Both the position numbers and the translations under genes were made by a program. 64,000 nucleotides of DNA from Salinispira pacifica (GTDB lineage Bacteria > Spirochaetota > Spirochaetia > DSM-27196 > Salinispiraceae). Positions 1 to 64,000 of the stretch are shown here, one piece after another. How positions within the stretch are numbered: the first letter of the stretch is position 1; each line of letters opens with the position of its first letter. The stretch is taken from the NCBI RefSeq assembly GCF_000507245.1, contig NC_023035.1, forward strand, positions 1,837,501 through 1,901,500, read 5' to 3'. The notes beneath the pieces were generated by a model. The model had not been told where the DNA came from, ran no database searches, and saw only the letters and a list, made by a program, of their open reading frames with translations.

Positions 1-1413
1 GGAGATCCCGGTGGTATGTTTTGCCATCTTCATTGCCATATCGGCATTTTTCAACACTGAAAAGCTTTGGGCGTGCATGGGTTCAACGGGAGCCAATCCG
101 AGAGTTGCGCCGATGGGGAAGGGGGTGTTTTTTATCACAAACGGCCGGTCGAAGGGCCGAAGCAGATCGTCAGGATTCATCATATCTGCAGGTCCCAGCA
201 GACCAAAGGTATCTCCCCCGATCCTGGCAATCAGAAGATCCCCGGGAAGACTGTTTGCAAGTCGGTCGGCTATGGCCTGGATCAGAAGGTCGCCGTTTTT
301 GTGGCCCAGTGCATTATTCACAGCAGAAAAATTATCAATGTCCAGAACACCAAGCATATAATTTGAATGTTCAGATCCAAGCCTGTTCACTTCAAGGAGA
401 AATTGCGTCCGATTGGGCAGTCGGCTGAGCTGGTCAAAATAGGCATATTGATTGAGCTGGGTGATCAGATTGATATTGTTAAAACCGACCCCAATGCTTA
501 CCGCAAAAACTTCTATGAGACTCCTGGCTACCTGGTCAATGGGGCCTGATGTGTCCAGAAACAGACAGCCCCGTTTACCATCGTTTTCAAAAAAAACCGC
601 CACAGAATTTGGCGAAAAAAGGGTGCTCTGCTGATCAATGCAGTGTTCGATTTCTTCTTTCACAGCAGCCTGGGGAATGTCGTTGATGGATGCATTCAGA
701 CTCTGGGAATACTTCCCTGTTGCTCCGGAAACGTACATATGGCGGTAATTTCCCCCGTTTCCAAGAGAACGCATTTCAATCACCACCAGACCATGGGGGG
801 AATTAATGTTTAATAATTTTGCAGTGTATTTAATGATGTCTGCGGAGTAGTATTCGTGATCCCGGGTATTGAAAATATGATTTGTCGCCTCGATGATGGT
901 TCGCATGCCTACTTCACCCCGCTTGATCTTATGCACCTGCTGATAACTTCGTACTGCGGTTGTCAATGCGGTGATGAGACGTGTCCGGGTAAGTTCCGAT
1001 TTCATCCGGTAATCGTTTATATCGTAATTCTGGATAACTTCGAGTTCCGGGGCGTATCCCGGCTGGCCGGTGCGGAGTATGATTCTGGGGGCATCCAGCT
1101 GCATTTCGGTGCGAATGGTCTTCGCAAGCTCCAAACCTGAGTTGTCGTACTCCATCACCACATCCAGGAGGATTACTGCGATGTCACTCTCTTGTTCCAG
1201 CATGCTCCTGGCTTCTGCAGCGGAGTATGCATGGATGAAATGTAGAGGACGATCGAGAATTCTGATGTCTGAAAGCGCCAGGGACGTGACCTTGTGAACC
1301 TGTTCATCATCATCCACAACAAGTATCTTCCACGGCAGACCCTGATCCGAGGGATTTTCATTTTCAGATTTGAATACCAATAGATCATCCATCGATGCAG
1401 TCTTAGCTGACAA
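1..1413 (-). CDS. Response regulator with DUF3369-like and degenerate GGDEF domain (3' end outside window)
   Basis: The 471 codons in the window begin with a receiver domain: acidic pocket at residues 34-36 (VDDDEQ) and a probable phosphoacceptor Asp84 in ILLDVVME. A middle region with the sequence feel of DUF3369 (a family found between receiver and output domains) follows, then a GGDEF-type domain. Its signature reads GGDTF (residues 399-403), so the catalytic Glu is Thr and diguanylate cyclase activity is unlikely. The frame is still open at base 1, so an EAL or similar output domain may follow outside the window. I chose the TTG start because a perfect AGGAGG (1421-1426, complement) lies seven bases upstream; an in-frame ATG is at 1392. 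Probably a cytoplasmic two-component or c-di-GMP regulator; partner kinase unknown. Confidence 0.8.
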   Translation of the reverse strand, partial: MSAKTASMDDLLVFKSENENPSDQGLPWKILVVDDDEQVHKVTSLALSDIRILDRPLHFIHAYSAAEARSMLEQESDIAVILLDVVMEYDNSGLELAKTIRTEMQLDAPRIILRTGQPGYAPELEVIQNYDINDYRMKSELTRTRLITALTTAVRSYQQVHKIKRGEVGMRTIIEATNHIFNTRDHEYYSADIIKYTAKLLNINSPHGLVVIEMRSLGNGGNYRHMYVSGATGKYSQSLNASINDIPQAAVKEEIEHCIDQQSTLFSPNSVAVFFENDGKRGCLFLDTSGPIDQVARSLIEVFAVSIGVGFNNINLITQLNQYAYFDQLSRLPNRTQFLLEVNRLGSEHSNYMLGVLDIDNFSAVNNALGHKNGDLLIQAIADRLANSLPGDLLIARIGGDTFGLLGPADMMNPDDLLRPFDRPFVIKNTPFPIGATLGLAPVEPMHAQSFSVLKNADMAMKMAKHTTGIS

Positions 1414-1510
1414 GAAACATCCTCCTTGAAGCATCATTGACAGTTCTGCCAAATCTCAATATCAGTTTAATAGAAAAGCCGATGAATTACTATGAAATTC
1501 TCTCTACTTT

Positions 1511-1552
1511 GTAACACCGGGCTGTATAACACCAAGCCGTACAACACCGGTC
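1511..1552. repeat. Three imperfect tandem copies of a ~15-base unit
   Basis: Between the divergent-looking regulator start and the cNMP-binding gene end, three near-copies of a unit like GTAnAACACCnnGCC follow one another (gtaacaccgggct, gtataacaccaagcc, gtacaacaccggt). No gene overlaps it. Function unknown. Confidence 0.6.
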
Positions 1553-1564
1553 TCTCAGGATGGC

Positions 1565-2128
1565 TTAGTCATCCGGGGTTATTTCAGATAAAATGGAGTC
1601 GATATCTTCCTGATTAACATCATCCTTTCTTTCATACGCCAATTCTTCATTTACACCCCGGAGTTTTGACAACATGCCGAAAATGATCATGAACATAAAC
1701 TTCACTGCAGCCTTGGGTTTTTTATTGATGCTCTTCAAAAACCCCTGCCGGGTAATTTGAACCAGTGTAACCCGGTCCTGAGCGATAATGCTGGCTGTGC
1801 GTTCGGTATTGCTGAACAATCCTGCTTCGCCGAAAATCTCTCCCTGTCCCAGGGTTGTGATGTACACATGTTTCTCGCCGCTGCCGACTTCCACTGAAAC
1901 ATTTCCATCCACCACCAGATAGAGATTCTGGTCAATTTCATGTTCTTCAATTACCGATTCCCCGGTACTGAATTCATATGTGGATGCAAAATCAAGGATG
2001 GAGTCGATTTCATCCGCCTGAAGATGAGCGCCCAATGGCGACTCATGCAAAGCTTCACGGATGGATTCATGCGAAAGGTCGATCTTTTTCATATCCATGA
2101 TTATAGTAGAGAAAAGATGGGAAATCAC
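1565..2128 (-). CDS. Cyclic nucleotide-binding domain protein
   Basis: A 187-residue protein that is almost only a cNMP-binding (CAP_ED) fold. The phosphate-binding cassette is recognisable near residues 95-110 as FGEAGLFSNTERTAS, keeping the conserved Glu and Arg that in the family contact the ribose-phosphate. There is no DNA-binding helix-turn-helix after it; the C-terminal 60 residues look helical and acidic. It is therefore more likely a cAMP/cGMP-sensing partner protein than a transcription factor. It is the last gene after the outer-membrane-like protein and rmuC, 17 bases downstream of the rmuC stop. The start is a GTG without a clear ribosome binding site; an in-frame ATG at 2098 is the alternative. 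A class III cyclase gene lies at 55-57.5 kb; a functional link is only a guess. Confidence 0.8.
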   Translation of the reverse strand: MISHLFSTIIMDMKKIDLSHESIREALHESPLGAHLQADEIDSILDFASTYEFSTGESVIEEHEIDQNLYLVVDGNVSVEVGSGEKHVYITTLGQGEIFGEAGLFSNTERTASIIAQDRVTLVQITRQGFLKSINKKPKAAVKFMFMIIFGMLSKLRGVNEELAYERKDDVNQEDIDSILSEITPDD

Positions 2129-2145
2129 AATATTTCGGGAAAAAT

Positions 2146-3390
2146 TTATCTATCCGCATCTTCCCCGGGAAGGGTTTTTCTGCTTTCAGCACCCAGCTCT
2201 TTCAGTTCCGCAGCCCGCCTGAGCAGATTGCCCTTTCCCCGTGAAAGTTTATTCATGGAGGCCTCCCAGCTTTCACCGGCATCATGAATTTTCGCACCAA
2301 CCGTCTGAAGATCCCTGAGAAAACCTTCAAACTTATCATGAAGGGCCCCGGCTTTTTCAGCAATAATCCTTGCATTGCGATACTGCCGGTCACCCTTCCA
2401 CATCTGTTCGATGATTCTCAGAGAAAGATAAAGACTGCCCGGGCTTACCAGCAAGATCCGTTTCTGCAGCGCCGTCTGAAACAGACCGGGCTCAAGGTGG
2501 AGGGCAGAAGCCAGCGCTGCCTCCACAGGAACAAACATTAAAATAAAATCCGGACTGCGGATCTCCGGAATTCGTTCATAGGCCTTTGCATCAAGGGATT
2601 TCAGATGTCTGCGGATGCTCTCAAGATGTTTTTTTCCATGGGCTTCACGCTCATCTTCGGTAACGGCGTTCAGGCTTCGTTCATAGGAAAGCAGACTTGC
2701 CTTGGCATCGATGATCACCATCCGTTCACCCGGCAGCTGGATTACCGCATCCGGGCGGAGTCGGTTGCCGTCTGCACCGCTGAACTCTTTCTGGAGGAAA
2801 AACTCCTGTCCCTCTCTCAATCCCGAACTTTCCAGAACTCTTTTCAGAACCAGTTCACCCCAGCTGCCCATGGTTTTATTGCTGCCCTTCAGGGCTTCAG
2901 TGAGGTCCCGGGCTTCGCTGCTCATGTGCTGGTTCAGCTCCATGAGCTGCTCAAGTTCTTTTCTCAGAAAACCTCTTTCCTGAGCATCCTGACTGCGAAT
3001 CTGCTGCAGATGATTCCGGAACTGGCCCAGCTGCTGCTCCAGGGGACGGAGAATACCGCCTAACTGCCGGGTGTTTTCCTCGTGAAGCTGTTTCTGCCGC
3101 TGCTCCAGGACTCCCGCCGCGGCGTCTCTGAACTCATTCAGAAGTTCGGCACGGCTTCGTCTGAGCTGTTCCAGTTCTCGGTTGTAATGTTCCGTATCAG
3201 CCTGGAGTCTGCTCTTGGCGGCAGCCTTCTCTTCCCGGAGCAAGACATTCTCCTCCCGGAGCGTCTTTACCTCTTTTTGTACATCTGCCCGGGTATTCCG
3301 TTTCCACATGACAGCGCCTATGAAAAGACCGGAGAGAAGACCGATGAAGAACACGATGAGAAAAATCAGCAGATTCGTATCGAAACTCAT
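2146..3390 (-). CDS. rmuC: RmuC family DNA recombination protein
   Basis: A 414-residue protein with an N-terminal membrane segment (residues about 7-28), a long coiled coil (about 35-150, rich in Glu, Arg, Leu) and the RmuC catalytic-like core from about 170 to 350, including GSWGELVL, RPDAVIQLPGE and VIIDAKASL, which in the family form a restriction-endonuclease-like fold. RmuC limits recombination between inverted repeats in E. coli. Length is within the family range. Its ATG follows directly on the stop of the upstream outer-membrane-like gene, with no intervening base, so the two are almost surely cotranscribed and translationally coupled. Confidence 0.9.
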   Translation of the reverse strand: MSFDTNLLIFLIVFFIGLLSGLFIGAVMWKRNTRADVQKEVKTLREENVLLREEKAAAKSRLQADTEHYNRELEQLRRSRAELLNEFRDAAAGVLEQRQKQLHEENTRQLGGILRPLEQQLGQFRNHLQQIRSQDAQERGFLRKELEQLMELNQHMSSEARDLTEALKGSNKTMGSWGELVLKRVLESSGLREGQEFFLQKEFSGADGNRLRPDAVIQLPGERMVIIDAKASLLSYERSLNAVTEDEREAHGKKHLESIRRHLKSLDAKAYERIPEIRSPDFILMFVPVEAALASALHLEPGLFQTALQKRILLVSPGSLYLSLRIIEQMWKGDRQYRNARIIAEKAGALHDKFEGFLRDLQTVGAKIHDAGESWEASMNKLSRGKGNLLRRAAELKELGAESRKTLPGEDADR

Positions 3391-4827
3391 TTAGGGAAAC
3401 AGAATCTCCAATGTGAACTCGGGGCTGGCCTGGATAACCGCACCTGCATCACCCAATGTATCGGCGTTGGAAAAATCCCAGATGAATTTGGCCCCCAGTT
3501 TGGCGAAGCTGAAAAATTCCAGGTATAGCTCGGTCTCCAGCAGTGTGGCGCCATGATAAATTTTATACGGCATTTCTGCGGTCAGATTCCGGTTATCGTA
3601 ATCCCCTGTTTCGGCATTCCAGCTGCTTTCGTCATCCTTGTAATCCAGGAACATGGGGTTTTCTGCGAACTCATTCTGAAATTCATGACGGATGCGGCTG
3701 TTCCAGTAGGTCTTGATAAATTTCCATTCAGGAAGCTGGGAGTACAAGCCGATGGATGCCACGGACTGAAACCGCCGGGTGAACTCGTCGCCTTTCAACT
3801 CCAGGGGATCGGCGCTTCGCAGCTCCAGGGGAATCCGTCCGTTTTTCCCCAACCGGTCATACCATCGAATGGAAAACCTGCTGCCTAAATATGCTGAAAA
3901 CCGGTTTTCCTCCATCCCGGGAGCAATATCGAACAGCGGTTCATCCACAACCAGATCCAGACCGGTGTGATAATATCCGGCAGTCACACCATCCACAGGT
4001 GCAAAATCGATACCTTCGGAGCTGTGTCCGGGGTCTATGGATGGATTAAGAAATCCCGGTGCCATGGAGAAAAAGAGCTCTGCTGAATAGCCTTCTCTGA
4101 TTCCGTGATCGAACGAATCGTTGGGATTTCCATGGAGATCCCAGGAAGCTTCCAGGGTCAACTGGTTGATCAGGTACTGAATTCTGTCGGGTTCGCCGGA
4201 TAGAAAAATCAGCTGATTTTTTTCCATAACTTCATTTGCATCGGAAAGCATCTGCTCATCACTGAAATTCCGCACATATCTCCCGTCATAGATCAGCCCC
4301 ATCCTCAACGGCATTTCATTGTTAACCTGAACAGGCAGAACCTGCCGCAGGCCGATCCCCCAGTTGCTGCGCAGCTGGGCGTACTCGCCGGTGAAACTCT
4401 GCCCCGCCGCCGTTTCATCCTCAGACGAAAAATCTTTTCGGCTTCCGTAGGTTTCATCCCCAAGCAGGTCCGGATCAATGAGACCGCCGGGTATGCGTGT
4501 TTCAGAGTTTCCGGGCAGGCGGTTGTTAATCAGGTTTATGGACTCTTCTGACATGAGAAAGTATTCCCGTTCATCCAGTCCAAGACCGCCTTTAAACAGC
4601 AGATGGGTTTGCCCCCCGGGGATGAGATTGAGTCCCTGGTAGTCAAAAATCACCTCGGCACCCGAGGGGATGTGAATACCCGCGGCTTTCAAAAAACCCG
4701 GATACCAGGGCACCCGGTCTGCATTATAGAAATAGATATGGTCAAGACTGAACTCCAGCTCGTCAGCTGCTGCAGTTCCAGCCGCCGCAACAAGCAGCAG
4801 AGCAAGAATACAAACGAAGCGTTTCAT
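3391..4827 (-). CDS. Predicted outer-membrane or periplasmic protein, unknown function
   Basis: A 478-residue protein with a clear signal peptide (MKRFVCILALLLVAAAGTAAA, cleavage near residue 21) and no later hydrophobic helix. The mature part alternates short polar and aromatic stretches, ends in a Phe-Pro after an amphipathic strand, and is rich in Tyr, Trp and Asp, which fits an outer-membrane beta-barrel. I do not recognise a family. It heads a minus-strand operon with rmuC and the cNMP-binding gene. An upstream ggagaacg ribosome site precedes the ATG. Likely exported; role not inferable. Confidence 0.75.
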   Translation of the reverse strand: MKRFVCILALLLVAAAGTAAADELEFSLDHIYFYNADRVPWYPGFLKAAGIHIPSGAEVIFDYQGLNLIPGGQTHLLFKGGLGLDEREYFLMSEESINLINNRLPGNSETRIPGGLIDPDLLGDETYGSRKDFSSEDETAAGQSFTGEYAQLRSNWGIGLRQVLPVQVNNEMPLRMGLIYDGRYVRNFSDEQMLSDANEVMEKNQLIFLSGEPDRIQYLINQLTLEASWDLHGNPNDSFDHGIREGYSAELFFSMAPGFLNPSIDPGHSSEGIDFAPVDGVTAGYYHTGLDLVVDEPLFDIAPGMEENRFSAYLGSRFSIRWYDRLGKNGRIPLELRSADPLELKGDEFTRRFQSVASIGLYSQLPEWKFIKTYWNSRIRHEFQNEFAENPMFLDYKDDESSWNAETGDYDNRNLTAEMPYKIYHGATLLETELYLEFFSFAKLGAKFIWDFSNADTLGDAGAVIQASPEFTLEILFP

Positions 4828-4899
4828 CGACGTTCTCCTTATGTAATGTTCATATCCCGGAGAGGGTGTACATAGTGTATGCGATTTTTCAATGATACG

Positions 4900-5970
4900 C
4901 TACTTCCAGGCCCGGGCATACTGTACGGGGCAGGGATTTTCTGCTCCCAGTTGCTCTGCGGCGTGCTGGGGCCAGTATGGTTCCCTGAGCAGTGCCCGGC
5001 CAAGGCTGATAATATCCGCCTGACCATGTTGTAGAATATGTTCAGCCTGATCTGCCTGGGTTATCAGGCCCACCGCTGCACAGTGAATGTCCGAATTTCT
5101 GCGGATTTCAGCTGCCATATCAACCTGATATCCCGGAGCAGTTGTCTTCGGCGAGGAACCTGGAAGGATACCTCCGCTTGAAACATGTATAAAATCCACT
5201 CCGGTTTCTTTCAATCTGCGTGAAAGCAAAATGCTGTCCGCCAGGGACCAGCCGTTCTCCAGCCAATCTGTGGCGGATATTCTCACGGACAGGATCGCCT
5301 GATCTTGAACGACGGTTTTCAATTCGCTTGCCAGCTCCAGGAGAAAGCGCATCCGACCGTCCACATCCCCGCCGTATCCGTCGGCCCGGGAGTTGGAGAG
5401 GGGGGAAAGAAAACTGTGGATCAGGTATCCGTGGGCGGCATGAATTTCTATCAGCTTATAGCCTGCACGGACGGCTCGTCTGGCCGCGAGAATAAATGCC
5501 GTCTGCACTTCCTGAATATCATCATCAGACATTGAGGCGGGTTTGCGGTGATTGGGAGAATATGGACGGTCATCCGGAGCAATAATGGGCCATCCGCCGG
5601 TTTCGTTGGAAAGAGGTCCATACCCTTCGAAGGGGCGGGCCGTCCCCGCTTTTCTGCCGGCATGAGCCAGTTGAATTCCCGGGAGACTGCCGGCCTCTTC
5701 GATCTGCTGGGCCAGTGCGCTCAGACCGTGTACATGATCATCAGACCAGATCCCCAGATCCTCGGGAGATATTCTTCCCCGGGGTTCCACTGCAGTGGCC
5801 TCGAGAATTACCGCCGCCGCACCGCCGATTGCCCGGCTCACATAGTGACTGTAATGCCATGAGCTCACCATGCCCTGTACGGAGGAATATTGACACATAG
5901 GTGCCATGATGATTCTGTTTTTGAGAGTAATCTCCCCCAGTGTGATGGGGGTAAACAAAAGGGGATTCAT
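4900..5970 (-). CDS. Old yellow enzyme, YqjM-type NADH:flavin oxidoreductase
   Basis: A 356-residue FMN-binding TIM barrel. It begins with the typical LFTPITLGEITLKNRI, followed by APMCQYSS, whose Cys is the redox-modulating cysteine of the YqjM (thermophilic-like) subgroup. The substrate-binding His pair is in EIHAAHGYL (about residue 175), and the phosphate-binding end carries SLGRALLREPYW. Family members reduce activated C=C bonds of enones and nitro compounds with NAD(P)H; physiological substrate here is unknown, possibly detoxification. It stands alone on the minus strand, between the outer-membrane protein operon and tRNA-Gly, with a GGAGGTCCCCC-type ribosome site before ATG. Confidence 0.92.
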   Translation of the reverse strand: MNPLLFTPITLGEITLKNRIIMAPMCQYSSVQGMVSSWHYSHYVSRAIGGAAAVILEATAVEPRGRISPEDLGIWSDDHVHGLSALAQQIEEAGSLPGIQLAHAGRKAGTARPFEGYGPLSNETGGWPIIAPDDRPYSPNHRKPASMSDDDIQEVQTAFILAARRAVRAGYKLIEIHAAHGYLIHSFLSPLSNSRADGYGGDVDGRMRFLLELASELKTVVQDQAILSVRISATDWLENGWSLADSILLSRRLKETGVDFIHVSSGGILPGSSPKTTAPGYQVDMAAEIRRNSDIHCAAVGLITQADQAEHILQHGQADIISLGRALLREPYWPQHAAEQLGAENPCPVQYARAWK

Positions 5971-6091
5971 GGGGGACCTCCTGATATATTGTAATCCAGC
6001 GGGGGTGCAAAATCAAAAAATGCAATGTGAGCCCAGGCTCTTTTCTTTGGCGCAGGGGTAAAATCTCCTGCCGGAACACGGTTTATGCCAT

Positions 6092-6124
6092 AAAAAAACC
6101 TGCAGGAGTTTACCTGCAGGTTTT
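6092..6124 (-). terminator. Rho-independent terminator after tRNA-Gly
   Basis: On the minus strand an eleven-base stem (AAACCTGCAGG / CCTGCAGGTTT) with a short AT-rich loop is followed by seven T. It begins about ten bases after the tRNA 3' end. Confidence 0.9.
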
Positions 6125-6133
6125 CGAAAAAAG

Positions 6134-6205
<72 letters not shown>

Positions 6206-6221
6206 TTGGCTCGGCTGTATA

Positions 6222-6249
6222 TGTATAATAGATGGCACCGAACTGTCAA
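6222..6249 (-). promoter_or_regulatory. Sigma70-type promoter of tRNA-Gly
   Basis: Complement reads TTGACA (6249-6244), a 16-base spacer and TATACA (6227-6222), about 17 bases before the tRNA 5' end. Confidence 0.7.
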
Positions 6250-6284
6250 CACATTTTCTGAATAAATTTCTTCCGGCTTACTGA

Positions 6285-6313
6285 TTGTGTTATCAGCCAA
6301 AATATCCTATGAT
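6285..6313 (+). promoter_or_regulatory. Candidate promoter with start site at the ATG of the PUR-domain gene
   Basis: TTGTGT, 17 bases, TATGAT (6308-6313). The predicted start site, six or seven bases on, is the A of the ATG at 6320. The -35 is weak (3/6), the -10 good (5/6). Confidence 0.5.
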
Positions 6314-6319
6314 TCCTGC

Positions 6320-6712
6320 ATGGCATCACGAGGCGAGATATACAGCACCCGCTCAGATTCTGAGCGACGAACCTATTTTTTTAATGTAAAAGAAAACCGC
6401 AGAGGCGACCTTTTCCTGAATATTGTTGAAAGCAGTAAGAGGGATGAAGGGGAGAGTTTTGACCGGCACCAGATTATGGTCTATGAAGAAGATATTAAAG
6501 GTTTCATGGAAGAGCTGGAAAAAGCGGTCGCCATCGCCCGGAAACGGGAAAGCCTCACCGAAGCTGCTTCCCCCAGAAAATATAAGAAAAAAACTTCCGC
6601 AACACATCCTTCTCCCCGGCAGAAGACCTCCGGTAATGGAGAAGCGAAGGCCACGAATCTTCAGCGCAAGAAAGTACTGAAGCTCAAGAAAAAACGGGAT
6701 CAAGACACGTAA
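6320..6712 (+). CDS. PUR-domain nucleic-acid-binding protein (DUF3276, BpuR-like)
   Basis: A 130-residue protein. Residues 1-75 match the PUR-alpha-like fold known from Borrelia BpuR: RGEIYSTR at the start, YFFNVKENRRGDLFLNIVES, then an acidic helix with the DIKGFMEELEKAV pattern. The remaining tail is very basic (Lys, Arg, Ser, Pro) and probably disordered. Known homologues bind single-stranded DNA and RNA and regulate transcription and translation. I chose ATG 6320 because homologues start at MASRGEIYS; an in-frame GTG at 6287 lies upstream but inside the candidate promoter. No Shine-Dalgarno sequence precedes the ATG, which together with the promoter position suggests a leaderless mRNA. 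It converges on rnhB. Confidence 0.85.
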   Translation: MASRGEIYSTRSDSERRTYFFNVKENRRGDLFLNIVESSKRDEGESFDRHQIMVYEEDIKGFMEELEKAVAIARKRESLTEAASPRKYKKKTSATHPSPRQKTSGNGEAKATNLQRKKVLKLKKKRDQDT

Positions 6713-6736
6713 TTCGAAATCAAGATACATAATTCG
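6699..6736. repeat. 20-base tandem duplication across the PUR-gene stop codon
   Basis: Two 18-base copies (ATCAAGACACGTAATTCG and ATCAAGATACATAATTCG, 16/18 identical) with a 20-base period. The first copy contains the TAA stop at 6710-6712. Confidence 0.75.
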
Positions 6737-6745
6737 GAGCAGGCA

Positions 6746-7378
6746 TCAGGATACTCTGAAGCTTTTTCTCTGGATTCCTGACGGACCGTAGGTTCGGATT
6801 GCCGCTTTGTGGGCTGCCGTGGGGTATCCTTTATGCCCGTCAAATCCGTATTGGGGTTCTTTCCGGTGGTACTCTATCATCCAGCTGTCCCTGGCAACCT
6901 TTGCAATAATGGAGGCTGCGCTGATCTCTTCTATGCTGCCGTCTCCCTTGATCACCGCCTGGCAGTCCCCGTGAAGGGAGGGGGAGTAACCTTCAACAGT
7001 GGTGAAATCCGGCAGAAACTTGCCGTCAACCCGTATTGCGAACGGCTGAATACAGACGGCGTCTCCGCTGCTGCGCATTAACCCGGCCAGCATCCCAGCA
7101 AGGGCACGGTTCATGGCCAGCAGGGTGGCATTGTGAATATTCAACCGGTCAATTTCATCCTGCCATACCCATCCGGTTCCGTGACATTCCGCCTTGTTCC
7201 GTATTTCCCGGTCCAGATTGTTACGCCGGGTTTCGCTGAGTTTTTTCGAGTCGGTTAAGCCCTGTATGCCATGGTTCGAACCCAGTATTACTGCGGATGC
7301 AACAACGGGACCCGCCAGGGGGCCCCGTCCTACTTCATCTATACCGCAAATCAGGGTATGTGGTGTTGCCTTTGTCAC
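6746..7378 (-). CDS. rnhB: Ribonuclease HII
   Basis: About 210 residues with the RNase HII signature ICGIDEVGRGPLAGPVV near the N-terminus (catalytic Asp-Glu), a further Asp in GLTDSKKLSE, and the late Asp in the ASIIAKVARD segment. It removes RNA from RNA:DNA hybrids and single ribonucleotides from DNA. The frame stays open upstream to a GTG at 7408, but the GTG at 7378 overlaps the TGA of the superoxide reductase gene (GTGA), the usual arrangement for translational coupling, and gives a length normal for the family. So it is the second gene of a two-gene minus-strand operon. Confidence 0.92.
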   Translation of the reverse strand: MTKATPHTLICGIDEVGRGPLAGPVVASAVILGSNHGIQGLTDSKKLSETRRNNLDREIRNKAECHGTGWVWQDEIDRLNIHNATLLAMNRALAGMLAGLMRSSGDAVCIQPFAIRVDGKFLPDFTTVEGYSPSLHGDCQAVIKGDGSIEEISAASIIAKVARDSWMIEYHRKEPQYGFDGHKGYPTAAHKAAIRTYGPSGIQRKSFRVS

Positions 7379-7767
7379 GATACGGTAATTTTCTTTTCCG
7401 CTTCCCACAGTCCGTGGATGTTGCAGTAGCTCAATGCCTGAATGGTGCCGGAGGTTTTCAGCTTCACATCAACTGTGACCGCCGGCTCTGTGAGTGCCGA
7501 CCCTTCATTGGCCCCTTTGGCGGAGGCGCCGTGGGCGGTGAACTGGCTGTCAGCCAACTGAATGGTGAATTTTTCCCCTTCAGGTCTGAAGTACACCTGT
7601 ATCCAGGAAATAAAATGTTCTGTGGTGTTTGGATGGGGAATTTCCTTGCCAACGCTGGCGCTGATGCTGAACTTTTCCCCGCTCTTTACCGTATCCGGGC
7701 TTTCAATCACCGGAGCATGTTTTTCAGCCTTCCAGTCTGCCGTCTGAATTCCGTCCGCTATAGCCAT
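7375..7767 (-). CDS. Superoxide reductase, class II (neelaredoxin type)
   Basis: A 130-residue protein with all ligands of the Fe(His)4Cys centre in order: EKHAPVIE (with the catalytic Glu-Lys next to the His), IPHPNTTEHFISW (two His), and SYCNIHGLW (Cys and His). There is no N-terminal desulforedoxin domain, hence class II. It reduces superoxide to peroxide without making O2, typical of anaerobes. The ATG at 7767 is preceded by GAAGGAGACTAT; the frame extends upstream to 7905 but those residues are atypical. Cotranscribed with rnhB. Suggests an anaerobic or microaerobic host meeting oxygen stress. Confidence 0.9.
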   Translation of the reverse strand: MAIADGIQTADWKAEKHAPVIESPDTVKSGEKFSISASVGKEIPHPNTTEHFISWIQVYFRPEGEKFTIQLADSQFTAHGASAKGANEGSALTEPAVTVDVKLKTSGTIQALSYCNIHGLWEAEKKITVS

Positions 7768-8005
7768 ATAGTCTCCTTCACGGTGGTACGCCGCTTTGTG
7801 GTTTTTCCCCTCGAATAAGAGGGATTGGTATGCTACTATGATATCAGGAAACGCCGGCGAAGGAAAGGAAACTTGACTATTGCAGTGCGTGGGTGATAAT
7901 TTCATCCTTCGCGCCGCACATCGGCACCTGTCACAGATAAGTTGCTATCCAACTCAGTGATTGGGTAATCATCTTATATATATCAATTTACAAGCGAGCT
8001 AACAC

Positions 8006-10813
8006 GTGTTTCTAAAACGAATAGAGATGTTCGGTTTCAAATCCTTTGCAGATAAAACCGAAATAGAGTTTACCAACGGCATATCCGCCCTGCTGGGGCC
8101 CAACGGCTGCGGCAAAAGCAATGTAGTTGACGCCATCAAATGGGTTCTGGGTGAACAGGCTACCAGAAGTCTGCGGGCCGAAAAAATGGAAGACATTATT
8201 TTCAACGGCACTGAAGACCGGAAGGCATTGAATGTGGCTGAAGTTACCCTCACGCTGGAAAATGATGAAGATCTGGTTCAGGTGGATGCGCCGGAGCTCA
8301 GTGTGAAGCGCAGGCTCTTTCGAAGCGGAGAAAGCGAATATTATCTGAATAATACCCCGGTAAAGCTGAAGGAGTTGAGAGAACTCTTTCTGGATACAGG
8401 TATCGGGAAGTCGGCATACTCAATCATGGAGCAGGGAAAGATAGACCAGATACTTTCCACCAAGCCGGAAGAGCGGCGGTACATTTTTGAGGAAGCCGCA
8501 AGCATCACCAAATATAAAGTGAAGGGTCAGGAGGCGGAGAGAAAGCTCCGCCGTACCGATGAAAACATCCGCCAGGTTGAAAGCATCCTTTCGGAGGTGA
8601 AACGCTCGTATGACAGTCTGGAGAAACAGGCCGGAAAAACAGAGCAGTACCATACACTCAGGGAGCAGCGCTTTGAACTTGAGCGTGATTTGAATCTGCT
8701 GAAATTGCGGGATTACTTCGAGAAGAAGGATAAAAAGACCCGAAATCTGGAAGAAGTGGGGAAGGAACGAAACGGAATCAAAACCACCATCGATTCCATT
8801 AATGAACACTTGGAAGAAAACCTTGACCAGGTCAATACCATGGAAAACGAGCTGAACGATTCAAACAAACGGCTCTATGGCCTGACCATCGAAAAATCCA
8901 ACCTTTCCAGTCAGCTCAGCATGATCCATGAACGGGTGCGGGAACTGGAAGATAAAATTCAGCAGGATAAGGCTCAGGAACATGCCATCAACGAAAAGAA
9001 GAGCCGCCTGGAGAAAGAGCGGGATGAGAAGCAGAAGCAGATTCAGGATTATACCAAACGTTTGACTGAGGTGGGTGAAAACATTGACGATTTCACCCAG
9101 AGCATTAAAACCTCCGAACAGCGGGTAAGTGCCAATGAGAAAGAAGAAAAACGTCTGGAGCTGGAGAACCTGGATTACGATGTGCAGATGTCCAATCTTC
9201 AACAGGATCTGCAGCATCTTACCGACGATATTGTACATGAACTTGACGAGCAGCTGAAAAAAACCTCGGAGAACATGGATGAGCAGAAAGAAGCCCGTGA
9301 GCTGCTCCTTGAATCGGTGCAGCAGCTTGAAAAGCTGATTTCACGTCAGCGTCAGAATTATGATGATCTGGCGTCCCCGGCGGATCAGGGGGAGGCGATT
9401 GCCGGTATTCTCACCAGGGGGCTGGACGAACTGTCGGAAATACACGGCACGATTGCCGAAAGTTTTCAGCGCTACAGCGATGCCGCCCCCAGTTTTATTG
9501 AAGATTTTCTGGCACCTGAAGGGATTATCACCAGAAAGCGTGAAATTGATTCCCGGCTACTGGAGCTTAGGAATAATATTGAAAATAATAGAAAGCTGAT
9601 CACCGGGCTGGCCGAGGAAAACCGTTCTCTTCAGGAGAAAATCCGGGAGTACCGCGGGACCCTTCAGGAATTACTGGTAAATAAAGAACGGATGAAGGGC
9701 CAGAAGGATGCGGTGCAAAGCGAAAGCGATGGAATTGATCAGCAGATCAATGAGCTTGATGCCCGGATTCTGGAAAACCGCCAGAAAATCGCCGAAGATG
9801 AGGGGCGACTTAAGGGACTGGAAGGAAGAATTACGGAGTTGAAGAAAGATAAAGATGAGCTTCTGAAGCAGGAAAGCAGCCTCCAAAAAGAACTTCAAAA
9901 CCTTGAGAAGGGAATCTCCAGCCGCAATAAAGATCTGTCCAAAAAGGAAAAAGAGCTTCAGAAGCACATGGACCAGCTCGGCAAAGTCCAGGCTCGTCAT
10001 GAAACCCTCCAGATCGAGCTTACCGAGATTACCACGGAGATGAAAAACCTCTATACCAACTTCCGCGAACGCTATTCCAGAGATCTCAGCGAGTTTGAAG
10101 ACAGCATCTATGAAATTCAGCACGATACCAAAACCATCAGAGAGGAAATCGCTTCGGTGAAAGACCGGCTCAAGTCCCTGGGATCGGTGAATCTCATGGC
10201 TATTGAAGAATTCGCCGAAGTGAAAGAACGCTTTGATTTTCTGAATGGCCAGCTTGAGGATCTGGAAACCGCCAAGAACGATCTCCAGGAGGTCACCACA
10301 CAGATCCGGGATGAATCAGCCCGGCTGTTCCTGGAAACCTATGAGCAGATCAAGAAGAATTTTCATTCAATGTTTCGCCGTCTCTTCGGCGGCGGACGGG
10401 GCGAACTGAAACTCACCGATCCTGAAAATGTACTGGAGTCCGGTATCGAGATTTTCGCCCAGCCTCCGGGAAAGAAGCTGGAAAACATCACCCTGCTTTC
10501 AGGGGGAGAGCGCAGCCTCACCGCAGTGGCCATGCTTTTTGCCACATATATGGTGAAGCCTTCTCCATTCTGTCTGCTGGATGAAATTGATGCCGCCCTT
10601 GATGAAAGCAATGTGGGCCGGTTTATCAATATGCTGATGGAGTTTGCCAATACTTCCCAGTTTATTGTAATAACCCATAACAAGAAGACGGTTGCCGGTG
10701 CCAGTACGCTGCTTGGAATTACCATGGAAGAATCCGGTGTTTCCAAAGCGGTATCAATCAGGCTGGGAACAGGGGAGACTGATGAAACTGTCCGGGGGTA
10801 TCTTGACAGGTGA
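8006..10813 (+). CDS. smc: Chromosome segregation ATPase SMC
   Basis: A 935-residue SMC. The N-terminal head starts MFLKRIEMFGFKSFADKT with Walker A GPNGCGKSN (about 32-40); the C-terminal head has the signature LSGGERSLTAVAM (about 830) and Walker B FCLLDEIDAALDE (about 855). Between them are two long coiled coils. It is some 250 residues shorter than Bacillus SMC, and the place of the hinge (about 445-515) holds only a short helical-looking stretch with no recognisable hinge glycines. Partners scpA and scpB are at the far end of the window. The start is GTG with a weak ribosome site. DNA condensation and segregation. Confidence 0.95.
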   Translation: MFLKRIEMFGFKSFADKTEIEFTNGISALLGPNGCGKSNVVDAIKWVLGEQATRSLRAEKMEDIIFNGTEDRKALNVAEVTLTLENDEDLVQVDAPELSVKRRLFRSGESEYYLNNTPVKLKELRELFLDTGIGKSAYSIMEQGKIDQILSTKPEERRYIFEEAASITKYKVKGQEAERKLRRTDENIRQVESILSEVKRSYDSLEKQAGKTEQYHTLREQRFELERDLNLLKLRDYFEKKDKKTRNLEEVGKERNGIKTTIDSINEHLEENLDQVNTMENELNDSNKRLYGLTIEKSNLSSQLSMIHERVRELEDKIQQDKAQEHAINEKKSRLEKERDEKQKQIQDYTKRLTEVGENIDDFTQSIKTSEQRVSANEKEEKRLELENLDYDVQMSNLQQDLQHLTDDIVHELDEQLKKTSENMDEQKEARELLLESVQQLEKLISRQRQNYDDLASPADQGEAIAGILTRGLDELSEIHGTIAESFQRYSDAAPSFIEDFLAPEGIITRKREIDSRLLELRNNIENNRKLITGLAEENRSLQEKIREYRGTLQELLVNKERMKGQKDAVQSESDGIDQQINELDARILENRQKIAEDEGRLKGLEGRITELKKDKDELLKQESSLQKELQNLEKGISSRNKDLSKKEKELQKHMDQLGKVQARHETLQIELTEITTEMKNLYTNFRERYSRDLSEFEDSIYEIQHDTKTIREEIASVKDRLKSLGSVNLMAIEEFAEVKERFDFLNGQLEDLETAKNDLQEVTTQIRDESARLFLETYEQIKKNFHSMFRRLFGGGRGELKLTDPENVLESGIEIFAQPPGKKLENITLLSGGERSLTAVAMLFATYMVKPSPFCLLDEIDAALDESNVGRFINMLMEFANTSQFIVITHNKKTVAGASTLLGITMEESGVSKAVSIRLGTGETDETVRGYLDR

Positions 10814-10877
10814 CAGACGGTGCCCTCCAGGACCTGTGTCGTGTTCCGTGAGGCGAAGTACATAGAAGGGCCAATAC

Positions 10878-11279
10878 ATGGATTTTCGGGAACTTGAAGA
10901 CTGGAAAAAGCTTCTCATTATAATTGCCGCAGCCTCTGTTCTGGCGGTGCTTCTCACGGTGATATTCGCCCTGGCCGGTTCATCATCCTCCGCAGCGTCC
11001 TCAAGGCGAAGCTCTGATGAGGCTGCAGATTCTTCCCGAAACACCGGACCTGTCTTAGAACGGATCGACGAGTTCCGCCTTACTCCCCAGCGGTTTATGT
11101 TTCCTCCGGTGGTTGACGAAATATGGTACGGCACATACCAACCCTTACGGGAGCGGAAATTTCAATGGGACATGGAAGAGTTTACCAGGTTCTATTACGA
11201 TCCCCGTCACATCGGCAGCGAAAATCTCCGTGAGCAAAACCGTGAGCTGATAGAAGGTCTGCTGGAAGAAATTCCTTAG
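10878..11279 (+). CDS. Small single-pass membrane-anchored protein, unknown function
   Basis: A 133-residue protein: short cytoplasmic N-terminus, one transmembrane segment at about residues 13-33, a Ser/Ala/Arg-rich linker, then a conserved-looking globular piece rich in aromatic residues and Arg (LTPQRFMFPP, EIWYGTYQPLRERKFQW, YYDPRH). It lies 64 bases after smc and 40 before a lipoprotein gene, all on the plus strand, so possibly cotranscribed. No family recognised. Orientation in the membrane suggests the C-terminal part is periplasmic. Confidence 0.65.
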   Translation: MDFRELEDWKKLLIIIAAASVLAVLLTVIFALAGSSSSAASSRRSSDEAADSSRNTGPVLERIDEFRLTPQRFMFPPVVDEIWYGTYQPLRERKFQWDMEEFTRFYYDPRHIGSENLREQNRELIEGLLEEIP

Positions 11280-11319
11280 TTTTTCCTTTCCCCCTCCGAA
11301 AATATAGATGGGAGGGACA

Positions 11320-12084
11320 ATGAATACACGAAGATCAGCAGGCTGTGCAGTCATTAGTCTTATTTTGATATTTACCGGGTGTGCCACCACCCAACAGGTG
11401 GACATGGAGCAGTTTTCTTCAGATATGTCACCGGCGATATCCGCCGACTCTCCGGAGAAACCTGAAGCAGGGATACCCCGGGTAAGCTCTCGAAACCGTG
11501 AATCCGGCCTTGAACAGGCAGACCATCCACAAATGCTTCCGATTATCCGCTCCCACGAGTCTGTTTCCCCCGGGGTGGAAGGCTCCATCCGGTCTACAGC
11601 GGTCAGCGAACCTGTGTTTTCCGATGCATCCATCTCCCTCCCTCTGCCGGAACTGAAACAATCCCGTACTGAAGACGCTGAAGCCCAGGATGAATACTCC
11701 CGGGAAACAAGTCAGGAAAGACCTGATGCAAACGCCGATGCAAACCCGGAAGCAAACCCGGCAATAAATAATGATGAGCCCGGTGAAACAACCCGGGCAT
11801 CAGAGCAGGGAGAGTTGCCTCTTCCGAATCTAGAGTTGAATACAGAATCGATTGCTGAATTACCCTCTCCCTCCGAACCTGAAGAACCCACACAGGATCC
11901 TGTGAACAGGCCGGATTCTGCCGTGACGGTTGAGGAATCGTCCCGGGATAACGCTGCAGCCCCGGGAACCCGAAAAATTTCAGTCGGGGTGTCGCCTTCC
12001 CGGACCTCTGCCAGCCAGCCCGCAGACTCCAAAGCGTCCGGGGCTTCAGCTCCGGCCGACGGCGGGAAACTGAAACCAATGTGA
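11320..12084 (+). CDS. Lipoprotein, N-terminal part of a probably split TPR lipoprotein
   Basis: A 254-residue product with a lipoprotein signal: basic start (MNTRRS), hydrophobic core and lipobox FTGC near residue 20. The rest is low complexity, rich in Pro, Glu, Ser and Ala, with DANADANPEANP repeats, as a long periplasmic linker. I chose ATG 11320 because GGGAGG lies seven bases before it; an ATG at 11308 is in frame but overlaps that site. The stop TGA overlaps the GTG of the next frame. Read together with the next gene it gives a typical spirochaete lipoprotein (anchor, linker, beta domain, TPR), so a frameshift near 12060-12084 is likely. Confidence 0.6.
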   Translation: MNTRRSAGCAVISLILIFTGCATTQQVDMEQFSSDMSPAISADSPEKPEAGIPRVSSRNRESGLEQADHPQMLPIIRSHESVSPGVEGSIRSTAVSEPVFSDASISLPLPELKQSRTEDAEAQDEYSRETSQERPDANADANPEANPAINNDEPGETTRASEQGELPLPNLELNTESIAELPSPSEPEEPTQDPVNRPDSAVTVEESSRDNAAAPGTRKISVGVSPSRTSASQPADSKASGASAPADGGKLKPM

Positions 12085-12821
12085 AGGTGGAAGTGTATCT
12101 GGATGACGGTAATCTGGCCCGTGTACCCCTGGAGGGAAGGGGGTGGGTGTTTATCCGCAGCAGCGGAGATGCGGATTTTGTGTCCAAGAACCGGGAGCAG
12201 GACCGGGAAGTTTTTATATTTACCGTATCCTCATCCGGGGACCAGGATCTGCTGTTTCAAAGACAGAACCTCACCGACGGCCGGATAGACAGGAAGTTCA
12301 TGGATATCAGTTTCCTTTCCCCTCCTGAGTCGGATGGATCAGCGAATCAAACGTCAAATCCCCCTGTATCTGAATTGGGTGAAGACGCTTCCGATTCACG
12401 AGGGGCAAACCCGGCTGTCCCCGGTGACAACACGGCGGCTCAAAATCCGATGGATGATGCCTCTCTCCCGGGTACGGCTGCCGTGGCAAATACCGGAGAA
12501 GCGGATCAGCAGAAAGAGTATCATAGCATGGCGCCGGAGGAACTTGAAAGGCTTGCCCTGGAATTTCTTGCAAATAACGAAAAACGGAAGGCACTTGAGT
12601 TGCTGGAGTTGATCTCCAGAAAATACCCGGCATATGATAATATAGACAGAGTGCTTTTTCGCCAGGCCCAGTTACTGGAGGGGCCAGGTCCGGCACGAAA
12701 TATCAATCGATCTCTTGCCTCCTATCGGGAGCTCATCGATCTTTTTCCCTTCTCCGCCTTTGAACGGGATGCCCGGGAACGGATCAGATACATTGAGCGT
12801 AGTTTTATCCGGGTGTTCTGA
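12081..12821 (+). CDS. TPR-containing periplasmic protein, C-terminal part of probable split lipoprotein
   Basis: A 246-residue product starting at a GTG that overlaps the upstream stop (GTGA). It has no signal peptide of its own, although its content looks periplasmic: a beta-rich domain with VPLEGRGWVFI near residue 20, a disordered linker, then helical TPR-like repeats (about 150-240: EELERLALEFLANNEKRKALELLELI, and ASYRELIDLFPFSAFERDA), similar in style to BamD/YbgF. Without export it would be misplaced, so it is best explained as the C-terminal half of the lipoprotein encoded just upstream, by frameshift or by translational coupling. Confidence 0.55.
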   Translation: MKVEVYLDDGNLARVPLEGRGWVFIRSSGDADFVSKNREQDREVFIFTVSSSGDQDLLFQRQNLTDGRIDRKFMDISFLSPPESDGSANQTSNPPVSELGEDASDSRGANPAVPGDNTAAQNPMDDASLPGTAAVANTGEADQQKEYHSMAPEELERLALEFLANNEKRKALELLELISRKYPAYDNIDRVLFRQAQLLEGPGPARNINRSLASYRELIDLFPFSAFERDARERIRYIERSFIRVF

Positions 12822-12855
12822 TATCTGACAGTCAATTTCCCTTCTTTTCAGCTCC

Positions 12856-12884
12856 TTGACATTGAGCTGAACAACAAGTATAAG
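12856..12884 (+). promoter_or_regulatory. Sigma70-type promoter of the ffh-rpsP operon
   Basis: Consensus TTGACA (12856-12861), exactly 17 bases, TATAAG (12879-12884). Predicted start near 12891, giving a leader of about 63 bases with a strong hairpin. Confidence 0.8.
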
Positions 12885-12907
12885 TAACACTAAATTTTTC
12901 TGCGTAA

Positions 12908-12938
12908 ACTCAATCATCCCCTGCAGGGATGATTGAGT
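12908..12938. promoter_or_regulatory. Perfect 13-bp inverted repeat in the ffh leader
   Basis: ACTCAATCATCCC, five-base loop, GGGATGATTGAGT. It sits between the promoter and the start codon, ending 15 bases before the GTG. There is no T-tract after it on the plus strand, so it is not a plain terminator; it may act on RNA stability or translation of ffh. Confidence 0.8.
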
Positions 12939-12953
12939 GTGCGGAGTTCAGGG

Positions 12954-14294
12954 GTGAGTATATTGTTTGACAGGTTGTCAACAACATTTTCAGATCTGTT
13001 TCGGCAGATGGGCGGAAAGGCCAAGATCAGTGAGAAAAACGTTCAGGATGCAGTTGAGCAGATCAAACTTGCTCTGCTGGAAGCGGACGTTAATCTCAGG
13101 GTTGTCCGCCGCTTTGTAAACGCAACCCTGAAAGAGGCCACCGGAGAGCATGTACTCCGATCGGTGAGTCCCGGACAGCAATTTGTGAAAATTGTCCACG
13201 ACCGGATCGTTCATCTGCTGGGTGATGAGGCTGCCGGACTGAATCTCAAGGGTCCGGATACTACATCCGTGATTCTTCTTCTGGGACTGCAGGGAAGCGG
13301 TAAGACCACCACCGCATCCAAGCTTGCGGCCCGGCTGAAAAAAGAAGGGCGCAGACCCCTGCTTGTGGCGGCGGATCTGGTTCGGCCGGCGGCGGTGGAT
13401 CAGCTTGTGACCTTGGGATCGCAGATTGCCGTGGACGTGCATTCTGAAAAGGGTGCCAAAGATCCGGTAAAGGTTGCCAAAAACGGTCTCAAACGGGGTA
13501 AGAAAGAGCTGTACGATACGGTGATTATCGATACCTCGGGACGGATGCATGTGGATGCCGATCTCATGAAAGAGATCAAATCCGTGTTTCAGGCAGTGAA
13601 GCCCGACGAAACCCTGATGGTTGCCGATGCCATGACGGGACAGCATGCGGTGGATATAGCCAAGAGTTTCGATGAAACAGTTGAACTCAGCGGAGTCATC
13701 CTGAGTAAATTCGACTCCGATACCCGGGGCGGTGCGGCATTATCCCTGAAATCCATAACCGGTAAAGCCATTAAATTTATCGGGGTGGGTGAAAAATCCG
13801 ATGATCTGGAACCTTTTGTTCCCGAGAGAATAGCCAGCCGGATTCTCGGAATGGGGGATGTGGTTTCCCTGGTGGAGAAAGCCCAGGAGACCATTGACGA
13901 ACAGGAAGCTGTCGATCTGCAGAAAAAGATGGCTTCCAAGAATTTCACCCTGGAAGATTATCTGGATCAGTTTTCCCGTATGCGGAAAATGGGCGGCCTT
14001 GAAAAAATCATGGATATGATGCCGGGCATGCAGGGGCAGATGGAGATGGATGAGAATCAGCAGAAAATGATTGCTCATCAGGAAGCGATTATTCTCTCCA
14101 TGACGCCCAAAGAACGGCAGAATCATTTTATGATCGGACCGGGGCGCCGGAAACGGATTGCCAAGGGCAGCGGAACATCGGTGCACCAGGTGAATAAGTT
14201 GATAAAGGACTTTGACAAAATGCGGCAAATGATGAAAAAGGCCGCAAAAAATAAGAAGTATCAGCAGCAAATGATGAAGCAGTTGGGTGTGTAG
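12954..14294 (+). CDS. ffh: Signal recognition particle GTPase Ffh (SRP54)
   Basis: About 446 residues with the complete SRP54 plan: N-domain (ending in the LLEADVNLRVVRRF region), G-domain with P-loop GLQGSGKTTTASKLA, DTSGRMHVD, and the late G-domain TKFD-equivalent SKFDSDTRGGAALS, then the methionine-rich M-domain (GMQGQMEMDENQQKM) with the SRP-RNA-binding GSGTSVHQVNKLIKDF. It binds 4.5S RNA and signal sequences and targets proteins to FtsY. First gene of the operon. Start is uncertain: GTG 12954 has GGAG seven bases upstream; TTG 12963 with an AGGGGTGA site is possible. Confidence 0.96.
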   Translation: MSILFDRLSTTFSDLFRQMGGKAKISEKNVQDAVEQIKLALLEADVNLRVVRRFVNATLKEATGEHVLRSVSPGQQFVKIVHDRIVHLLGDEAAGLNLKGPDTTSVILLLGLQGSGKTTTASKLAARLKKEGRRPLLVAADLVRPAAVDQLVTLGSQIAVDVHSEKGAKDPVKVAKNGLKRGKKELYDTVIIDTSGRMHVDADLMKEIKSVFQAVKPDETLMVADAMTGQHAVDIAKSFDETVELSGVILSKFDSDTRGGAALSLKSITGKAIKFIGVGEKSDDLEPFVPERIASRILGMGDVVSLVEKAQETIDEQEAVDLQKKMASKNFTLEDYLDQFSRMRKMGGLEKIMDMMPGMQGQMEMDENQQKMIAHQEAIILSMTPKERQNHFMIGPGRRKRIAKGSGTSVHQVNKLIKDFDKMRQMMKKAAKNKKYQQQMMKQLGV

Positions 14295-14403
14295 AGGACC
14301 CTCCCTCTCGCGGCAGCATCCATGGGAACTCCCATGCTTTATACGCTGTGTAAAATTGAAATTGACCTGTTGAAATGGTACAGGATAGATCAGGAGGATA
14401 TCC

Positions 14404-14655
14404 GTGAGTGTGAAAATTCGATTGAAACGATTTGGTTCCAAAAGACGTCCCTATTACCGCATAGTGGTAATGGACTCAAGAACTGCCCGTGACGGGCGGG
14501 CCATTGAAGAGCTGGGCTTCTACCATCCCATTGAGTTGGAAGAAAAGCAGCTGGAGATCAATGAAGAAAAAATCCGTCAGTGGCTGGATAAGGGAGCACG
14601 TCCTTCTCCTACTGTCCGGAAGCTTTTGAATAAGAAAAACTTTCATCTTAAGTAG
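14404..14655 (+). CDS. rpsP: 30S ribosomal protein S16
   Basis: 83 residues, the normal length, starting MSVKIRLKRFGSKRRPYYRI with the family motif RTARDGRAIEELGFYHP. A GTG start follows a strong site (AGGAGGATATCC). S16 is an early-assembling protein of the 30S body. It follows ffh by about 110 bases, in which a short CATGGG/CCCATG hairpin and weak promoter-like elements can be seen. Confidence 0.97.
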   Translation: MSVKIRLKRFGSKRRPYYRIVVMDSRTARDGRAIEELGFYHPIELEEKQLEINEEKIRQWLDKGARPSPTVRKLLNKKNFHLK

Positions 14656-14685
14656 TCTCTCACTTGAATTCCTGAAGGAGGAGAG

Positions 14686-14925
14686 ATGCTGATGGAACGA
14701 GATTTTGTAGAATATGTAGCCAAGTCTCTGGTGGATGAGCCGGATAACGTTGAAGTAAATGTTATTGAGGGTGAAAAATCCACCATTCTTGAACTCCGTG
14801 TTGCGGCGGATGATATCGGAAAGGTAATCGGGAAGAACGGCCGAATTGCGAAGGCAGTTCGCACTCTTCTTAACGCCACCGCATCCAAGACCGGTAAACG
14901 GGTGGTTCTGGAAATTCTGGACTGA
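14686..14925 (+). CDS. khpA: KH-domain RNA-binding protein KhpA
   Basis: 79 residues forming one KH domain. The GxxG loop is seen in DIGKVIGKNGRIAKAVRTLL (about residues 43-62). KhpA (YlqC in Bacillus) binds many RNAs, with KhpB, and affects cell elongation and division in Gram-positives. The gene sits in its classical place between rpsP and rimM. A GGAGGAGAG site precedes ATGCTGATG. Confidence 0.93.
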   Translation: MLMERDFVEYVAKSLVDEPDNVEVNVIEGEKSTILELRVAADDIGKVIGKNGRIAKAVRTLLNATASKTGKRVVLEILD

Positions 14926-15431
14926 TGACAGATGATCGCCTGATAATCGGCAGGATTCTGGCCCCCCACGGAGTGCGGGGTGAGATGAAAGTACAGAGTT
15001 TGTCCGGTGAGGATGCGCATTTCAAAGCCCTTTCCCGGGTCTGGCTGAAAAAATCAGGCCGGGAATTTGAAATGAAGGTGCGGGGTGTGAGAGGGGCGTT
15101 GCCTAATCTCATTATCGCATTTGAAAACGTGGATTCGCCGGAGGAAGCGGGAAAATTCCGCGGGGCCGAGGTGCTGGCTGAGAGAGATCAGGCTGCAATA
15201 CGGAAAGACGGCGAGTTTTACTATGCCGATCTCACAGGTTGTATGATCGTCTATAATTCTGTTGAAATGGCAGAAGTGAAATCAGTCTGGGACAACGGCA
15301 ACTGCCATATGTTCGAGTGTGAACTGAAGGACGGAGGGGTGGTTCAAATCCCTTTTCAGAATCAGTTCATTGGCGACGTTGACACGGATCGGAAGCAAAT
15401 AGAACTGCTTGTGGATTGGATTCTTGAATGA
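14925..15431 (+). CDS. rimM: Ribosome maturation factor RimM
   Basis: 168 residues. N-terminal beta-barrel starts IIGRILAPHGVRGEMKVQ, with the family glycines and Arg; the C-terminal PRC-barrel includes EFYYADLTGC and IPFQNQFIGDVD. RimM binds S19 and helps mature the 30S head. The ATG overlaps the TGA of khpA by one base, and its own stop overlaps the trmD start, so the genes are coupled. Confidence 0.95.
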   Translation: MTDDRLIIGRILAPHGVRGEMKVQSLSGEDAHFKALSRVWLKKSGREFEMKVRGVRGALPNLIIAFENVDSPEEAGKFRGAEVLAERDQAAIRKDGEFYYADLTGCMIVYNSVEMAEVKSVWDNGNCHMFECELKDGGVVQIPFQNQFIGDVDTDRKQIELLVDWILE

Positions 15432-16177
15432 AACTGAAAATTCTGACATTATTCCCTGAAATTATCCAGGGATTCTTTCAGAGTTCAATCATGGCCAAGG
15501 CGGTTGAACGTGGAATAATTGATTACCAGGTGATCAATTTCCGGGAGTATGCAGCGGATAAACACCGAACTGCGGATTCCTACCCCTACGGGGGCGGAGC
15601 CGGGATGGTGTTGAAATGCGAACCCATTGCTGCAGCTCTGGACGCGATTTCCAGTTCTGACCAGTCCGCCGCCAGGAGAATTGTGTACCCCAGCCCGTCT
15701 GGAACACAGTTCACTCAGGCAAAAGCCCTGGAACTTTCACAGATGGATGAACTTGTGTTTATCTGTGGACGATACGAAGGATTAGATCAGCGTATTATAG
15801 AAGAATATGTTGATGATGAAATTTCAGTGGGTGATTACGTACTCTCGTCCGGAGAGATTGGGAGTCTGGTGATCATTGATGCCGTATACCGGCTTCTTGA
15901 CGGAGTAATCAACAGCGAATCGCTGCTGGAGGAAAGTCATGAAGACGGTGTGCTGGAGTATCCCCACTACACCCGTCCTGAGGAATTCAGGGGCAGAACT
16001 GTCCCCCCGGTTCTTCTTTCAGGACATCATGAAAAGATCCGCAAATGGCGGCGGAAGCAGGGGCTGAAAAAGACTCTGCGAAATCGCCCGGATCTTCTGG
16101 AGAACCGGAAATTATCAAAGGAAGACGAAAAGCTTCTTTCTGAAATAGAGCAGGAGGATGATCATGGATCTGATTAA
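15428..16177 (+). CDS. trmD: tRNA (guanine-N1)-methyltransferase TrmD
   Basis: 249 residues with the trefoil-knot SPOUT fold: [15 protein letters not shown] at the start, [24 protein letters not shown], the knot region [14 protein letters not shown] and [12 protein letters not shown], and the catalytic-Asp region. It methylates G37 of tRNAs reading CNN codons, preventing frameshifts. Overlaps rimM by four bases and rplS by about 14. Confidence 0.97.
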
Positions 16178-16529
16178 AGCAATTGAGAGCGAACAAATTC
16201 GTGATGTTGCGGAATTCCATATCGGTGATACGGTAAAAGTACATTACCGAATTGTTGAAGGAAAGACTGAACGTACACAGGTATACGAAGGCACGGTTAT
16301 CGCCCGGAACAACTCCGGTGCATCTGAGACCTTCACTGTGCGGAAGATGTCCTACGGTGTGGGAGTAGAGCGGGTATTTCCCGTGAATTCCCCGAGAATC
16401 GAAAAGATTGAGATGGCCCGTCGGGGACGTGTTCGCCGTTCCAAGCTGTATTATCTCCGCAGCCGCAGAGGTAAGGCCGCCAAGGTACGGGAACTTATCC
16501 GCAAAAAGTCCGCAGCCAAGGAAGCCTAA
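16164..16529 (+). CDS. rplS: 50S ribosomal protein L19
   Basis: About 121 residues. Motifs [20 protein letters not shown] and [19 protein letters not shown] are typical of L19, followed by [24 protein letters not shown] chose ATG 16164 rather than 16158 because GGAGG (16153-16157) lies six bases before it. The start lies inside the end of trmD. L19 lies at the 30S-50S interface. Confidence 0.96.
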
Positions 16530-16541
16530 GGGGGAATCCCC

Positions 16542-17648
16542 ATGGCCACCGCTGCAGGCGGTTTGCCGCCGAACAATCAGTTTTCTCAAACAGTATTTAC
16601 TGTTACGGCCAGGATATCTCCTGGCCTTTTTCGTTTAAATCTGGACGGGAAGGGGATAACCGCCCGTACCGCCCTGGATCTTACCCCGGGCAAACAGTAT
16701 GAGGGAAAAATCAGGCAGATCGGTCCTGAAACTGTTCTCCAGATTCAGCGAACATCTTCCGATGCCTCGGGAGTTCCCCATCTTATTCAGCAGTACCGTG
16801 AACAGGCGGGGGTTCCGGACGATATGCTCAGCCGTCTTATTCTCGGACAAATGGTACAACAGCAGCGTCCCTTCCAGGCAGGAGCTTTCAGGCAACTGTA
16901 TCTGCAACTCCAGTGGCTGTACCCTCAACTGGCTCGGCCGAATGAGCAGCGGGCAGAACATCCCTCTTCACCCGTACCCTCAACAAAGCTGCTTGAAGCA
17001 GCCAGGTTTTTAAGCATTCTTCAGGACAAGGGCCTCAGCTTCAGCGATGATCAGCTGCGGCTTTTTCTTCGGGGAATGGGAGTGTTGCCCGGGACCGTGA
17101 AAGATGCGGGTGCCGGCGGGGACAGGTTCCTCCATAACTCCGGGGGCGGAACCGATGATCATGCAGGTGAAGAGCATTCCGGGAGCAATTCCCATCAAAG
17201 ACGCAACCCCGGTGATGAAGGAAATAAACGGCATAAGAACCGTCAAGAAGAGCTGTGGTCCCTGATTCAGCGTTTCAATGCAGCCGCTGCGGCTGATTCC
17301 GGAAGCAGTTCGGGGGCGAAGAAAAATGCATCCTGGATCCTTGTTCCCCTGGCACATCGGGAAAGTCCTGAACAGCAGGGATTCCTGCGATATAATTCTG
17401 CGGATGAAGAGGAGGCCGTGAGCGTACGGGTGGGGGAATGGTTTTTCGCATGGTATGAAAAAGATCGGGGCGTGATGTATTATCAGGCTCCCCGAAATTC
17501 TGCATCTTCTGTTAAGAGTCAATTGAAAAAAATCCTCAAAGGATTTACCTTTAATGAGGTGATGGAATTATCAGAGCTTATGGATTCTGACGGTTTTTCA
17601 CTCAGCAGCGGAACGGATAATATTCTGATCCGAAACGACCAAGGATAG
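16542..17648 (+). CDS. Possible flagellar FliK-like (YlqG-like) protein
   Basis: A 368-residue protein I cannot place firmly. The N-terminal 60 residues are beta-rich, followed by a Gln/Leu-rich helical region (QQYREQAGVP to LARPNE), a glycine/histidine-rich disordered linker (about 185-235) and a C-terminal domain (about 265-360) with SWILVPLAHRE and RVGEWFFAWYE. The context speaks: it sits between rplS and an FlhB C-terminal paralogue, exactly where Bacillus has ylqG, often annotated as a hook-length-control-like protein. A FliK-type role is inference. ATG preceded by a GGGGGA site. Confidence 0.55.
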   Translation: MATAAGGLPPNNQFSQTVFTVTARISPGLFRLNLDGKGITARTALDLTPGKQYEGKIRQIGPETVLQIQRTSSDASGVPHLIQQYREQAGVPDDMLSRLILGQMVQQQRPFQAGAFRQLYLQLQWLYPQLARPNEQRAEHPSSPVPSTKLLEAARFLSILQDKGLSFSDDQLRLFLRGMGVLPGTVKDAGAGGDRFLHNSGGGTDDHAGEEHSGSNSHQRRNPGDEGNKRHKNRQEELWSLIQRFNAAAAADSGSSSGAKKNASWILVPLAHRESPEQQGFLRYNSADEEEAVSVRVGEWFFAWYEKDRGVMYYQAPRNSASSVKSQLKKILKGFTFNEVMELSELMDSDGFSLSSGTDNILIRNDQG

Positions 17649-17679
17649 CGCAAATTCAGTTTCAGGGGGATCTGGTAGC

Positions 17680-17982
17680 ATGTATCATGATTTGCGGCCC
17701 CTACCCGGAAAATCTCCGGAATCTGCGGAGAAACGCCAGGCAGTGGCTCTCTACTACCGCAGGGATTTACCCGCTCCTCTGATTCTTGCCCGGGGAACCG
17801 GCTTTCTTGCAGAACAAATCCTGGCCTCAGCTGAAATGGCTGAGGTGCCGATAATTAAAGACAGAACCGCTTCCGGAATGCTCATACAGCTGGATGTCGG
17901 GCAGATCATACCGGAGAGTTGTTATGAAATTGCAGCTGAATTATTTCGGTTTGTGCAAAATATAGAAACAAAGGGTCATTGA
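17680..17982 (+). CDS. FlhB C-terminal-domain paralogue (YlqH/FhlB-like)
   Basis: A 100-residue protein resembling only the cytoplasmic domain of the export-switch protein FlhB: KRQAVALYYRRDLPAPLILARG, and AEMAEVPIIKDRTASGMLIQLDVGQIIP match the FlhB region after its NPTH cleavage site (the normal AxY..D..APxVxAKG...A...xVPI.ED..LA..L). It lacks the membrane part and the NPTH motif. Such stand-alone domains can partly replace FlhB-C in flagellar export. Overlaps the next gene at ATGA. Confidence 0.8.
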   Translation: MYHDLRPLPGKSPESAEKRQAVALYYRRDLPAPLILARGTGFLAEQILASAEMAEVPIIKDRTASGMLIQLDVGQIIPESCYEIAAELFRFVQNIETKGH

Positions 17983-19124
17983 TGAAGGAAATTTCCGTAG
18001 ATAGTCTTGAAGCCGGCATGAAGTTTACTGAACCGCTCTATATGGATGCTGATAATATCATTGTTCCGGGTAAAGTTCCGCTTAAGGAAAAAGACATTCA
18101 GCGGCTGAAGCGCTGGAAAATCAATGTTGTTCAGACAGAGGGCGAGATCATCAGTGAGGAAGAGGATGAACCCAAAGGTTTCCAGGGAATGATCCAGATG
18201 GCCTTTACGTCTCCCTCACAAAAAGAGGTGACAAAGTATTATTCCCGTTATACTCAAAAATACGCCGAGTTCATGAACGATATCGAGGCCCGCACACCTC
18301 CCGACAGCATTGATATTAAGGATCTTATTGATAAGATCATGGAACTTCTTCATGAACATAAAGAAGATGTAATTCAGTACATTCTCTACGGCAAACAGGG
18401 AGAGTCAAATTCTGCGGAAAATGCGGTAAATGCCACGATTTTATCAATCCTGATAGGACAGGAGATGAACCTGGTATCCCATAAAATCCACCAGCTTGCG
18501 GCCAGTGCCCTGCTGAGAGATTGCGGAATGCTGCGAATACCCGATGAGATCAGGAATAAAAAGGGAAAGCTCAGCAGCGATGAGCTTCAGCAGATCCGCA
18601 CTCATCCTGTTCATTCCTACCGCATCATAACCAAGGAAATCGGGTTCTCCGAAGATGTGGGTATTCCCGCCATGCAGCATCAGGAACGCTGGGACGGTCA
18701 CGGCTATCCGAAGAATCTCAAAGGAAATGCCATCTCCCTCCATGCCAGGATCATTTCCGTGGCAGATGCCTTCGAAGCCATGGTGAGCGAAAGACCCCAC
18801 AGAAACGCAATGATCGGGTACACCGCCATGCGCACCATTCTCAGTGATAACGGTCGGCGATTCGATCCGGATATTCTGAAAATATTCATCCGCACCCTGG
18901 GCATATACCCGATAGGCTCAATTGTCCTGTTGAACAATTCCTGCATAGGAAGAGTGGTTAAGCATAAGCCGGATGCCCCCCTTCGCCCCCGAATCAAGGT
19001 GATGATCGATGAAGAGGGAACCACCCACTTTCAGGATGACGGTGAAATTATCGATCTTGCCGAATCCACCAAAATATTCATTGCCAAGGCGGTTGATCCC
19101 AAGACGGTGCAGGAAAAAAGCTGA
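17982..19124 (+). CDS. HD-GYP domain protein with a degenerate HD motif
   Basis: 380 residues. The N-terminus (about 1-60) is the short DUF3391-like domain often found before HD-GYP. The HD-GYP core runs from about 140 to 310: the GYP half is intact (MQHQERWDGHGYP, then HARIISVADAFEAM), but the metal-binding HD pair reads LLRDCGM, with Arg instead of His. Normal members hydrolyse c-di-GMP; this one may be inactive or use another ligand set. It starts in overlap (ATGA) with the FlhB-like gene, suggesting a link with motility. Confidence 0.85.
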   Translation: MKEISVDSLEAGMKFTEPLYMDADNIIVPGKVPLKEKDIQRLKRWKINVVQTEGEIISEEEDEPKGFQGMIQMAFTSPSQKEVTKYYSRYTQKYAEFMNDIEARTPPDSIDIKDLIDKIMELLHEHKEDVIQYILYGKQGESNSAENAVNATILSILIGQEMNLVSHKIHQLAASALLRDCGMLRIPDEIRNKKGKLSSDELQQIRTHPVHSYRIITKEIGFSEDVGIPAMQHQERWDGHGYPKNLKGNAISLHARIISVADAFEAMVSERPHRNAMIGYTAMRTILSDNGRRFDPDILKIFIRTLGIYPIGSIVLLNNSCIGRVVKHKPDAPLRPRIKVMIDEEGTTHFQDDGEIIDLAESTKIFIAKAVDPKTVQEKS

Positions 19125-19178
19125 CTCACCCTGTGCAGCGGCAATCAGCTTCTCTTTTTTTCCGGTATTACACTATGA

Positions 19179-19550
19179 ATGGGTGTTCTCAGGACGCAAG
19201 TTAGATCTACAGCCGCTATAGGTATTCTCGGTGAGCGTATGTGCGCAGAATTTCTTATTGGCCGTGGCTGGAAAATTCTTGAAAGAAACATCAACTCTCC
19301 ATGGGGGGAGGTCGATATTATATGTGAGAGGCAAGGATGCCTCTGGGCGGTTGAAGTCAAAACCCGATGGTGTTTTGATGACCACTGGATGCCTGGAATC
19401 GTAAGCTGCGGTCAGCTGCGGCGTATACAACGAAGTCTTGAATGGTATGCAAGGGAGTGCAGATCCTCAGACTTTTCTCAACTTCAGGTGTGTCTGGCGC
19501 TTATCATTATATCCAAGGGAAAAATCCAATTCTTTTCAACTGCTCCTTAA
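19179..19550 (+). CDS. YraN/UPF0102 family nuclease-like protein
   Basis: 123 residues with the UPF0102 pattern: GILGERMCAEFLIGRGWKIL, then the PD-(D/E)XK-like core WGEVDIICERQGCLWAVEVKTR. The family is predicted to be a Holliday-junction-resolvase-like endonuclease; its role remains little known. In many genomes it lies near rplS and rnhB, as here. A T-run upstream (19155-19160) may be a weak terminator of the HD-GYP gene. Confidence 0.88.
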   Translation: MGVLRTQVRSTAAIGILGERMCAEFLIGRGWKILERNINSPWGEVDIICERQGCLWAVEVKTRWCFDDHWMPGIVSCGQLRRIQRSLEWYARECRSSDFSQLQVCLALIIISKGKIQFFSTAP

Positions 19551-19564
19551 GGAATAGGAAGATC

Positions 19565-19729
19565 ATGGAAGATCGAATTGTCTTTAAGGACCGGGATGTA
19601 CGGCTGGAAATTCTCAAAGAGAAAATCCGGGATCCAATGTATCTCCAGTATGCGGTGCAGAAAATTGCGGGAAATCTCACCGAAGAATACTACAGTCGTA
19701 CTCAGCAGAATGAGACCCAGTCCAAATAA
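19565..19729 (+). CDS. Small conserved-looking 54-residue protein
   Basis: A 54-residue, highly charged helical product (MEDRIVFKDRDVRLEILKEK at its N-terminus) with no membrane segment. The ATG follows GGAATAGGAAG-type ribosome site and lies 12 bases after the yraN stop, so it is probably the last gene of the operon. Function unknown; coding is supported by context and composition only. Confidence 0.6.
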   Translation: MEDRIVFKDRDVRLEILKEKIRDPMYLQYAVQKIAGNLTEEYYSRTQQNETQSK

Positions 19730-19736
19730 TACCCCT

Positions 19737-19752
19737 ATGCCCATGGGGGCAT
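19737..19752. terminator. Short hairpin between converging genes
   Basis: ATGCCC, four-base loop, GGGCAT, filling the 24-base gap between the converging genes. No T-tract on either side, so terminator function is weakly supported. Confidence 0.35.
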
Positions 19753-19753
19753 G

Positions 19754-20566
19754 TTAAAATCGTTTTTGAATCTCAATACCGGCGATCAGTTCAGCCAGCG
19801 ATAAGGCTGCATATTTCTGTCGTCGGCTGGTTCCTCTTTCCATTACCCCGAGTATCTGCTCGAATAATTCCTCGCTCTTCATGGACCAGGTTCTCTCATG
19901 CATTGAACGTACGGCAGCAAGAATACTGTCGATCAGGGCTCCGTCACGATGGCGCAGAAGGGCGCTTCGTAGATGCCGGGTGAAGTATTCGCTTCGCAGT
20001 TCATTAAACGGCGGGGCGATTTCTTCATATACCCTGAACAGCTGCCTCAGCACTGCGGGATCTTGCTCCATTTCGAGAATGTCGTCTGCGGCGCTGAGGC
20101 TGTATTCGCCTCCGATAAACTCAAGAATTTGAACCGCCTGGCTGCGCTGTTGCACGTCTGCTCCATGGGCTGTGGAACCTGCTGAGACCCGGCTGAAGGG
20201 GCTGAGAGCGATCCGTTTTATCAGCGAGATACTTATCCTGTCGCCGGCGCTGATAAAGCCTTCTGAGGCCTGTTCGGCAAGATAGTTCAGGGCCTGTTCA
20301 TACATGGGGGCATTATTCCGGGAAATGTCTGTGGCAGCATCCAGCCACATCACCTCTTCACGGGACAACTGGGGAACCTCCAGGGGAATCCATTGAATAT
20401 TCTCCACCTGAGCGTGGAGGCCAACTGCTGATGCCAACAGGAGTAACGTGACCATAGGCCTGAGAAAAAGGCTGAAAGTATGGCGTTGCCGGAATGACCG
20501 ACATGCAGGGGAGGGTGCCTGGTTGGAACGTCTTGACGGCTGCCGCCGGATGAGGATTTTCCGCAT
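19754..20566 (-). CDS. Exported helical-repeat protein, unknown function
   Basis: A 270-residue protein with an unusually long basic N-terminus (36 residues rich in Arg, Ser, Pro) before a hydrophobic segment ending SAVGLHAQ, a plausible signal peptidase site near residue 53. An in-frame ATG at 20455 would give a normal-sized signal peptide and may be the true start. The mature part is alpha-helical, with HEAT-like repeats (FRVYEEIAPPFNELRSEYF and similar). No family recognised. Divergent from coaD. Confidence 0.65.
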   Translation of the reverse strand: MRKILIRRQPSRRSNQAPSPACRSFRQRHTFSLFLRPMVTLLLLASAVGLHAQVENIQWIPLEVPQLSREEVMWLDAATDISRNNAPMYEQALNYLAEQASEGFISAGDRISISLIKRIALSPFSRVSAGSTAHGADVQQRSQAVQILEFIGGEYSLSAADDILEMEQDPAVLRQLFRVYEEIAPPFNELRSEYFTRHLRSALLRHRDGALIDSILAAVRSMHERTWSMKSEELFEQILGVMERGTSRRQKYAALSLAELIAGIEIQKRF

Positions 20567-20597
20567 TATGTGTAAATAGTACTATGCAAACATTTTC

Positions 20598-20626
20598 TTG
20601 ACCATAGTGGCCTTTGAACCTATGAT
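20598..20626 (+). promoter_or_regulatory. Sigma70-type promoter of coaD, start site at the ATG
   Basis: TTGACC (5/6), 17 bases, TATGAT (5/6). The predicted start site is 20632-20634, one to three bases before the coaD ATG at 20635. Confidence 0.7.
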
Positions 20627-20634
20627 TAGCGGGT

Positions 20635-21114
20635 ATGAAAAAGGCGCTATTCCCCGGGTCATTCGATCCGCCGACACATGGACATCTGAACATTATTCAC
20701 AGGGCCATGGAAGTATTTGACGAAATTCATGTGGTTATTGCGGTGAATCCTCAAAAAAACTATGCCTTCACCGCTGAAGAGCGATTCGAGATGATTAAAA
20801 CCCTCACCGAAGATTTCGAAAACGTATACGTTCATTTGTGGGACAGACTGATCGTGGACTTTGCTGACAAAATCGGGGCAAAGGTGCTGCTCAGGGGGGT
20901 ACGGGCCCTGGCGGATTTTAATTATGAGTTTGAACTGTCCATGATGAATAAGGGCTTGAATTCCCGGGTTGAGACGCTGTTCATGCCCACCGACCCCCAG
21001 TATTTTGTCCTTCGCTCATCGGCAATCCGCGAACTTGTGAGACTGGGGGGCGATATTACCTCCATGGTTCCAGGACCCATCATCAACCAGGTTACCGAAC
21101 GTTTCTCAGGATAA
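20635..21114 (+). CDS. coaD: Phosphopantetheine adenylyltransferase
   Basis: 159 residues, the family's length. The nucleotidyl-transferase signature GSFDPPTHGHLNII lies at residues 8-21, with RGVRALADFNYE and the C-terminal ISSTxVRE-equivalent RSSAIRELVRLGGD. It makes dephospho-CoA from phosphopantetheine and ATP, the fourth step of CoA synthesis. No Shine-Dalgarno sequence precedes the ATG, and the promoter suggests a leaderless transcript. It stands alone, about 150 bases before rpmF. Confidence 0.96.
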   Translation: MKKALFPGSFDPPTHGHLNIIHRAMEVFDEIHVVIAVNPQKNYAFTAEERFEMIKTLTEDFENVYVHLWDRLIVDFADKIGAKVLLRGVRALADFNYEFELSMMNKGLNSRVETLFMPTDPQYFVLRSSAIRELVRLGGDITSMVPGPIINQVTERFSG

Positions 21115-21180
21115 AATTCCTGAATCTAATTCGATTATTTGCTGTTTTTGTATTTACATGATGCCCCTTTTCAGGGTAAA

Positions 21181-21195
21181 TTGAACATCGTTCAA
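21181..21195. promoter_or_regulatory. Perfect 15-base palindrome before the rpmF promoter
   Basis: TTGAAC-ATC-GTTCAA, six bases upstream of the -35 box at 21202. Position and symmetry suit an operator; regulator unknown. Confidence 0.6.
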
Positions 21196-21201
21196 GTTAG
21201 C

Positions 21202-21230
21202 TTGACAAAAGGTACGCCATCATGTAAGTT
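21202..21230 (+). promoter_or_regulatory. Candidate sigma70 promoter of rpmF-acpP-rnc
   Basis: TTGACA (6/6), 17 bases, TAAGTT (3/6, weak). Predicted start near 21237, about 29 bases before the rpmF ATG. Confidence 0.5.
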
Positions 21231-21265
21231 CTCATGAATTAAATAATAAGTGAGGATGAGTTACT

Positions 21266-21454
21266 ATGGCTGTACCCAAGAAACGGGCATCAAAGGCCAG
21301 GACACGCAGGCATCATTCAATCAACCGGAAGCTTACGGTTGCGAATCTCGTTGAATGCGATAACTGCGGCGCCAAAAAGATGCCTCATCGTGTATGTCCT
21401 AAATGCGGTTTTTACCGAGGCAAACAAGTTATTGAACCGGATACACTTTCCTAA
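21266..21454 (+). CDS. rpmF: 50S ribosomal protein L32
   Basis: 62 residues: [18 protein letters not shown] at the start and a Cys4 zinc ribbon ([23 protein letters not shown] split as CxxC...CxxC). A GTGAGGATGAG site precedes the ATG. In many bacteria rpmF leads into the fatty acid genes; here it is followed by acpP and rnc. Confidence 0.97.
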
Positions 21455-21548
21455 ACCGTGAATCCGGTTACAAGATTGCGCTGACCCCCGGAAATCATTC
21501 TGATTCGCCGGGGCCGGCATGATCAAAGCAACTATTATGGAGGGTTCC

Positions 21549-21788
21549 ATGGACGAACTGTTCGAGAAGATGAAAAAACTCATTGCGGATAAGCTGGAAG
21601 TAGAAGAAAGCAAGATTACACCAGAATCTTCCTTTCGGCAGGATCTTGGTGCTGACAGTCTCGATACATACGAGCTGGTATACGCCATCGAAGAAGAGAT
21701 GGGAATTACCATCCCCGATGAGAAAGCAAACGAATTCGAAACCGTAAAAGACGCTCTTGATTTTATCCAGTCACAGCAGAATGGCTGA
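21549..21788 (+). CDS. acpP: Acyl carrier protein
   Basis: 79 residues. The serine for 4'-phosphopantetheine attachment is in GADSLDTYELVYAIEEE (residue about 37); the rest is an acidic four-helix protein. I chose ATG 21549 because GGAGGG lies seven bases before it; an upstream in-frame ATG at 21519 adds ten atypical residues. It carries acyl chains in fatty acid synthesis. Two bases separate it from rnc. Confidence 0.96.
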   Translation: MDELFEKMKKLIADKLEVEESKITPESSFRQDLGADSLDTYELVYAIEEEMGITIPDEKANEFETVKDALDFIQSQQNG

Positions 21789-21790
21789 GA

Positions 21791-22540
21791 GTGATCTTTC
21801 CCAAAGACGGTGAGGCTCAGCGGGCTCCGCTGATTTCGCCGGAACGGAAAAAAGAACTGCAGCTGTTTGAAAAACATGCTGGAACAAGGTTCAGGAGACA
21901 AGATCTTCTGAACCTTGCTTTTTCTCACCGCTCCTACGCGAATGAAAGCCGGTCCGATGTTGCCAATAACGAGAAGCTCGAATTCCTTGGGGATTCGGTT
22001 CTCGGGCTTGTCGTAGCTGAATATCTTTATCAGCTGCTGCCTGAAGAGGAAGAGGGGCGGCTGGCAAAGATAAAATCCTTTGTGGTTTCAGAAGACAGCC
22101 TGGCGGATATCGCACGGTATCTGAAGATCGATAATTTTATTCTAATCGGAAAAGGCGAGGAATACTCCGGCGGGCGCTCCAAGAAAGCGATCCTGGCGGA
22201 TGCTCTGGAAGCCGTTATCGGCGCGCTTTTTCTTGATTCAGGGTTTAAATCAGCCAAGAAGTTTATTCTCAAGTACTTTGTTCCCGAGATTAACAAGGTT
22301 CTGGAAAATAAACATCGCAAGGATTATAAAACCCTTCTTCAGGAATATCTGCAGAAACACCATAAAGTGTACCCCAGGTATCAGCTGGTGAAAAAGACAG
22401 GCCCCGACCATGCAAAGGTATTCTGGATGGAAGTCCAGGTTCTGGAGGAAAATTTCGGCCCCGGAAAGGGCAGGAACAAAAAGGAAGCCGAACAAAAGGC
22501 TGCAGAACTTGCGTACAGACATTTTCATCCGGATACCTGA
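21791..22540 (+). CDS. rnc: Ribonuclease III
   Basis: 249 residues. The catalytic signature NEKLEFLGDSVLGLV lies at about 58-72, the second acidic site at about ADALEAVIGALFLD, and the C-terminal dsRNA-binding domain at about 170-245 (KTLLQEYLQKH, then KKEAEQKAAELAY). It processes rRNA precursors and other double-stranded RNA. It starts with GTG within two bases of the acpP stop, so translation is coupled. Confidence 0.96.
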   Translation: MIFPKDGEAQRAPLISPERKKELQLFEKHAGTRFRRQDLLNLAFSHRSYANESRSDVANNEKLEFLGDSVLGLVVAEYLYQLLPEEEEGRLAKIKSFVVSEDSLADIARYLKIDNFILIGKGEEYSGGRSKKAILADALEAVIGALFLDSGFKSAKKFILKYFVPEINKVLENKHRKDYKTLLQEYLQKHHKVYPRYQLVKKTGPDHAKVFWMEVQVLEENFGPGKGRNKKEAEQKAAELAYRHFHPDT

Positions 22541-22584
22541 TTCCTCATTATCTCTCAAAAAGTGACTGGATACGGGCGTTGTTT

Positions 22585-22630
22585 CAACGGAACTCTGCAT
22601 GCATTACCCATGCATCTGAGGGTTCCGTTG
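22585..22630. terminator. Inverted repeat between converging rnc and cca
   Basis: CAACGGAAC and GGTTCCGTTG flank an inner GCATGCA/TGCAT stem. No T-tract follows, so it is a probable transcription barrier or structured 3' end rather than a classical terminator. Confidence 0.5.
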
Positions 22631-22641
22631 ATTCCCATTGT

Positions 22642-24050
22642 TCAGGTATCTTCCTTCAGAGGCAGGATTCTCTCCCTGTAGTAGTTCGATGCCAGAGTAA
22701 GCAGTTTCTTCCGGGAATTCATGGATGGGTCATCAAGTACCGCCTCCAGTAAAAACAGCAAAACCTTTTTCATCTCTCTGGATTTCGGGATTCCCGCATC
22801 TTCGTGAAGTATATTCCCGTTGATGTCCAGATCACCGATGGTAAGGGCGGACTGTTGCTGCAGCAGCCTTCCCACTCTGTCCCGCAGTTCATTCAGCCAG
22901 GGTATTACCGGAGCCTGAAGGGGATTCCCGTTCTGTTGCTGGTCATGGAAGGGACCCGTTTTGCCGGCAATATCGGAATTTTTCAAATCAAGCAGATCAA
23001 GAATATCATCACGGCCAACCCGGCTGACAAAACGTCTCACGGCTTTATCTGAATCCTTCCCGCGGACCTGAAACATGTGATGCATTATCAGGTGATGCAC
23101 CTTCTTTTCGAATGCTCTGGGGTATTTCAGTCTGTTGCAGATTTCGCTGGCCATCTGTGCAGAGTGCTTCTCATGAGCAGGATAGCTGATTTCGCCGTCG
23201 GCTGATTCACTGCGGGTTTCCGTCTTTCCGATATCGTGGAGGAGGGCAGCAAGGCGAACTTCAAGGCTGTGGAGGGGGGCATAATCGCAGCAGCAGAGCA
23301 GGTGGTCAAAAAGATCCCGGTTTTCGGGCATGCTGTCCTGGGAAAATCCCCGGCAGCTGTGCAGTTCCGGGAGAAAGAGTTGAAGTACTCCCAGATCATC
23401 GGCAATCGCCAGTCCCCTGCTGGGTCTTGGTGAAAAGAGGATTTTGTTGAACTCGTCCCGGATCCGTTCCACAGAAACCTGCTTCATGAATTCAAGGCGG
23501 GAACGCATCCCTCATAGGTCACCTGTTCAATGCTGAAGTTCAACCCGGAGGCGAAACGAATTCCGCGAATTATCCGCAAGCCGTCTTCAGAAAATCTGAG
23601 AAGAGGATCACCCACGGTTCTGATAATCCCGCTTTTCAGGTCCTTTTTCCCCCCGTGGGGGTCCAGAAGCTGATGGGTCTGGAGGTTATAGGCCATGGCA
23701 TTGATGGTAAAATCTCTTCGTTTCAGATCCTCATGGATATTTCCCGTATATTCCACACTGTCAGGTCTTCGGGCGTCGCTGTAGCTTCCGTCAATACGGT
23801 ATGTTGTTACTTCATAGCTCTCACCCTTGAAACGAATGGTTACCGTTCCATGCTGAATTCCTGTGGGAATTACATGATGAAACAATTTCATGATTTCCTG
23901 GGGCTGAGCGTCGCTGGCAAGATCCCAATCCATGGGCGGACGGCCGAGAACAATATTTCTTACTGCTCCGCCCACCAGATATAACTCATGCCCTGCGGCC
24001 CGGAATATCCGTTCAATGCTGTATAGATTTTTCGGTATAAACGTTTTCAC
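22642..24050 (-). pseudogene. cca: CCA-adding tRNA nucleotidyltransferase, broken by a frameshift near 23506-23512
   Basis: Two overlapping frames together make one class II CCA-adding enzyme. The upstream frame (stop at 23484) holds the nucleotidyltransferase head: YLVGGAVRNIVLG, the DWDLASDA metal site, RRDFTINAMAYN and the GLRIIRGIRFASGLNF helix. Its last residues (TYEG, then unrelated) lose the family pattern exactly where the other frame begins MRSRLEFMKQVSVERIRDE, then continues to an HD domain (LLHDIGKTE, about 23200) and C-terminus at 22642. Adding one base in GAGGGATG restores one frame. The GTG at 24050 is the likely start since the upstream ATG (24083) lies in the flaB terminator. 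Real mutation, recoding or base-call error are all possible. Confidence 0.8.
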
Positions 24051-24065
24051 GATAGGAATAATACA

Positions 24066-24102
24066 TAAAAAAACCGGTCCCATAAAGCCGGGGACCGGTT
24101 TT
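24066..24102 (-). terminator. Strong rho-independent terminator of flaB
   Basis: On the complement AAAACCGGTCCC, a ten-base loop, GGGACCGGTTTTTTT. It begins about 22 bases after the flaB stop and ends before the cca start. Confidence 0.95.
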
Positions 24103-24124
24103 CCTGAATTCCTTCGGTAGAAAA

Positions 24125-24997
24125 TTACTGAAGGAGCTGGAGAACACTCTGGTTCTTCTGGTTCGCCTGGGCAAGCATGGCCTGTGAGCTCTGGGTAAGA
24201 ATCTGGTTCTTAACAAACTCGACCATTTCACCTGCCATATCCGTATCGCGGATCCGGCTTTCGGCAGCCTGCAGGTTTTCAGCACCGATGGTGATACCCT
24301 GCCGGGCCATTTCAAGACGGTTCTGATACGCACCAAGGTCGGCTCTTTGCTTGTTGACCTTCTTCATCGCGGTATCCACCATTCCGATTACGTTATTTGC
24401 TGCATCGGGGTTGGATATGCTGATGAAGCTTGCGCTGTGGGGCAGACCGGCTGTGCTCTGAAGTCCAAGACCCTGTGCGGTCATGGTACCGATGTACACA
24501 CGTTCACGCTGATCCATGTTGGCGCCGATATGGAACCACATGCTGGCGGTTACGGCGTTCACGCCGGTTTCCTGTGCAAAACGACCGGTAAGGAGGTTCA
24601 TGCCGTTAAACTGAGCATGACTCGCAACCCGGTTGATTTCGTCAACCAGCTGGCTCACCTCAACCTGAATCTGCATACGGTCCTCTGCGCTGTACACACC
24701 GTTGGATGACTGAACAGCCAGTTCACGTACCCGCTGGAGAATATCGCCTGTTTCCTGGAGATATCCTTCTGTGGTCTGGATAAGAGAGATGCCGTCCGCT
24801 GCATTCCGGTCAGCCTGATTCAAACCGCGGATCTGCGCCCGCATTTTTTCAGAAACGGCCAGTCCGGAGGCATCGTCGCCCGCCCGGTTAATGCGTTCAC
24901 CAGAAGAAAGTTTCTCGATATTCTTTTCCATATCGATGTTGTTAAACTTGTTCTGACGATGAGCGAACATAGCACTCATGTTGTGATTGATAATCAT
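24125..24997 (-). CDS. flaB: Flagellin FlaB (periplasmic flagellar core protein)
   Basis: 290 residues, the typical FlaB length. The N-terminal D0/D1 part starts [15 protein letters not shown] and contains [25 protein letters not shown]; the C-terminal part has [20 protein letters not shown] and ends with [13 protein letters not shown]. The middle is short, as in spirochaete FlaB proteins, which lack the D2/D3 domains of external flagella. It forms the core of endoflagella and has no signal peptide, being exported by the flagellar type III system. CGGAGG precedes the ATG. It has its own terminator and a leader with two small hairpins; a GCCGAACA element (complement, about 25087-25094) is only a weak sigma28 -10 match. 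Confidence 0.97.
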
Positions 24998-25024
24998 ACA
25001 ATCCTCCGTGATTGTTGTTTATCA

Positions 25025-25064
25025 CTTCCCCAAAAGGAAGCGTGGAACCGACATCCTTGTCGGT
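25025..25064 (-). promoter_or_regulatory. Two small hairpins in the flaB leader
   Basis: Complement reads ACCGACA-AGGA-TGTCGGT (25064-25047), a perfect 7-bp stem, then CTTCC-TTTTGG-GGAAG (25040-25025). Both lie between the presumed promoter and the flaB ribosome site and may affect mRNA stability or translation. Confidence 0.5.
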
Positions 25065-25265
25065 ATTTCCTGATTAGATGTTCGGCAGATGAAGAGATCA
25101 CTAAAGCAGTTTCGGAAAAAAAGTATAAATTATTGCCGGAGGTGAAAAATCTACAAGGATGTTCATGATTTCCCGTTGGAGATGCAGGTACCTGTACTTC
25201 ATGTAATACCATACGTATACTGAGGAATACGATTTATATTTCAGCGGAATACGCCGGAGGTTTGG

Positions 25266-25988
25266 ATGGACAGCAGTCTGATTATAACAGGAGGATCATC
25301 ACCGCCGGTGGAGGTGTTGCAGTTTCTCGGTACTCGCTTTCGGATATGTGTGGCTGCTGACAGCGGAGCTGATACGGCTCTGGCAGCCGGTATCCGGCCT
25401 GATTATTTTTTGGGTGATATGGATTCTGTCTCCAGCGAGCATCTTGAGCAGATAACAGGCTGGGATATCAGCGTTTCCGAATTTGACAAAGATAAAGATT
25501 ACTCTGATTCAGAGCTCGCACTGAGGAAAGCGAAGACGCTATGGGCTCCCGGGGAATTTATCGCAATGGCCGGAGGCGGGGGAGGGCGTATTGATCATCT
25601 CATGGCGAATATTCGTCTTTTCGATACGGATATCTATCCGGATTACTGGATCACGGCTGATTCGGAAGTTTTCCCTCTTGTCTCGGACCAGGAGCTGAAT
25701 ATTCCCCGGGGAAGCACTGTTTCAATCCTTCCGGTTGGCAGGGGGCCATGGAAAATGGAAAGCACCGGCCTGAAATGGAATTTGAACGATATCCGGTGGA
25801 GCCCCGGCCAGATCAGTTTGAGTAATTCCACGATTTTCTCTACAATTCAGCTATCTGTGCTTGAAGGACGCTTTCTATTTATCCGTCCGCTGCCGCAGGA
25901 AGAGTATTGGGTCAAAGACGCTGCTGACTTCCTGCTGCTGGATCAGTGCATACACATATGGAGAAGCAATGGCCGCACACACAGTTAG
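25266..25988 (+). CDS. thiN: Thiamine pyrophosphokinase
   Basis: 240 residues. The catalytic domain shows CVAADSGADTALAAGIRPDYFLGDMDS (conserved Asp residues for Mg-ATP), DKDYSDSELAL and GGGGGRIDHLMANI; the C-terminal half is the thiamine-binding domain with SILPVG and LSNS. It converts thiamine to thiamine pyrophosphate. GCCGGAGG precedes the ATG. Overlaps the next gene's start by 20 bases. No thiamine riboswitch is seen upstream. Confidence 0.92.
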   Translation: MDSSLIITGGSSPPVEVLQFLGTRFRICVAADSGADTALAAGIRPDYFLGDMDSVSSEHLEQITGWDISVSEFDKDKDYSDSELALRKAKTLWAPGEFIAMAGGGGGRIDHLMANIRLFDTDIYPDYWITADSEVFPLVSDQELNIPRGSTVSILPVGRGPWKMESTGLKWNLNDIRWSPGQISLSNSTIFSTIQLSVLEGRFLFIRPLPQEEYWVKDAADFLLLDQCIHIWRSNGRTHS

Positions 25989-27852
25989 AGAATTAGCCCA
26001 GGCTCTTCCGGAGGGTGAAAGAAGGGTGCTTCTTTCACGAATTCAGAAAAGTCTCCAATTAAATTCTGACAGCGAATCTTCCATTTATCACGGCAAGTCG
26101 GATAGTAATGATCAGGCTGCACGGATCCAGGCGGATATTCGCAAACTCGGACTTTGGCAGAGAATAGTTCTCTTTTTTAAAAAACTCTTTTCTTCCAGAA
26201 CTGAACAGGAATTGTTCATGAGCATGAAAGTCGATCAGCTTTTCAAGAGGCTGCAGAACAAGGGGCACCATCTGGTACAGTTTGAAGGGCGTTGGCTCGA
26301 GCCTGCTTTCGCAGAGCTGGTCTATGCCCTGTATATCCAGATTCTCCCGCTGATCAATGTATTCCGGCGGTTCTGGAAGGCACCGGATAAACTCCAGGGG
26401 CTGGTCGAATTTATTCTTGAACGGCGTGTTCCCAATGCCAAGTCAAGCATATTCCGTTTCATGACATTTCAGGAGCTGCAGGATTATTTTGAGAAATTTG
26501 AAAGCAAGGAATCCCTGAAGAGGGAGCTGCTGAAACGGATTGAAATTTATCTGGAAAATATTCCTCCTGAAGTATTCAGGGAGATCGAGGACGGCATTTT
26601 TCCGCTGTACTACTATAAAGAACTGGTGCTGTTCGATTTCACCCGTTTTTTTAACGCATTTCAGGTTGATATTCATTCCGCAGTTTCAGGGGGGAGGATT
26701 GAATTTCATGCGGCAAAGGCCGATCCCATGCTGGAACAGCTGGAGCATCTGTATTACGCCCTGTATGCCGCCCGCAGGGCTCAGGCCGTGAGCAGTATGC
26801 ATGAAGAGGTCTTCATCTATTTCTCATCAGTTGAAGAAGACGGATCGGGCGGGCGTCCCGAAGCTCCTGCGGATATGCCGGACAGTCCCTTTGAAAACGA
26901 AATGGACCCTCCGGAAAGCTCGGCGTCTGAAACCGGTTTCCGGGAAACCGGAGGGGAACCTCCGTCGTCAATGGATTTTCAGGGCAGTTCCGGCGGCGTA
27001 GCCCAGAAGAAGCTCTTCAAGGAAATCGCCGGGGCCGTGGAACAGTTCTGGCAAAAGGCTCAGTTGGGAAATATCATCAGATTCTTCCGCAAAAACCCCT
27101 ATTACCGCTTCATCGCATATGCTCCGAATCTTAACATTCAGGAATTTTATCTTTCCGCACTTAGATTGAAAGTCCTCAGCGAACTGGACGAACAGTTTTC
27201 CAATGTACGCCGGGAGGTTATCAGAAAGAAAAAAGAACGGATATTCCCCCATAATATGCAGGATTTTGAATTCTACCGCCGCTCGGTCATTTCATCTTCA
27301 AATGTAAAGCTGCCGGTATTCAGATATGTGGACAGCATAGCCACTCTGTATCATTTTCTGGTGTACCGCTTTGAACGGGTGCATCTGGAAGCTCTGAGGG
27401 TACTGGCCCGGATTCTTCCAGAGAGATTCAGAGACTACGGTTCCCGTCTCATTCTTTCCATAGCAGCACTGGAAGATCTTCTGGAATCAATCCGAACCTT
27501 CGATTACAGCTTTTCCCCTTTGTCGGATGAAGGAAAAAGCTTTTACCGCCTGAGATACGCGGCGGAGAAGGATTTAACCCAGCTGAAGTCCTACCGTGTG
27601 GTAGTTGCTCAGAAGGATAAGGAAGTAAAGGGATACCTGGACAAGGGTGTTGATCAGCTTCATACCCTGGAACAGCTTATGGATAAGATCCATGATGCCC
27701 AGCTTGAGAATCTGAATGACAGGTTCCAGTCTCTCAGTTCTTCCGGCAGCGGACATTTGCGTAAACGGCTTGAGACGATGATGAACGAAGTAAAATCGAT
27801 TCAGAAAATATTATTCTACGAGCGGCAGCTGGAGGAAGAAGCCCACATTTAA
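25969..27852 (+). CDS. Large spirochaete-type protein, unknown function
   Basis: A 627-residue protein with no signal peptide. It is mostly alpha-helical and basic-aromatic (many Phe, Tyr, Arg, Leu), with a Glu/Pro/Ser-rich break at about 290-345 (unstructured linker) and a C-terminal coiled-coil-like stretch ending in QLEEEAHI. A short hydrophobic run occurs at about residue 65 (IVLFFKKLF), amphipathic rather than membrane-spanning. I think related proteins occur in other spirochaetes, but cannot name a function. I chose ATG 25969 since GGAGAAG lies six bases before it; the frame stays open further up within thiN. Confidence 0.75.
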   Translation: MAAHTVRELAQALPEGERRVLLSRIQKSLQLNSDSESSIYHGKSDSNDQAARIQADIRKLGLWQRIVLFFKKLFSSRTEQELFMSMKVDQLFKRLQNKGHHLVQFEGRWLEPAFAELVYALYIQILPLINVFRRFWKAPDKLQGLVEFILERRVPNAKSSIFRFMTFQELQDYFEKFESKESLKRELLKRIEIYLENIPPEVFREIEDGIFPLYYYKELVLFDFTRFFNAFQVDIHSAVSGGRIEFHAAKADPMLEQLEHLYYALYAARRAQAVSSMHEEVFIYFSSVEEDGSGGRPEAPADMPDSPFENEMDPPESSASETGFRETGGEPPSSMDFQGSSGGVAQKKLFKEIAGAVEQFWQKAQLGNIIRFFRKNPYYRFIAYAPNLNIQEFYLSALRLKVLSELDEQFSNVRREVIRKKKERIFPHNMQDFEFYRRSVISSSNVKLPVFRYVDSIATLYHFLVYRFERVHLEALRVLARILPERFRDYGSRLILSIAALEDLLESIRTFDYSFSPLSDEGKSFYRLRYAAEKDLTQLKSYRVVVAQKDKEVKGYLDKGVDQLHTLEQLMDKIHDAQLENLNDRFQSLSSSGSGHLRKRLETMMNEVKSIQKILFYERQLEEEAHI

Positions 27853-27884
27853 TGGCCATTGGGTTAAATAATACTGGCCATTGG
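27853..27884. repeat. Direct repeat of a palindrome-containing decamer
   Basis: TGGCCATTGG occurs at 27853-27862 and 27875-27884, a spacing of 22 bases (two helical turns), right after the stop of the large protein. Confidence 0.6.
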
Positions 27885-27928
27885 CTTCAATAGCTCGTGT
27901 GGTCGGCTAAAAAATCAGTCGGTTTGCG

Positions 27929-28426
27929 CTATTCTAATCCGTACTTCTTCTGATTTTTCAGCTCTCGAATCCTGCTGCAGGTGTCGTACGGAGATTCAAT
28001 GAGCACCCTTCGGCCTGCAATCAGGTCGGCTATTCCCACCTCCCGTTCATATCTGGGGATGATATGGAGATGAAGGTGGTCTATTGAACCGCCGGCCACG
28101 GTACCCATGTTGTAGCCGATGTTATAGCCTGCGGGGGATTGCAGATCATCCAGGAGATCAAGGAAGGATGATTGTATTGCTTCCAGTTCCCGGTTTTCCT
28201 GGGCTTTCAGCTCCCGTATATCAACAACATGCCGCCGGGGATAGATGAGAATGTGTCCGGGATTATACGGATACAGATTCACGCTTACTAAAAAATGCTC
28301 CCCCCGATGCACGGTAAGATCCACCAGGGATTCTTCACCGTCCCTGAGACCGCAAAGAATACATCCGTTATATTTGGGACCTCGTACGTAATCCAGCTTA
28401 TCGAAGTTGAGAAAATATCCCCCCAT
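27929..28426 (-). CDS. HIT-family nucleotide hydrolase/transferase
   Basis: 165 residues with the histidine triad DHLHLHIIPRY at about 112-122 and the N-terminal Cys-containing lead GCILCGLRDGEE. Such proteins hydrolyse or transfer AMP from adenosine derivatives (Ap4A phosphorylase-like branch). It starts exactly where the upstream SPFH-like gene ends, so the two are cotranscribed. Substrate not certain. Confidence 0.88.
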   Translation of the reverse strand: MGGYFLNFDKLDYVRGPKYNGCILCGLRDGEESLVDLTVHRGEHFLVSVNLYPYNPGHILIYPRRHVVDIRELKAQENRELEAIQSSFLDLLDDLQSPAGYNIGYNMGTVAGGSIDHLHLHIIPRYEREVGIADLIAGRRVLIESPYDTCSRIRELKNQKKYGLE

Positions 28427-29386
28427 CTACTGTGGTCCTCCCGCAGGAGTTGAAACCCCGCCAAGCACTTCCTGAAACATGGGTGCAAGTCCAAGAGGAT
28501 CGTTGCCTGAACTGGCAACCAAGGAAAGATATTCCATGAGACTGGGGTGGGTATCCAGCAGATCTCCAAGTTCTTCCAGACTCTCTTTTCTTGCCTGGCT
28601 GATAAGCTGGATTCTGGCGATATCTCCCGCAGCCTGCTCCCGTGCCAGATTTTCCGCAGAAGCTATGCTTCTGTATCGTTCCCTGGCGGCAGCGTATACT
28701 TCCATATCCGGCAGTTCCAGATCATGAATCCGAAAGCTTACCAGTCGGATTTCCGGTATATCTTCCTGAATTTTCTCTGCAAGCATTTCCTGAAGCTCCG
28801 CATTTTCCAGAAGAATATCGGTAAGCCAGGGAGAATCCTCACCTTCCGGGCTGCTGCCGGAAGCAGGGGGGTCGTCTCCGTCTTCCGGTGCACCGCCCCC
28901 GGTAACTGAGACAGAGTCCTGGAGTATATCCGCAATGTACTGGGGAAATTTCCCTTCAATGGCTGACTCAAGCTGGGCGGTATATGCTTCCACTCCTTCG
29001 GGTCTCAGACCCGATTCCTCTGCAAGCCGGGGAAGCATATCGGGTTTAAGCTCAAAACTCAGCGTACTCTCAAAGCTGTACTGGAACGAAGGTTCCCTGG
29101 GCATCAGTTCGCTGTAGAGATCTGCCGCCGGAAGAGCGCCGCGGTGACCGGCTTCCAGAGAAATGATGCGCCGGGGAAAATGATATCGGCTGAGCATGGT
29201 GGGAAACACTCCCTCCCAGCGCCAGACAAAGGTACCGGGGTACACGGTTTCCTGTTCCCAGCCCCGGGCTTTGGTGAATAGAACCACATATTCATCATCG
29301 TCAACGTGGAATTGAACCCAGCCCAGAAAAAAGACTGCCGCACCCGCAATAATCAGAATAATGAGTGAAATAACAAAACCTTTCAT
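28427..29386 (-). CDS. SPFH/prohibitin-like membrane protein
   Basis: 319 residues with one N-terminal membrane segment (about 4-26) and then an SPFH-like domain (VQFHVDDDEYVVLFTKARG, VYPGTFVWRWEG) that would face the periplasm, as in HflK/HflC. The end has the EAQARAEA-like helix of the family (ENLAREQAAGDIARIQLISQARKESLEELG). A Gly/Pro/Asp-rich insert (about 165-190) is unusual. Family members scaffold membrane microdomains or regulate FtsH. Stop abuts the start of the HIT gene. Confidence 0.75.
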   Translation of the reverse strand: MKGFVISLIILIIAGAAVFFLGWVQFHVDDDEYVVLFTKARGWEQETVYPGTFVWRWEGVFPTMLSRYHFPRRIISLEAGHRGALPAADLYSELMPREPSFQYSFESTLSFELKPDMLPRLAEESGLRPEGVEAYTAQLESAIEGKFPQYIADILQDSVSVTGGGAPEDGDDPPASGSSPEGEDSPWLTDILLENAELQEMLAEKIQEDIPEIRLVSFRIHDLELPDMEVYAAARERYRSIASAENLAREQAAGDIARIQLISQARKESLEELGDLLDTHPSLMEYLSLVASSGNDPLGLAPMFQEVLGGVSTPAGGPQ

Positions 29387-29429
29387 AAAAAATCACACCC
29401 CTGTGGCATTTTCAAATTCGGTACTTCAG

Positions 29430-29465
29430 GAATAAGCCCAAACGAATAATATATAATTCGTTAAT
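29430..29465. promoter_or_regulatory. AT-rich inverted repeat in a 196-base divergent gap
   Basis: AACGAAT, eight AT-rich bases, ATTCGTT: a perfect 7-bp inverted repeat between the divergent SPFH-like gene and the membrane protein gene. The rest of the gap (29387-29582) is AT-rich with several possible -10 boxes; no gene seen. Confidence 0.5.
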
Positions 29466-29582
29466 GGTAAATATTTTACGATGTATCCAGCGGTATAGCC
29501 CGGGAACAAAACATTACAGATAAAAAAAACTCCCCTGGTTGCGCTTAGCTTCCATTAAAGCATATATTTTAATATGTAAGCA

Positions 29583-29960
29583 ATGAAAACATCAGTGGAC
29601 CTAAAACGATTTAAAAAGAGTATTACACATCACTTCCTTCTGAGGACCCTGCACATCCTTGAAGGGGGGACTGTGTTTCTGCTCAGCTCGGCAGTAATTG
29701 CCAGTATGATGTATATTCTGGGAAATTTCCAAAGCTTCATGGAGGAAACCCAGCTGTTTATCCTCAGCATGATTCAAACTGTGAGTATAGTGGGTTTTGT
29801 GGTTTCCCTGTATTATCTGGCATTTCTGGTGTATTGGATATTCAGGCGGAAACGGGTGCCCTTTCAGCGGTTGTTTTCTGCTCTGTTTGCCATTGTGATA
29901 AATATTCTTCTTTCCGCCGGATCTCTGTTGATTCAGGATCTCAGCACAGGGCTGGGATAA
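29583..29960 (+). CDS. Small membrane protein, three predicted helices
   Basis: 125 residues with hydrophobic segments at about 22-46, 55-80 and 98-120 and a basic loop (RRKRVPFQR) before the third, which places that loop in the cytoplasm. No family recognised. No ribosome site precedes the ATG; TATATT (29563-29568) with a weak TTGCGC lies just upstream, so the leader would be very short. Four bases precede the next frame, so likely cotranscribed with aroH and map. Confidence 0.65.
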   Translation: MKTSVDLKRFKKSITHHFLLRTLHILEGGTVFLLSSAVIASMMYILGNFQSFMEETQLFILSMIQTVSIVGFVVSLYYLAFLVYWIFRRKRVPFQRLFSALFAIVINILLSAGSLLIQDLSTGLG

Positions 29961-29982
29961 TCCGGTGTCTTCGGAGTTGGCT

Positions 29983-30396
29983 ATGATGAAAAAATCCCCA
30001 CATTATCCCCGGCTTGTAAGCGTACGGGGCGCAGTTGCTCTCAGCAACAGGGACCCCGATCAGATGATACTGCGGATGGGCGATCTTCTGGACAGCCTAT
30101 TCAGGGAAAACGGTGTTGAACCGGAACATATCGTTCATATCTTCTTCAGCCAGACGGAAGATATCGATTTCCTGAATGCAGCCGCAGCAGCCCGTAAAAG
30201 CAGGGTGGGCGAGAGTATTTCCCGAACCCCGCTTTTCTGCAGTCTTGAACCGAGGTATCCCGGAAGTCTGCCCATGACCCTGAGAATTCTCCTTACATAC
30301 TACAGTTCTGGCGATCAGCCGGCAAAACCCGTATATTTGTATGGAGCGGAGGTACTCCGGAAAGATATGTTTCACGGATCGGGTGTTGATGGCTAA
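29983..30396 (+). CDS. aroH: Chorismate mutase, AroH type
   Basis: About 137 residues with the trimeric AroH (Bacillus-type) fold signs: RLVSVRGAVAL with the active-site Arg, IFFSQTEDIDFLNAAAAARKSR, and PVYLYGAEVLRKD near the end with the substrate-binding Tyr/Arg. It turns chorismate into prephenate for Phe and Tyr. I chose ATG 29983 because CGGAG lies six bases upstream; a GTG at 29965 is in frame. Ends overlapping the map start by eight bases. Confidence 0.85.
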   Translation: MMKKSPHYPRLVSVRGAVALSNRDPDQMILRMGDLLDSLFRENGVEPEHIVHIFFSQTEDIDFLNAAAAARKSRVGESISRTPLFCSLEPRYPGSLPMTLRILLTYYSSGDQPAKPVYLYGAEVLRKDMFHGSGVDG

Positions 30397-31189
30397 ATCA
30401 AGAAAGGCACCTGCCAAAGCCGAATTTCAGGTGAGGCAGCTGGCCAAGACCGCAGAAATACTTTACCGCCTCTTTCAGGAGATCGGTTCTCTCATGGCGC
30501 CGGGCCGTACCGGGCTGCAAATTCAGAACTTCGTACTGAATCAGCTCATGGATACCGGCGCGAAAACGGCCCTTCGCGGATACCGTGATTTTCAGGCGGA
30601 TATATCGGTTTCGGTGAATGAGGTGGCCGCCCACGGACTTCCGGATGATCGAAAATTCCGTCCCGGTGACCTTGTTACCGTGGATATCGCCATTCTGAAT
30701 GGCGGATGGTACGGTGATATGGCCTGGACGTTCGGAATTCCACCGTTGAATGTCACCGAGCGAAGACTGATCCGTGCAGCCTGGCAGGCGTGCATGACCG
30801 GCTGTCTTGCATTGAAACCCGGACTTCCCATCGGCACCCTGGGCAGTCACGTGATCAAGAGCGCAGAGAGGCTTGGCGGACAGGTAGTGAACAAATTCTG
30901 CGGCCACAGTATCGGTCAGGAGCTTCACGAAGCCCCGTTAATTCCCTACACCAAAAGGCCGGGGTTCGGCTGGAAGGTGGAGAAGGGTATGGTCTTGAAC
31001 ATTGAACCGGTTGTGACCCTGGGTGAAGCCGATGTTGAGCTGAACTATGACGGTATCAGCTATTCCACTAAAGACCGTCAGCCTACCGCACAGTTTGAAC
31101 TGACCTGTGCAGTTTCTCAGGATGGTATCCGCATCCTCAGTCTTCCAGGGCTGCTGATTAAGGACATTCTGGAATCACCCCCATTTTAG
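30389..31189 (+). CDS. map: Methionine aminopeptidase, type I
   Basis: About 266 residues of the pita-bread fold. The metal ligands are all visible: VTVDIAI (Asp), GDMAWTF (Asp), CGHSIG (His), NIEPVV (Glu) and AQFELTC (Glu); the substrate His is in VAAHGLP. It removes N-terminal Met from new proteins. I chose ATG 30389, inside the end of aroH; the frame opens further up but overlaps aroH too much. The first 12 residues are basic. Terminator not obvious before tRNA-Thr. Confidence 0.95.
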   Translation: MAKSRKAPAKAEFQVRQLAKTAEILYRLFQEIGSLMAPGRTGLQIQNFVLNQLMDTGAKTALRGYRDFQADISVSVNEVAAHGLPDDRKFRPGDLVTVDIAILNGGWYGDMAWTFGIPPLNVTERRLIRAAWQACMTGCLALKPGLPIGTLGSHVIKSAERLGGQVVNKFCGHSIGQELHEAPLIPYTKRPGFGWKVEKGMVLNIEPVVTLGEADVELNYDGISYSTKDRQPTAQFELTCAVSQDGIRILSLPGLLIKDILESPPF

Positions 31190-31249
31190 GAACATCACAA
31201 GAGAATCTGTGCTTCCGGCAGACGGGGAAATTTTCCTGGGGAGAAACGG

Positions 31250-31278
31250 TTGACAAAAATTTGTCAGTCGGATATTTT
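31250..31278 (+). promoter_or_regulatory. Promoter of the tRNA-Thr/tRNA-Tyr unit
   Basis: TTGACA (6/6), 17 bases, TATTTT (4/6); predicted start near 31285, 24 bases before tRNA-Thr. The -35 overlaps a perfect inverted repeat TGACAAA-AA-TTTGTCA (31251-31266). Confidence 0.75.
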
Positions 31279-31308
31279 CATTCCCCATAGCGCTTACGGA
31301 GCGTTCAT

Positions 31309-31382
31309 GCCGACTTAGCTCAGCTGGCCAGAGCACGTGACTTGTAATCTCGGGGTCGTCGGTTCGAATCCGACAGTCGGCT
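31309..31382 (+). tRNA. tRNA-Thr (anticodon UGU)
   Basis: 7-bp acceptor (GCCGACT/AGTCGGC), D-arm GCTC...GAGC, anticodon loop CTTGTAA (TGT), T-arm GTCGG-TTCGAAT-CCGAC. The anticodon stem has one T-T mismatch. Discriminator T; no encoded CCA (next bases GAA). Confidence 0.95.
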
Positions 31383-31447
31383 GAAAGTGCCTGCACGTTG
31401 CTATTGCACAAACTGCATAGCTGTGCTAAAAAAAGCACTCTGTATTG

Positions 31448-31529
31448 GGGGAGTTTCCCGAGCGGTCAAAGGGGGCAGACTGTAAATCTGTTGGCTCAGC
31501 CTTCGCAGGTTCGAATCCTGCACTCCCCA
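31448..31529 (+). tRNA. tRNA-Tyr (anticodon GUA)
   Basis: Class II tRNA: acceptor GGGGAGT/ACTCCCC, D-arm CCGAGCGG, anticodon GTA in CTGTAAA, long variable arm (GGCTCAGCC), T-arm GCAGG-TTCGAAT-CCTGC, discriminator A. No encoded CCA (next bases AAA). Confidence 0.96.
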
Positions 31530-31531
31530 AA

Positions 31532-31566
31532 AGCCCATCGCACATACTGTGTGATGGGCTTTTTTT
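31532..31566 (+). terminator. Rho-independent terminator of the tRNA-Tyr transcript
   Basis: AGCCCATC-G-CACA, loop, TGTG-ATGGGCT followed directly by seven T (31560-31566). The group II intron begins at the next base. Confidence 0.95.
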
Positions 31567-32332
31567 GTATGCCCAGCGAAGCGCAGGCATACCCGACCGG
31601 TTGGAAGATACCGGTGTCGCCTCGTTCAGGAGGAAGACAATCCGAATTGCAAGGGCGCAGCTGGCAACGGTTGGGTCTGAAGGAAGCAATAGGAAGTGAA
31701 CAGCACATAGCGAAAGCGAACCTGATACGGCACAACAGGGGTGGTAAGCGTGCAAAATAGCGCGAAGCCCGAAACCTGAACAGACCTGTAGTGTGTTTGA
31801 GGATGGCGTTGTTTACAGGGACTGCGCACAGTATCTGGGGAAACCTGTTGAAATCCCAGCAAAGGGTAGGGAACGACAAGCAGAAATGCAAGTCAGATCG
31901 AAGTTTCAGCAGGTGGCAGATGAGTCCGTAGTAGTGAGTAAGTTCCGGCCAGTGAAAGCCAGTAATGGTGTGGAGGAGAAAACCGGAATGACCTCGTTCC
32001 CGGTGACGAGGACTGCATTCAGGCCAAAAGCCGGATGCGGATGCGAAGGGACGAAGTTTTTAGTAAATCTTGTTTCGATGAAAAGGCTGGTCGGCAGCTA
32101 CGCTGCCTGCTCGCCTATGCAACCGAAGGAGCGTGAAGCCTAAACAGAAAGTTGCTGGAAAGTGAGCAGAGTATGTGGCCACGGCCGACTGGGGAACCAG
32201 GAAGCTGAGCCAGAATACCGTTGACCTGAGTATCTTTTTGACCAGCTGAATATTGCCGGAAAATGGCTAAGAGACAGCTGCAGAGGAGAGAATGAGCAGG
32301 AGTTTCACCGCCGAGGTTTCAAACGAAAGAAG

Positions 32333-33622
32333 ATGCAGACACAAGGAAATCGTAAAATCTGGTACAGCCTCTACGGCAGGATGCTCGAGAGACCACGGCT
32401 GGAGGCCGCTTTCAGGAAGGTGAAGGCAGCGAACGGAGCCCCCGGAGTAGACGGAGTGAGCGTCAAAGCCTTTGCCGACCGTCTGGCGGAGCAACTCGAT
32501 GTACTTGTGAAGGAATTGAAGGACAAGAGCTACCGACCGCTTCCAGTCTTGAGGGTGGAAATACCCAAAGACGGGGGAGGAGTAAGGAAACTCGGGATAC
32601 CTTCGGTTCGCGACCGGGTAGTCCAGCAAGCCTTACTGGACATTCTAAACCCAATATTTGACCCGGACTTTCATCCGTCCAGTTACGGATACCGACCGGG
32701 CAGAAGCGCACATCAGGCAATTGAGAAGGCATCTACGTTCATGCGCAGGTATGAATTGGAATGGGTAGTGGATATGGACTTGTCGAAGTGTTTTGACACA
32801 CTGAAGCATGACTTTTTACTGACTCAAGTACGAAAACGAGTTGCCGATGGAAGCATCTTGAATCTCATACGCCTCTTTCTTGAAAGTGGTGTGATGACGG
32901 ATGCTGGTGAAGAGAACACTGAAGAAGGGAGTCCCCAGGGCGGGGTGATTAGTCCGCTTCTCGCGAACATCTACCTCGACTTCTTTGACCAGTGGAGCAT
33001 GGCACGAGGGTATCGCATAGTTCGCTATGCCGACGATATCCTCATCTTTGCTTCATCACAAAAAGGTGCGGAACGTCGGCTTGCAGCTGCAACGCATTTT
33101 CTGGAAGAAGAAATGGGACTGGCTGTGAATCGTGAGAAAACTCACATTACAAACCTGTATGAGGGGGTGCGCTACCTTGGAGTAGTAATCTCTCGTCACC
33201 ACACCCGGATTCAGGAAAAGAAGGTGAAAGCCTTCAAGGACAAGGTCAGGAAACTGACCCGACGCAACAGCGGGAGACCGCTGGGATCGACAATTTACGA
33301 ACTCAATCCAGTACTACGCGGGTTTGCTAACTATTTCAGGATAGCAAATTGTACGAAGGTATTCAGGGAGCTGATGAGCTGGGTACGCAGGCGATTGCGG
33401 GCTATTCAGTTGCGACTTTGGAAACGCTCTTCCCGGCTGCACCGCCGATTGCGGCAGCTGGGATTTCAAGGCGAGTTCAAACACATCAAGATGAGTTCGT
33501 GGAGATCGGCTAAAAGTCCGCTTGCAGCCATGGCGCTGCAAAACAAGCACTTTGAAGAGATGAATCTGTTTTCTCTCGACAAGGTACAGGTCGCAATTTC
33601 TGTCCGGCAGCTTGCTGGATAA
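32333..33622 (+). CDS. ltrA: Group II intron reverse transcriptase/maturase
   Basis: 429 residues. The RT domain spans about 20-290: KANGAPGVDGVS (RT0/1), VEIPKDGGGVRKLGIPSVRDRVVQQA, VVDMDLSKCFDT, GSPQGGVISPLL and the catalytic RYADDILIF. The thumb/X maturase region follows (GIIN-type, LNPVLRGFANYF). There is no HNH endonuclease domain, which agrees with small class C introns that use other priming. Its codon use looks different from neighbours (fewer of the local favourites), as expected for a mobile element. Should support splicing and mobility. Confidence 0.96.
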   Translation: MQTQGNRKIWYSLYGRMLERPRLEAAFRKVKAANGAPGVDGVSVKAFADRLAEQLDVLVKELKDKSYRPLPVLRVEIPKDGGGVRKLGIPSVRDRVVQQALLDILNPIFDPDFHPSSYGYRPGRSAHQAIEKASTFMRRYELEWVVDMDLSKCFDTLKHDFLLTQVRKRVADGSILNLIRLFLESGVMTDAGEENTEEGSPQGGVISPLLANIYLDFFDQWSMARGYRIVRYADDILIFASSQKGAERRLAAATHFLEEEMGLAVNREKTHITNLYEGVRYLGVVISRHHTRIQEKKVKAFKDKVRKLTRRNSGRPLGSTIYELNPVLRGFANYFRIANCTKVFRELMSWVRRRLRAIQLRLWKRSSRLHRRLRQLGFQGEFKHIKMSSWRSAKSPLAAMALQNKHFEEMNLFSLDKVQVAISVRQLAG

Positions 33623-33632
33623 CTGAAGACAG

Positions 33633-33702
33633 GAGCCGTATACGAGGTCCGTACGTACGGTTCTGTGAGAGGGACAATAAAGGAGGTCATTCCTCCTTTA
33701 TT
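33633..33702 (+). ncRNA. Catalytic domains V and VI of the group II intron
   Basis: Domain V (33633-33663) has the AGC triad and a two-base bulge; domain VI is the CAATAAAGGAGG/CCTCCTTTATTG hairpin. The bulged branch-point A is likely in the CCCTACTCGAT run after it. Confidence 0.85.
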
Positions 33703-33759
33703 GCCCTACTCGATATGCATGTCCGGAAGGTTCCCTGTGTTGGAAGGAAATTCCTCCGT

Positions 33760-33788
33760 TTGTATTTTTTCCCAATCCCCGATACATT
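33760..33788 (+). promoter_or_regulatory. Candidate promoter of the YkgJ-like gene
   Basis: TTGTAT, 17 bases, TACATT; predicted start near 33795, 16 bases before the ATG and just upstream of the ribosome site GGAGGGG. It lies outside the intron. Confidence 0.55.
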
Positions 33789-33810
33789 AGAATGAACGGA
33801 GGGGAGCAAG

Positions 33811-34251
33811 ATGAATGAACAATGGTATGCGCCGGGAGTAAATTTCAGCTGTACCCGATGTTCCCGATGCTGCAGGCATGATTCGGGGTATGTTTTTCTC
33901 TCGGAAGATGATATTCGCACACTCCGGCATCATCTATCACTGAGCAGAAAAGATTTCATCCAACAATATTGCACCGTAGTGGATTTCTCTGTGGCAAAAC
34001 GGGTAAGCCTGAAAGAGCAGGAGAATTTCGACTGTATATTCTGGAAGGACGGCGGCTGCAGCGTGTATGAGGCGCGGCCTCTTCAGTGCCGGGCCTATCC
34101 ATTCTGGGAACGTCATATGGAATCGAAAAAGGATTGGGATGCCCTGGAACATGAATGCCCGGGAATCAATGCGGGTGCTCATCACAGCAGAGAGGAAATA
34201 GAGGACTGGCTCCGGGCCAGGAAGAATTCCCCCCTCACGGAAAGAGGTTGA
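33811..34251 (+). CDS. YkgJ-family cysteine-cluster protein
   Basis: 146 residues with the family's metal-binding cysteines: FSCTRCSRCCRH near residue 15, FDCIFWKDGGCSVYEARPLQCRAYPFW at the middle, and HECPG near 117. Proteins of this kind probably bind Fe-S or Zn; function is not established. A strong GGAGGGGAG precedes the ATG. Eight bases separate it from the next gene. Confidence 0.88.
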   Translation: MNEQWYAPGVNFSCTRCSRCCRHDSGYVFLSEDDIRTLRHHLSLSRKDFIQQYCTVVDFSVAKRVSLKEQENFDCIFWKDGGCSVYEARPLQCRAYPFWERHMESKKDWDALEHECPGINAGAHHSREEIEDWLRARKNSPLTERG

Positions 34252-34258
34252 GCAGAAT

Positions 34259-35221
34259 ATGAAAATACGGATTTGGGGCGCCCGGGGATCCCATCCCCAT
34301 CCCATTACACCCGATCAGTTCAGAGAGCGGGTGAAAAGTATCGTTCAACGGGTGAGAGAAGAGGATATTTCCAGCAATGAAAACCGGGAACGGTTTCTCA
34401 ATTCCCTGCCGGACTGGTTATGGAATCCCCCGGGGGGGAATACGCCCTGCGTGGAAGTGCGGTTATCCGACGGCAGCTGTCTGATTTTCGATGCCGGAAC
34501 GGGAATTATTCCGCTATCTCAGAGAATGAGATCTCAGGAACCCGGCATTCAGGATTTTCATCTGTTCTTTTCACATTTTCATTACGACCATATTCAGGGT
34601 CTGCCCTTCTTTTCCCAGGCCTATAACCCATCCACTTCAATTCATTTTTACAGTCCCGAGCCCGATGTGGAATATAATCTCAAGGATCATATGCAGCATC
34701 CGTTTTTCCCCGTGACCATGGAAGAAAAGATGACCGGCAAACAGCACTTTCATGTTCTGCGAAGCGATCATCGAGGAAACAGGGCCATAGAGCTGAACGG
34801 TGCAAAGGTGGAATGGCACGATATCAACCATCCGGGAAATGCCTATGCCTACCGCATAACCGAAGGAGATGCATCGGTGATTATCGCCACCGATTATGAG
34901 CTCAGCGACAGCGATTTCGCGAAACAGTCCCGCCACGGGACGTTCTTCGCCAACCCCGATGTTTTAATTCTGGATACAATGTACACCCTGGGTGAAGCCA
35001 TAGAAAAATTCAACTGGGGCCATTCCAGTTTCAGTATCGGCGTTGACTTTGCACATGCCTGGGGCGTGAAAACGCTTTTGATGTTTCATCATGAACCCCA
35101 GTACAGCGATAAGCGGCTATATAATAATCTGAGACATGCACGCTGGTATGCGGAACGGCAGAATTATCCGGATCTTGATATCAGACTTGCACAGGAAGGA
35201 ATGGAGATTGATATACCATGA
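34259..35221 (+). CDS. Metallo-beta-lactamase-fold hydrolase
   Basis: 320 residues with metal-binding motif HFHYDH (about residue 110), a following His (INHPGNAYAY), Asp in IIATDYE and His in MFHHEPQYSD, as in the MBL phosphodiesterase/RNase Z-like group. The N-terminus KIRIWGARGSHPHP resembles PqsE-like or cAMP phosphodiesterase-like family members that start in GxRGSxP. Substrate unknown. Stop overlaps the next gene. Confidence 0.85.
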   Translation: MKIRIWGARGSHPHPITPDQFRERVKSIVQRVREEDISSNENRERFLNSLPDWLWNPPGGNTPCVEVRLSDGSCLIFDAGTGIIPLSQRMRSQEPGIQDFHLFFSHFHYDHIQGLPFFSQAYNPSTSIHFYSPEPDVEYNLKDHMQHPFFPVTMEEKMTGKQHFHVLRSDHRGNRAIELNGAKVEWHDINHPGNAYAYRITEGDASVIIATDYELSDSDFAKQSRHGTFFANPDVLILDTMYTLGEAIEKFNWGHSSFSIGVDFAHAWGVKTLLMFHHEPQYSDKRLYNNLRHARWYAERQNYPDLDIRLAQEGMEIDIP

Positions 35222-35418
35222 TTGACTTGCGGCTTTCTTCCCGTGAAATTGTGGGTCTGTATCTGACCCTTGAAAAGGAAAATACCGCCAATCCGGAGCT
35301 TTCGGGGCTGCGGGAACGGATTTCCCGAAAACTCTGTAACTATCTTTCAATAGAACAGTTTGAAATGCTTGAAAGTCTTTATGCCAGGGGATATGAATTT
35401 GAGGAAGTGAAACAATGA
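35218..35418 (+). CDS. Small 66-residue protein of unknown function
   Basis: A helical, charged 66-residue product (MIDLRLSSREIVGLYLTLEK at the start). Its ATG overlaps the MBL stop by four bases and its own stop overlaps the next start (ATGA), so it is embedded in a coupled operon, which supports it as real. Confidence 0.7.
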   Translation: MIDLRLSSREIVGLYLTLEKENTANPELSGLRERISRKLCNYLSIEQFEMLESLYARGYEFEEVKQ

Positions 35419-38400
35419 ATTCCATCATAGCCGAAAAAATCCAGTTTGTGAGGAAAACCATGAGAAGCGTACACATGAGCCGATTCAGAATGATGTTATT
35501 GTCCGCATTTCTGCTGATGTTCCTGTCAGCCGCCGTATGGGCCCAGGATGCCCAGCTCAGCGATGTACCGTCGGAAAATGCAGAGTACAATTTTTCCATT
35601 TGGGAAGCCGCCGCCGGTCTATCAGGCGGGTCCAACGTACGCTTTCCCCAGGAACTGCCTTCCTACATGCTGTTGAATCCTGCAGTGTTCAACCCCCTGG
35701 GCGTACCGGTGGTGGAAGCAGGATACAGCGGCATTATTGAAGGCGCAGGGAACGGATACAGCGGCCACCGGGCGTCACTGTGGTCGAACATCCCCATAGC
35801 CAGCGGTCAGATTAACAGCGGGTTTGAGTTTCAGAGCCTGGCCACAACTCTGGCAAATACGGGCAGCGCCGCACGTCTTCATGCCGGCTGGTCGAACAGT
35901 TTCCGTGACAGCTTTCTGCTTGGGGCCGGACTTGAAACCGGGTTGAGCCAGGGCAGAAACGGTACAGACTGGACACTCAGCGCCAAGCTGGGTGTATCAC
36001 AGAATCTGGGAACAGTGGGACCCTTCGATACATTCAAATGGAATGCCGCCTTCACGAACCTGGGTAAAGAGATGACAACCCCCGGGGGAGCGTTTTATCG
36101 AAGTCCTTTCACTCTCAGGGGCGGCGTTCATGGCCAAATCGTACTGAATGACAATTTTACCCTGAGTAACGGTGTGCTCCTTGCATTCCCCGGCATGCGG
36201 GATTTCATGTTTAATCTCCAGTCCAGTCTGGAATTCAGGGAACGTCTGGCCCTCTCCCTCTCCTGGGGGCTTGATATCGGTCAGCAGGTCAATGATCAGT
36301 ATCAGAATTCAAGTCTGCTGCCCCGGGTTTCCCTGAGCTATTCCATGTTCAACAGGGCTCATCCCGATCTGGATATTAATACGTCTCTGTATTCCCCCTA
36401 CAGCGGACATACGGCGTTCTCCGTGGGCGCAGCCATGCCCCTCAAGCGGGTGGACAGGGATGGACCGGAAATCTCCCTGGAGATGCCGGAGCAGATATTT
36501 ATTTCACCCAATAACGACGGACGTCAGGATAACTGGGATCAGGCTCTTGAAGTTGAGGATCCTTCGGGTGTTTCACGGATGGAGATTCATCTCAAAAGCG
36601 GTTCCGAAACGCTTTTTACCCAATCCTGGGAAATTGAGCCGGTAGCTGAAGAGGGTCTGTACGGTCTTGTTAAAGAAGTACTTCAGGGAAGCAGAACCGC
36701 AGTTATTCCCGAGTCCGTTCTTATCAGCGGAAAAAACGATTCCGGCGATGTACTGCCGGACGGAACCTATCAGTTTTCCATAACTGCAACGGATGTTCTT
36801 GGAAACAGGAGCGAACTGAACCCTGCAGAGGTGGTTATCGACACCATGCAGCCTGAAATTGAAATTGCCGATCTCAGCGTACAGGACAAAATCTTTTCCC
36901 CGAACAATGACGGGAATAAGGATGAGCTTCTCATTCCCCAGCAGGGAAGCAAGGAACAGCTCTGGGATCAGACCATTTATGATGCAACAGGCAATCCGGT
37001 CTGGACCAATCAAATCAGGGAATCATCCCTTGATCAGCTCTCATGGGACGGTTTCTCCGACCAGGGAAACAGACTGCCTGACGGGGTGTACCGCTATGAG
37101 GTTGTCAGCAGGGACCGGGCCGGGAATGAAAACCGGGCGGAAGTCAACAATATCATCATCAATTCTGTTGTTTCTCCGGTACGCATCGATCTGGCGGATT
37201 CCTATTTTTCACCCAATGGGGACGGCGTAAAGGACAGCCTCACTCTCCTGCCTATTCCCGAAAGCAGGGAAGGTATCCGCAGCTGGTCCATTCAGATCCT
37301 GGATGACCGGGAAGAACAGGTGACAACTCTCAACGGCGAGGGAGCCCCGTCGGCCCGGGTTGAGTTTGACGGACGCAGCACAGACGGAGAAGTGCTTCCC
37401 CAGGGACGCTACCGTGCCCGATTCATTCTGGAATACTTCAGCGGCAATACGCCCAGGGCATTGAGTCCGTGGTTCAACCTTGATGTGACCGCTCCTGAAA
37501 TCAGTCTTGAACTGGAATCTGATCTTTTCTCACCCAATAACGATAACCGCAGCGACGTTCTAACCATCTATCAGGAATCTTCGGAAGAACAGCTGTGGGA
37601 GGCCCGGATCGTAGAAGCTGAAGATAATGCCCCTGTGAAAGAATACAGTTTCCGGGGCAGGGCGGATTTCGAACTGACATGGGATGGACGCGACAGCGAC
37701 GGTGCACTGGCACCCGACGGAACATACCGCTATATCATCCAGTCCCGTGACAGAGCCGGAAACAGCGTGGAAGCCTCCAGCCCGGTGTTCACTCTGGATA
37801 CCTCGGATGCTGAGGTTCTGGTAAACGCCGGATATGATGCATTCTCTCCCAATGGTGATGGAAACAAGGATGTTCAGGAGTTCACCACCAGAGTAAGCAA
37901 TAATGATCAGGTCGAGAGCTACCGTTTTACAATAGAGAACGTGGACGGCGAACAGCTGCGCAGCATCTCCGGCACCGGAGAGGTCCCGGAAAACATCAGC
38001 TGGGACGGACGGGATGACCAGGGCAGACCTGTTGAAGACAATCTGTATATTGCAAAACTGGAAGTTGAGCTGAGAAACCGCAGCGTCGGCTCTGCCCAGA
38101 CCAGGAGCTTCCAGCTGGATACCGTCTATCCGGAAATATCCCTGGATAGCGACTATCTGATTTTCAGTCCCAATGGCGATGAGAATAAAGATTCTCTGAC
38201 CATCAGGCAGCGATCCACTCCCGAAGAATTGTTTGAAGCACGGATCCTGAATGCAGAAGGCGAAGCTGTGCGCAGCTACTTCTGGGAAGGCAGTATTGAA
38301 AACCTCACCTGGGACGGTCTTGATGAGTTCGGTAACCTTGCCCCGAACGGTGAGTACAGCTATGAAATCAGGGTGGAAGATCCTGCTGGCAATGTTGCTC

Positions 38401-39476
38401 TTGAACGGATAGAAGGCATAGAGCTTGACAGCAGAAATACTTCGGTTTTCCTCACATTGAGCGAAAACGGAATAAGTCCCAACGGTGACGGATTCAAGGA
38501 CAGTCTGGAGATCGGACTCTACACAAATATCACCGAAGGTATCGATACCTGGGCACTGGCAATTTTCGGCGAGGGAGGAAATCTCATAGCCGAATACGGC
38601 GGAAACAGTCTCAGCGAGCAGGAAGAAATCAGCTTTGACGGCCGCAACGAGGACGGGGAAATTGTGGAAGGTCAGATGTACGCACAATTTTCCGTCCTCT
38701 ACACCAAGGGTGACAATCCTCAAGCCAAGAGCTCACTGTTCAGAGTGGATAACAGCGGTCCGGATCAGACCGTACGGGTGAATCCGGTTCCTTTCAGTCC
38801 CGACGGAGACGGCATAGCCGATGTTCTCACCATTGACATTGACGCGGAGGATCCTGCCGGAATAGCAGGCTGGAGACTGGGAATTTACGACCGTGTGGGA
38901 AATCTGTTCAAGGAGTTCTCCTCCAACGGCGCTCCTGAAGAAGACATTCTATGGGACGGTCTCAGCGATGACGGTGAACGGGTCATATCTGCAGAGGACT
39001 ACCGATACGAGTTTGAAAGCATAGACAGACTTGGAAACGAGAGCAGTTCGGAAGGGCTGATTCCCATCGATATTCTGGTGATCAAGGATGGAAACAACTA
39101 CAAGGTGGCCATATCCAATATCACATTTGAGCCCAACAGTCCGAGAATCATTGTAGGCGGTCCGACGGCAGTCGGCCAGAGAAACGAATCCATTATTGAG
39201 CGTCTGATTGAGGTGTTCTCCAAGTATCCGCAGTACAGAATCGTGATCGAAGGGCATGCCAATAATATCAGCGGTACCGAACGGGAAGAGGTTGAGGAAC
39301 TGCAGCCACTTTCCACCGGACGGGCTCAGGCCGTGAAAGATCAACTGGTTGAACGGGGCATGGATCCCACCCGGATCGATGTAGTAGGCAGGGGCGGCAC
39401 CATGCCTCTGGTTCCGTTCTCGGATGAGGAAAACCGCTGGAAGAACAGAAGGGTTGAATTCATCCTCATTCGATGA
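35415..39476 (+). CDS. Giant envelope protein: barrel-like N-terminus, eight FlgD/Ig-like repeats, OmpA C-terminus
   Basis: 1353 residues. After about 23 residues the signal peptide (MSRFRMMLLSAFLLMFLSAA) ends at WAQ. The next 320 residues look like an outer-membrane barrel. Then eight repeats of about 105 residues each start with a (F/I)SPN(N/G)DGxxD motif (near residues 363, 493, 599, 705, 810, 917, 1020, 1125), each ending in a WDGxxDxG...pxGxY.Y hairpin as in FlgD-like Ig domains, probably calcium binding. The last 130 residues are an OmpA-like peptidoglycan-binding domain (RIVIEGHANNISG, LSTGRAQAVKDQLVERG, NRRVEFI). A barrel-to-wall tether is suggested. Confidence 0.85.
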   Translation: MNSIIAEKIQFVRKTMRSVHMSRFRMMLLSAFLLMFLSAAVWAQDAQLSDVPSENAEYNFSIWEAAAGLSGGSNVRFPQELPSYMLLNPAVFNPLGVPVVEAGYSGIIEGAGNGYSGHRASLWSNIPIASGQINSGFEFQSLATTLANTGSAARLHAGWSNSFRDSFLLGAGLETGLSQGRNGTDWTLSAKLGVSQNLGTVGPFDTFKWNAAFTNLGKEMTTPGGAFYRSPFTLRGGVHGQIVLNDNFTLSNGVLLAFPGMRDFMFNLQSSLEFRERLALSLSWGLDIGQQVNDQYQNSSLLPRVSLSYSMFNRAHPDLDINTSLYSPYSGHTAFSVGAAMPLKRVDRDGPEISLEMPEQIFISPNNDGRQDNWDQALEVEDPSGVSRMEIHLKSGSETLFTQSWEIEPVAEEGLYGLVKEVLQGSRTAVIPESVLISGKNDSGDVLPDGTYQFSITATDVLGNRSELNPAEVVIDTMQPEIEIADLSVQDKIFSPNNDGNKDELLIPQQGSKEQLWDQTIYDATGNPVWTNQIRESSLDQLSWDGFSDQGNRLPDGVYRYEVVSRDRAGNENRAEVNNIIINSVVSPVRIDLADSYFSPNGDGVKDSLTLLPIPESREGIRSWSIQILDDREEQVTTLNGEGAPSARVEFDGRSTDGEVLPQGRYRARFILEYFSGNTPRALSPWFNLDVTAPEISLELESDLFSPNNDNRSDVLTIYQESSEEQLWEARIVEAEDNAPVKEYSFRGRADFELTWDGRDSDGALAPDGTYRYIIQSRDRAGNSVEASSPVFTLDTSDAEVLVNAGYDAFSPNGDGNKDVQEFTTRVSNNDQVESYRFTIENVDGEQLRSISGTGEVPENISWDGRDDQGRPVEDNLYIAKLEVELRNRSVGSAQTRSFQLDTVYPEISLDSDYLIFSPNGDENKDSLTIRQRSTPEELFEARILNAEGEAVRSYFWEGSIENLTWDGLDEFGNLAPNGEYSYEIRVEDPAGNVALERIEGIELDSRNTSVFLTLSENGISPNGDGFKDSLEIGLYTNITEGIDTWALAIFGEGGNLIAEYGGNSLSEQEEISFDGRNEDGEIVEGQMYAQFSVLYTKGDNPQAKSSLFRVDNSGPDQTVRVNPVPFSPDGDGIADVLTIDIDAEDPAGIAGWRLGIYDRVGNLFKEFSSNGAPEEDILWDGLSDDGERVISAEDYRYEFESIDRLGNESSSEGLIPIDILVIKDGNNYKVAISNITFEPNSPRIIVGGPTAVGQRNESIIERLIEVFSKYPQYRIVIEGHANNISGTEREEVEELQPLSTGRAQAVKDQLVERGMDPTRIDVVGRGGTMPLVPFSDEENRWKNRRVEFILIR

Positions 39477-39497
39477 GTACTTTATGAAACAAACCTG

Positions 39498-39530
39498 AAG
39501 GCGGCGGAAAACGGTTCCGCCGCCTTTGTT
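39498..39530 (+). terminator. Rho-independent terminator after the repeat/OmpA gene
   Basis: GGCGGCGGAA, five-base loop, TTCCGCCGCC, followed by TTTGTT. Confidence 0.85.
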
Positions 39531-39540
39531 GCAGGAATTA

Positions 39541-39661
39541 TTACCCCGAGAGGTAAAACCGGAGTGGGAACCTCCGAGGTAAAAAGTTACCTGAGAGGTA
39601 AAAAGATACCTGAGAGGTAAAAAGATACCTGAGAGGTGAAAAGATACCTGAGAGGTGAAAA
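39541..39661. repeat. Tandem array of 19-base repeats with Shine-Dalgarno-like cores before mltG
   Basis: Four good copies of AAGATACCTGAGAGGTRAA (period 19) plus two diverged copies before them. Each contains ACCT-gag-AGGT, so the purine-rich AGAGGT that can bind 16S rRNA is also complementary to the ACCT before it. The last copy is the likely ribosome site of mltG. Confidence 0.9.
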
Positions 39662-39663
39662 TA

Positions 39664-40692
39664 TTGAAAAAAATGATGAGTATTCTCGCTGCCTTGCTGA
39701 TTACCGTTGTGTTGGCAGCTGCTGTAGCGGGTTTTTTTGCGTACCGAAGCATATATATTTCTGATGTGCCGGAGGATGTTTCCCGGGACTTCACCGTGTA
39801 TGCCGGCGAGAGCTTTAACTCCGTTGCCATGCGCCTGGAGGGCAGGGGAATTATTCCTTCCGCCGGGGTGCTCCAGCTTTACAGCCGCATTACCTCTTCC
39901 GACCGGGGAATTCAAAAGGGTTCCTACATTATTCCTCCGGGATTGAATGCGGTTGAGGTGATACGCTATCTGAGTTCCGGTCGCCAGAATCTCATTCAGG
40001 TGACAATCCCGGAAGGGAAAACCATCCGGCAGGTAGCTGCCATTCTGGATGAGGCTGGCATAACTGATTCCCGGGAATTTGTGGATGCGGCAACCGACAG
40101 GAATCTGGTTCAGAGTCTGGGAATCTACGGAGAGACGGCGGAAGGTTTTCTCTTCCCTGAAACCTATAATTTCGCAGAAGATTTTCCGGCAGATAAAATA
40201 GTGGCCCACATGATTTCGGTGTTTTACGACAATCTTGCCGACATTTATCCGGAATATAACAGCCTCAGCCAAAAGGAACTGTATGAGACGATCATCCTGG
40301 CATCCATTGTGGAACGGGAATATCTGGCAGAGGATGAAGCTCCGGTCATGGCCTCGGTTTTCTATAACCGCCTTGAACGGGGAATGCGGCTGGAATCCTG
40401 CGCAACTGTTGTCTATGTGATGACAGAAATCGAAGGCCTGGAACATCCCAACAGGATTTACTTCTCGGACCTGGACCGTCCCAATGAGTTCAACACATAC
40501 TACCGCTCCGGTTTACCGCCGGCGCCTATTTCCAGCATCGGGAGGGTATCTCTTTCTGCGGCTTTTTATCCCGCAGAAACAGATTATCTGTTCTTTGTAC
40601 TTGAGAGCCCGTCGGCGGGACGGCATGTATTCTCCGAATCTTATGAAGATCATCAGCTTGCCTCCGAGTTTTACTATGTTAAACTGAATTAA
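39664..40692 (+). CDS. mltG: Endolytic murein transglycosylase MltG
   Basis: About 342 residues. N-terminal membrane helix (about 5-25), a LysM-like region (FTVYAGESFNSVAMRLEGRGII), then the YceG domain with EGFLFPETYNF, the catalytic Glu in ILASIVEREYL and MASVFYNRLERGMRLESCATVVY. It cuts nascent glycan strands and sets their length. The start codon is TTG 39664 with GAGAGGTG six bases upstream; GTG 39655 and ATG 39673 are in frame. Leads an operon with dnaG and rpoD. Confidence 0.93.
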   Translation: MKKMMSILAALLITVVLAAAVAGFFAYRSIYISDVPEDVSRDFTVYAGESFNSVAMRLEGRGIIPSAGVLQLYSRITSSDRGIQKGSYIIPPGLNAVEVIRYLSSGRQNLIQVTIPEGKTIRQVAAILDEAGITDSREFVDAATDRNLVQSLGIYGETAEGFLFPETYNFAEDFPADKIVAHMISVFYDNLADIYPEYNSLSQKELYETIILASIVEREYLAEDEAPVMASVFYNRLERGMRLESCATVVYVMTEIEGLEHPNRIYFSDLDRPNEFNTYYRSGLPPAPISSIGRVSLSAAFYPAETDYLFFVLESPSAGRHVFSESYEDHQLASEFYYVKLN

Positions 40693-40707
40693 TGGTGGGA
40701 AGCAGCC

Positions 40708-42516
40708 ATGATCCCTGAAGAAACAATCGAAGAAGTCCGCCGGAAAACAGATATCGTTGAAGTGGTCGGCGAATATGTAAACCTCACCCGAAAGGGAGAC
40801 CGGTACTGGGGCCTGTCACCGTTTAAAAACGAAAAAACCCCCTCATTCACCGTCACCCCGTCCCGGGAGATGTTCTACTGTTTCAGCACTCAAAAAGGGG
40901 GAAATGTATTCACCTTCATTATGGAGATGGAGCATCTTACATTCCCGGAAGCAGTGGAGTATCTGGGCCGTCGGGCTGGGGTGGAGATCGATCAGGATCG
41001 TGGGGAAATCAGCAGGGAATCCCGGGACCGCAAGGCCATGGAAGAGCTCTATGCCAAAATACGGGAAAGCTTCAGCTACCTGCTCACAGAATCGGACATG
41101 GGGCGCCCTGCGTTGGATTACATCCGGAACAGGGGGTTCGACAGGGAACTGATTGACCAGTTCTCCCTCGGCTATGCTCACCCCGATCCGTTCTGGTTGC
41201 ACGGCTTTCTCATGAAGAAGGGGTACAGCCCTGAATTCCTGGGGAAAACCGGTCTTTTCAGCCAGCGGAATCCCCGGTGGTGTCTGTTCGCCAACCGTCT
41301 CATGTTTCCCATTCAGCGGCATCAGGGTGACACCGTGGGATTCGGCGGCCGGCTGCTGGACGGGGATGGTCCAAAATACATCAACAGTCCGGACACCATG
41401 ATATTTCACAAGAAACACAACCTTTACGGCCTTGAGCGTGCCAAGGAGGGCATCAAAAAGGGTGAGGGGTTCATCCTGTGCGAGGGATATCTTGATGTAC
41501 TGGCTTTTCACCAGGCCGGACTGACCAATGCGGTGGCGCCCCTGGGAACTGCGTTCACCCCGGAGCAGGCGAAGCTGCTCCATCGGTTCAGCACCAGGGG
41601 AACATGTGTTTTTGACGGAGATGAAGCCGGTTATAAAGCCAGCCAAAAGGCGGCGGTAATTTTTGAAATGGAAGGAATTGAATGTAATATTCTTTCATTA
41701 GAAAATGATAAGGATCCTGCGGATATATTGGCGGAAAACGGTTCACAAGAATTGAAAAATTTAGTACACTCTGCAACTACTGCGCTCGAGTTTTTAGTAA
41801 CGAAAGCTGTTTCGAAGTCTGATATTCACACTCCTGAGGGAAAGGAGCGGATTCTCGAACAGCTTTTTCCGTATATCCGCAGTATACAATCTCCGGTTAA
41901 ACAGGAGGCCAGCTTAGAAATACTTGCTGACCGTGTGTCCGTAACTCTTGAGTCTATTCGAGGCTCATTTCAGCGCTTTTTACGGGGCGAACGCAGTCCC
42001 AGGCCGAAACATGACGAGCCGGGGGCGGAGGGCGGACCCGAACATCGTCAGAAACGCATCGCCATGATCGTAAATCCCGAGAATCTTCTGATGACCGCAC
42101 TGGTAATTCACCCCGAATATTTCCAGATGGTCCGAAAGCATATCAGAGCAATGGATTTGCGAAATGATATTGCCCAGTCATTATATGTGCTTCTCGAAGA
42201 GCATTTTCGAAATTCCGATTGCGAATTCGAAAAAATTCTTCAAGATATTGAACATGAAGAAGTAAAGAATTTTATAATGAAGAAAGCAACAAGCGGTGAA
42301 TTCGGAAACGATCCAGCAGGTTATATAGAAGCTGCCTTACTCAGAGTCCGGAGCGATTTGCTGTCGGAAGAGCGGAGAGAAGTGGTTCAGCTTCTCAAGC
42401 GCAAGGAACAAAGCCGGGATTCCAAGGGACAGCGAGAGCTCCTGGAAAAGAAAATGTTTCTGGATACAGAACTTAAGACATTAAAGGAATCAATTCATGA
42501 CAGAACTGCAGAATGA
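40708..42516 (+). CDS. dnaG: DNA primase with a degenerate zinc-binding domain
   Basis: 602 residues. The N-terminal zinc domain pattern is recognisable ([15 protein letters not shown], then [15 protein letters not shown]), but the CxxH...CxxC ligands read S, K, C, T, leaving one. The TOPRIM core is intact: [17 protein letters not shown] and [11 protein letters not shown]. The C-terminal DnaB-interaction domain is shorter and less certain. Primase makes RNA primers for lagging-strand replication. Overlaps rpoD by 20 bases; typical macromolecular synthesis operon. Confidence 0.94.
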
Positions 42517-44347
42517 TCCTGCAATAAAGAAACTACTTGATTACGCGAAAAACAAGAAAACTATCTCATATGACGAGGTGAACGATCTACTCCCCGAGGA
42601 ACTCGTTAATTCAGAGAAAATCGAAGATGTCATGGTGATCCTCAGTCAGAATGATATACGGCTGTCGGAAGAAGTTCAGGCGCAAAATGAAGATATCGAA
42701 GCCGACCCGCCGGGTCAGCCTGGTATCACGCGAAAAAAAGCAGGGGATTCCGCCCAGTCAAAAGCCCAGCCCGCCAGTGCCGCTGAATCCGGAGATGCAA
42801 AAGGGGAGTCGGCAGATGGAAAGAGCGGATCTGAAGAACCCAAAAAGAAAGTAGTCTATAACGATAAAGACAGCGCTATTGATGATCCCATACGCCTGTA
42901 TCTCCGGGAAATCGGAAAAGAAAATCTGCTCACCGCCGAACAGGAAGTTGAACTTTCCAAAAAGATGGAAGACGGCGAGAACATCATTAAAGGTGTGATC
43001 AGCGGCTCCGGAATGATGATCCCGGAATTTTTCAACCTGGCTGCCAGGGCATTCAGTAAAAAAGATCCCCGTGAAATGAGCATGAGCAAGAAAGAGATTT
43101 CTGAGTATCTTGCGGAGCGCCGAAGGCTGAGCCAGTTTTACCGTGAACCCCTGAAGCTGGTGGTTGCGGACCTGAAATCCTATATTGAGTTGAAAAAGAA
43201 GCTGATCTCCAAAGGGGAGGATATCATTTCCCATCCTAAATTGGCGCAGAAACGGGACAGCCTGGTTGGGCGTCTTTCGGATATTAATCTGCATCAGGAT
43301 GAAATTCTCCAGTTTTCCGAAAAATTTGTGAGCACTGCCAAAAAAATAAAAAGTTATCAGAAAGAGATCACCAGAAACGAAAAGCGTCTGCGGGTGAAAA
43401 ATTCCCGGGAACTGCGATCTCTGGGCCGTAAACTCACCATACTTGAAGACCGTGAACTCATTGAAGACGAACTTGGATTATCCTCGGATGAAATCAAAGA
43501 GATGATCCGGGAAATTCAGATGACTGAAAAGAAAATCCGCAGCTATGAGCTTGAGTTTGAAAACCCGATAGATCAGATACTCGACATGGCTGGAGAAATT
43601 GAGCGCGGAAAGATCATGATGCAGAATGCCAAGGATCGCCTGATCAAAGCGAACCTGCGGCTGGTTGTCAGCATCGCCAAGAAATACACCAACCGGGGTC
43701 TTCATTTCTTTGACCTGGTTCAGGAAGGAAATATCGGTCTGATCAAAGCTGTTGAGAAGTTTGAGTACCGGAAGGGGTACAAGTTCTCAACCTATGCCAC
43801 GTGGTGGATCCGTCAGGCTATTACCAGAAGCATTTCCGACCAGGCACGAACCATTCGGGTTCCGGTGCATATGATTGAACAGATCAACAAAGTTGTCCGC
43901 GAATCCAGGCAGCTCATGCAGGTGCTGGGAAGAGAACCCAGCGATGAAGAAATCGCCGAACGTCTGGGCTGGACAGTCAGCAGGGTCAAATCGGTGAAAA
44001 ACGTGGCACGGGAACCCATTTCTCTGGAAACCCCCATAGGTGAAGAAGAGGACAGTCTCCTTGGAGATTTTATTGAAGACAAGGATGTTGAAAACCCCGC
44101 GCACCAGACTGCGTTCACTCTTCTGCAGGAACAATTGGGGGATGTCCTTGAAACGCTTCCGGAGCGGGAGCAGGAAGTGCTGAAAATGCGTTTCGGCCTG
44201 GAGGACGGCTACAGTCTGACTCTGGAAGAAGTAGGACTCTATTTCAATGTCACCAGGGAACGAATCAGACAGATTGAAGCAAAAGCACTCAGGCGTCTGC
44301 GCCATCCCAAGCGGAGCCGTCGATTGAAAGACTATTTGGATAATTAA
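42497..44347 (+). CDS. rpoD: Primary RNA polymerase sigma factor RpoD (sigma70)
   Basis: 616 residues. Region 1.1-like N-terminus ([21 protein letters not shown]), a Glu/Ser-rich linker, region 1.2 ([25 protein letters not shown]), a long non-conserved insert, region 2 ([58 protein letters not shown] in parts), region 3 and region 4 ([27 protein letters not shown]). Recognises the consensus TTGACA/TATAAT promoters seen in this window. The ATG overlaps dnaG. Confidence 0.97.
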
Positions 44348-44435
44348 CAGAAACATCACAGGTATACACACAGGTACCTTTTCGAAAACAAAAAGAAACC
44401 GGAAATGCGGTATAATAACGAGGTAGAGGCTACAC

Positions 44436-45455
44436 ATGATTCAGGAAATATTGAACAAACTTCAGGAACTTCAGGATGTTCTGGCGGAGAAGTACTCCAT
44501 CGAGAATGAGCTGAAGAATATTCCCAAAGCACTGAATACCAAAACGGAGCTGGTTAACCGGCTGAAAAAATCGTTCGTGGAAAAAAATGAGCGTCTTGAA
44601 TCAGGCCGGGCCAAGGTTCAGGATTTGCGGATCAAGATGACCGATGCCGAGCGCGAACGGGAAAAGTATGAAGAGCAGATCGTAAACATCAACACCCAGC
44701 GGGAGTACGAAGCCCTTGTGAAGGAAATCCGGGAAGCCTCTGAACGCGAACAGAATTTTCGCAAAGATCTGCAAAGGGAACAGAAATACCTGGAAGAACT
44801 TCAGCAGAGCATAGAGCGTGAAGAAAGTCTCATTCAGGAACAGGAAAAGGAACTCACTTCCGAGCAGGAGAAGATCAAGGAGGAAAGCGACAAACGTCAG
44901 AAACTTCTTGAGACCCTCAATAAACAGGAAGATGAGATAACTCCGGGAATGGATGAGGAAATGGTTTTCAAATTCAAGCGAATTATCCGTTCCAAGGGAG
45001 GGAAGGGAATTGTGCCCCTTCGCCGATCTGTTTGTACCGGCTGTAATATGATTCTTCCCGCCCAGTTTGTGAATGACGTTAAGGCCGAGAAGGATGTGCT
45101 TTTCTGCCCCTACTGCTCAATGATTCTGTATCATCAGCCTGAAGCACCCGAAGGCGAAGATATTCTCGATTTTGATGATAACACCGTACTGTTTGACGAC
45201 GATGAAGAATTTGACGACGACTTCAGCGATGATTTCGAGGATAAGGACTCGGATGATGACGAGGATGATGACTTCGAAGAGGATGAAGACGAAGAAGAGG
45301 ATGAAGACGACATCGAGGAAGACGATGATGACTTTGACGATGATGATGACGTGGAAGATGATCATATCGAAGGTGACGGAATAGCCGAACAGAGTCTTGA
45401 AGATGTTGAAGAGGAAGAAGAAGATCTGAATGATGAAGATCTTGATGAAGAGTAA
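44436..45455 (+). CDS. Coiled-coil zinc-ribbon protein with long acidic tail
   Basis: 339 residues: a coiled coil (about 1-180) resembling the CT398/DUF164 family, then a C4 zinc ribbon (VCTGCNMILP and FCPYCSMIL, about 200-228), then an extreme tail of about 100 residues made almost only of Asp and Glu. Relatives may act in RNA or export functions; the exact role is not established. It follows rpoD by about 90 bases. The tail would be highly negative and disordered. Confidence 0.8.
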   Translation: MIQEILNKLQELQDVLAEKYSIENELKNIPKALNTKTELVNRLKKSFVEKNERLESGRAKVQDLRIKMTDAEREREKYEEQIVNINTQREYEALVKEIREASEREQNFRKDLQREQKYLEELQQSIEREESLIQEQEKELTSEQEKIKEESDKRQKLLETLNKQEDEITPGMDEEMVFKFKRIIRSKGGKGIVPLRRSVCTGCNMILPAQFVNDVKAEKDVLFCPYCSMILYHQPEAPEGEDILDFDDNTVLFDDDEEFDDDFSDDFEDKDSDDDEDDDFEEDEDEEEDEDDIEEDDDDFDDDDDVEDDHIEGDGIAEQSLEDVEEEEEDLNDEDLDEE

Positions 45456-45483
45456 TCTCTTCCGAAATATACGCTGAAATTTT

Positions 45484-45832
45484 ATGCGGACCGGAATGCC
45501 GCCCGGAAACAGAGACACCGGGAGGAAAGTCCGGGCCCGGTTACGGGGTACCGGTTAATTGCCGGGAGGCGGTCCCACCGTCTACAGAAAGTGCAACAGA
45601 AAGATACCGCCCTCCGACCGGTAACGGCCGGGGGGTAAGGGTGAAATGGTGAGGTAAGAGCTCACCGCTTCCGCCGAGAGGCTGAAGGCACGGTAAACCT
45701 TGCCCCGGGCAAAACCAAGCAGCAGATCAACTGTATGGATATCCCATACAGTCTGCGGGTAGGTTGCTGGAAGCTCAATAGAGCTCAAGACAGATGGCAT
45801 TCGTAAACAGAACCCGGCTTACCGGTCCGCAT
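45484..45832 (+). ncRNA. rnpB: RNase P RNA, type A
   Basis: About 349 bases. Terminal pairing ATGCGGACCGG/CCGGTCCGCAT, the universal GAGGAAAGTCCGGGC near the 5' end, ACAGAAA, the GGTAAGGGTGAAATGGTGAGGTAAGAGCTCACCG core, GGTAAACC, and the 3' AGACAGATGGCATTCG...CAGAACCCGGCTTA. It is the catalytic part of RNase P that matures tRNA 5' ends. A bacterial P protein gene (rnpA) is not in the window. No coding frame belongs here. Confidence 0.97.
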
Positions 45833-45839
45833 CTTTTCA

Positions 45840-45868
45840 TTGACATTACATATCTCAATCCGTAAAAT
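45840..45868 (+). promoter_or_regulatory. Near-perfect sigma70 promoter at the TPR gene
   Basis: TTGACA (6/6), 17 bases, TAAAAT (5/6). Predicted start 45874-45876, only three to five bases before the ATG at 45879. Confidence 0.8.
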
Positions 45869-45878
45869 CCTGACTTAT

Positions 45879-46808
45879 ATGCGTCCCAAATCACGAGGCT
45901 TTTCAGAGACCCGAAGAATCAGATTACAGAGAGCAATAATCCCCGTATTGCTTCTTGCCGTGCTGGCGTCGGTCATTTTGTATGTTCTCTTGAGAAATTC
46001 CGAAGCCGTTCTCCCGGATACGGAGAATGACCAGATTCAAAAAGAATGGGATGCCCAAAACTATGAACAGGTAGCCGCACTTACCGGCGCCAAACTTCTT
46101 GATGAACCGTTGAACTCCCGGAACCTTCTGTATAACGGAATTGCCAATTTTTATTATGCTCTTACCCTGGTGAATCAGGATGAACGGGAAGGGCATCTCA
46201 ACAGTTCAATTCATTCACTGCGTAAACTTCTGTACGATCCCCCGGCTGGATTTCAGCAGACAATATGGTATATTCTCGGAAAGGCATATTTTCATAAAGG
46301 GCCGTATTATTACGATCTTTCTGAAAAATATCTGTCCTTGGCTGAAGACTCGGGCTTTACTGCCGATGATATTCTGGAATACCTTGGAGTTATTCATCTG
46401 GATTATGGTGAAATCGATTCAGGGATTTCCTACATCAGGCAGGCCATACAAAACAGTCCCCGTGCGGTTCTGTTCCTGACCATTGCGGAAGCGTATGAGG
46501 AACAGGGGAATACCGGCGAGGCTCTGGAATACTATGAGGAAGCTCTGAACCGAAGCGAGGACAGCTTTTTACGCCAGGAAGCATCTCTGGGAAAGGGCCG
46601 GACTCTTTTCCGGATGGAAGAATTTGACAGGGCACAGGAAATATTTGAAGCGATTATAGATCGGAACAGTCAATCAGCCCAAGCCTACTTTTACCTTGGT
46701 GAGATCTTTGCCGAAGCAGGAGATATGGTCAAAGCCAGGGCTCAATGGCGGGAAGCCTATAACCAGGACCGGACATTCAGACCGGCACTGGAACGGCTTC
46801 AGTCATAA
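45879..46808 (+). CDS. Membrane-anchored TPR protein
   Basis: About 309 residues. One membrane helix (about residues 20-40) follows a basic N-terminus; the rest is periplasmic TPR repeats (for example LYNGIANFYYAL, YEEQGNTGEALEYYEEALN, AYFYLGEIFAEAGD). ATG 45879 has no ribosome site and lies just after the promoter's predicted start site, so the mRNA may be leaderless. It precedes the mre operon by 115 bases; a cell-wall role is a guess. Confidence 0.75.
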   Translation: MRPKSRGFSETRRIRLQRAIIPVLLLAVLASVILYVLLRNSEAVLPDTENDQIQKEWDAQNYEQVAALTGAKLLDEPLNSRNLLYNGIANFYYALTLVNQDEREGHLNSSIHSLRKLLYDPPAGFQQTIWYILGKAYFHKGPYYYDLSEKYLSLAEDSGFTADDILEYLGVIHLDYGEIDSGISYIRQAIQNSPRAVLFLTIAEAYEEQGNTGEALEYYEEALNRSEDSFLRQEASLGKGRTLFRMEEFDRAQEIFEAIIDRNSQSAQAYFYLGEIFAEAGDMVKARAQWREAYNQDRTFRPALERLQS

Positions 46809-46923
46809 CGCAGGTCGGAAACCGGCGGTGGATGCAATGCTGGTAATCCCGCCTGCATATGACTTATCCGTTCTCTTAATACCGTTTGTATGATACGATA
46901 ATTGAACTTACCGGGAGGGACAC

Positions 46924-47958
46924 ATGGGGATTTTTAACGGCTTCAGCAATGATATAGGGATCGATTTGGGTACGTGCAACACCTTGGTGTATATACGCGG
47001 AAAAGGAATAGTTGCCAACGAACCATCAGTTGTCGCAGTTGAACGGGGCACCAAAAAAGTGGTGGCAGTGGGAGAAGAAGCGAAACGCATGCTGTGGAAA
47101 ACCCCGGGAGATATTATTGCAATCCGTCCGCTTCGGGACGGAGTTATTGCAGATCTTGAGACCACCGAAAAGATGATACGCTATTTCATCGCAAAGGTTT
47201 TGCCCAGACGGCTTTTTGTAAAACCCCGCATGGTTATCGGTGTACCCAGCTGTATAACCGAAGTGGAAAAACGTGCCGTGGAGGAATCCGCCCTGAAAGC
47301 CGGCGCCCGGGAAGTGGAGGTGATTGAAGAATCCCTCGCCGCAGCCATAGGCGCCAATATCCCCATTCATGAGCCTGCGGGGCATATGGTTGTGGATATC
47401 GGCGGCGGAACAAGTGAAATTTCCGTTATCTCCCTCAACGGCATGGTGGTCACCAATGCAATCCGGCTGGGCGGCGATGAGTTTGACGAGAGCATTATCA
47501 AATATGTGCGACAAACCCATAACCTGATTATCGGTGAACGAACCGCTGAGGAACTGAAGGTAAACATCGGTAACGCAACCCCGGATAAATCAATCGAGAA
47601 GATGGAGATAAAGGGTACAGACGCCATCACCGGACTGCCCCGAAGACTGGAAATTGACTCTGTGGAAGTCAGAGAAGCCCTGCAGGAACCCATCAACGCT
47701 ATTATTGAAGAAATCAAAAAGACACTGGGCGAAACACCTCCGGAGCTTGCTGCGGATATTGTGGAGCGCGGAATTGTGATGACCGGGGGCGGAAGTCTTC
47801 TCAAGGGGCTGGATACACTTATTTCAAATGAAACCGGCGTTCCGGCTTTCAAGGCAGAGCAGCCTTTAAACTGCGTTGCAATAGGCGCAGGAATGTACTT
47901 TGAAGCTGCTCAGCAGTCTCAAAAAGAGAAGAGCAATTATAATTCCATCAATGTATGA
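46924..47958 (+). CDS. mreB: Rod-shape determining actin homologue MreB
   Basis: 344 residues. Phosphate-binding [11 protein letters not shown] near the N-terminus, [27 protein letters not shown] and the adenosine motif [15 protein letters not shown]. It forms filaments at the membrane that organise the elongasome. GGGAGGGACAC precedes ATG. First gene of the mreB-mreC-mreD-mrdA-rodA operon. Confidence 0.98.
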
Positions 47959-47996
47959 GTGCATCTCTGATCTCCAGGTAAGGTTGGTAGGGTAAC

Positions 47997-48854
47997 GTGG
48001 ATTTTCGAGAACTTGGCACCAAACATCGGGAAAGCATAATTCTGGCGCTGATCCTTATTGTTTCTCTGGTCGCCCTGAGCCTTCAGAGCAGCCGCTTCAC
48101 ATCCATACCTCAAAGAATCGGTCTGGGTATCAGTTCAACAGTGGAGCGGATTTTCACCGGCAGCGGGAAATTTATCAGCCGCACGGTAAACTCTATTTCA
48201 GAACTTCGGGATTTACGGGCTGAATATACCAATTTACTCTCAGAGCTGGAAAAAAGCAGACAGATTTTTCAAAGCATGGAAGCCCTTGAGGCGGAAAATG
48301 AACAGCTTCGATCCGCTCTGGCATACTCCAGAAACAGCGAGTTTGTTCACAGCCCTGCTGAAATCATCGGGAAAGACCCGGGTATTTCCTTTACCAGTCT
48401 ATTGGTAAATAAAGGCAGCGCCCACGGCATCCAGGCGGGAATGCCGGTTGTAGGATTCCAGAACGGGAAGCAGGGTCTGGTGGGCAAGGTCATTGAAGTA
48501 AGCAGATATGCATCTCTTGTGCGGCCTCTTGTGGATCCTGAAAGCTATGTTTCCGCAAGATTAAGCCGAACCCGCTATGAGGGTCTTCTCAGGGGGCTTG
48601 GAAGTGATGAAGACCTCCTTCTCATGGAGTATGTGGACAGAGAATCCCGAAATCAGATCAGTGTGGGGGATGAAGTGATAACCTCAGGTTTGGATTCCGT
48701 GTATCCGTCAAATATCAGAATAGGAACCATCTCTTCCATCAATGCAAAATCCTACTCAACTTCCCTTGAACTGGATGTTGTACCCTATATTCAGTATTCC
48801 CGGCTTGAACATGTCTTTATTATTCATACTTCATCACAAAAGGCGGGAAGCTGA
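47997..48854 (+). CDS. mreC: Rod-shape determining protein MreC
   Basis: 285 residues with one N-terminal membrane helix, a coiled coil (about 60-110: LEKSRQIFQSMEALEAENEQL) and the periplasmic beta-barrel pair (VNKGSAHGIQAGMPVV, GLVGKVIEVSRYASLVRPLVDP). It bridges MreB and the penicillin-binding protein. It starts with GTG; one base is shared with mreD's start region. Confidence 0.96.
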   Translation: MDFRELGTKHRESIILALILIVSLVALSLQSSRFTSIPQRIGLGISSTVERIFTGSGKFISRTVNSISELRDLRAEYTNLLSELEKSRQIFQSMEALEAENEQLRSALAYSRNSEFVHSPAEIIGKDPGISFTSLLVNKGSAHGIQAGMPVVGFQNGKQGLVGKVIEVSRYASLVRPLVDPESYVSARLSRTRYEGLLRGLGSDEDLLLMEYVDRESRNQISVGDEVITSGLDSVYPSNIRIGTISSINAKSYSTSLELDVVPYIQYSRLEHVFIIHTSSQKAGS

Positions 48855-49366
48855 TGCTGTGGATTCTCATACCGTATATTTTACCCCTTCTGCTTCTGTA
48901 TCTCAGCAGCGGTCCCGGACAGGTTATTGCAATACAGGGAGCCCTCCCGCAGCTCAGTCTGGTTGTCCTTGTATATTATGGAAACAGCCGCAATGCCTTC
49001 CATGGTGAACTGATCGGGCTGCTTATCGGTCTTACCGCCGATGTGCTGGGGGCCGCGCCTCTGGGCTTCTACAGTTTCAGCTTCACCCTTGTCGGATATC
49101 TGGCGGGGATCAGCAGGGGAAAGGTCTATATTGATGCGATTTTTACCCCGGTTCTGATGGTAGGGGTGTTTATTTTCCTGAAGGCGTTTATCAGTTTTCT
49201 CCTGGCGGGGATATTCGGTTTCGAAGCCGTGCAGGAAGTGGTCTTTAACAGGATCTTTTTTATCTCCCTCCTGTATAGCCTGCTTCTCACCCCCATTCTC
49301 TTCGCAGTTTTGAAAGCTCTGGATAAAATACTGCCCCGGCGGCTGAGAGGGGGGTATCAGGATTGA
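48854..49366 (+). CDS. mreD: Rod-shape determining protein MreD
   Basis: 170 residues, almost all hydrophobic, with five or six membrane helices and the conserved LIGLTADVLGAAPLGFYSFSFTL region. Its stop overlaps the mrdA TTG start. Part of the elongasome membrane core. Confidence 0.92.
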   Translation: MLWILIPYILPLLLLYLSSGPGQVIAIQGALPQLSLVVLVYYGNSRNAFHGELIGLLIGLTADVLGAAPLGFYSFSFTLVGYLAGISRGKVYIDAIFTPVLMVGVFIFLKAFISFLLAGIFGFEAVQEVVFNRIFFISLLYSLLLTPILFAVLKALDKILPRRLRGGYQD

Positions 49367-51369
49367 GAAAGGGGTCCGGAAATAGCGGAATTCAACAGAA
49401 AAAACTGATTATTATCGCTTCTCTCATGTTTGCCGTAATAGGACTCTATATAATACGGCTCTTTTCCCTGCAGATAGTGGATAACTATGTGTACAAGGCC
49501 CAGGCTGATCAAGTGTCCCGGCGCAGACAGATTATTCCCACACGCAGAGGTGAGGTGTACGACAGGAACTTTGATCAGCCCCTTGTTACAAACATCGATA
49601 CTTTTGCAATTCTACTGGACCTTTCCAAGGTTCCCAGCGACGGACTGCAGGATCTGATAACCCGGCTTGCCGACGCGCTGAACACCAGCGAAACCCTTCT
49701 CTGGAACAAGATTCCCAGCAGCCGCAATGAAAACTATGCCCTGTATGAGATATGGAACGGTGCCAGTTTCCACCAGATTTCTGCCATTGCCGAGCGAATT
49801 GATCTCTACCCCGGGATCAGCTGGGAATCCCGGCCGACCCGCTATTATACCCAGGGAGATCTGATGGCCCACGTGCTGGGCTATACAGGGGAGATTACCG
49901 CCGAGGAGCTGCAGATTCTCTATAATCAGGGGTATGCAGGAGCCCGGGAAATCGGAAAAACCGGTGTGGAAAAACAATACGATAATCTGCTCCGGGGTGA
50001 AGAAGGCATACGATACGGCCGGGTGGATGCCCGGGGAAGGCAGGTGCAGGATCTTGAGGATGTCCCTCCGGAACTGGGAAAATCCCTGGTTCTCACCCTG
50101 GACCGGCACGTTCAAAGACTGGTTGAGGATGCCATGGGGCCGCGGATCGGCGGAGCAATCGTCATGAACCCGAAAAATGGTGAAATTATTGCTATGCACA
50201 GCTATCCGGATTACGATCCCAATATTTTTTATTCCGCCGGTGCTGATTCTGATATTCAAAGACTCAATTCCGATCCCAGGGCTCCATTGCTGAACCGCAC
50301 CATCCAGGCAGCAGGAAGTCCCGCATCCACCTTCAAGACGCTGATGAGCGTGGCCATGCTCCAGGAGGAGGCCTTCGATCCGCAAGAGGAGATTTACTGC
50401 CCGGGATACGTGGTGGTGGGTGACAGGACATTCCATTGCCACGATCATGACGGCCACGGATATGTGAATATGTACGAAGCTCTGGCGGAATCGTGCAACG
50501 TGTACTACTACACAATAGGCAAAGATTATCTGGAAGTTGAAGGCATACTCGATTATTCCCTTCGTTTCGGGCTGGGAGACTACAGCGGAATTGATCTGCC
50601 TAATGAAGTGAGGGGGCTTCTCCCCAGTCCCGAGTGGAAGGAGCTCAATTACAATACGCCCTGGGTCGGAGGCGATACAGTGAACCTTTCAATCGGTCAG
50701 GGTTTTCTTACCGTCACGCCCTTGCAAATGGCAAATCTCACCGCGGCGGTGGTAAACGACGGGCTGGTGTATCAGCCCCATGTACTCAAGGAAGTACGGG
50801 ATCAGTCCAGTCTTGAACTGGTGGATCAGTTTGAACCCCGCATCCTCCGGGATATCGGCGTGGATGAGGAAGTATTTCAAGAGGTCCGAAAAGGGATGGA
50901 GATGGTTATATCCCAGGGTACCGCCAGGTGGGTAATTACCAGTGATTCCGCCCAGATCGCCGGCAAGACCGGCACGGCAGAGACCGGATTTGAAGAACAA
51001 AAACACTCCTGGTTTATTTCCTATGTACCTGCAAATCCGGAACCCGGGGAAAAACAGTACGTTGTGGTGGTCTGGATTGATGCCGCAAATGAATGGGATT
51101 GGTGGGGGCCGAAGGCAGCCAACATTATTATCCATGGTATCATGAACAACATGAATTTCGAGGATGCCGTTCGGGATCTCCAGCCTCTGTGGTACTTGGG
51201 AATCCCGGAACTTGAGCGAATACTCAATCCACTCATGCCGCCGGATAATGACTCCGGCCAGGCGTTTTCCGACGGTAATGAACGGACTGCCAATGAAAGC
51301 ACTGCCGCAGGGTCCGACGTCGACATTCCGGTTCAGGAAGAACCCATAGGGGAGGGGAACGATGATTAA
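49363..51369 (+). CDS. mrdA: Penicillin-binding protein 2
   Basis: 668 residues. N-terminal membrane helix (about 14-34), the dimerisation domain, then the transpeptidase with SxxK motif ASTFKT (Ser about 328), SCN motif ESCNVYYY, and KTGTAE. The C-terminal tail (about 610-668) is acidic and Ser-rich. It cross-links lateral wall together with RodA. TTG start overlaps mreD; stop overlaps rodA. Confidence 0.96.
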   Translation: MRKGSGNSGIQQKKLIIIASLMFAVIGLYIIRLFSLQIVDNYVYKAQADQVSRRRQIIPTRRGEVYDRNFDQPLVTNIDTFAILLDLSKVPSDGLQDLITRLADALNTSETLLWNKIPSSRNENYALYEIWNGASFHQISAIAERIDLYPGISWESRPTRYYTQGDLMAHVLGYTGEITAEELQILYNQGYAGAREIGKTGVEKQYDNLLRGEEGIRYGRVDARGRQVQDLEDVPPELGKSLVLTLDRHVQRLVEDAMGPRIGGAIVMNPKNGEIIAMHSYPDYDPNIFYSAGADSDIQRLNSDPRAPLLNRTIQAAGSPASTFKTLMSVAMLQEEAFDPQEEIYCPGYVVVGDRTFHCHDHDGHGYVNMYEALAESCNVYYYTIGKDYLEVEGILDYSLRFGLGDYSGIDLPNEVRGLLPSPEWKELNYNTPWVGGDTVNLSIGQGFLTVTPLQMANLTAAVVNDGLVYQPHVLKEVRDQSSLELVDQFEPRILRDIGVDEEVFQEVRKGMEMVISQGTARWVITSDSAQIAGKTGTAETGFEEQKHSWFISYVPANPEPGEKQYVVVVWIDAANEWDWWGPKAANIIIHGIMNNMNFEDAVRDLQPLWYLGIPELERILNPLMPPDNDSGQAFSDGNERTANESTAAGSDVDIPVQEEPIGEGNDD

Positions 51370-52678
51370 TCGAAGATCCTCCATCAATATAGATTATCTG
51401 CTTATCATAGCAACGGTTGCGTTGATACTGATCGGTATACTGTTCATCTATTCCTCGGCGATCAACTCAGAAGGGAAGCTCACGAGCAATGAGTATATTC
51501 GACAAATAATCTGGGCGGTTATCGGCGCTGCAATGATGATCGCAGTCTCTTTGGTCAAGTACGATATGCTTCGTGACTTTTCTCCAATAATTTACGGTTT
51601 TTTCTTTTTTCTCCTGGGCTTCACCCTTTTCAGGGGGGCGGTGGTGAACGGAGCCAGAAGCTGGCTGGGCATCGGTCCCTTCGGGATACAGCCTTCGGAA
51701 TTTATGAAGCTGGGAATAATCCTTCTTCTGGCATACTATCTGGATCGGGCAGGAGAGCGGGATATCGGAGGTGTGAGGGTGTTTTTTGTGTCCTTCCTGA
51801 TAATTATTCCGCCCATGGCACTTGTCCTCTTACAGCCCGATTTCGGGACGGCCATGGTATATATGCCCATTGCTTTGTTTATGCTGTATGCCGCAGGGGC
51901 AAGACCCTTGTATCTCATTTTTATTATTGCGGTAATTTTTTTCACCGGAATATTCACCGTGCTTCCGGAATGGGAGCGCATGATTTACGAAGGCAGTATA
52001 GAAATCTTTGCTATATTCAATGAACCGGTATATTTCGCTCTCATCAGCGGAGGACTGCTTCTCAGCTTGGTTATTTCCCTTGTCGGGCTGTTCGGACTAA
52101 AAAAAGAATACTTCTTTTTTATCGCCATGGGCTTCGCAATACTTCTCATATCTTTTGTGCTGGCTCCAGGAGCACGGTGGTTTCTCAGGGACCATCAGAT
52201 GATGCGGCTGATTGTATTTCTCGATCCCTATGTGGATCCCCGGGGAGCAGGATGGAACATCATTCAGAGCCTGACTGCTGTGGGTTCCGGAGGATTTTCC
52301 GGAATGGGATTTCTTCAGGGAACCCAGAGTCATTATCAATATCTGCCGCAGCAAAGCACTGATTTCATCTTCTCAATTCTTTCCGAGGAATGGGGCTTCT
52401 TGGGAGGGGTGCTTATCTCCGGCCTGTACGGAGGGATAATTCTTCGGGGTGTGATAATTGCTCATCAGGCGCGGACCCGGTTCGGCGCTTTTATTGCCGT
52501 CGGCGTAATCTCCATGCTGTTTTTCCACTTTATCGTGAATGTGGGAATGGCCATCGGCCTGATGCCCATAACCGGAATACCCCTTATGTTTTTATCCTAC
52601 GGGGGATCCAGTCTATGGACTGCATTACTGGGCATGGGTCTGCTCATGTCCGTAAGTCATCACCGATACACCTATTAA
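51362..52678 (+). CDS. rodA: Rod-shape SEDS glycosyltransferase RodA
   Basis: 438 residues with about ten membrane helices. SEDS signatures: ARSWLGIGPFGIQPSEFMKLGIIL (catalytic Asp/Glu region later), LLQPDFGTAMVY, and the C-terminal GFLQGTQSHYQYLPQQSTDFIFSILSEEWGFLGG and GLMPITGIPLMFLSYGGSS. Polymerises glycan for cell elongation, paired with PBP2. Overlaps mrdA by eight bases; last gene of the operon. Confidence 0.96.
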   Translation: MINRRSSINIDYLLIIATVALILIGILFIYSSAINSEGKLTSNEYIRQIIWAVIGAAMMIAVSLVKYDMLRDFSPIIYGFFFFLLGFTLFRGAVVNGARSWLGIGPFGIQPSEFMKLGIILLLAYYLDRAGERDIGGVRVFFVSFLIIIPPMALVLLQPDFGTAMVYMPIALFMLYAAGARPLYLIFIIAVIFFTGIFTVLPEWERMIYEGSIEIFAIFNEPVYFALISGGLLLSLVISLVGLFGLKKEYFFFIAMGFAILLISFVLAPGARWFLRDHQMMRLIVFLDPYVDPRGAGWNIIQSLTAVGSGGFSGMGFLQGTQSHYQYLPQQSTDFIFSILSEEWGFLGGVLISGLYGGIILRGVIIAHQARTRFGAFIAVGVISMLFFHFIVNVGMAIGLMPITGIPLMFLSYGGSSLWTALLGMGLLMSVSHHRYTY

Positions 52679-52746
52679 ACTGCATCAGAAAGTACAACAG
52701 CTGCCGGCAAGGAAAGTCCATGTGAAGGCTGACACCCTTCAGGGGA

Positions 52747-53613
52747 CTACACGGTCTGTTCCTGAACTTCCCGGTGCTTGGCTTCTATCCAAAAGCGTTC
52801 CATCTGATCCAGGTTTTCCTGATTCATCTCGAGGTTCGCCTCAGCCATTTTTTCTTCGATATAGCTGAAACGACGGTAAAATTTGCTGTTTGTGCGTGAC
52901 AGGGCTTCGTTGGGATGTACGCCGGTTTTTCTGGCCAGATTAATAACGGCGAACAGAACATCACCCAGTTCATGTTCCAACTCTTTCTGAAGGAACGCAT
53001 CATCAGAATCCTCGTCATGTTCTTCCAGTCTGGTGAGAACATCTTCAACCTCATCCAGCTCCTCACGGATTTTCTCAAGAACTCCTCTGTGATCCTGCCA
53101 GTCGAAACCGTATTTCGCCGCTTTTTTCTGAAGTTTAAACGACCGGTCCATATTGGGCAGATGCTTGGGAACGGAATCCAGGATGGAGGAGGGGATGCCC
53201 CGACCTTCGTTGATTGCTTTGATCTTATCCCATTGAATTAACACTTCTTCCGAGGAATCCAGGTTCTCTTCTCCGAATACATGGGGATGACGACGAATCA
53301 GTTTTTCCGACAGCCCGGAGATAACATCCTGCACAGTGAAAGCACCGGACTGTTCTTCAATATACGAGATCAGCAGGGTGACCAGAAGAACGTCACCCAG
53401 TTCTTCACGCATATGTTCTCTGTCCTGGTTATTGATCGCTTCTATGCTTTCATATGCTTCTTCTATGAGAGCGTTTCTCAGACTTAATGCTGTTTGCTCC
53501 TTATCCCATGGACAGCCATTGGGGCCCCTCAGACTTCTGATGATGTTATACACATGGGAGAATGATCTTCCGGTATCAAGACTTTTTTCATCTTCTGGCA
53601 CAAGATTTTTCAC
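52747..53613 (-). CDS. mazG: Nucleoside triphosphate pyrophosphohydrolase MazG
   Basis: 288 residues with two MazG domains: RGPNGCPWDKEQT then EEAYE...EELGDVLL near the N-terminus, and a second EELDEVED...HELGDVLFAVINLARK near the C-terminus. It hydrolyses dNTPs and may clear oxidised nucleotides or lower ppGpp. I chose GTG 53613, with a GAGGTG site before it, because the upstream in-frame extension to 53784 has no family resemblance. Minus strand, converging on rodA. Confidence 0.93.
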   Translation of the reverse strand: MKNLVPEDEKSLDTGRSFSHVYNIIRSLRGPNGCPWDKEQTALSLRNALIEEAYESIEAINNQDREHMREELGDVLLVTLLISYIEEQSGAFTVQDVISGLSEKLIRRHPHVFGEENLDSSEEVLIQWDKIKAINEGRGIPSSILDSVPKHLPNMDRSFKLQKKAAKYGFDWQDHRGVLEKIREELDEVEDVLTRLEEHDEDSDDAFLQKELEHELGDVLFAVINLARKTGVHPNEALSRTNSKFYRRFSYIEEKMAEANLEMNQENLDQMERFWIEAKHREVQEQTV

Positions 53614-53890
53614 CAGCCACACCTCACGACTAAAGATAATCTTATTGTAAATGATTCCTGAATTGAAAGGAAGGGGGAGGCCTGAGCTTTGGTGCACTGT
53701 ATAATCCATATAATCCACTACTAAAGTAGACCGAATATATATTATGCGTAGTAAAAGATGTTTCGTTTCGTGTGGTAAAACCATATGGGATGTATCATCC
53801 TGCCGTTATCGATACGCAGTATGGTGCGGACAAAACATGCAGAAGGCCGCCGGTCCTGCTGTGTGAATACCAGGAATACCGATATCTGAA
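53614..53890. other. Gene-free 277-base gap, partly promoter region of mazG
   Basis: No convincing gene. On the complement AT-rich stretches resembling -10 boxes (TATACA, TTATAT at about 53706-53735) could drive mazG. The rest shows no repeats. Confidence 0.4.
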
Positions 53891-54169
53891 TTAATCTTGA
53901 TCCGGGCGTGAGCGTATAAAATAAAATATTTTAACCATGAGGATTGAAAATACCCCTGAAAAGAGAAACTGTATTAAAAAGTTCACACTTCGCTGATCGA
54001 TTCTGAAAAGACTCTGCAACAGAAGGCCTAACGCCGCACCAAACATACTGATCATAAAGGTAAAAAGGATGCGCACCATTCCCCTGGGACGGTAACGGTA
54101 AAACGCATACACGGTGACCAGGAGAGATACGAGTAAAATACTTAATGCGTAGAGAACATAGATCTGCAT
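53891..54169 (-). CDS. Small membrane protein with three helices
   Basis: 92 residues, hydrophobic segments at about 3-24, 34-55 and 64-85, separated by basic loops (RYRPRG). No family recognised. The ATG at 54169 is preceded by AGAAGGG; a TTG at 54190 is in frame. It lies 43 bases downstream of the lipoprotein gene and may be the last gene of that operon. Confidence 0.65.
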   Translation of the reverse strand: MQIYVLYALSILLVSLLVTVYAFYRYRPRGMVRILFTFMISMFGAALGLLLQSLFRIDQRSVNFLIQFLFSGVFSILMVKIFYFIRSRPDQD

Positions 54170-54212
54170 ATAAACCGCCCTTCTTTGCAAGCTTCTGTGA
54201 ACTGTCCTGAAA

Positions 54213-55007
54213 TCAGTTGCTCAATTGTATCAATTCATTTTCGAGACTCATATCCGGCAGCGAATACTGAACTGGATCACCGAAAGAGGCCCGATATCCG
54301 AAAACTGCAAAACTGATATACAGGTTCTGATGGTCATCAATCTCAGCCGGGGTGAGATGATCAAGGTCATCGTCATCATTGCTGTATTGATCTGTATCAA
54401 CAGGAAAAAACGGCCGGGTTTCATCGGGGGAAACCGCCCGAACCAGAATCTGATTTGCGTTTTCACCGTTCCCGGAGAGTCTCAGAACGATATTATCAGC
54501 CGGTCCCGAGGTGAACGGCAGTTCCAGCCGAAGGCCCTCTCCAAGCTCACTGTCGCTGACAATCCCGTTTTCAAGTCTGTCTGGTGAAAAAAAATCAGGA
54601 TATTCATTGAAGTCAACGGTTGGCACGGGATTCACTCCGCCGGCCTCATCGGCGAACGATACAGCTTGATATCCGTTATTCAACAGAAGATCGAAGGCGG
54701 CATTACCGTTGGTGAACCTTGACTCCAGGGAGTCATAAAAGCTGGCGTAATCTCCGGGATCAGCATAGGAACCGATCCGGTAAACAATGATCAGACCGTT
54801 TGTCAGCTCTGAATCCCCGGCGGGGATATCAATACTGTACACCTTGTTCAGCAAATCCATTTCCGGCCTTACCGGCGGCTGAAGAAGCTGCGGGATTCCG
54901 CAGCCGATGAGCAGAAACAGAGCCGCAACTGCTAATAGCAGTCTGTGAATATGAGTGTACCCTCTTTCTGACCTGCGGAGATGGGCTGCCGGGGAGGAAT
55001 TGATCAT
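54213..55007 (-). CDS. Lipoprotein of unknown function
   Basis: 264 residues with a lipoprotein signal: an unusually long N-region (about 22 residues) then a hydrophobic core and lipobox LLIGC near residue 37. The mature part is acidic, with a DNDDDDLD-type stretch (YSNDDDDLDHLTPAE). The ATG overlaps the cyclase stop (TAATG), so the two are cotranslated; a role near the cyclase is possible. No family recognised. Confidence 0.75.
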   Translation of the reverse strand: MINSSPAAHLRRSERGYTHIHRLLLAVAALFLLIGCGIPQLLQPPVRPEMDLLNKVYSIDIPAGDSELTNGLIIVYRIGSYADPGDYASFYDSLESRFTNGNAAFDLLLNNGYQAVSFADEAGGVNPVPTVDFNEYPDFFSPDRLENGIVSDSELGEGLRLELPFTSGPADNIVLRLSGNGENANQILVRAVSPDETRPFFPVDTDQYSNDDDDLDHLTPAEIDDHQNLYISFAVFGYRASFGDPVQYSLPDMSLENELIQLSN

Positions 55008-57523
55008 TATTGCAGATCATCCTGGTCTATATATGGTTCGAGTCCCACTTTTATATCTATAAGTTCATAAATAACCACAGGTTTGTTCTTTCCTTTTACC
55101 CGAATATTATCCAATTCTCTGGCAATAACTTTGTCCTTCACCAGTCCGTAGGTATATTCGCTGATAATGATTTTACTGCCGGAACCGGTGAATTTTTTAC
55201 CATTTTCCATCCATTCCTGGCCGAAATACTGCTTGTTGATCCCTTCCAGTCGGGCACCAAGATTTACGTTATCTCCCATGAGAGTATAGTTCATTCGTCC
55301 CCGGCTCCCCATATTTCCAACGGTCATGATGCCCGAATTGATACCCATTCCGATATCTATGCGGCGGTCTAGAGGCCATTGTTCATTCAGCTCCTGAAGC
55401 TTCTGCATCTGCTTTACCGCTGACTGACATGCAAGAATGGCGTGGTTTTTCTGGGAAACAGGTGCACCCCAGAAACCCATTATCTCATCACCCACGTATT
55501 TATCCAGGGTACCTTTGTATTCCATGATGGTGTCTGTCATGGCTGTCAGATAGATGTTCAGATGATTTACAAGCTCCTGAGGCTGCATCTTTTCACTCAG
55601 GGTGGTAAATCCGCGGATGTCGGAAAAGAATACCGTAAGTTCCTTATCCACCCCTCCCAGTTCAGGAGGCTCACCGCTGCTGACAATTTCGTCCACCACT
55701 TCGGGACTGACATATTGTCCGAACATGCCCTGCACTCTTCGTTTTTCCCGCTCCTCTGTCAGTCCCCGGTAAATTACCACTGAGAGAAAACTGAACACCA
55801 TGGCAAAAGCAGGATGTACCGTCTGCACAAGGGTTTCTTGTGCTTCAAACATGTACTGACCGAACACAAAAAGCCCCGCTATGAGAATAAGCGTAAGGGC
55901 TAATGCAAAGAACGTATTCACCCGACCGGTAAGCAGTGCAACCAGGAGCACTGTCACGAACAGGAGAGCCAGCTGAGGCCAGAACGCAAGGGGGGCAATA
56001 AACTTATCCATAAGGATGGTGTTCAACGCATTGGCATGGAGTTCGATCCCGTACATGAGTCCTACACCGGTGGTTTTCTCATCGTCTGCAAGACCGGAGC
56101 TGAAGGCACCGGCCATAATTATTTTATTTTCCAGTGCCAGGGTCCTGGGCCATGTATCGTATATGGGTCCTGTAGCACGTCTGGCGTATGCGGAATACGG
56201 ACGCACGGGAAAGGTCTGCTGACCGCCGGGCTCGGCACTGGAGCGCTGTCCCATGAAGTTCACCAGCATCTGCCCGGCTTCATCAATGGGTATGCGAATT
56301 TCGTCCATTTCCCGGTACTGTGCGGGAGCGGTCACTTCCTGGGTTTCTTCGTCATACTGTGCAAGAGAGGTCTGGATAGAATAGTTTTCCAGTGAACGGT
56401 TTTCTGGATTGTACACCCGGGGATTTGCGAGAATCACTTCCTCTCCAATGTTCACCCGGATATCTTCCAGAGGAATATTCAGATAATTTGCCGCAAGAGC
56501 CAGGGTGATGGAAGGAATGAAGTGATCAATGTATATGCCAATATCGAATTCCTGTGCATCGGATTCACCATCGTCGTCCAGATCGATTTCCCTGGGCGGA
56601 CTCTGGGCGCGAACTTTTTCAGCCAGCTGATCAAGCTGTTCCTGTGTGATATTCAGATTGCCTTCTGAATCGTTGAGCGCCTGACTGTAATGGTTGCCGC
56701 TTTTATCGTACCAGCCGATCCTCGCGAAAGGGTTGCCCCAGGCATCGGTCTGGGAGAGAAGTTGCCGGTGATTATCCAGAAAATCCTGAAGCTGTACGGT
56801 GCGGATTCGTTCAGTGCTCCTGGCGATCATAGGCTGTCTTCTGAAGCGGTCATCCTCATCGTCAATGTAGTTCGCATGACCGTAGCCTAGAAGATTTTTA
56901 CCCAGAGGCTTGAGCGGCGGTTCCATCCCCAGAAACAGGGGCATGTTCACCCAGTCTCCCTGCACGTCTGTAATTTCACCATGCTCCTCAAAGAGAAGGC
57001 GGTGGCGCTCCCGGTATTCTTGGGCAAGACTGGAAGGTGGTTCGCTGCCTGTGAGTACGGTCTGGAGAAAAACCCGTCCGTTTTCTTCCATACTTGCTTC
57101 AAGCTGAGCATCATCCACCGCATCACTGGAAGGCTCAATAAAGAAAATATCGAGAAAAACAGAGTTTTCCCGGGTGCTGTCGTCTTTAATCCGGGAAAAA
57201 GTGTTTAACAGATCTGCGTGCCGATACCGGGGAAAGGGCCATGCCCCGAAATCCGCAAGACTCCGGTTGTCAATACCCAGAATCAGAATGTCGGGGTGAA
57301 TATTGAGATTGGCCTGCTGAACGGTAACACCGGCCTGCTCTTCCCGTGCCACACGGCTGTGACGGATGGAGAAATGAAAATCCAGTACACGGTATTGAAG
57401 ATTTTTAAAGAAAAAGAAGTCAGGTGATAACAGCAGAAAAACGCCAACAATGATAATAGCCAAGATGAACGCAAAGTTCCTGCTTGCAAGGAATTTTGAT
57501 TTAAATGTACCGGCTGAGCCCAT
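55007..57523 (-). CDS. CHASE2-domain class III adenylate/guanylate cyclase
   Basis: 838 residues. N-terminal membrane helix (about 16-34), a large periplasmic CHASE2 sensor (about 70-500, with ILGIDNRSLADFGAWPFPR at its start and GIELHANALNTIL at its end), three membrane helices (about 520-600), then the cyclase domain with both metal Asp sites (VFFSDIRGFTTLSE and YVGDEIMGFWGAP) and the NYTLMGDNVNLGARLE motif. The sensor contains DLDDDGESDAQE (about residue 315), a textbook EF-hand loop pattern. It makes cAMP or cGMP in response to an extracytoplasmic signal. GAGGGGGAAC precedes the ATG. Confidence 0.94.
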   Translation of the reverse strand: MGSAGTFKSKFLASRNFAFILAIIIVGVFLLLSPDFFFFKNLQYRVLDFHFSIRHSRVAREEQAGVTVQQANLNIHPDILILGIDNRSLADFGAWPFPRYRHADLLNTFSRIKDDSTRENSVFLDIFFIEPSSDAVDDAQLEASMEENGRVFLQTVLTGSEPPSSLAQEYRERHRLLFEEHGEITDVQGDWVNMPLFLGMEPPLKPLGKNLLGYGHANYIDDEDDRFRRQPMIARSTERIRTVQLQDFLDNHRQLLSQTDAWGNPFARIGWYDKSGNHYSQALNDSEGNLNITQEQLDQLAEKVRAQSPPREIDLDDDGESDAQEFDIGIYIDHFIPSITLALAANYLNIPLEDIRVNIGEEVILANPRVYNPENRSLENYSIQTSLAQYDEETQEVTAPAQYREMDEIRIPIDEAGQMLVNFMGQRSSAEPGGQQTFPVRPYSAYARRATGPIYDTWPRTLALENKIIMAGAFSSGLADDEKTTGVGLMYGIELHANALNTILMDKFIAPLAFWPQLALLFVTVLLVALLTGRVNTFFALALTLILIAGLFVFGQYMFEAQETLVQTVHPAFAMVFSFLSVVIYRGLTEEREKRRVQGMFGQYVSPEVVDEIVSSGEPPELGGVDKELTVFFSDIRGFTTLSEKMQPQELVNHLNIYLTAMTDTIMEYKGTLDKYVGDEIMGFWGAPVSQKNHAILACQSAVKQMQKLQELNEQWPLDRRIDIGMGINSGIMTVGNMGSRGRMNYTLMGDNVNLGARLEGINKQYFGQEWMENGKKFTGSGSKIIISEYTYGLVKDKVIARELDNIRVKGKNKPVVIYELIDIKVGLEPYIDQDDLQ

Positions 57524-57583
57524 GGAGTTCCCCCTCGCAGCCGAGCCGGTACCTTATCAGCACATACATACTGTGCAGCCGGC

Positions 57584-58249
57584 TCAGTTGTCAGTCTGAT
57601 TCGCGATATTTATGTCAATTATACGGTTGTGAGCAAAGTTTGTCCAACCGCTTGATGCGTACTCATCGATGAGCCGGTTGTAATATACCAGGGCCTGCCC
57701 CTGATCACCGCCCTGCTCGCTGAGTCTGCCCAAAGTAAACAGAACCCGGGGTTCTTCCGGACTGTCGTGCTCGTCAACCAGGCGGTTCAGCACCTCCATG
57801 GCCCGCTCTTCGTTTCCGGCGTTCTCCAGCATCAGTCCTGCTTTGAGTAGAGCTGTTGCTGCAAGATATCCCTGAGCATCTGATGCTGAAAGATACTGCT
57901 CTGCAGCTGCTTCAAAATCTTCCACCGTCGCGTAAATATCGCCCAGAATCATCAGTTTCCGGACAGCCGCATAGGAGTTGCTTCTGAAATCAAATTCGGA
58001 TACCCGTGTAAGAACGTCTCCTGCGTCCCGGGAATCCTCCTGACGCTCTTCAGTCCATTCCGTGTATATCTGTTCCAGTTCGAACAGCCGTTCGGCTTCC
58101 CGGTCCAGGGTATTCCTGTGAACTTCAATGCCAACCACCAATGCGATAATACCCACGATAATGAGTGTGGTGAGAATGCTCAATGCAACTCTGTGACTCC
58201 GCAGGAAATCCGCAAGAATATCCTGTGCCCGTTTTTTTCCTTCAGCCAT
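57584..58249 (-). CDS. Membrane-anchored TPR protein
   Basis: 221 residues: short basic N-terminus, one membrane helix (about 22-44), then TPR repeats (AEQYLSASDAQGYLAATALLKAGLML, and LGRLSEQGGDQGQALVYYNRLI), in the style of YfgM or tol-associated TPR proteins. Its ribosome site lies inside the end of the upstream sigma54 activator gene, so the two are cotranslated. Confidence 0.75.
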   Translation of the reverse strand: MAEGKKRAQDILADFLRSHRVALSILTTLIIVGIIALVVGIEVHRNTLDREAERLFELEQIYTEWTEERQEDSRDAGDVLTRVSEFDFRSNSYAAVRKLMILGDIYATVEDFEAAAEQYLSASDAQGYLAATALLKAGLMLENAGNEERAMEVLNRLVDEHDSPEEPRVLFTLGRLSEQGGDQGQALVYYNRLIDEYASSGWTNFAHNRIIDINIANQTDN

Positions 58250-58254
58250 GTAAG

Positions 58255-59766
58255 TCAGCTCCTTTCAATGCCCAGCTCCTTTATGAGCCGGGAGAGATAC
58301 GTTCGTTGTATTTCAAGTCGTTGAGCCGCCAACGTCTGGTTCCAGTTGCTTTCCAGAAGCGTTGAGCGTATGAGATGCTTTTTAAATAAATTCAGCGAGT
58401 CTTTCAAGCTCTTTCCCAAATAGAGTTCGCCGGTAAAACTGTCACCTGCAAGATGCAGATGCTCCGGCGATATTTGGTTGTCTGTACAGAGCACGGCTGC
58501 CCGCTCCACTGCATTATGAAGCTCCCTGATGTTTCCCGGCCATGCATAGTTCATCAGCTGCTCATGAGCCTCCGCGCTGAAGCCCTGTATGGACTTATTC
58601 AGTTCCCGGTTGAACTTCCCCAGGAAATGTTCAGCAAGCATGGGGATATCATCCTTCCGCCTTCTCAGGGGCGGGATATAGAGGGGTATCACATTCAGGC
58701 GGTAAAACAGATCCTCCCGGAACCTCCCCTCCTGAACCTCCCGCTCCAGCTCCTTATTGCTTGCGGCAAGGATGCGGATATCGGCTTTTTTCACCTGATT
58801 CGAGCCAAGAGGCTCATAGTTTCCGGATTCCAGTACTCTCAGAAGCTTCGCCTGAACCTGGGGGGAAATATCTGCTATTTCATCCAGAAACAGCGTGCCT
58901 CCCCGTGCAGCTTCGATTTTCCCCTGTCTGTCCTGGAATGCATCGGTAAATGCTCCCTTCACATGTCCGAACAGCTCGCTTTCCAGAAGCTGCTCGGGGA
59001 TGGACGGACAGTTAATCCGAACCAGAGGACCCTCAGCTCTGGGGCTGCGTGCATGAATCTGCTCAGCTGCCAGCTCCTTCCCCACACCCGATTCCCCGTG
59101 AATGAGTACCGAAGCTTCGCTTGTGGCGATGCGGTCAATCATGGCCATGAGATTTTTCATGGCATCCGACTGGTACAGGAGGGTCTGGTACCGTGCGGCT
59201 TCACCTTCCCGGAGCCCTTCCAGCTCCCGGATGCGCATTCTGTCCTTCACCCTGGCCTGTGAGTTGATCACAGCCAGTGCCGCCTGATTGGCGAAAATCT
59301 CCAGCCACTGGCGGTCCTCATCGCTGAAGTGCCCGCCGTTGGTCTTGTTGATTATTTCGATAACACCGATGCAGTGATTCCACACCCTCATGGGAACGGC
59401 GAGAATGCTTCTGGTTTTGTACCCGATCTGACGTGAGATCTGAGCATAAAACCTTCGATCTTCATCCACATCGTTTACGATCAGACTTCGGTTATTCTGG
59501 GTAACCCAGCCGGCGATCCCCTCGCCGGATTTCAGGGTAAAATCCATTACCTCTGATCCTTTGGGACCCAGTGCCACCTCAAAATGCAAACTTCCATCCT
59601 TCTCGTTTCTGAGAAGAATGGAAGATGATTCACCTGAGCTGAGGTTCATTGCAGATTCAAGAATCTGCTGTAATTGCTCTTTCGGATCGGAATAGTCGCC
59701 GTTGATGTTCGAATTGATCTCGATCAGCTTCTGAATTTTTCGAGAAGTTTCTGAGTTTTCGAGCAT
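58255..59766 (-). CDS. Sigma54-dependent activator with N-terminal GAF domain
   Basis: 503 residues. GAF sensor domain (about 22-165), AAA+ ATPase with Walker [12 protein letters not shown], the loop L1 motif as GAFTDA rather than GAFTGA, Walker [11 protein letters not shown], sensor [11 protein letters not shown] and the R-finger region [17 protein letters not shown], and a C-terminal Fis-type helix-turn-helix ([15 protein letters not shown]). Activates sigma54 promoters; ligand unknown. The ATG at 59766 has GGAGAG eight bases upstream; a TTG at 59769 is in frame. Lies 21 bases after rpsA. Confidence 0.93.
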
Positions 59767-59787
59767 CAACTACTCTCCGGGAGTCGC

Positions 59788-61497
59788 CTATTCGTCATCC
59801 TGTTTCATGAAATCAGCCAGTGTTGCGGATTCTTCATCGCTGCCGCTGTCTGATATATACTTTTCAATTTCCTGACGCTCCTGTGCCCTTGTCATCTCGC
59901 GGATGGAAAGAGACAGTTTCTGTCGTCCGGGGTTCAGCTCAATAATAGCCGCCTGCAGCTGCTGGCCTGCCTTGTATTTGGTGATTTCTTCGTCGAGATT
60001 GATTTCCCGGGGGTTACCCAGATGGACCTTGGGAATAAGTCCTTCAATTCCGCCGCTCACCCGGACAAACACACCGAAATCGGTAACGTTGGTGACTTCA
60101 CCCTCGATGATTGAACCTTCTGAATATTTACCCTTCAGATCAGTCCAGGGGTCGTCCTCAAGCTGCTTGATTCCGAGGCGAATGTTATGATTTTCTGCAC
60201 TGCTTTCGATAACCATAACGTCAACTTCTTCGCCTTCCTTGAGTACTGCACCGGGATTCTTGTATTTCTTGGTCCAGGAAAGGTCATCAACATGAAGAAA
60301 GCCGTCAATGCCTTCTTCCAGCTCTACGAAGGCGCCGGTGGCGGTGATCTTTTTCACAACCCGTTTCAGTTTGGTGCCCACAGGATAGGTGCTTTCGATC
60401 TCATCCCAGGGATTGGGGAGAACCTGCTTGATACCAAGACTGACTTTCCGGGCATCAAGGTCAAAACCAAGGATTTTCGCTTCCACATCTTCACCGATGC
60501 TCAGTACTTCCTTGGGATGCTTGATCCGTTTGGTCCAGGAAAGCTCGGAGATGTGAGCAAGACCTTCAATGCCGTTTTCAAGCTCAATGAATGCACCGAA
60601 ATCGGTGAGTTTGGTAACCTTGCCCTTGATAACATCGTGCAGCTGGAATCTGTCGGTGAACGTTTCCCAGGGGTTTTCGGTCATATCTTTGAGACTGAGA
60701 TTGATTTTCTTATTTTCTTCATCCAGACGGGTTACTTTCAGCTGAAGCACTTCGCCCTTTTTCACATGATCCTTGGGACGCGCTACATGTCCCCAGCTCA
60801 TGTCGTTAATGTGGAGCAGTCCGTCGAAACCGCCGAGGTCAACAAAAGATCCGAATGAAGTAAAGGACTTAACAGTACCTTCAACCACATCCCCTTCGCT
60901 GGTGTTTGCAAAAAACTCGTTCCGCTTTTTGTCAACTTCTTCTTCAAGCCAGCGCCGGCGGGAGAGAATAATGTTCACCCGGTTATCGCTGTATAAACGC
61001 TCGATGTAGAAATGGGATTTCAGTCCCACATACTTGTCGGGATCCTCAACGCGGAACAAATCCATTTTTGAAATGGGGTTGAATCCTCGATTTCCGCCGC
61101 CCAGGGAAATTTCAAAACCACCCTTCACGACCCGTGAAACCTTACCTTCAACCGGACGTTCATCCTGGAAAGCTGCTTTCAGTTCCTTCCAGACCACTTT
61201 TTCGTCTGCCTTCCGCTTGGAAACCACTACCTCGCCGTTGCGGCCTTCTTTATTAATTAAGACAACCTGTACGGTATCACCTTCGGATGGAACATCATCT
61301 TCAAACTCGTTGAGGTTGATCTTGCCTTCCGACTTATACCCAACGTCAATAAAAACCTGTTCGCTGGTGACCGCGACAACCGTACCTTCGACGAGCTGAC
61401 CGACCTCCAGCTCATCAAGGGATTTGAGGTATTCCTCCTGCAGCTCCTCCTGGAGGAAGTTTCCCGTTTTTGAGCCCTGCTGTTCATTTTCTGCCAT
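59788..61497 (-). CDS. rpsA: 30S ribosomal protein S1
   Basis: 569 residues with six S1 (OB) domains, the full bacterial number. Domain starts are recognisable as VGQLVEGTVVAV, ERPVEGKVSRVV, GDVVEGTVKSFTSFGSFVDLGG, HDVIKGKVTKLTDFGAFIELENG, GTKLKRVVKKITATGAFVELEEG and GSIIEGEVTNVTDFGVFVRVSGG. It carries mRNA to the ribosome, which matters for leaders that lack a Shine-Dalgarno sequence. Lies 24 bases after cmk. Confidence 0.97.
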   Translation of the reverse strand: MAENEQQGSKTGNFLQEELQEEYLKSLDELEVGQLVEGTVVAVTSEQVFIDVGYKSEGKINLNEFEDDVPSEGDTVQVVLINKEGRNGEVVVSKRKADEKVVWKELKAAFQDERPVEGKVSRVVKGGFEISLGGGNRGFNPISKMDLFRVEDPDKYVGLKSHFYIERLYSDNRVNIILSRRRWLEEEVDKKRNEFFANTSEGDVVEGTVKSFTSFGSFVDLGGFDGLLHINDMSWGHVARPKDHVKKGEVLQLKVTRLDEENKKINLSLKDMTENPWETFTDRFQLHDVIKGKVTKLTDFGAFIELENGIEGLAHISELSWTKRIKHPKEVLSIGEDVEAKILGFDLDARKVSLGIKQVLPNPWDEIESTYPVGTKLKRVVKKITATGAFVELEEGIDGFLHVDDLSWTKKYKNPGAVLKEGEEVDVMVIESSAENHNIRLGIKQLEDDPWTDLKGKYSEGSIIEGEVTNVTDFGVFVRVSGGIEGLIPKVHLGNPREINLDEEITKYKAGQQLQAAIIELNPGRQKLSLSIREMTRAQERQEIEKYISDSGSDEESATLADFMKQDDE

Positions 61498-61521
61498 AGT
61501 TACTTGTATACTCCTGATAGA

Positions 61522-62214
61522 TTATTTGTGTTCTCGAATAGATCTCAATACAATCTCACAAACTTGTTCAATCGTCAAGTCGGATGTGTCCAAATACCTG
61601 GCTTGGGGGGAAAGTTTCAAAGCCCCCACATCCTTCTCCTTGTCGATTCGGTCCCGCCTGGCGATGGTATCCACTAACTCTTCATACGATAAGGAACTGG
61701 TTCCCTGATCAAGTCTCCGTTTTGCCCTGGCCTGAATGCTGGCATCAAGGTAGAACTGAAGTTCGGCCCGGGGAAACACGATGGTGCTCATATCCCGGCC
61801 TTCCACCACCACATCCTTGTCCAGGGCTTCCTTTCGCAAAATAGTGTTTACCAGTTCTCGGATTTCCGGAATGCTGGATACCTGGGCAACCAGCGAGTCA
61901 ACCAGATCCGAGCGGAGCTCCTCATCGCCCAGGAGAGTTCCATTAAAGAGAATATCTCCCTGTTGAGCAGGTGAAGCATCATCTGTACCGCCGCTCACCT
62001 GGATGTGGAACTCCGACGCTGTATTCACAAGAGATTGGGCCCGATCCGGAATACTGCCGCGGACCTCATCAACTCCAAGCTCTTTTAACAGGCCGCTGGT
62101 GATGGCCCGGTAAATATTTCCCGAGTTCAGGTACACCAGTCTGCTTCGGGAACCCACCATTTTGGCTACCGTGGATTTGCCGCTGCCTGCAGGACCGTCA
62201 ATTGTGACAATCAT
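61522..62214 (-). CDS. cmk: Cytidylate kinase
   Basis: 230 residues. P-loop IDGPAGSGKSTVAKMV, the LYLNSGNIYRAITSG region (YRAxT), CMP-binding VVEGRDMSTIVFP, and the later RARxR region ASIQARAKRR. It phosphorylates CMP and dCMP. The ATG overlaps the rluB stop (ATGA), and rpsA follows, a common pair. Confidence 0.95.
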   Translation of the reverse strand: MIVTIDGPAGSGKSTVAKMVGSRSRLVYLNSGNIYRAITSGLLKELGVDEVRGSIPDRAQSLVNTASEFHIQVSGGTDDASPAQQGDILFNGTLLGDEELRSDLVDSLVAQVSSIPEIRELVNTILRKEALDKDVVVEGRDMSTIVFPRAELQFYLDASIQARAKRRLDQGTSSLSYEELVDTIARRDRIDKEKDVGALKLSPQARYLDTSDLTIEQVCEIVLRSIREHK

Positions 62215-63149
62215 TTGCTGCCGCCCCTTCCCTTTTTACGCCCTGCTCCGGGAGAGCGGCCTGTTCGGCTGGATCCATCCCGGTTCTCTGATCTACCGGG
62301 CTTTCCGGTTTTTTCGGGGGGGCCGGACTTCCCCGGTTTTGAGGGGTGGCCGGGCTTTCCCGGTTTTCCGGGTTTTCGGCCGGCTGAGCCGGAGCTTTTC
62401 CGGGGGCTGGATTTTGCAGGCCGCAGCTGTTTCTTTGCTTCCCGATGGAGGTTTTCAACCTCCGCCTTGGAAAGCTGACGGAATTTTCCTTCCTTGAGTA
62501 TTCCCAGCTTCAGCGGCCCGAATTCGGTACGGTGGAGACGGGTGACTTTCAGGTTTCCGTGAGAAAACACGTTCCGGATTTCACGGTTTTTTCCTTCCGC
62601 AAGATGCAGTACCACCTGACGGGGATTGATAAACTGAAATTTTTCCAGACGGTACAGCACTCCTTTAATCCGGACGCCTTCCAGCCATTCCTGTAGAAGT
62701 TCCCGGGGAATGGGTTCCTTGGTCTCTACGGTATACTGTTTAATCAGGCCGGACCGGGGATGGGATGCGCTGTGGGCGAAATCCCCGTCGTTTGTGAGCA
62801 GGAGAAGTCCGGTGCTCATAAAATCCAGGCGTCCTATGGTGAACAGACGCTGGGAAAAGGAATCCTGCACCAGATCCATTACTGTAGGTCTTCCCTCGGG
62901 GTCGTGGGCCGAGGAGATGAATCTGGCAGGCTTGTGGAGCATAAGATAGAGGTGTTCTTCTTCGGGGCTTACGCTTGTACCGTCGAAGCGAACCTTATCT
63001 GCGGGCTGCACCCGGTAGCCAGGTTCCCGGATCACTTTACCGTTCACCGTGACCCTTCCATCTTCAATTAATTCCGCGCTTTTGCGTCTGCTGGCAATAC
63101 CGCTTCGGCTTAGAAATACCTGCAGCCTGGGTTCTTCCTGTTGTTCCAT
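62211..63149 (-). CDS. rluB: 23S rRNA pseudouridine synthase (RluB/RsuA family) with basic tail
   Basis: 312 residues. N-terminal S4 domain (RLQVFLSRSGIASRRKSAELIEDG), then the catalytic core with RLDFMSTGLLLLTNDG (Asp nucleophile) and NREIRNVFSHGNLKVTRLHRTEFG. The last 75 residues form a very basic, Pro/Gly/Ser/Lys-rich tail with repeats like KPGKPGKPGHPSKPGK, absent from the family core. Modifies 23S (or 16S) rRNA. Starts where scpB ends. Confidence 0.92.
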   Translation of the reverse strand: MEQQEEPRLQVFLSRSGIASRRKSAELIEDGRVTVNGKVIREPGYRVQPADKVRFDGTSVSPEEEHLYLMLHKPARFISSAHDPEGRPTVMDLVQDSFSQRLFTIGRLDFMSTGLLLLTNDGDFAHSASHPRSGLIKQYTVETKEPIPRELLQEWLEGVRIKGVLYRLEKFQFINPRQVVLHLAEGKNREIRNVFSHGNLKVTRLHRTEFGPLKLGILKEGKFRQLSKAEVENLHREAKKQLRPAKSSPRKSSGSAGRKPGKPGKPGHPSKPGKSGPPEKTGKPGRSENRDGSSRTGRSPGAGRKKGRGGSK

Positions 63150-63697
63150 TACAATTCATCCTTATGCAGTTCGAACCGTGCCTGTTCCACTTCGTCGAGT
63201 TTCGGAAGATCTGCAATGCTGGAAAGACGGAACACTTTCAGAAACGTTCTGGTGGTGCCGAACTGGGTGGGTCGGCCGGGTGCATCTTTTTTGCCCACTT
63301 CCTGGATCAATTCTCTGTTCTGGAGAAGTTTGATCATGGAATCGGAGGAGACGCCCCGGATACTTTCTATCTCCCCCCGGGTTATGGGCTGACTGTAGGC
63401 AATGATGCTGAGAGTTTCCATTGCCGCTTTGGATAGCCTCTGAGTATTCTGTTTTCCGTAACGGTCTTTCAGGTTATTCCAAAGACTCTGCTTGGGTGTG
63501 AGCTGATAGGAGTCTCCCAGCCGCATTAATTCGATTCCCCGTTCTTCCTGGGTGTACAGCTCTTCCAGCTGCAGCAGAACGGCTGAAACCGCATCTTTCG
63601 AAAGTCCTGAGATTTTCGCAAGACTGCTTATGTGTACCGGGTCGGGTTCGAGAAACAGAATCGCTTCAAGCAGTGCTGTCTCAGTTTTCAACTTCAT
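63149..63697 (-). CDS. scpB: Segregation and condensation protein ScpB
   Basis: About 182 residues. Two winged-helix domains: ALLEAILFLEPDPVHISSLAK (N-terminal) and AMETLSIIAYSQPITRGEIESIRGVSSDSMIKLL with GRPTQFGTTRTFLKVF (C-terminal), the family's signature. With ScpA it forms the SMC-ScpAB complex. I chose ATG 63697 because it lies in the end of scpA (overlap) with a purine-rich site before it; ATG 63718 is an alternative. Confidence 0.94.
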   Translation of the reverse strand: MKLKTETALLEAILFLEPDPVHISSLAKISGLSKDAVSAVLLQLEELYTQEERGIELMRLGDSYQLTPKQSLWNNLKDRYGKQNTQRLSKAAMETLSIIAYSQPITRGEIESIRGVSSDSMIKLLQNRELIQEVGKKDAPGRPTQFGTTRTFLKVFRLSSIADLPKLDEVEQARFELHKDEL

Positions 63698-64000
63698 CCT
63701 CCCCTTCTCCTTTTTCATGACGGCGTATCCGGATATCACCAAAAAGAGTATTCTGGAAAATCCGAATCACCTTGAATTTTACCGATTCAAGAATGGCTAA
63801 AAACGCACAGATCACATCCATTATGGAATCGGGTCTGATGATGATATCGGTGAACCGGAATTCTTCCTGCTTTTCCAGAAGCTCCCTGATCAGCGTGAGC
63901 TTCTCGTTCACGCTCACTTCCTCATAGAGGTCGATGATCCTGTCGGGAGTAAGTCCCTTCATGAGGCTGGAAAAAGTTGTGAGCAGATCCCATACTTCCA
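63681..64000 (-). CDS. scpA: Segregation and condensation protein ScpA (5' end outside window)
   Basis: The C-terminal 106 codons of scpA run off the window end. The kleisin C-terminal winged helix is visible: TPDRIIDLYEEVSVNEKLTLIREL and IMDVICAFLAILESVKFKVI, followed by an acidic tail (GEGEDEVEN). The C-terminus docks on the SMC head. Together with smc (8-10.8 kb) and scpB the full condensin is encoded here. Confidence 0.9.
   Translation of the reverse strand, partial: EVWDLLTTFSSLMKGLTPDRIIDLYEEVSVNEKLTLIRELLEKQEEFRFTDIIIRPDSIMDVICAFLAILESVKFKVIRIFQNTLFGDIRIRRHEKGEGEDEVEN

Follow-up and report, generated by a model that had tools for sequence, protein, structure and literature searches.

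In the deposited sequence of Salinispira pacifica the cca gene does not form a single continuous frame and is instead split over two minus-strand frames, at positions 22642-24050 of the window, the 64,000-nucleotide stretch of DNA analysed here. This raises the question of whether the organism makes a CCA-adding enzyme from a divided gene, or whether the division lies in the deposited sequence itself.

The two halves of cca and their seam

The head half (23484-24050, minus strand) carries the PolyA_pol nucleotidyltransferase domain with its motifs through EDGLR. Its open reading frame extends from 24083 to 23484 and is open up to an ATG at 24083, and the GTG at 24050 is the more likely start. 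The tail half (22642-23508, minus strand) carries the RNA-binding neck and body (VSVERIRDE), an HD domain and a C-terminal tRNA_NucTran2_2 domain. Both the frames and the domains bear out the preliminary description of this DNA, which had placed head and tail in two frames overlapping at 23484-23508. In a domain profile search PolyA_pol was complete in the head (PF01743, E 1e-40), and PolyA_pol_RNAbd (PF12627, E 3e-12), HD and tRNA_NucTran2_2 were all found in the tail, so that a PolyA_pol head is followed by an RNA-binding neck domain, as in class II enzymes. The head scored 227 bits against the CCA nucleotidyltransferase profile PRK13299 and 148 against pcnB, and the best profile for the tail was TIGR02692 CCA; either half alone falls below the cut-off. 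By its predicted activity, read from these domains, the locus encodes a bacterial class II CCA-adding tRNA nucleotidyltransferase of the ordinary kind.

A single added base at GAGGGATG (23506-23513) fuses the two frames with no residue lost. In the PRK13299 alignment the head reaches profile position 179 and the tail resumes at 181. Similarly, in an alignment with a relative of the same family (L031), the head (residues 4-192) covers residues 13-201 of the relative and the tail (residues 1-281) covers 202-466. Because the tail continues the head exactly in this alignment, one base is absent from cca, leaving a -1 frame. The alignments thus uphold the earlier claim that one extra base joins the halves, and they show one base to be missing relative to the relatives. 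The missing base is confined to 28 nt (23487-23514, from TGAGGGATG to the stop of the head) by a tail-frame TGA in TATGAGGG. Within the junction TATGAGGGATG (23506-23516, minus strand) the only G run is GGG at 23509-23511, which is the likeliest site of the missing base; the seam contains no long G/C homopolymer.

Relatives from the same order have a cca-type gene with an open frame of about 450-660 codons, cut short only by contig ends, and the aligned relatives cross the position of the seam without interruption. No split or shifted cca was found among these sampled relatives, which include no second genome of the genus. A conserved programmed shift or a conserved split enzyme is therefore unsupported. 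A search of the contig collection for loci related to the broken gene confirmed none, and a literature search on frameshifted CCA enzymes gave nothing relevant among the hits listed.

Requirement for a CCA-adding enzyme

The three tRNA genes of the window, tRNA-Gly(UCC) (6133-6205, minus strand), tRNA-Thr(UGU) (31309-31382, plus strand) and tRNA-Tyr(GUA) (31448-31529, plus strand), do not encode CCA, as had been reported. The same holds genome-wide, where 0 of the 42 tRNA genes found encode it, and the possibility that tRNAs outside the window supply their own CCA was rejected on this count. Only two genes in the genome contain a PolyA_pol domain, as in most relatives sampled: cca and an unbroken paralogue, the poly(A) polymerase PcnB, which scores above the curated PcnB cut-off. 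A second cca-like gene, for which the preliminary description had advised looking, or a separate complete CCA enzyme, which it had named as a refutation, was rejected as well, since PcnB was the only candidate and a search of the genome for an archaeal-type CCA enzyme found none. A working CCA enzyme is thus needed and must come from the cca locus, which strengthens the earlier expectation that the activity is essential.

One-base breaks elsewhere in the genome

The scan covered 859 kb (23%) of the genome, namely the window, thirty-nine stretches of 20 kb and one of 15 kb, and looked for coding potential that moves between frames without a proper gene start. In this sample, which includes the window itself, chosen for its cca break, 13 probable one-base breaks were kept, about half of them resting mainly on coding potential. 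All are of the deletion type (0/13 insertions). Other top-ranking rows of the scan lacked supporting domains and were rejected as probable shadow frames, or were repeated elements. Two repeated elements (L094:15333-18542 and L088:16098-16858) have -1 frames that overlap where an AAAAAG stretch lies, and resemble the programmed frameshifting of IS3-type transposases.

Domains support the breaks in cca, gatA, carB, zwf, sbcC and femAB. One base is missing at a G run in carB (L066:10624-14009; profile seam 178/178), gatA (L068:4188-5671; 140/136), zwf (L076:6790-8291; 294/292) and sbcC (L076:3737-6693), where one family spans the break with a gap (632/669). femAB (L095:1543-2945) is broken at TATGCGGGCTG, again with one family across the break and a gap (221/302). 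Support is less firm for breaks in a ROK regulator and in a cyclic-nucleotide-binding/TPR protein, and for the break in L088 it covers the downstream part only. A fourteenth break, found separately from the scan, splits mutS between two frames and lies at a G6 run (568/555; L139, G000:C1:1931500-1936500; also L131 and L132). No other copy above the family cut-off was found for gatA or carB. Alongside the broken gatA the genome holds a full-length GlnRS (L129, G000:C1:766884-768482), and GatCAB may be dispensable for Gln-tRNA; because glnS is present, the gatA break was dropped as a proof of essentiality. One gene of unknown family (L070:5052-6810) apparently has two one-base breaks, at a C6 and a G6 run.

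With each break assigned to a run by eye from the frames, and the L088 break, which could not be assigned, left out of the twelve counted, G/C runs of length 7 carried 1 event in 48 runs, those of length 6 carried 7 in 265, those of length 5 carried 2 in 1303 and those of length 3 carried 2 in 19213. Most breaks therefore lie at G/C runs of 5-7, and their frequency climbs with run length; A/T runs of 5 or more had none (0/2948). Many breaks in the same direction as that in cca, of the kind expected from residual PacBio consensus indels, are thus present at G/C runs elsewhere in this assembly.

The only other break at a run as short as the GGG of cca is that in femAB, and the two seams, TATGCGGGCTG and TATGAGGGATG, have nearly the same context. 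Their common pattern, TATGNGGGNTG, occurs at 19 sites in the genome and coincides with a shift at those two only. Three same-phase sites are read straight through, and the site in L105 is a normal gene junction. We rejected the pattern as a shift signal or an error hot spot and, since its other copies are read through, treat the likeness of the two seams as chance.

Discussion

It is highly probable that the cca frameshift is a residual one-base deletion in the PacBio/HGAP consensus and that the gene is intact in the organism. Breaks that are deletions only, confined to G/C runs, dependent on run length and scattered over unrelated genes point to consensus error, not to selection or programmed recoding. 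Because cca must work, an error is also the simplest account of this locus. The frameshift would follow if a GGGG had been called as GGG, or from some comparable slip in TATGAGGGATG. The weak point lies in the run itself, since GGG is at the weak end of the run-length spectrum, with about 1 event in 10,000 runs. Residual PacBio consensus indels are not always in long runs, and the short run at cca weakens the error reading without overturning it. For the S. pacifica L21-RPul-D2T genome (CP006939.1; 3,782,798 bp, one contig), PacBio RSII reads at 365x were assembled with HGAP, and Illumina and 454 reads were then mapped onto the assembly to check coverage and SNPs (PMC4511686). With such high coverage and mapped short reads an error at cca is not inevitable, and we infer it for this particular break from the pattern found across the genome.

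That the deletion is real, with the only CCA enzyme of S. pacifica produced either by non-canonical -1 slippage or as two halves translated separately, is improbable. In the slippage version some full-length enzyme would be made by ribosomal or transcriptional slipping, the ribosomal form having the Gly codon GGA re-pair on GGG before a Cys codon. A -1 slip at this codon would yield the full-length protein with no residue lost, the gene is needed given the 0/42 tRNA genes with CCA, and the femAB break has a comparable context (TAT GCG GGC TGT). However, the site lacks an X XXY YYZ slippery heptamer, the downstream RNA is less stably folded than shuffled versions of it (z +1.5), the run is only three G, the gene is unbroken in relatives and other same-phase TATGNGGGNTG sites are read through, which together make slippage decidedly unlikely. 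As for two proteins, the seam coincides exactly with an ATG (23508), where the tail could restart by termination-reinitiation and the coupled halves assemble into one enzyme, and both halves retain coding potential and domains. Yet an ATG there can be chance, no well-spaced ribosome-binding site precedes it in the sequence, the break separates the head motifs from VSVERIRDE within the neck, and no sampled relative is split; we find this version scarcely credible.

A real mutation might also have arisen if the sequenced culture were a mismatch-repair-defective mutator accumulating homopolymer deletions, that in cca included. The mutS frame is indeed broken at a G6 run and many breaks sit in G/C runs, but a mutator would be expected to affect A/T runs and to make insertions as well, neither of which was seen; mutL is intact, and loss of cca should be lethal. 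We regard this explanation as very unlikely, while the mutS break may itself be either an assembly error or the mark of a true mutator strain. Among the three options set out in the preliminary description, a base-call error is thus favoured and a programmed shift and half-proteins are disfavoured, in view of the intact relatives, the missing heptamer and fold, and the many one-base deletions.

If the break were real, it would be remarkable that an indispensable tRNA-maturation enzyme relied on recoding or split halves. Most likely the frameshift is an assembly artefact and not new biology. Extrapolated from 13 breaks in 23% of the genome, the reference sequence of S. pacifica would contain an estimated 50-60 one-base breaks, and the genes that look like pseudogenes in it, including mutS, carB and gatA, are therefore unfit for biological inference before re-polishing.

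As in programmed -1 frameshifting of dnaX and IS3-type transposases, cca has two overlapping frames in a -1 relation, but its seam has no slippery heptamer and no structure and is not conserved. In another PacBio HGAP assembly, at 262x and a QV over 50, short reads still fixed 205 indels, nearly all within G or C homopolymers (PMC4832174). The S. pacifica breaks are likewise one-base deletions in G/C runs, length-dependent and in unrelated genes, whereas the cca site differs in having a run of three G only. Finally, compared with bacterial class II CCA tRNA nucleotidyltransferases (PRK13299/NF009814; PolyA_pol, PolyA_pol_RNAbd and HD), the predicted protein has the same domains, order, motifs and positions of its parts; it is continuous with its relatives over the seam and differs by one base absent from the deposited S. 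pacifica sequence.
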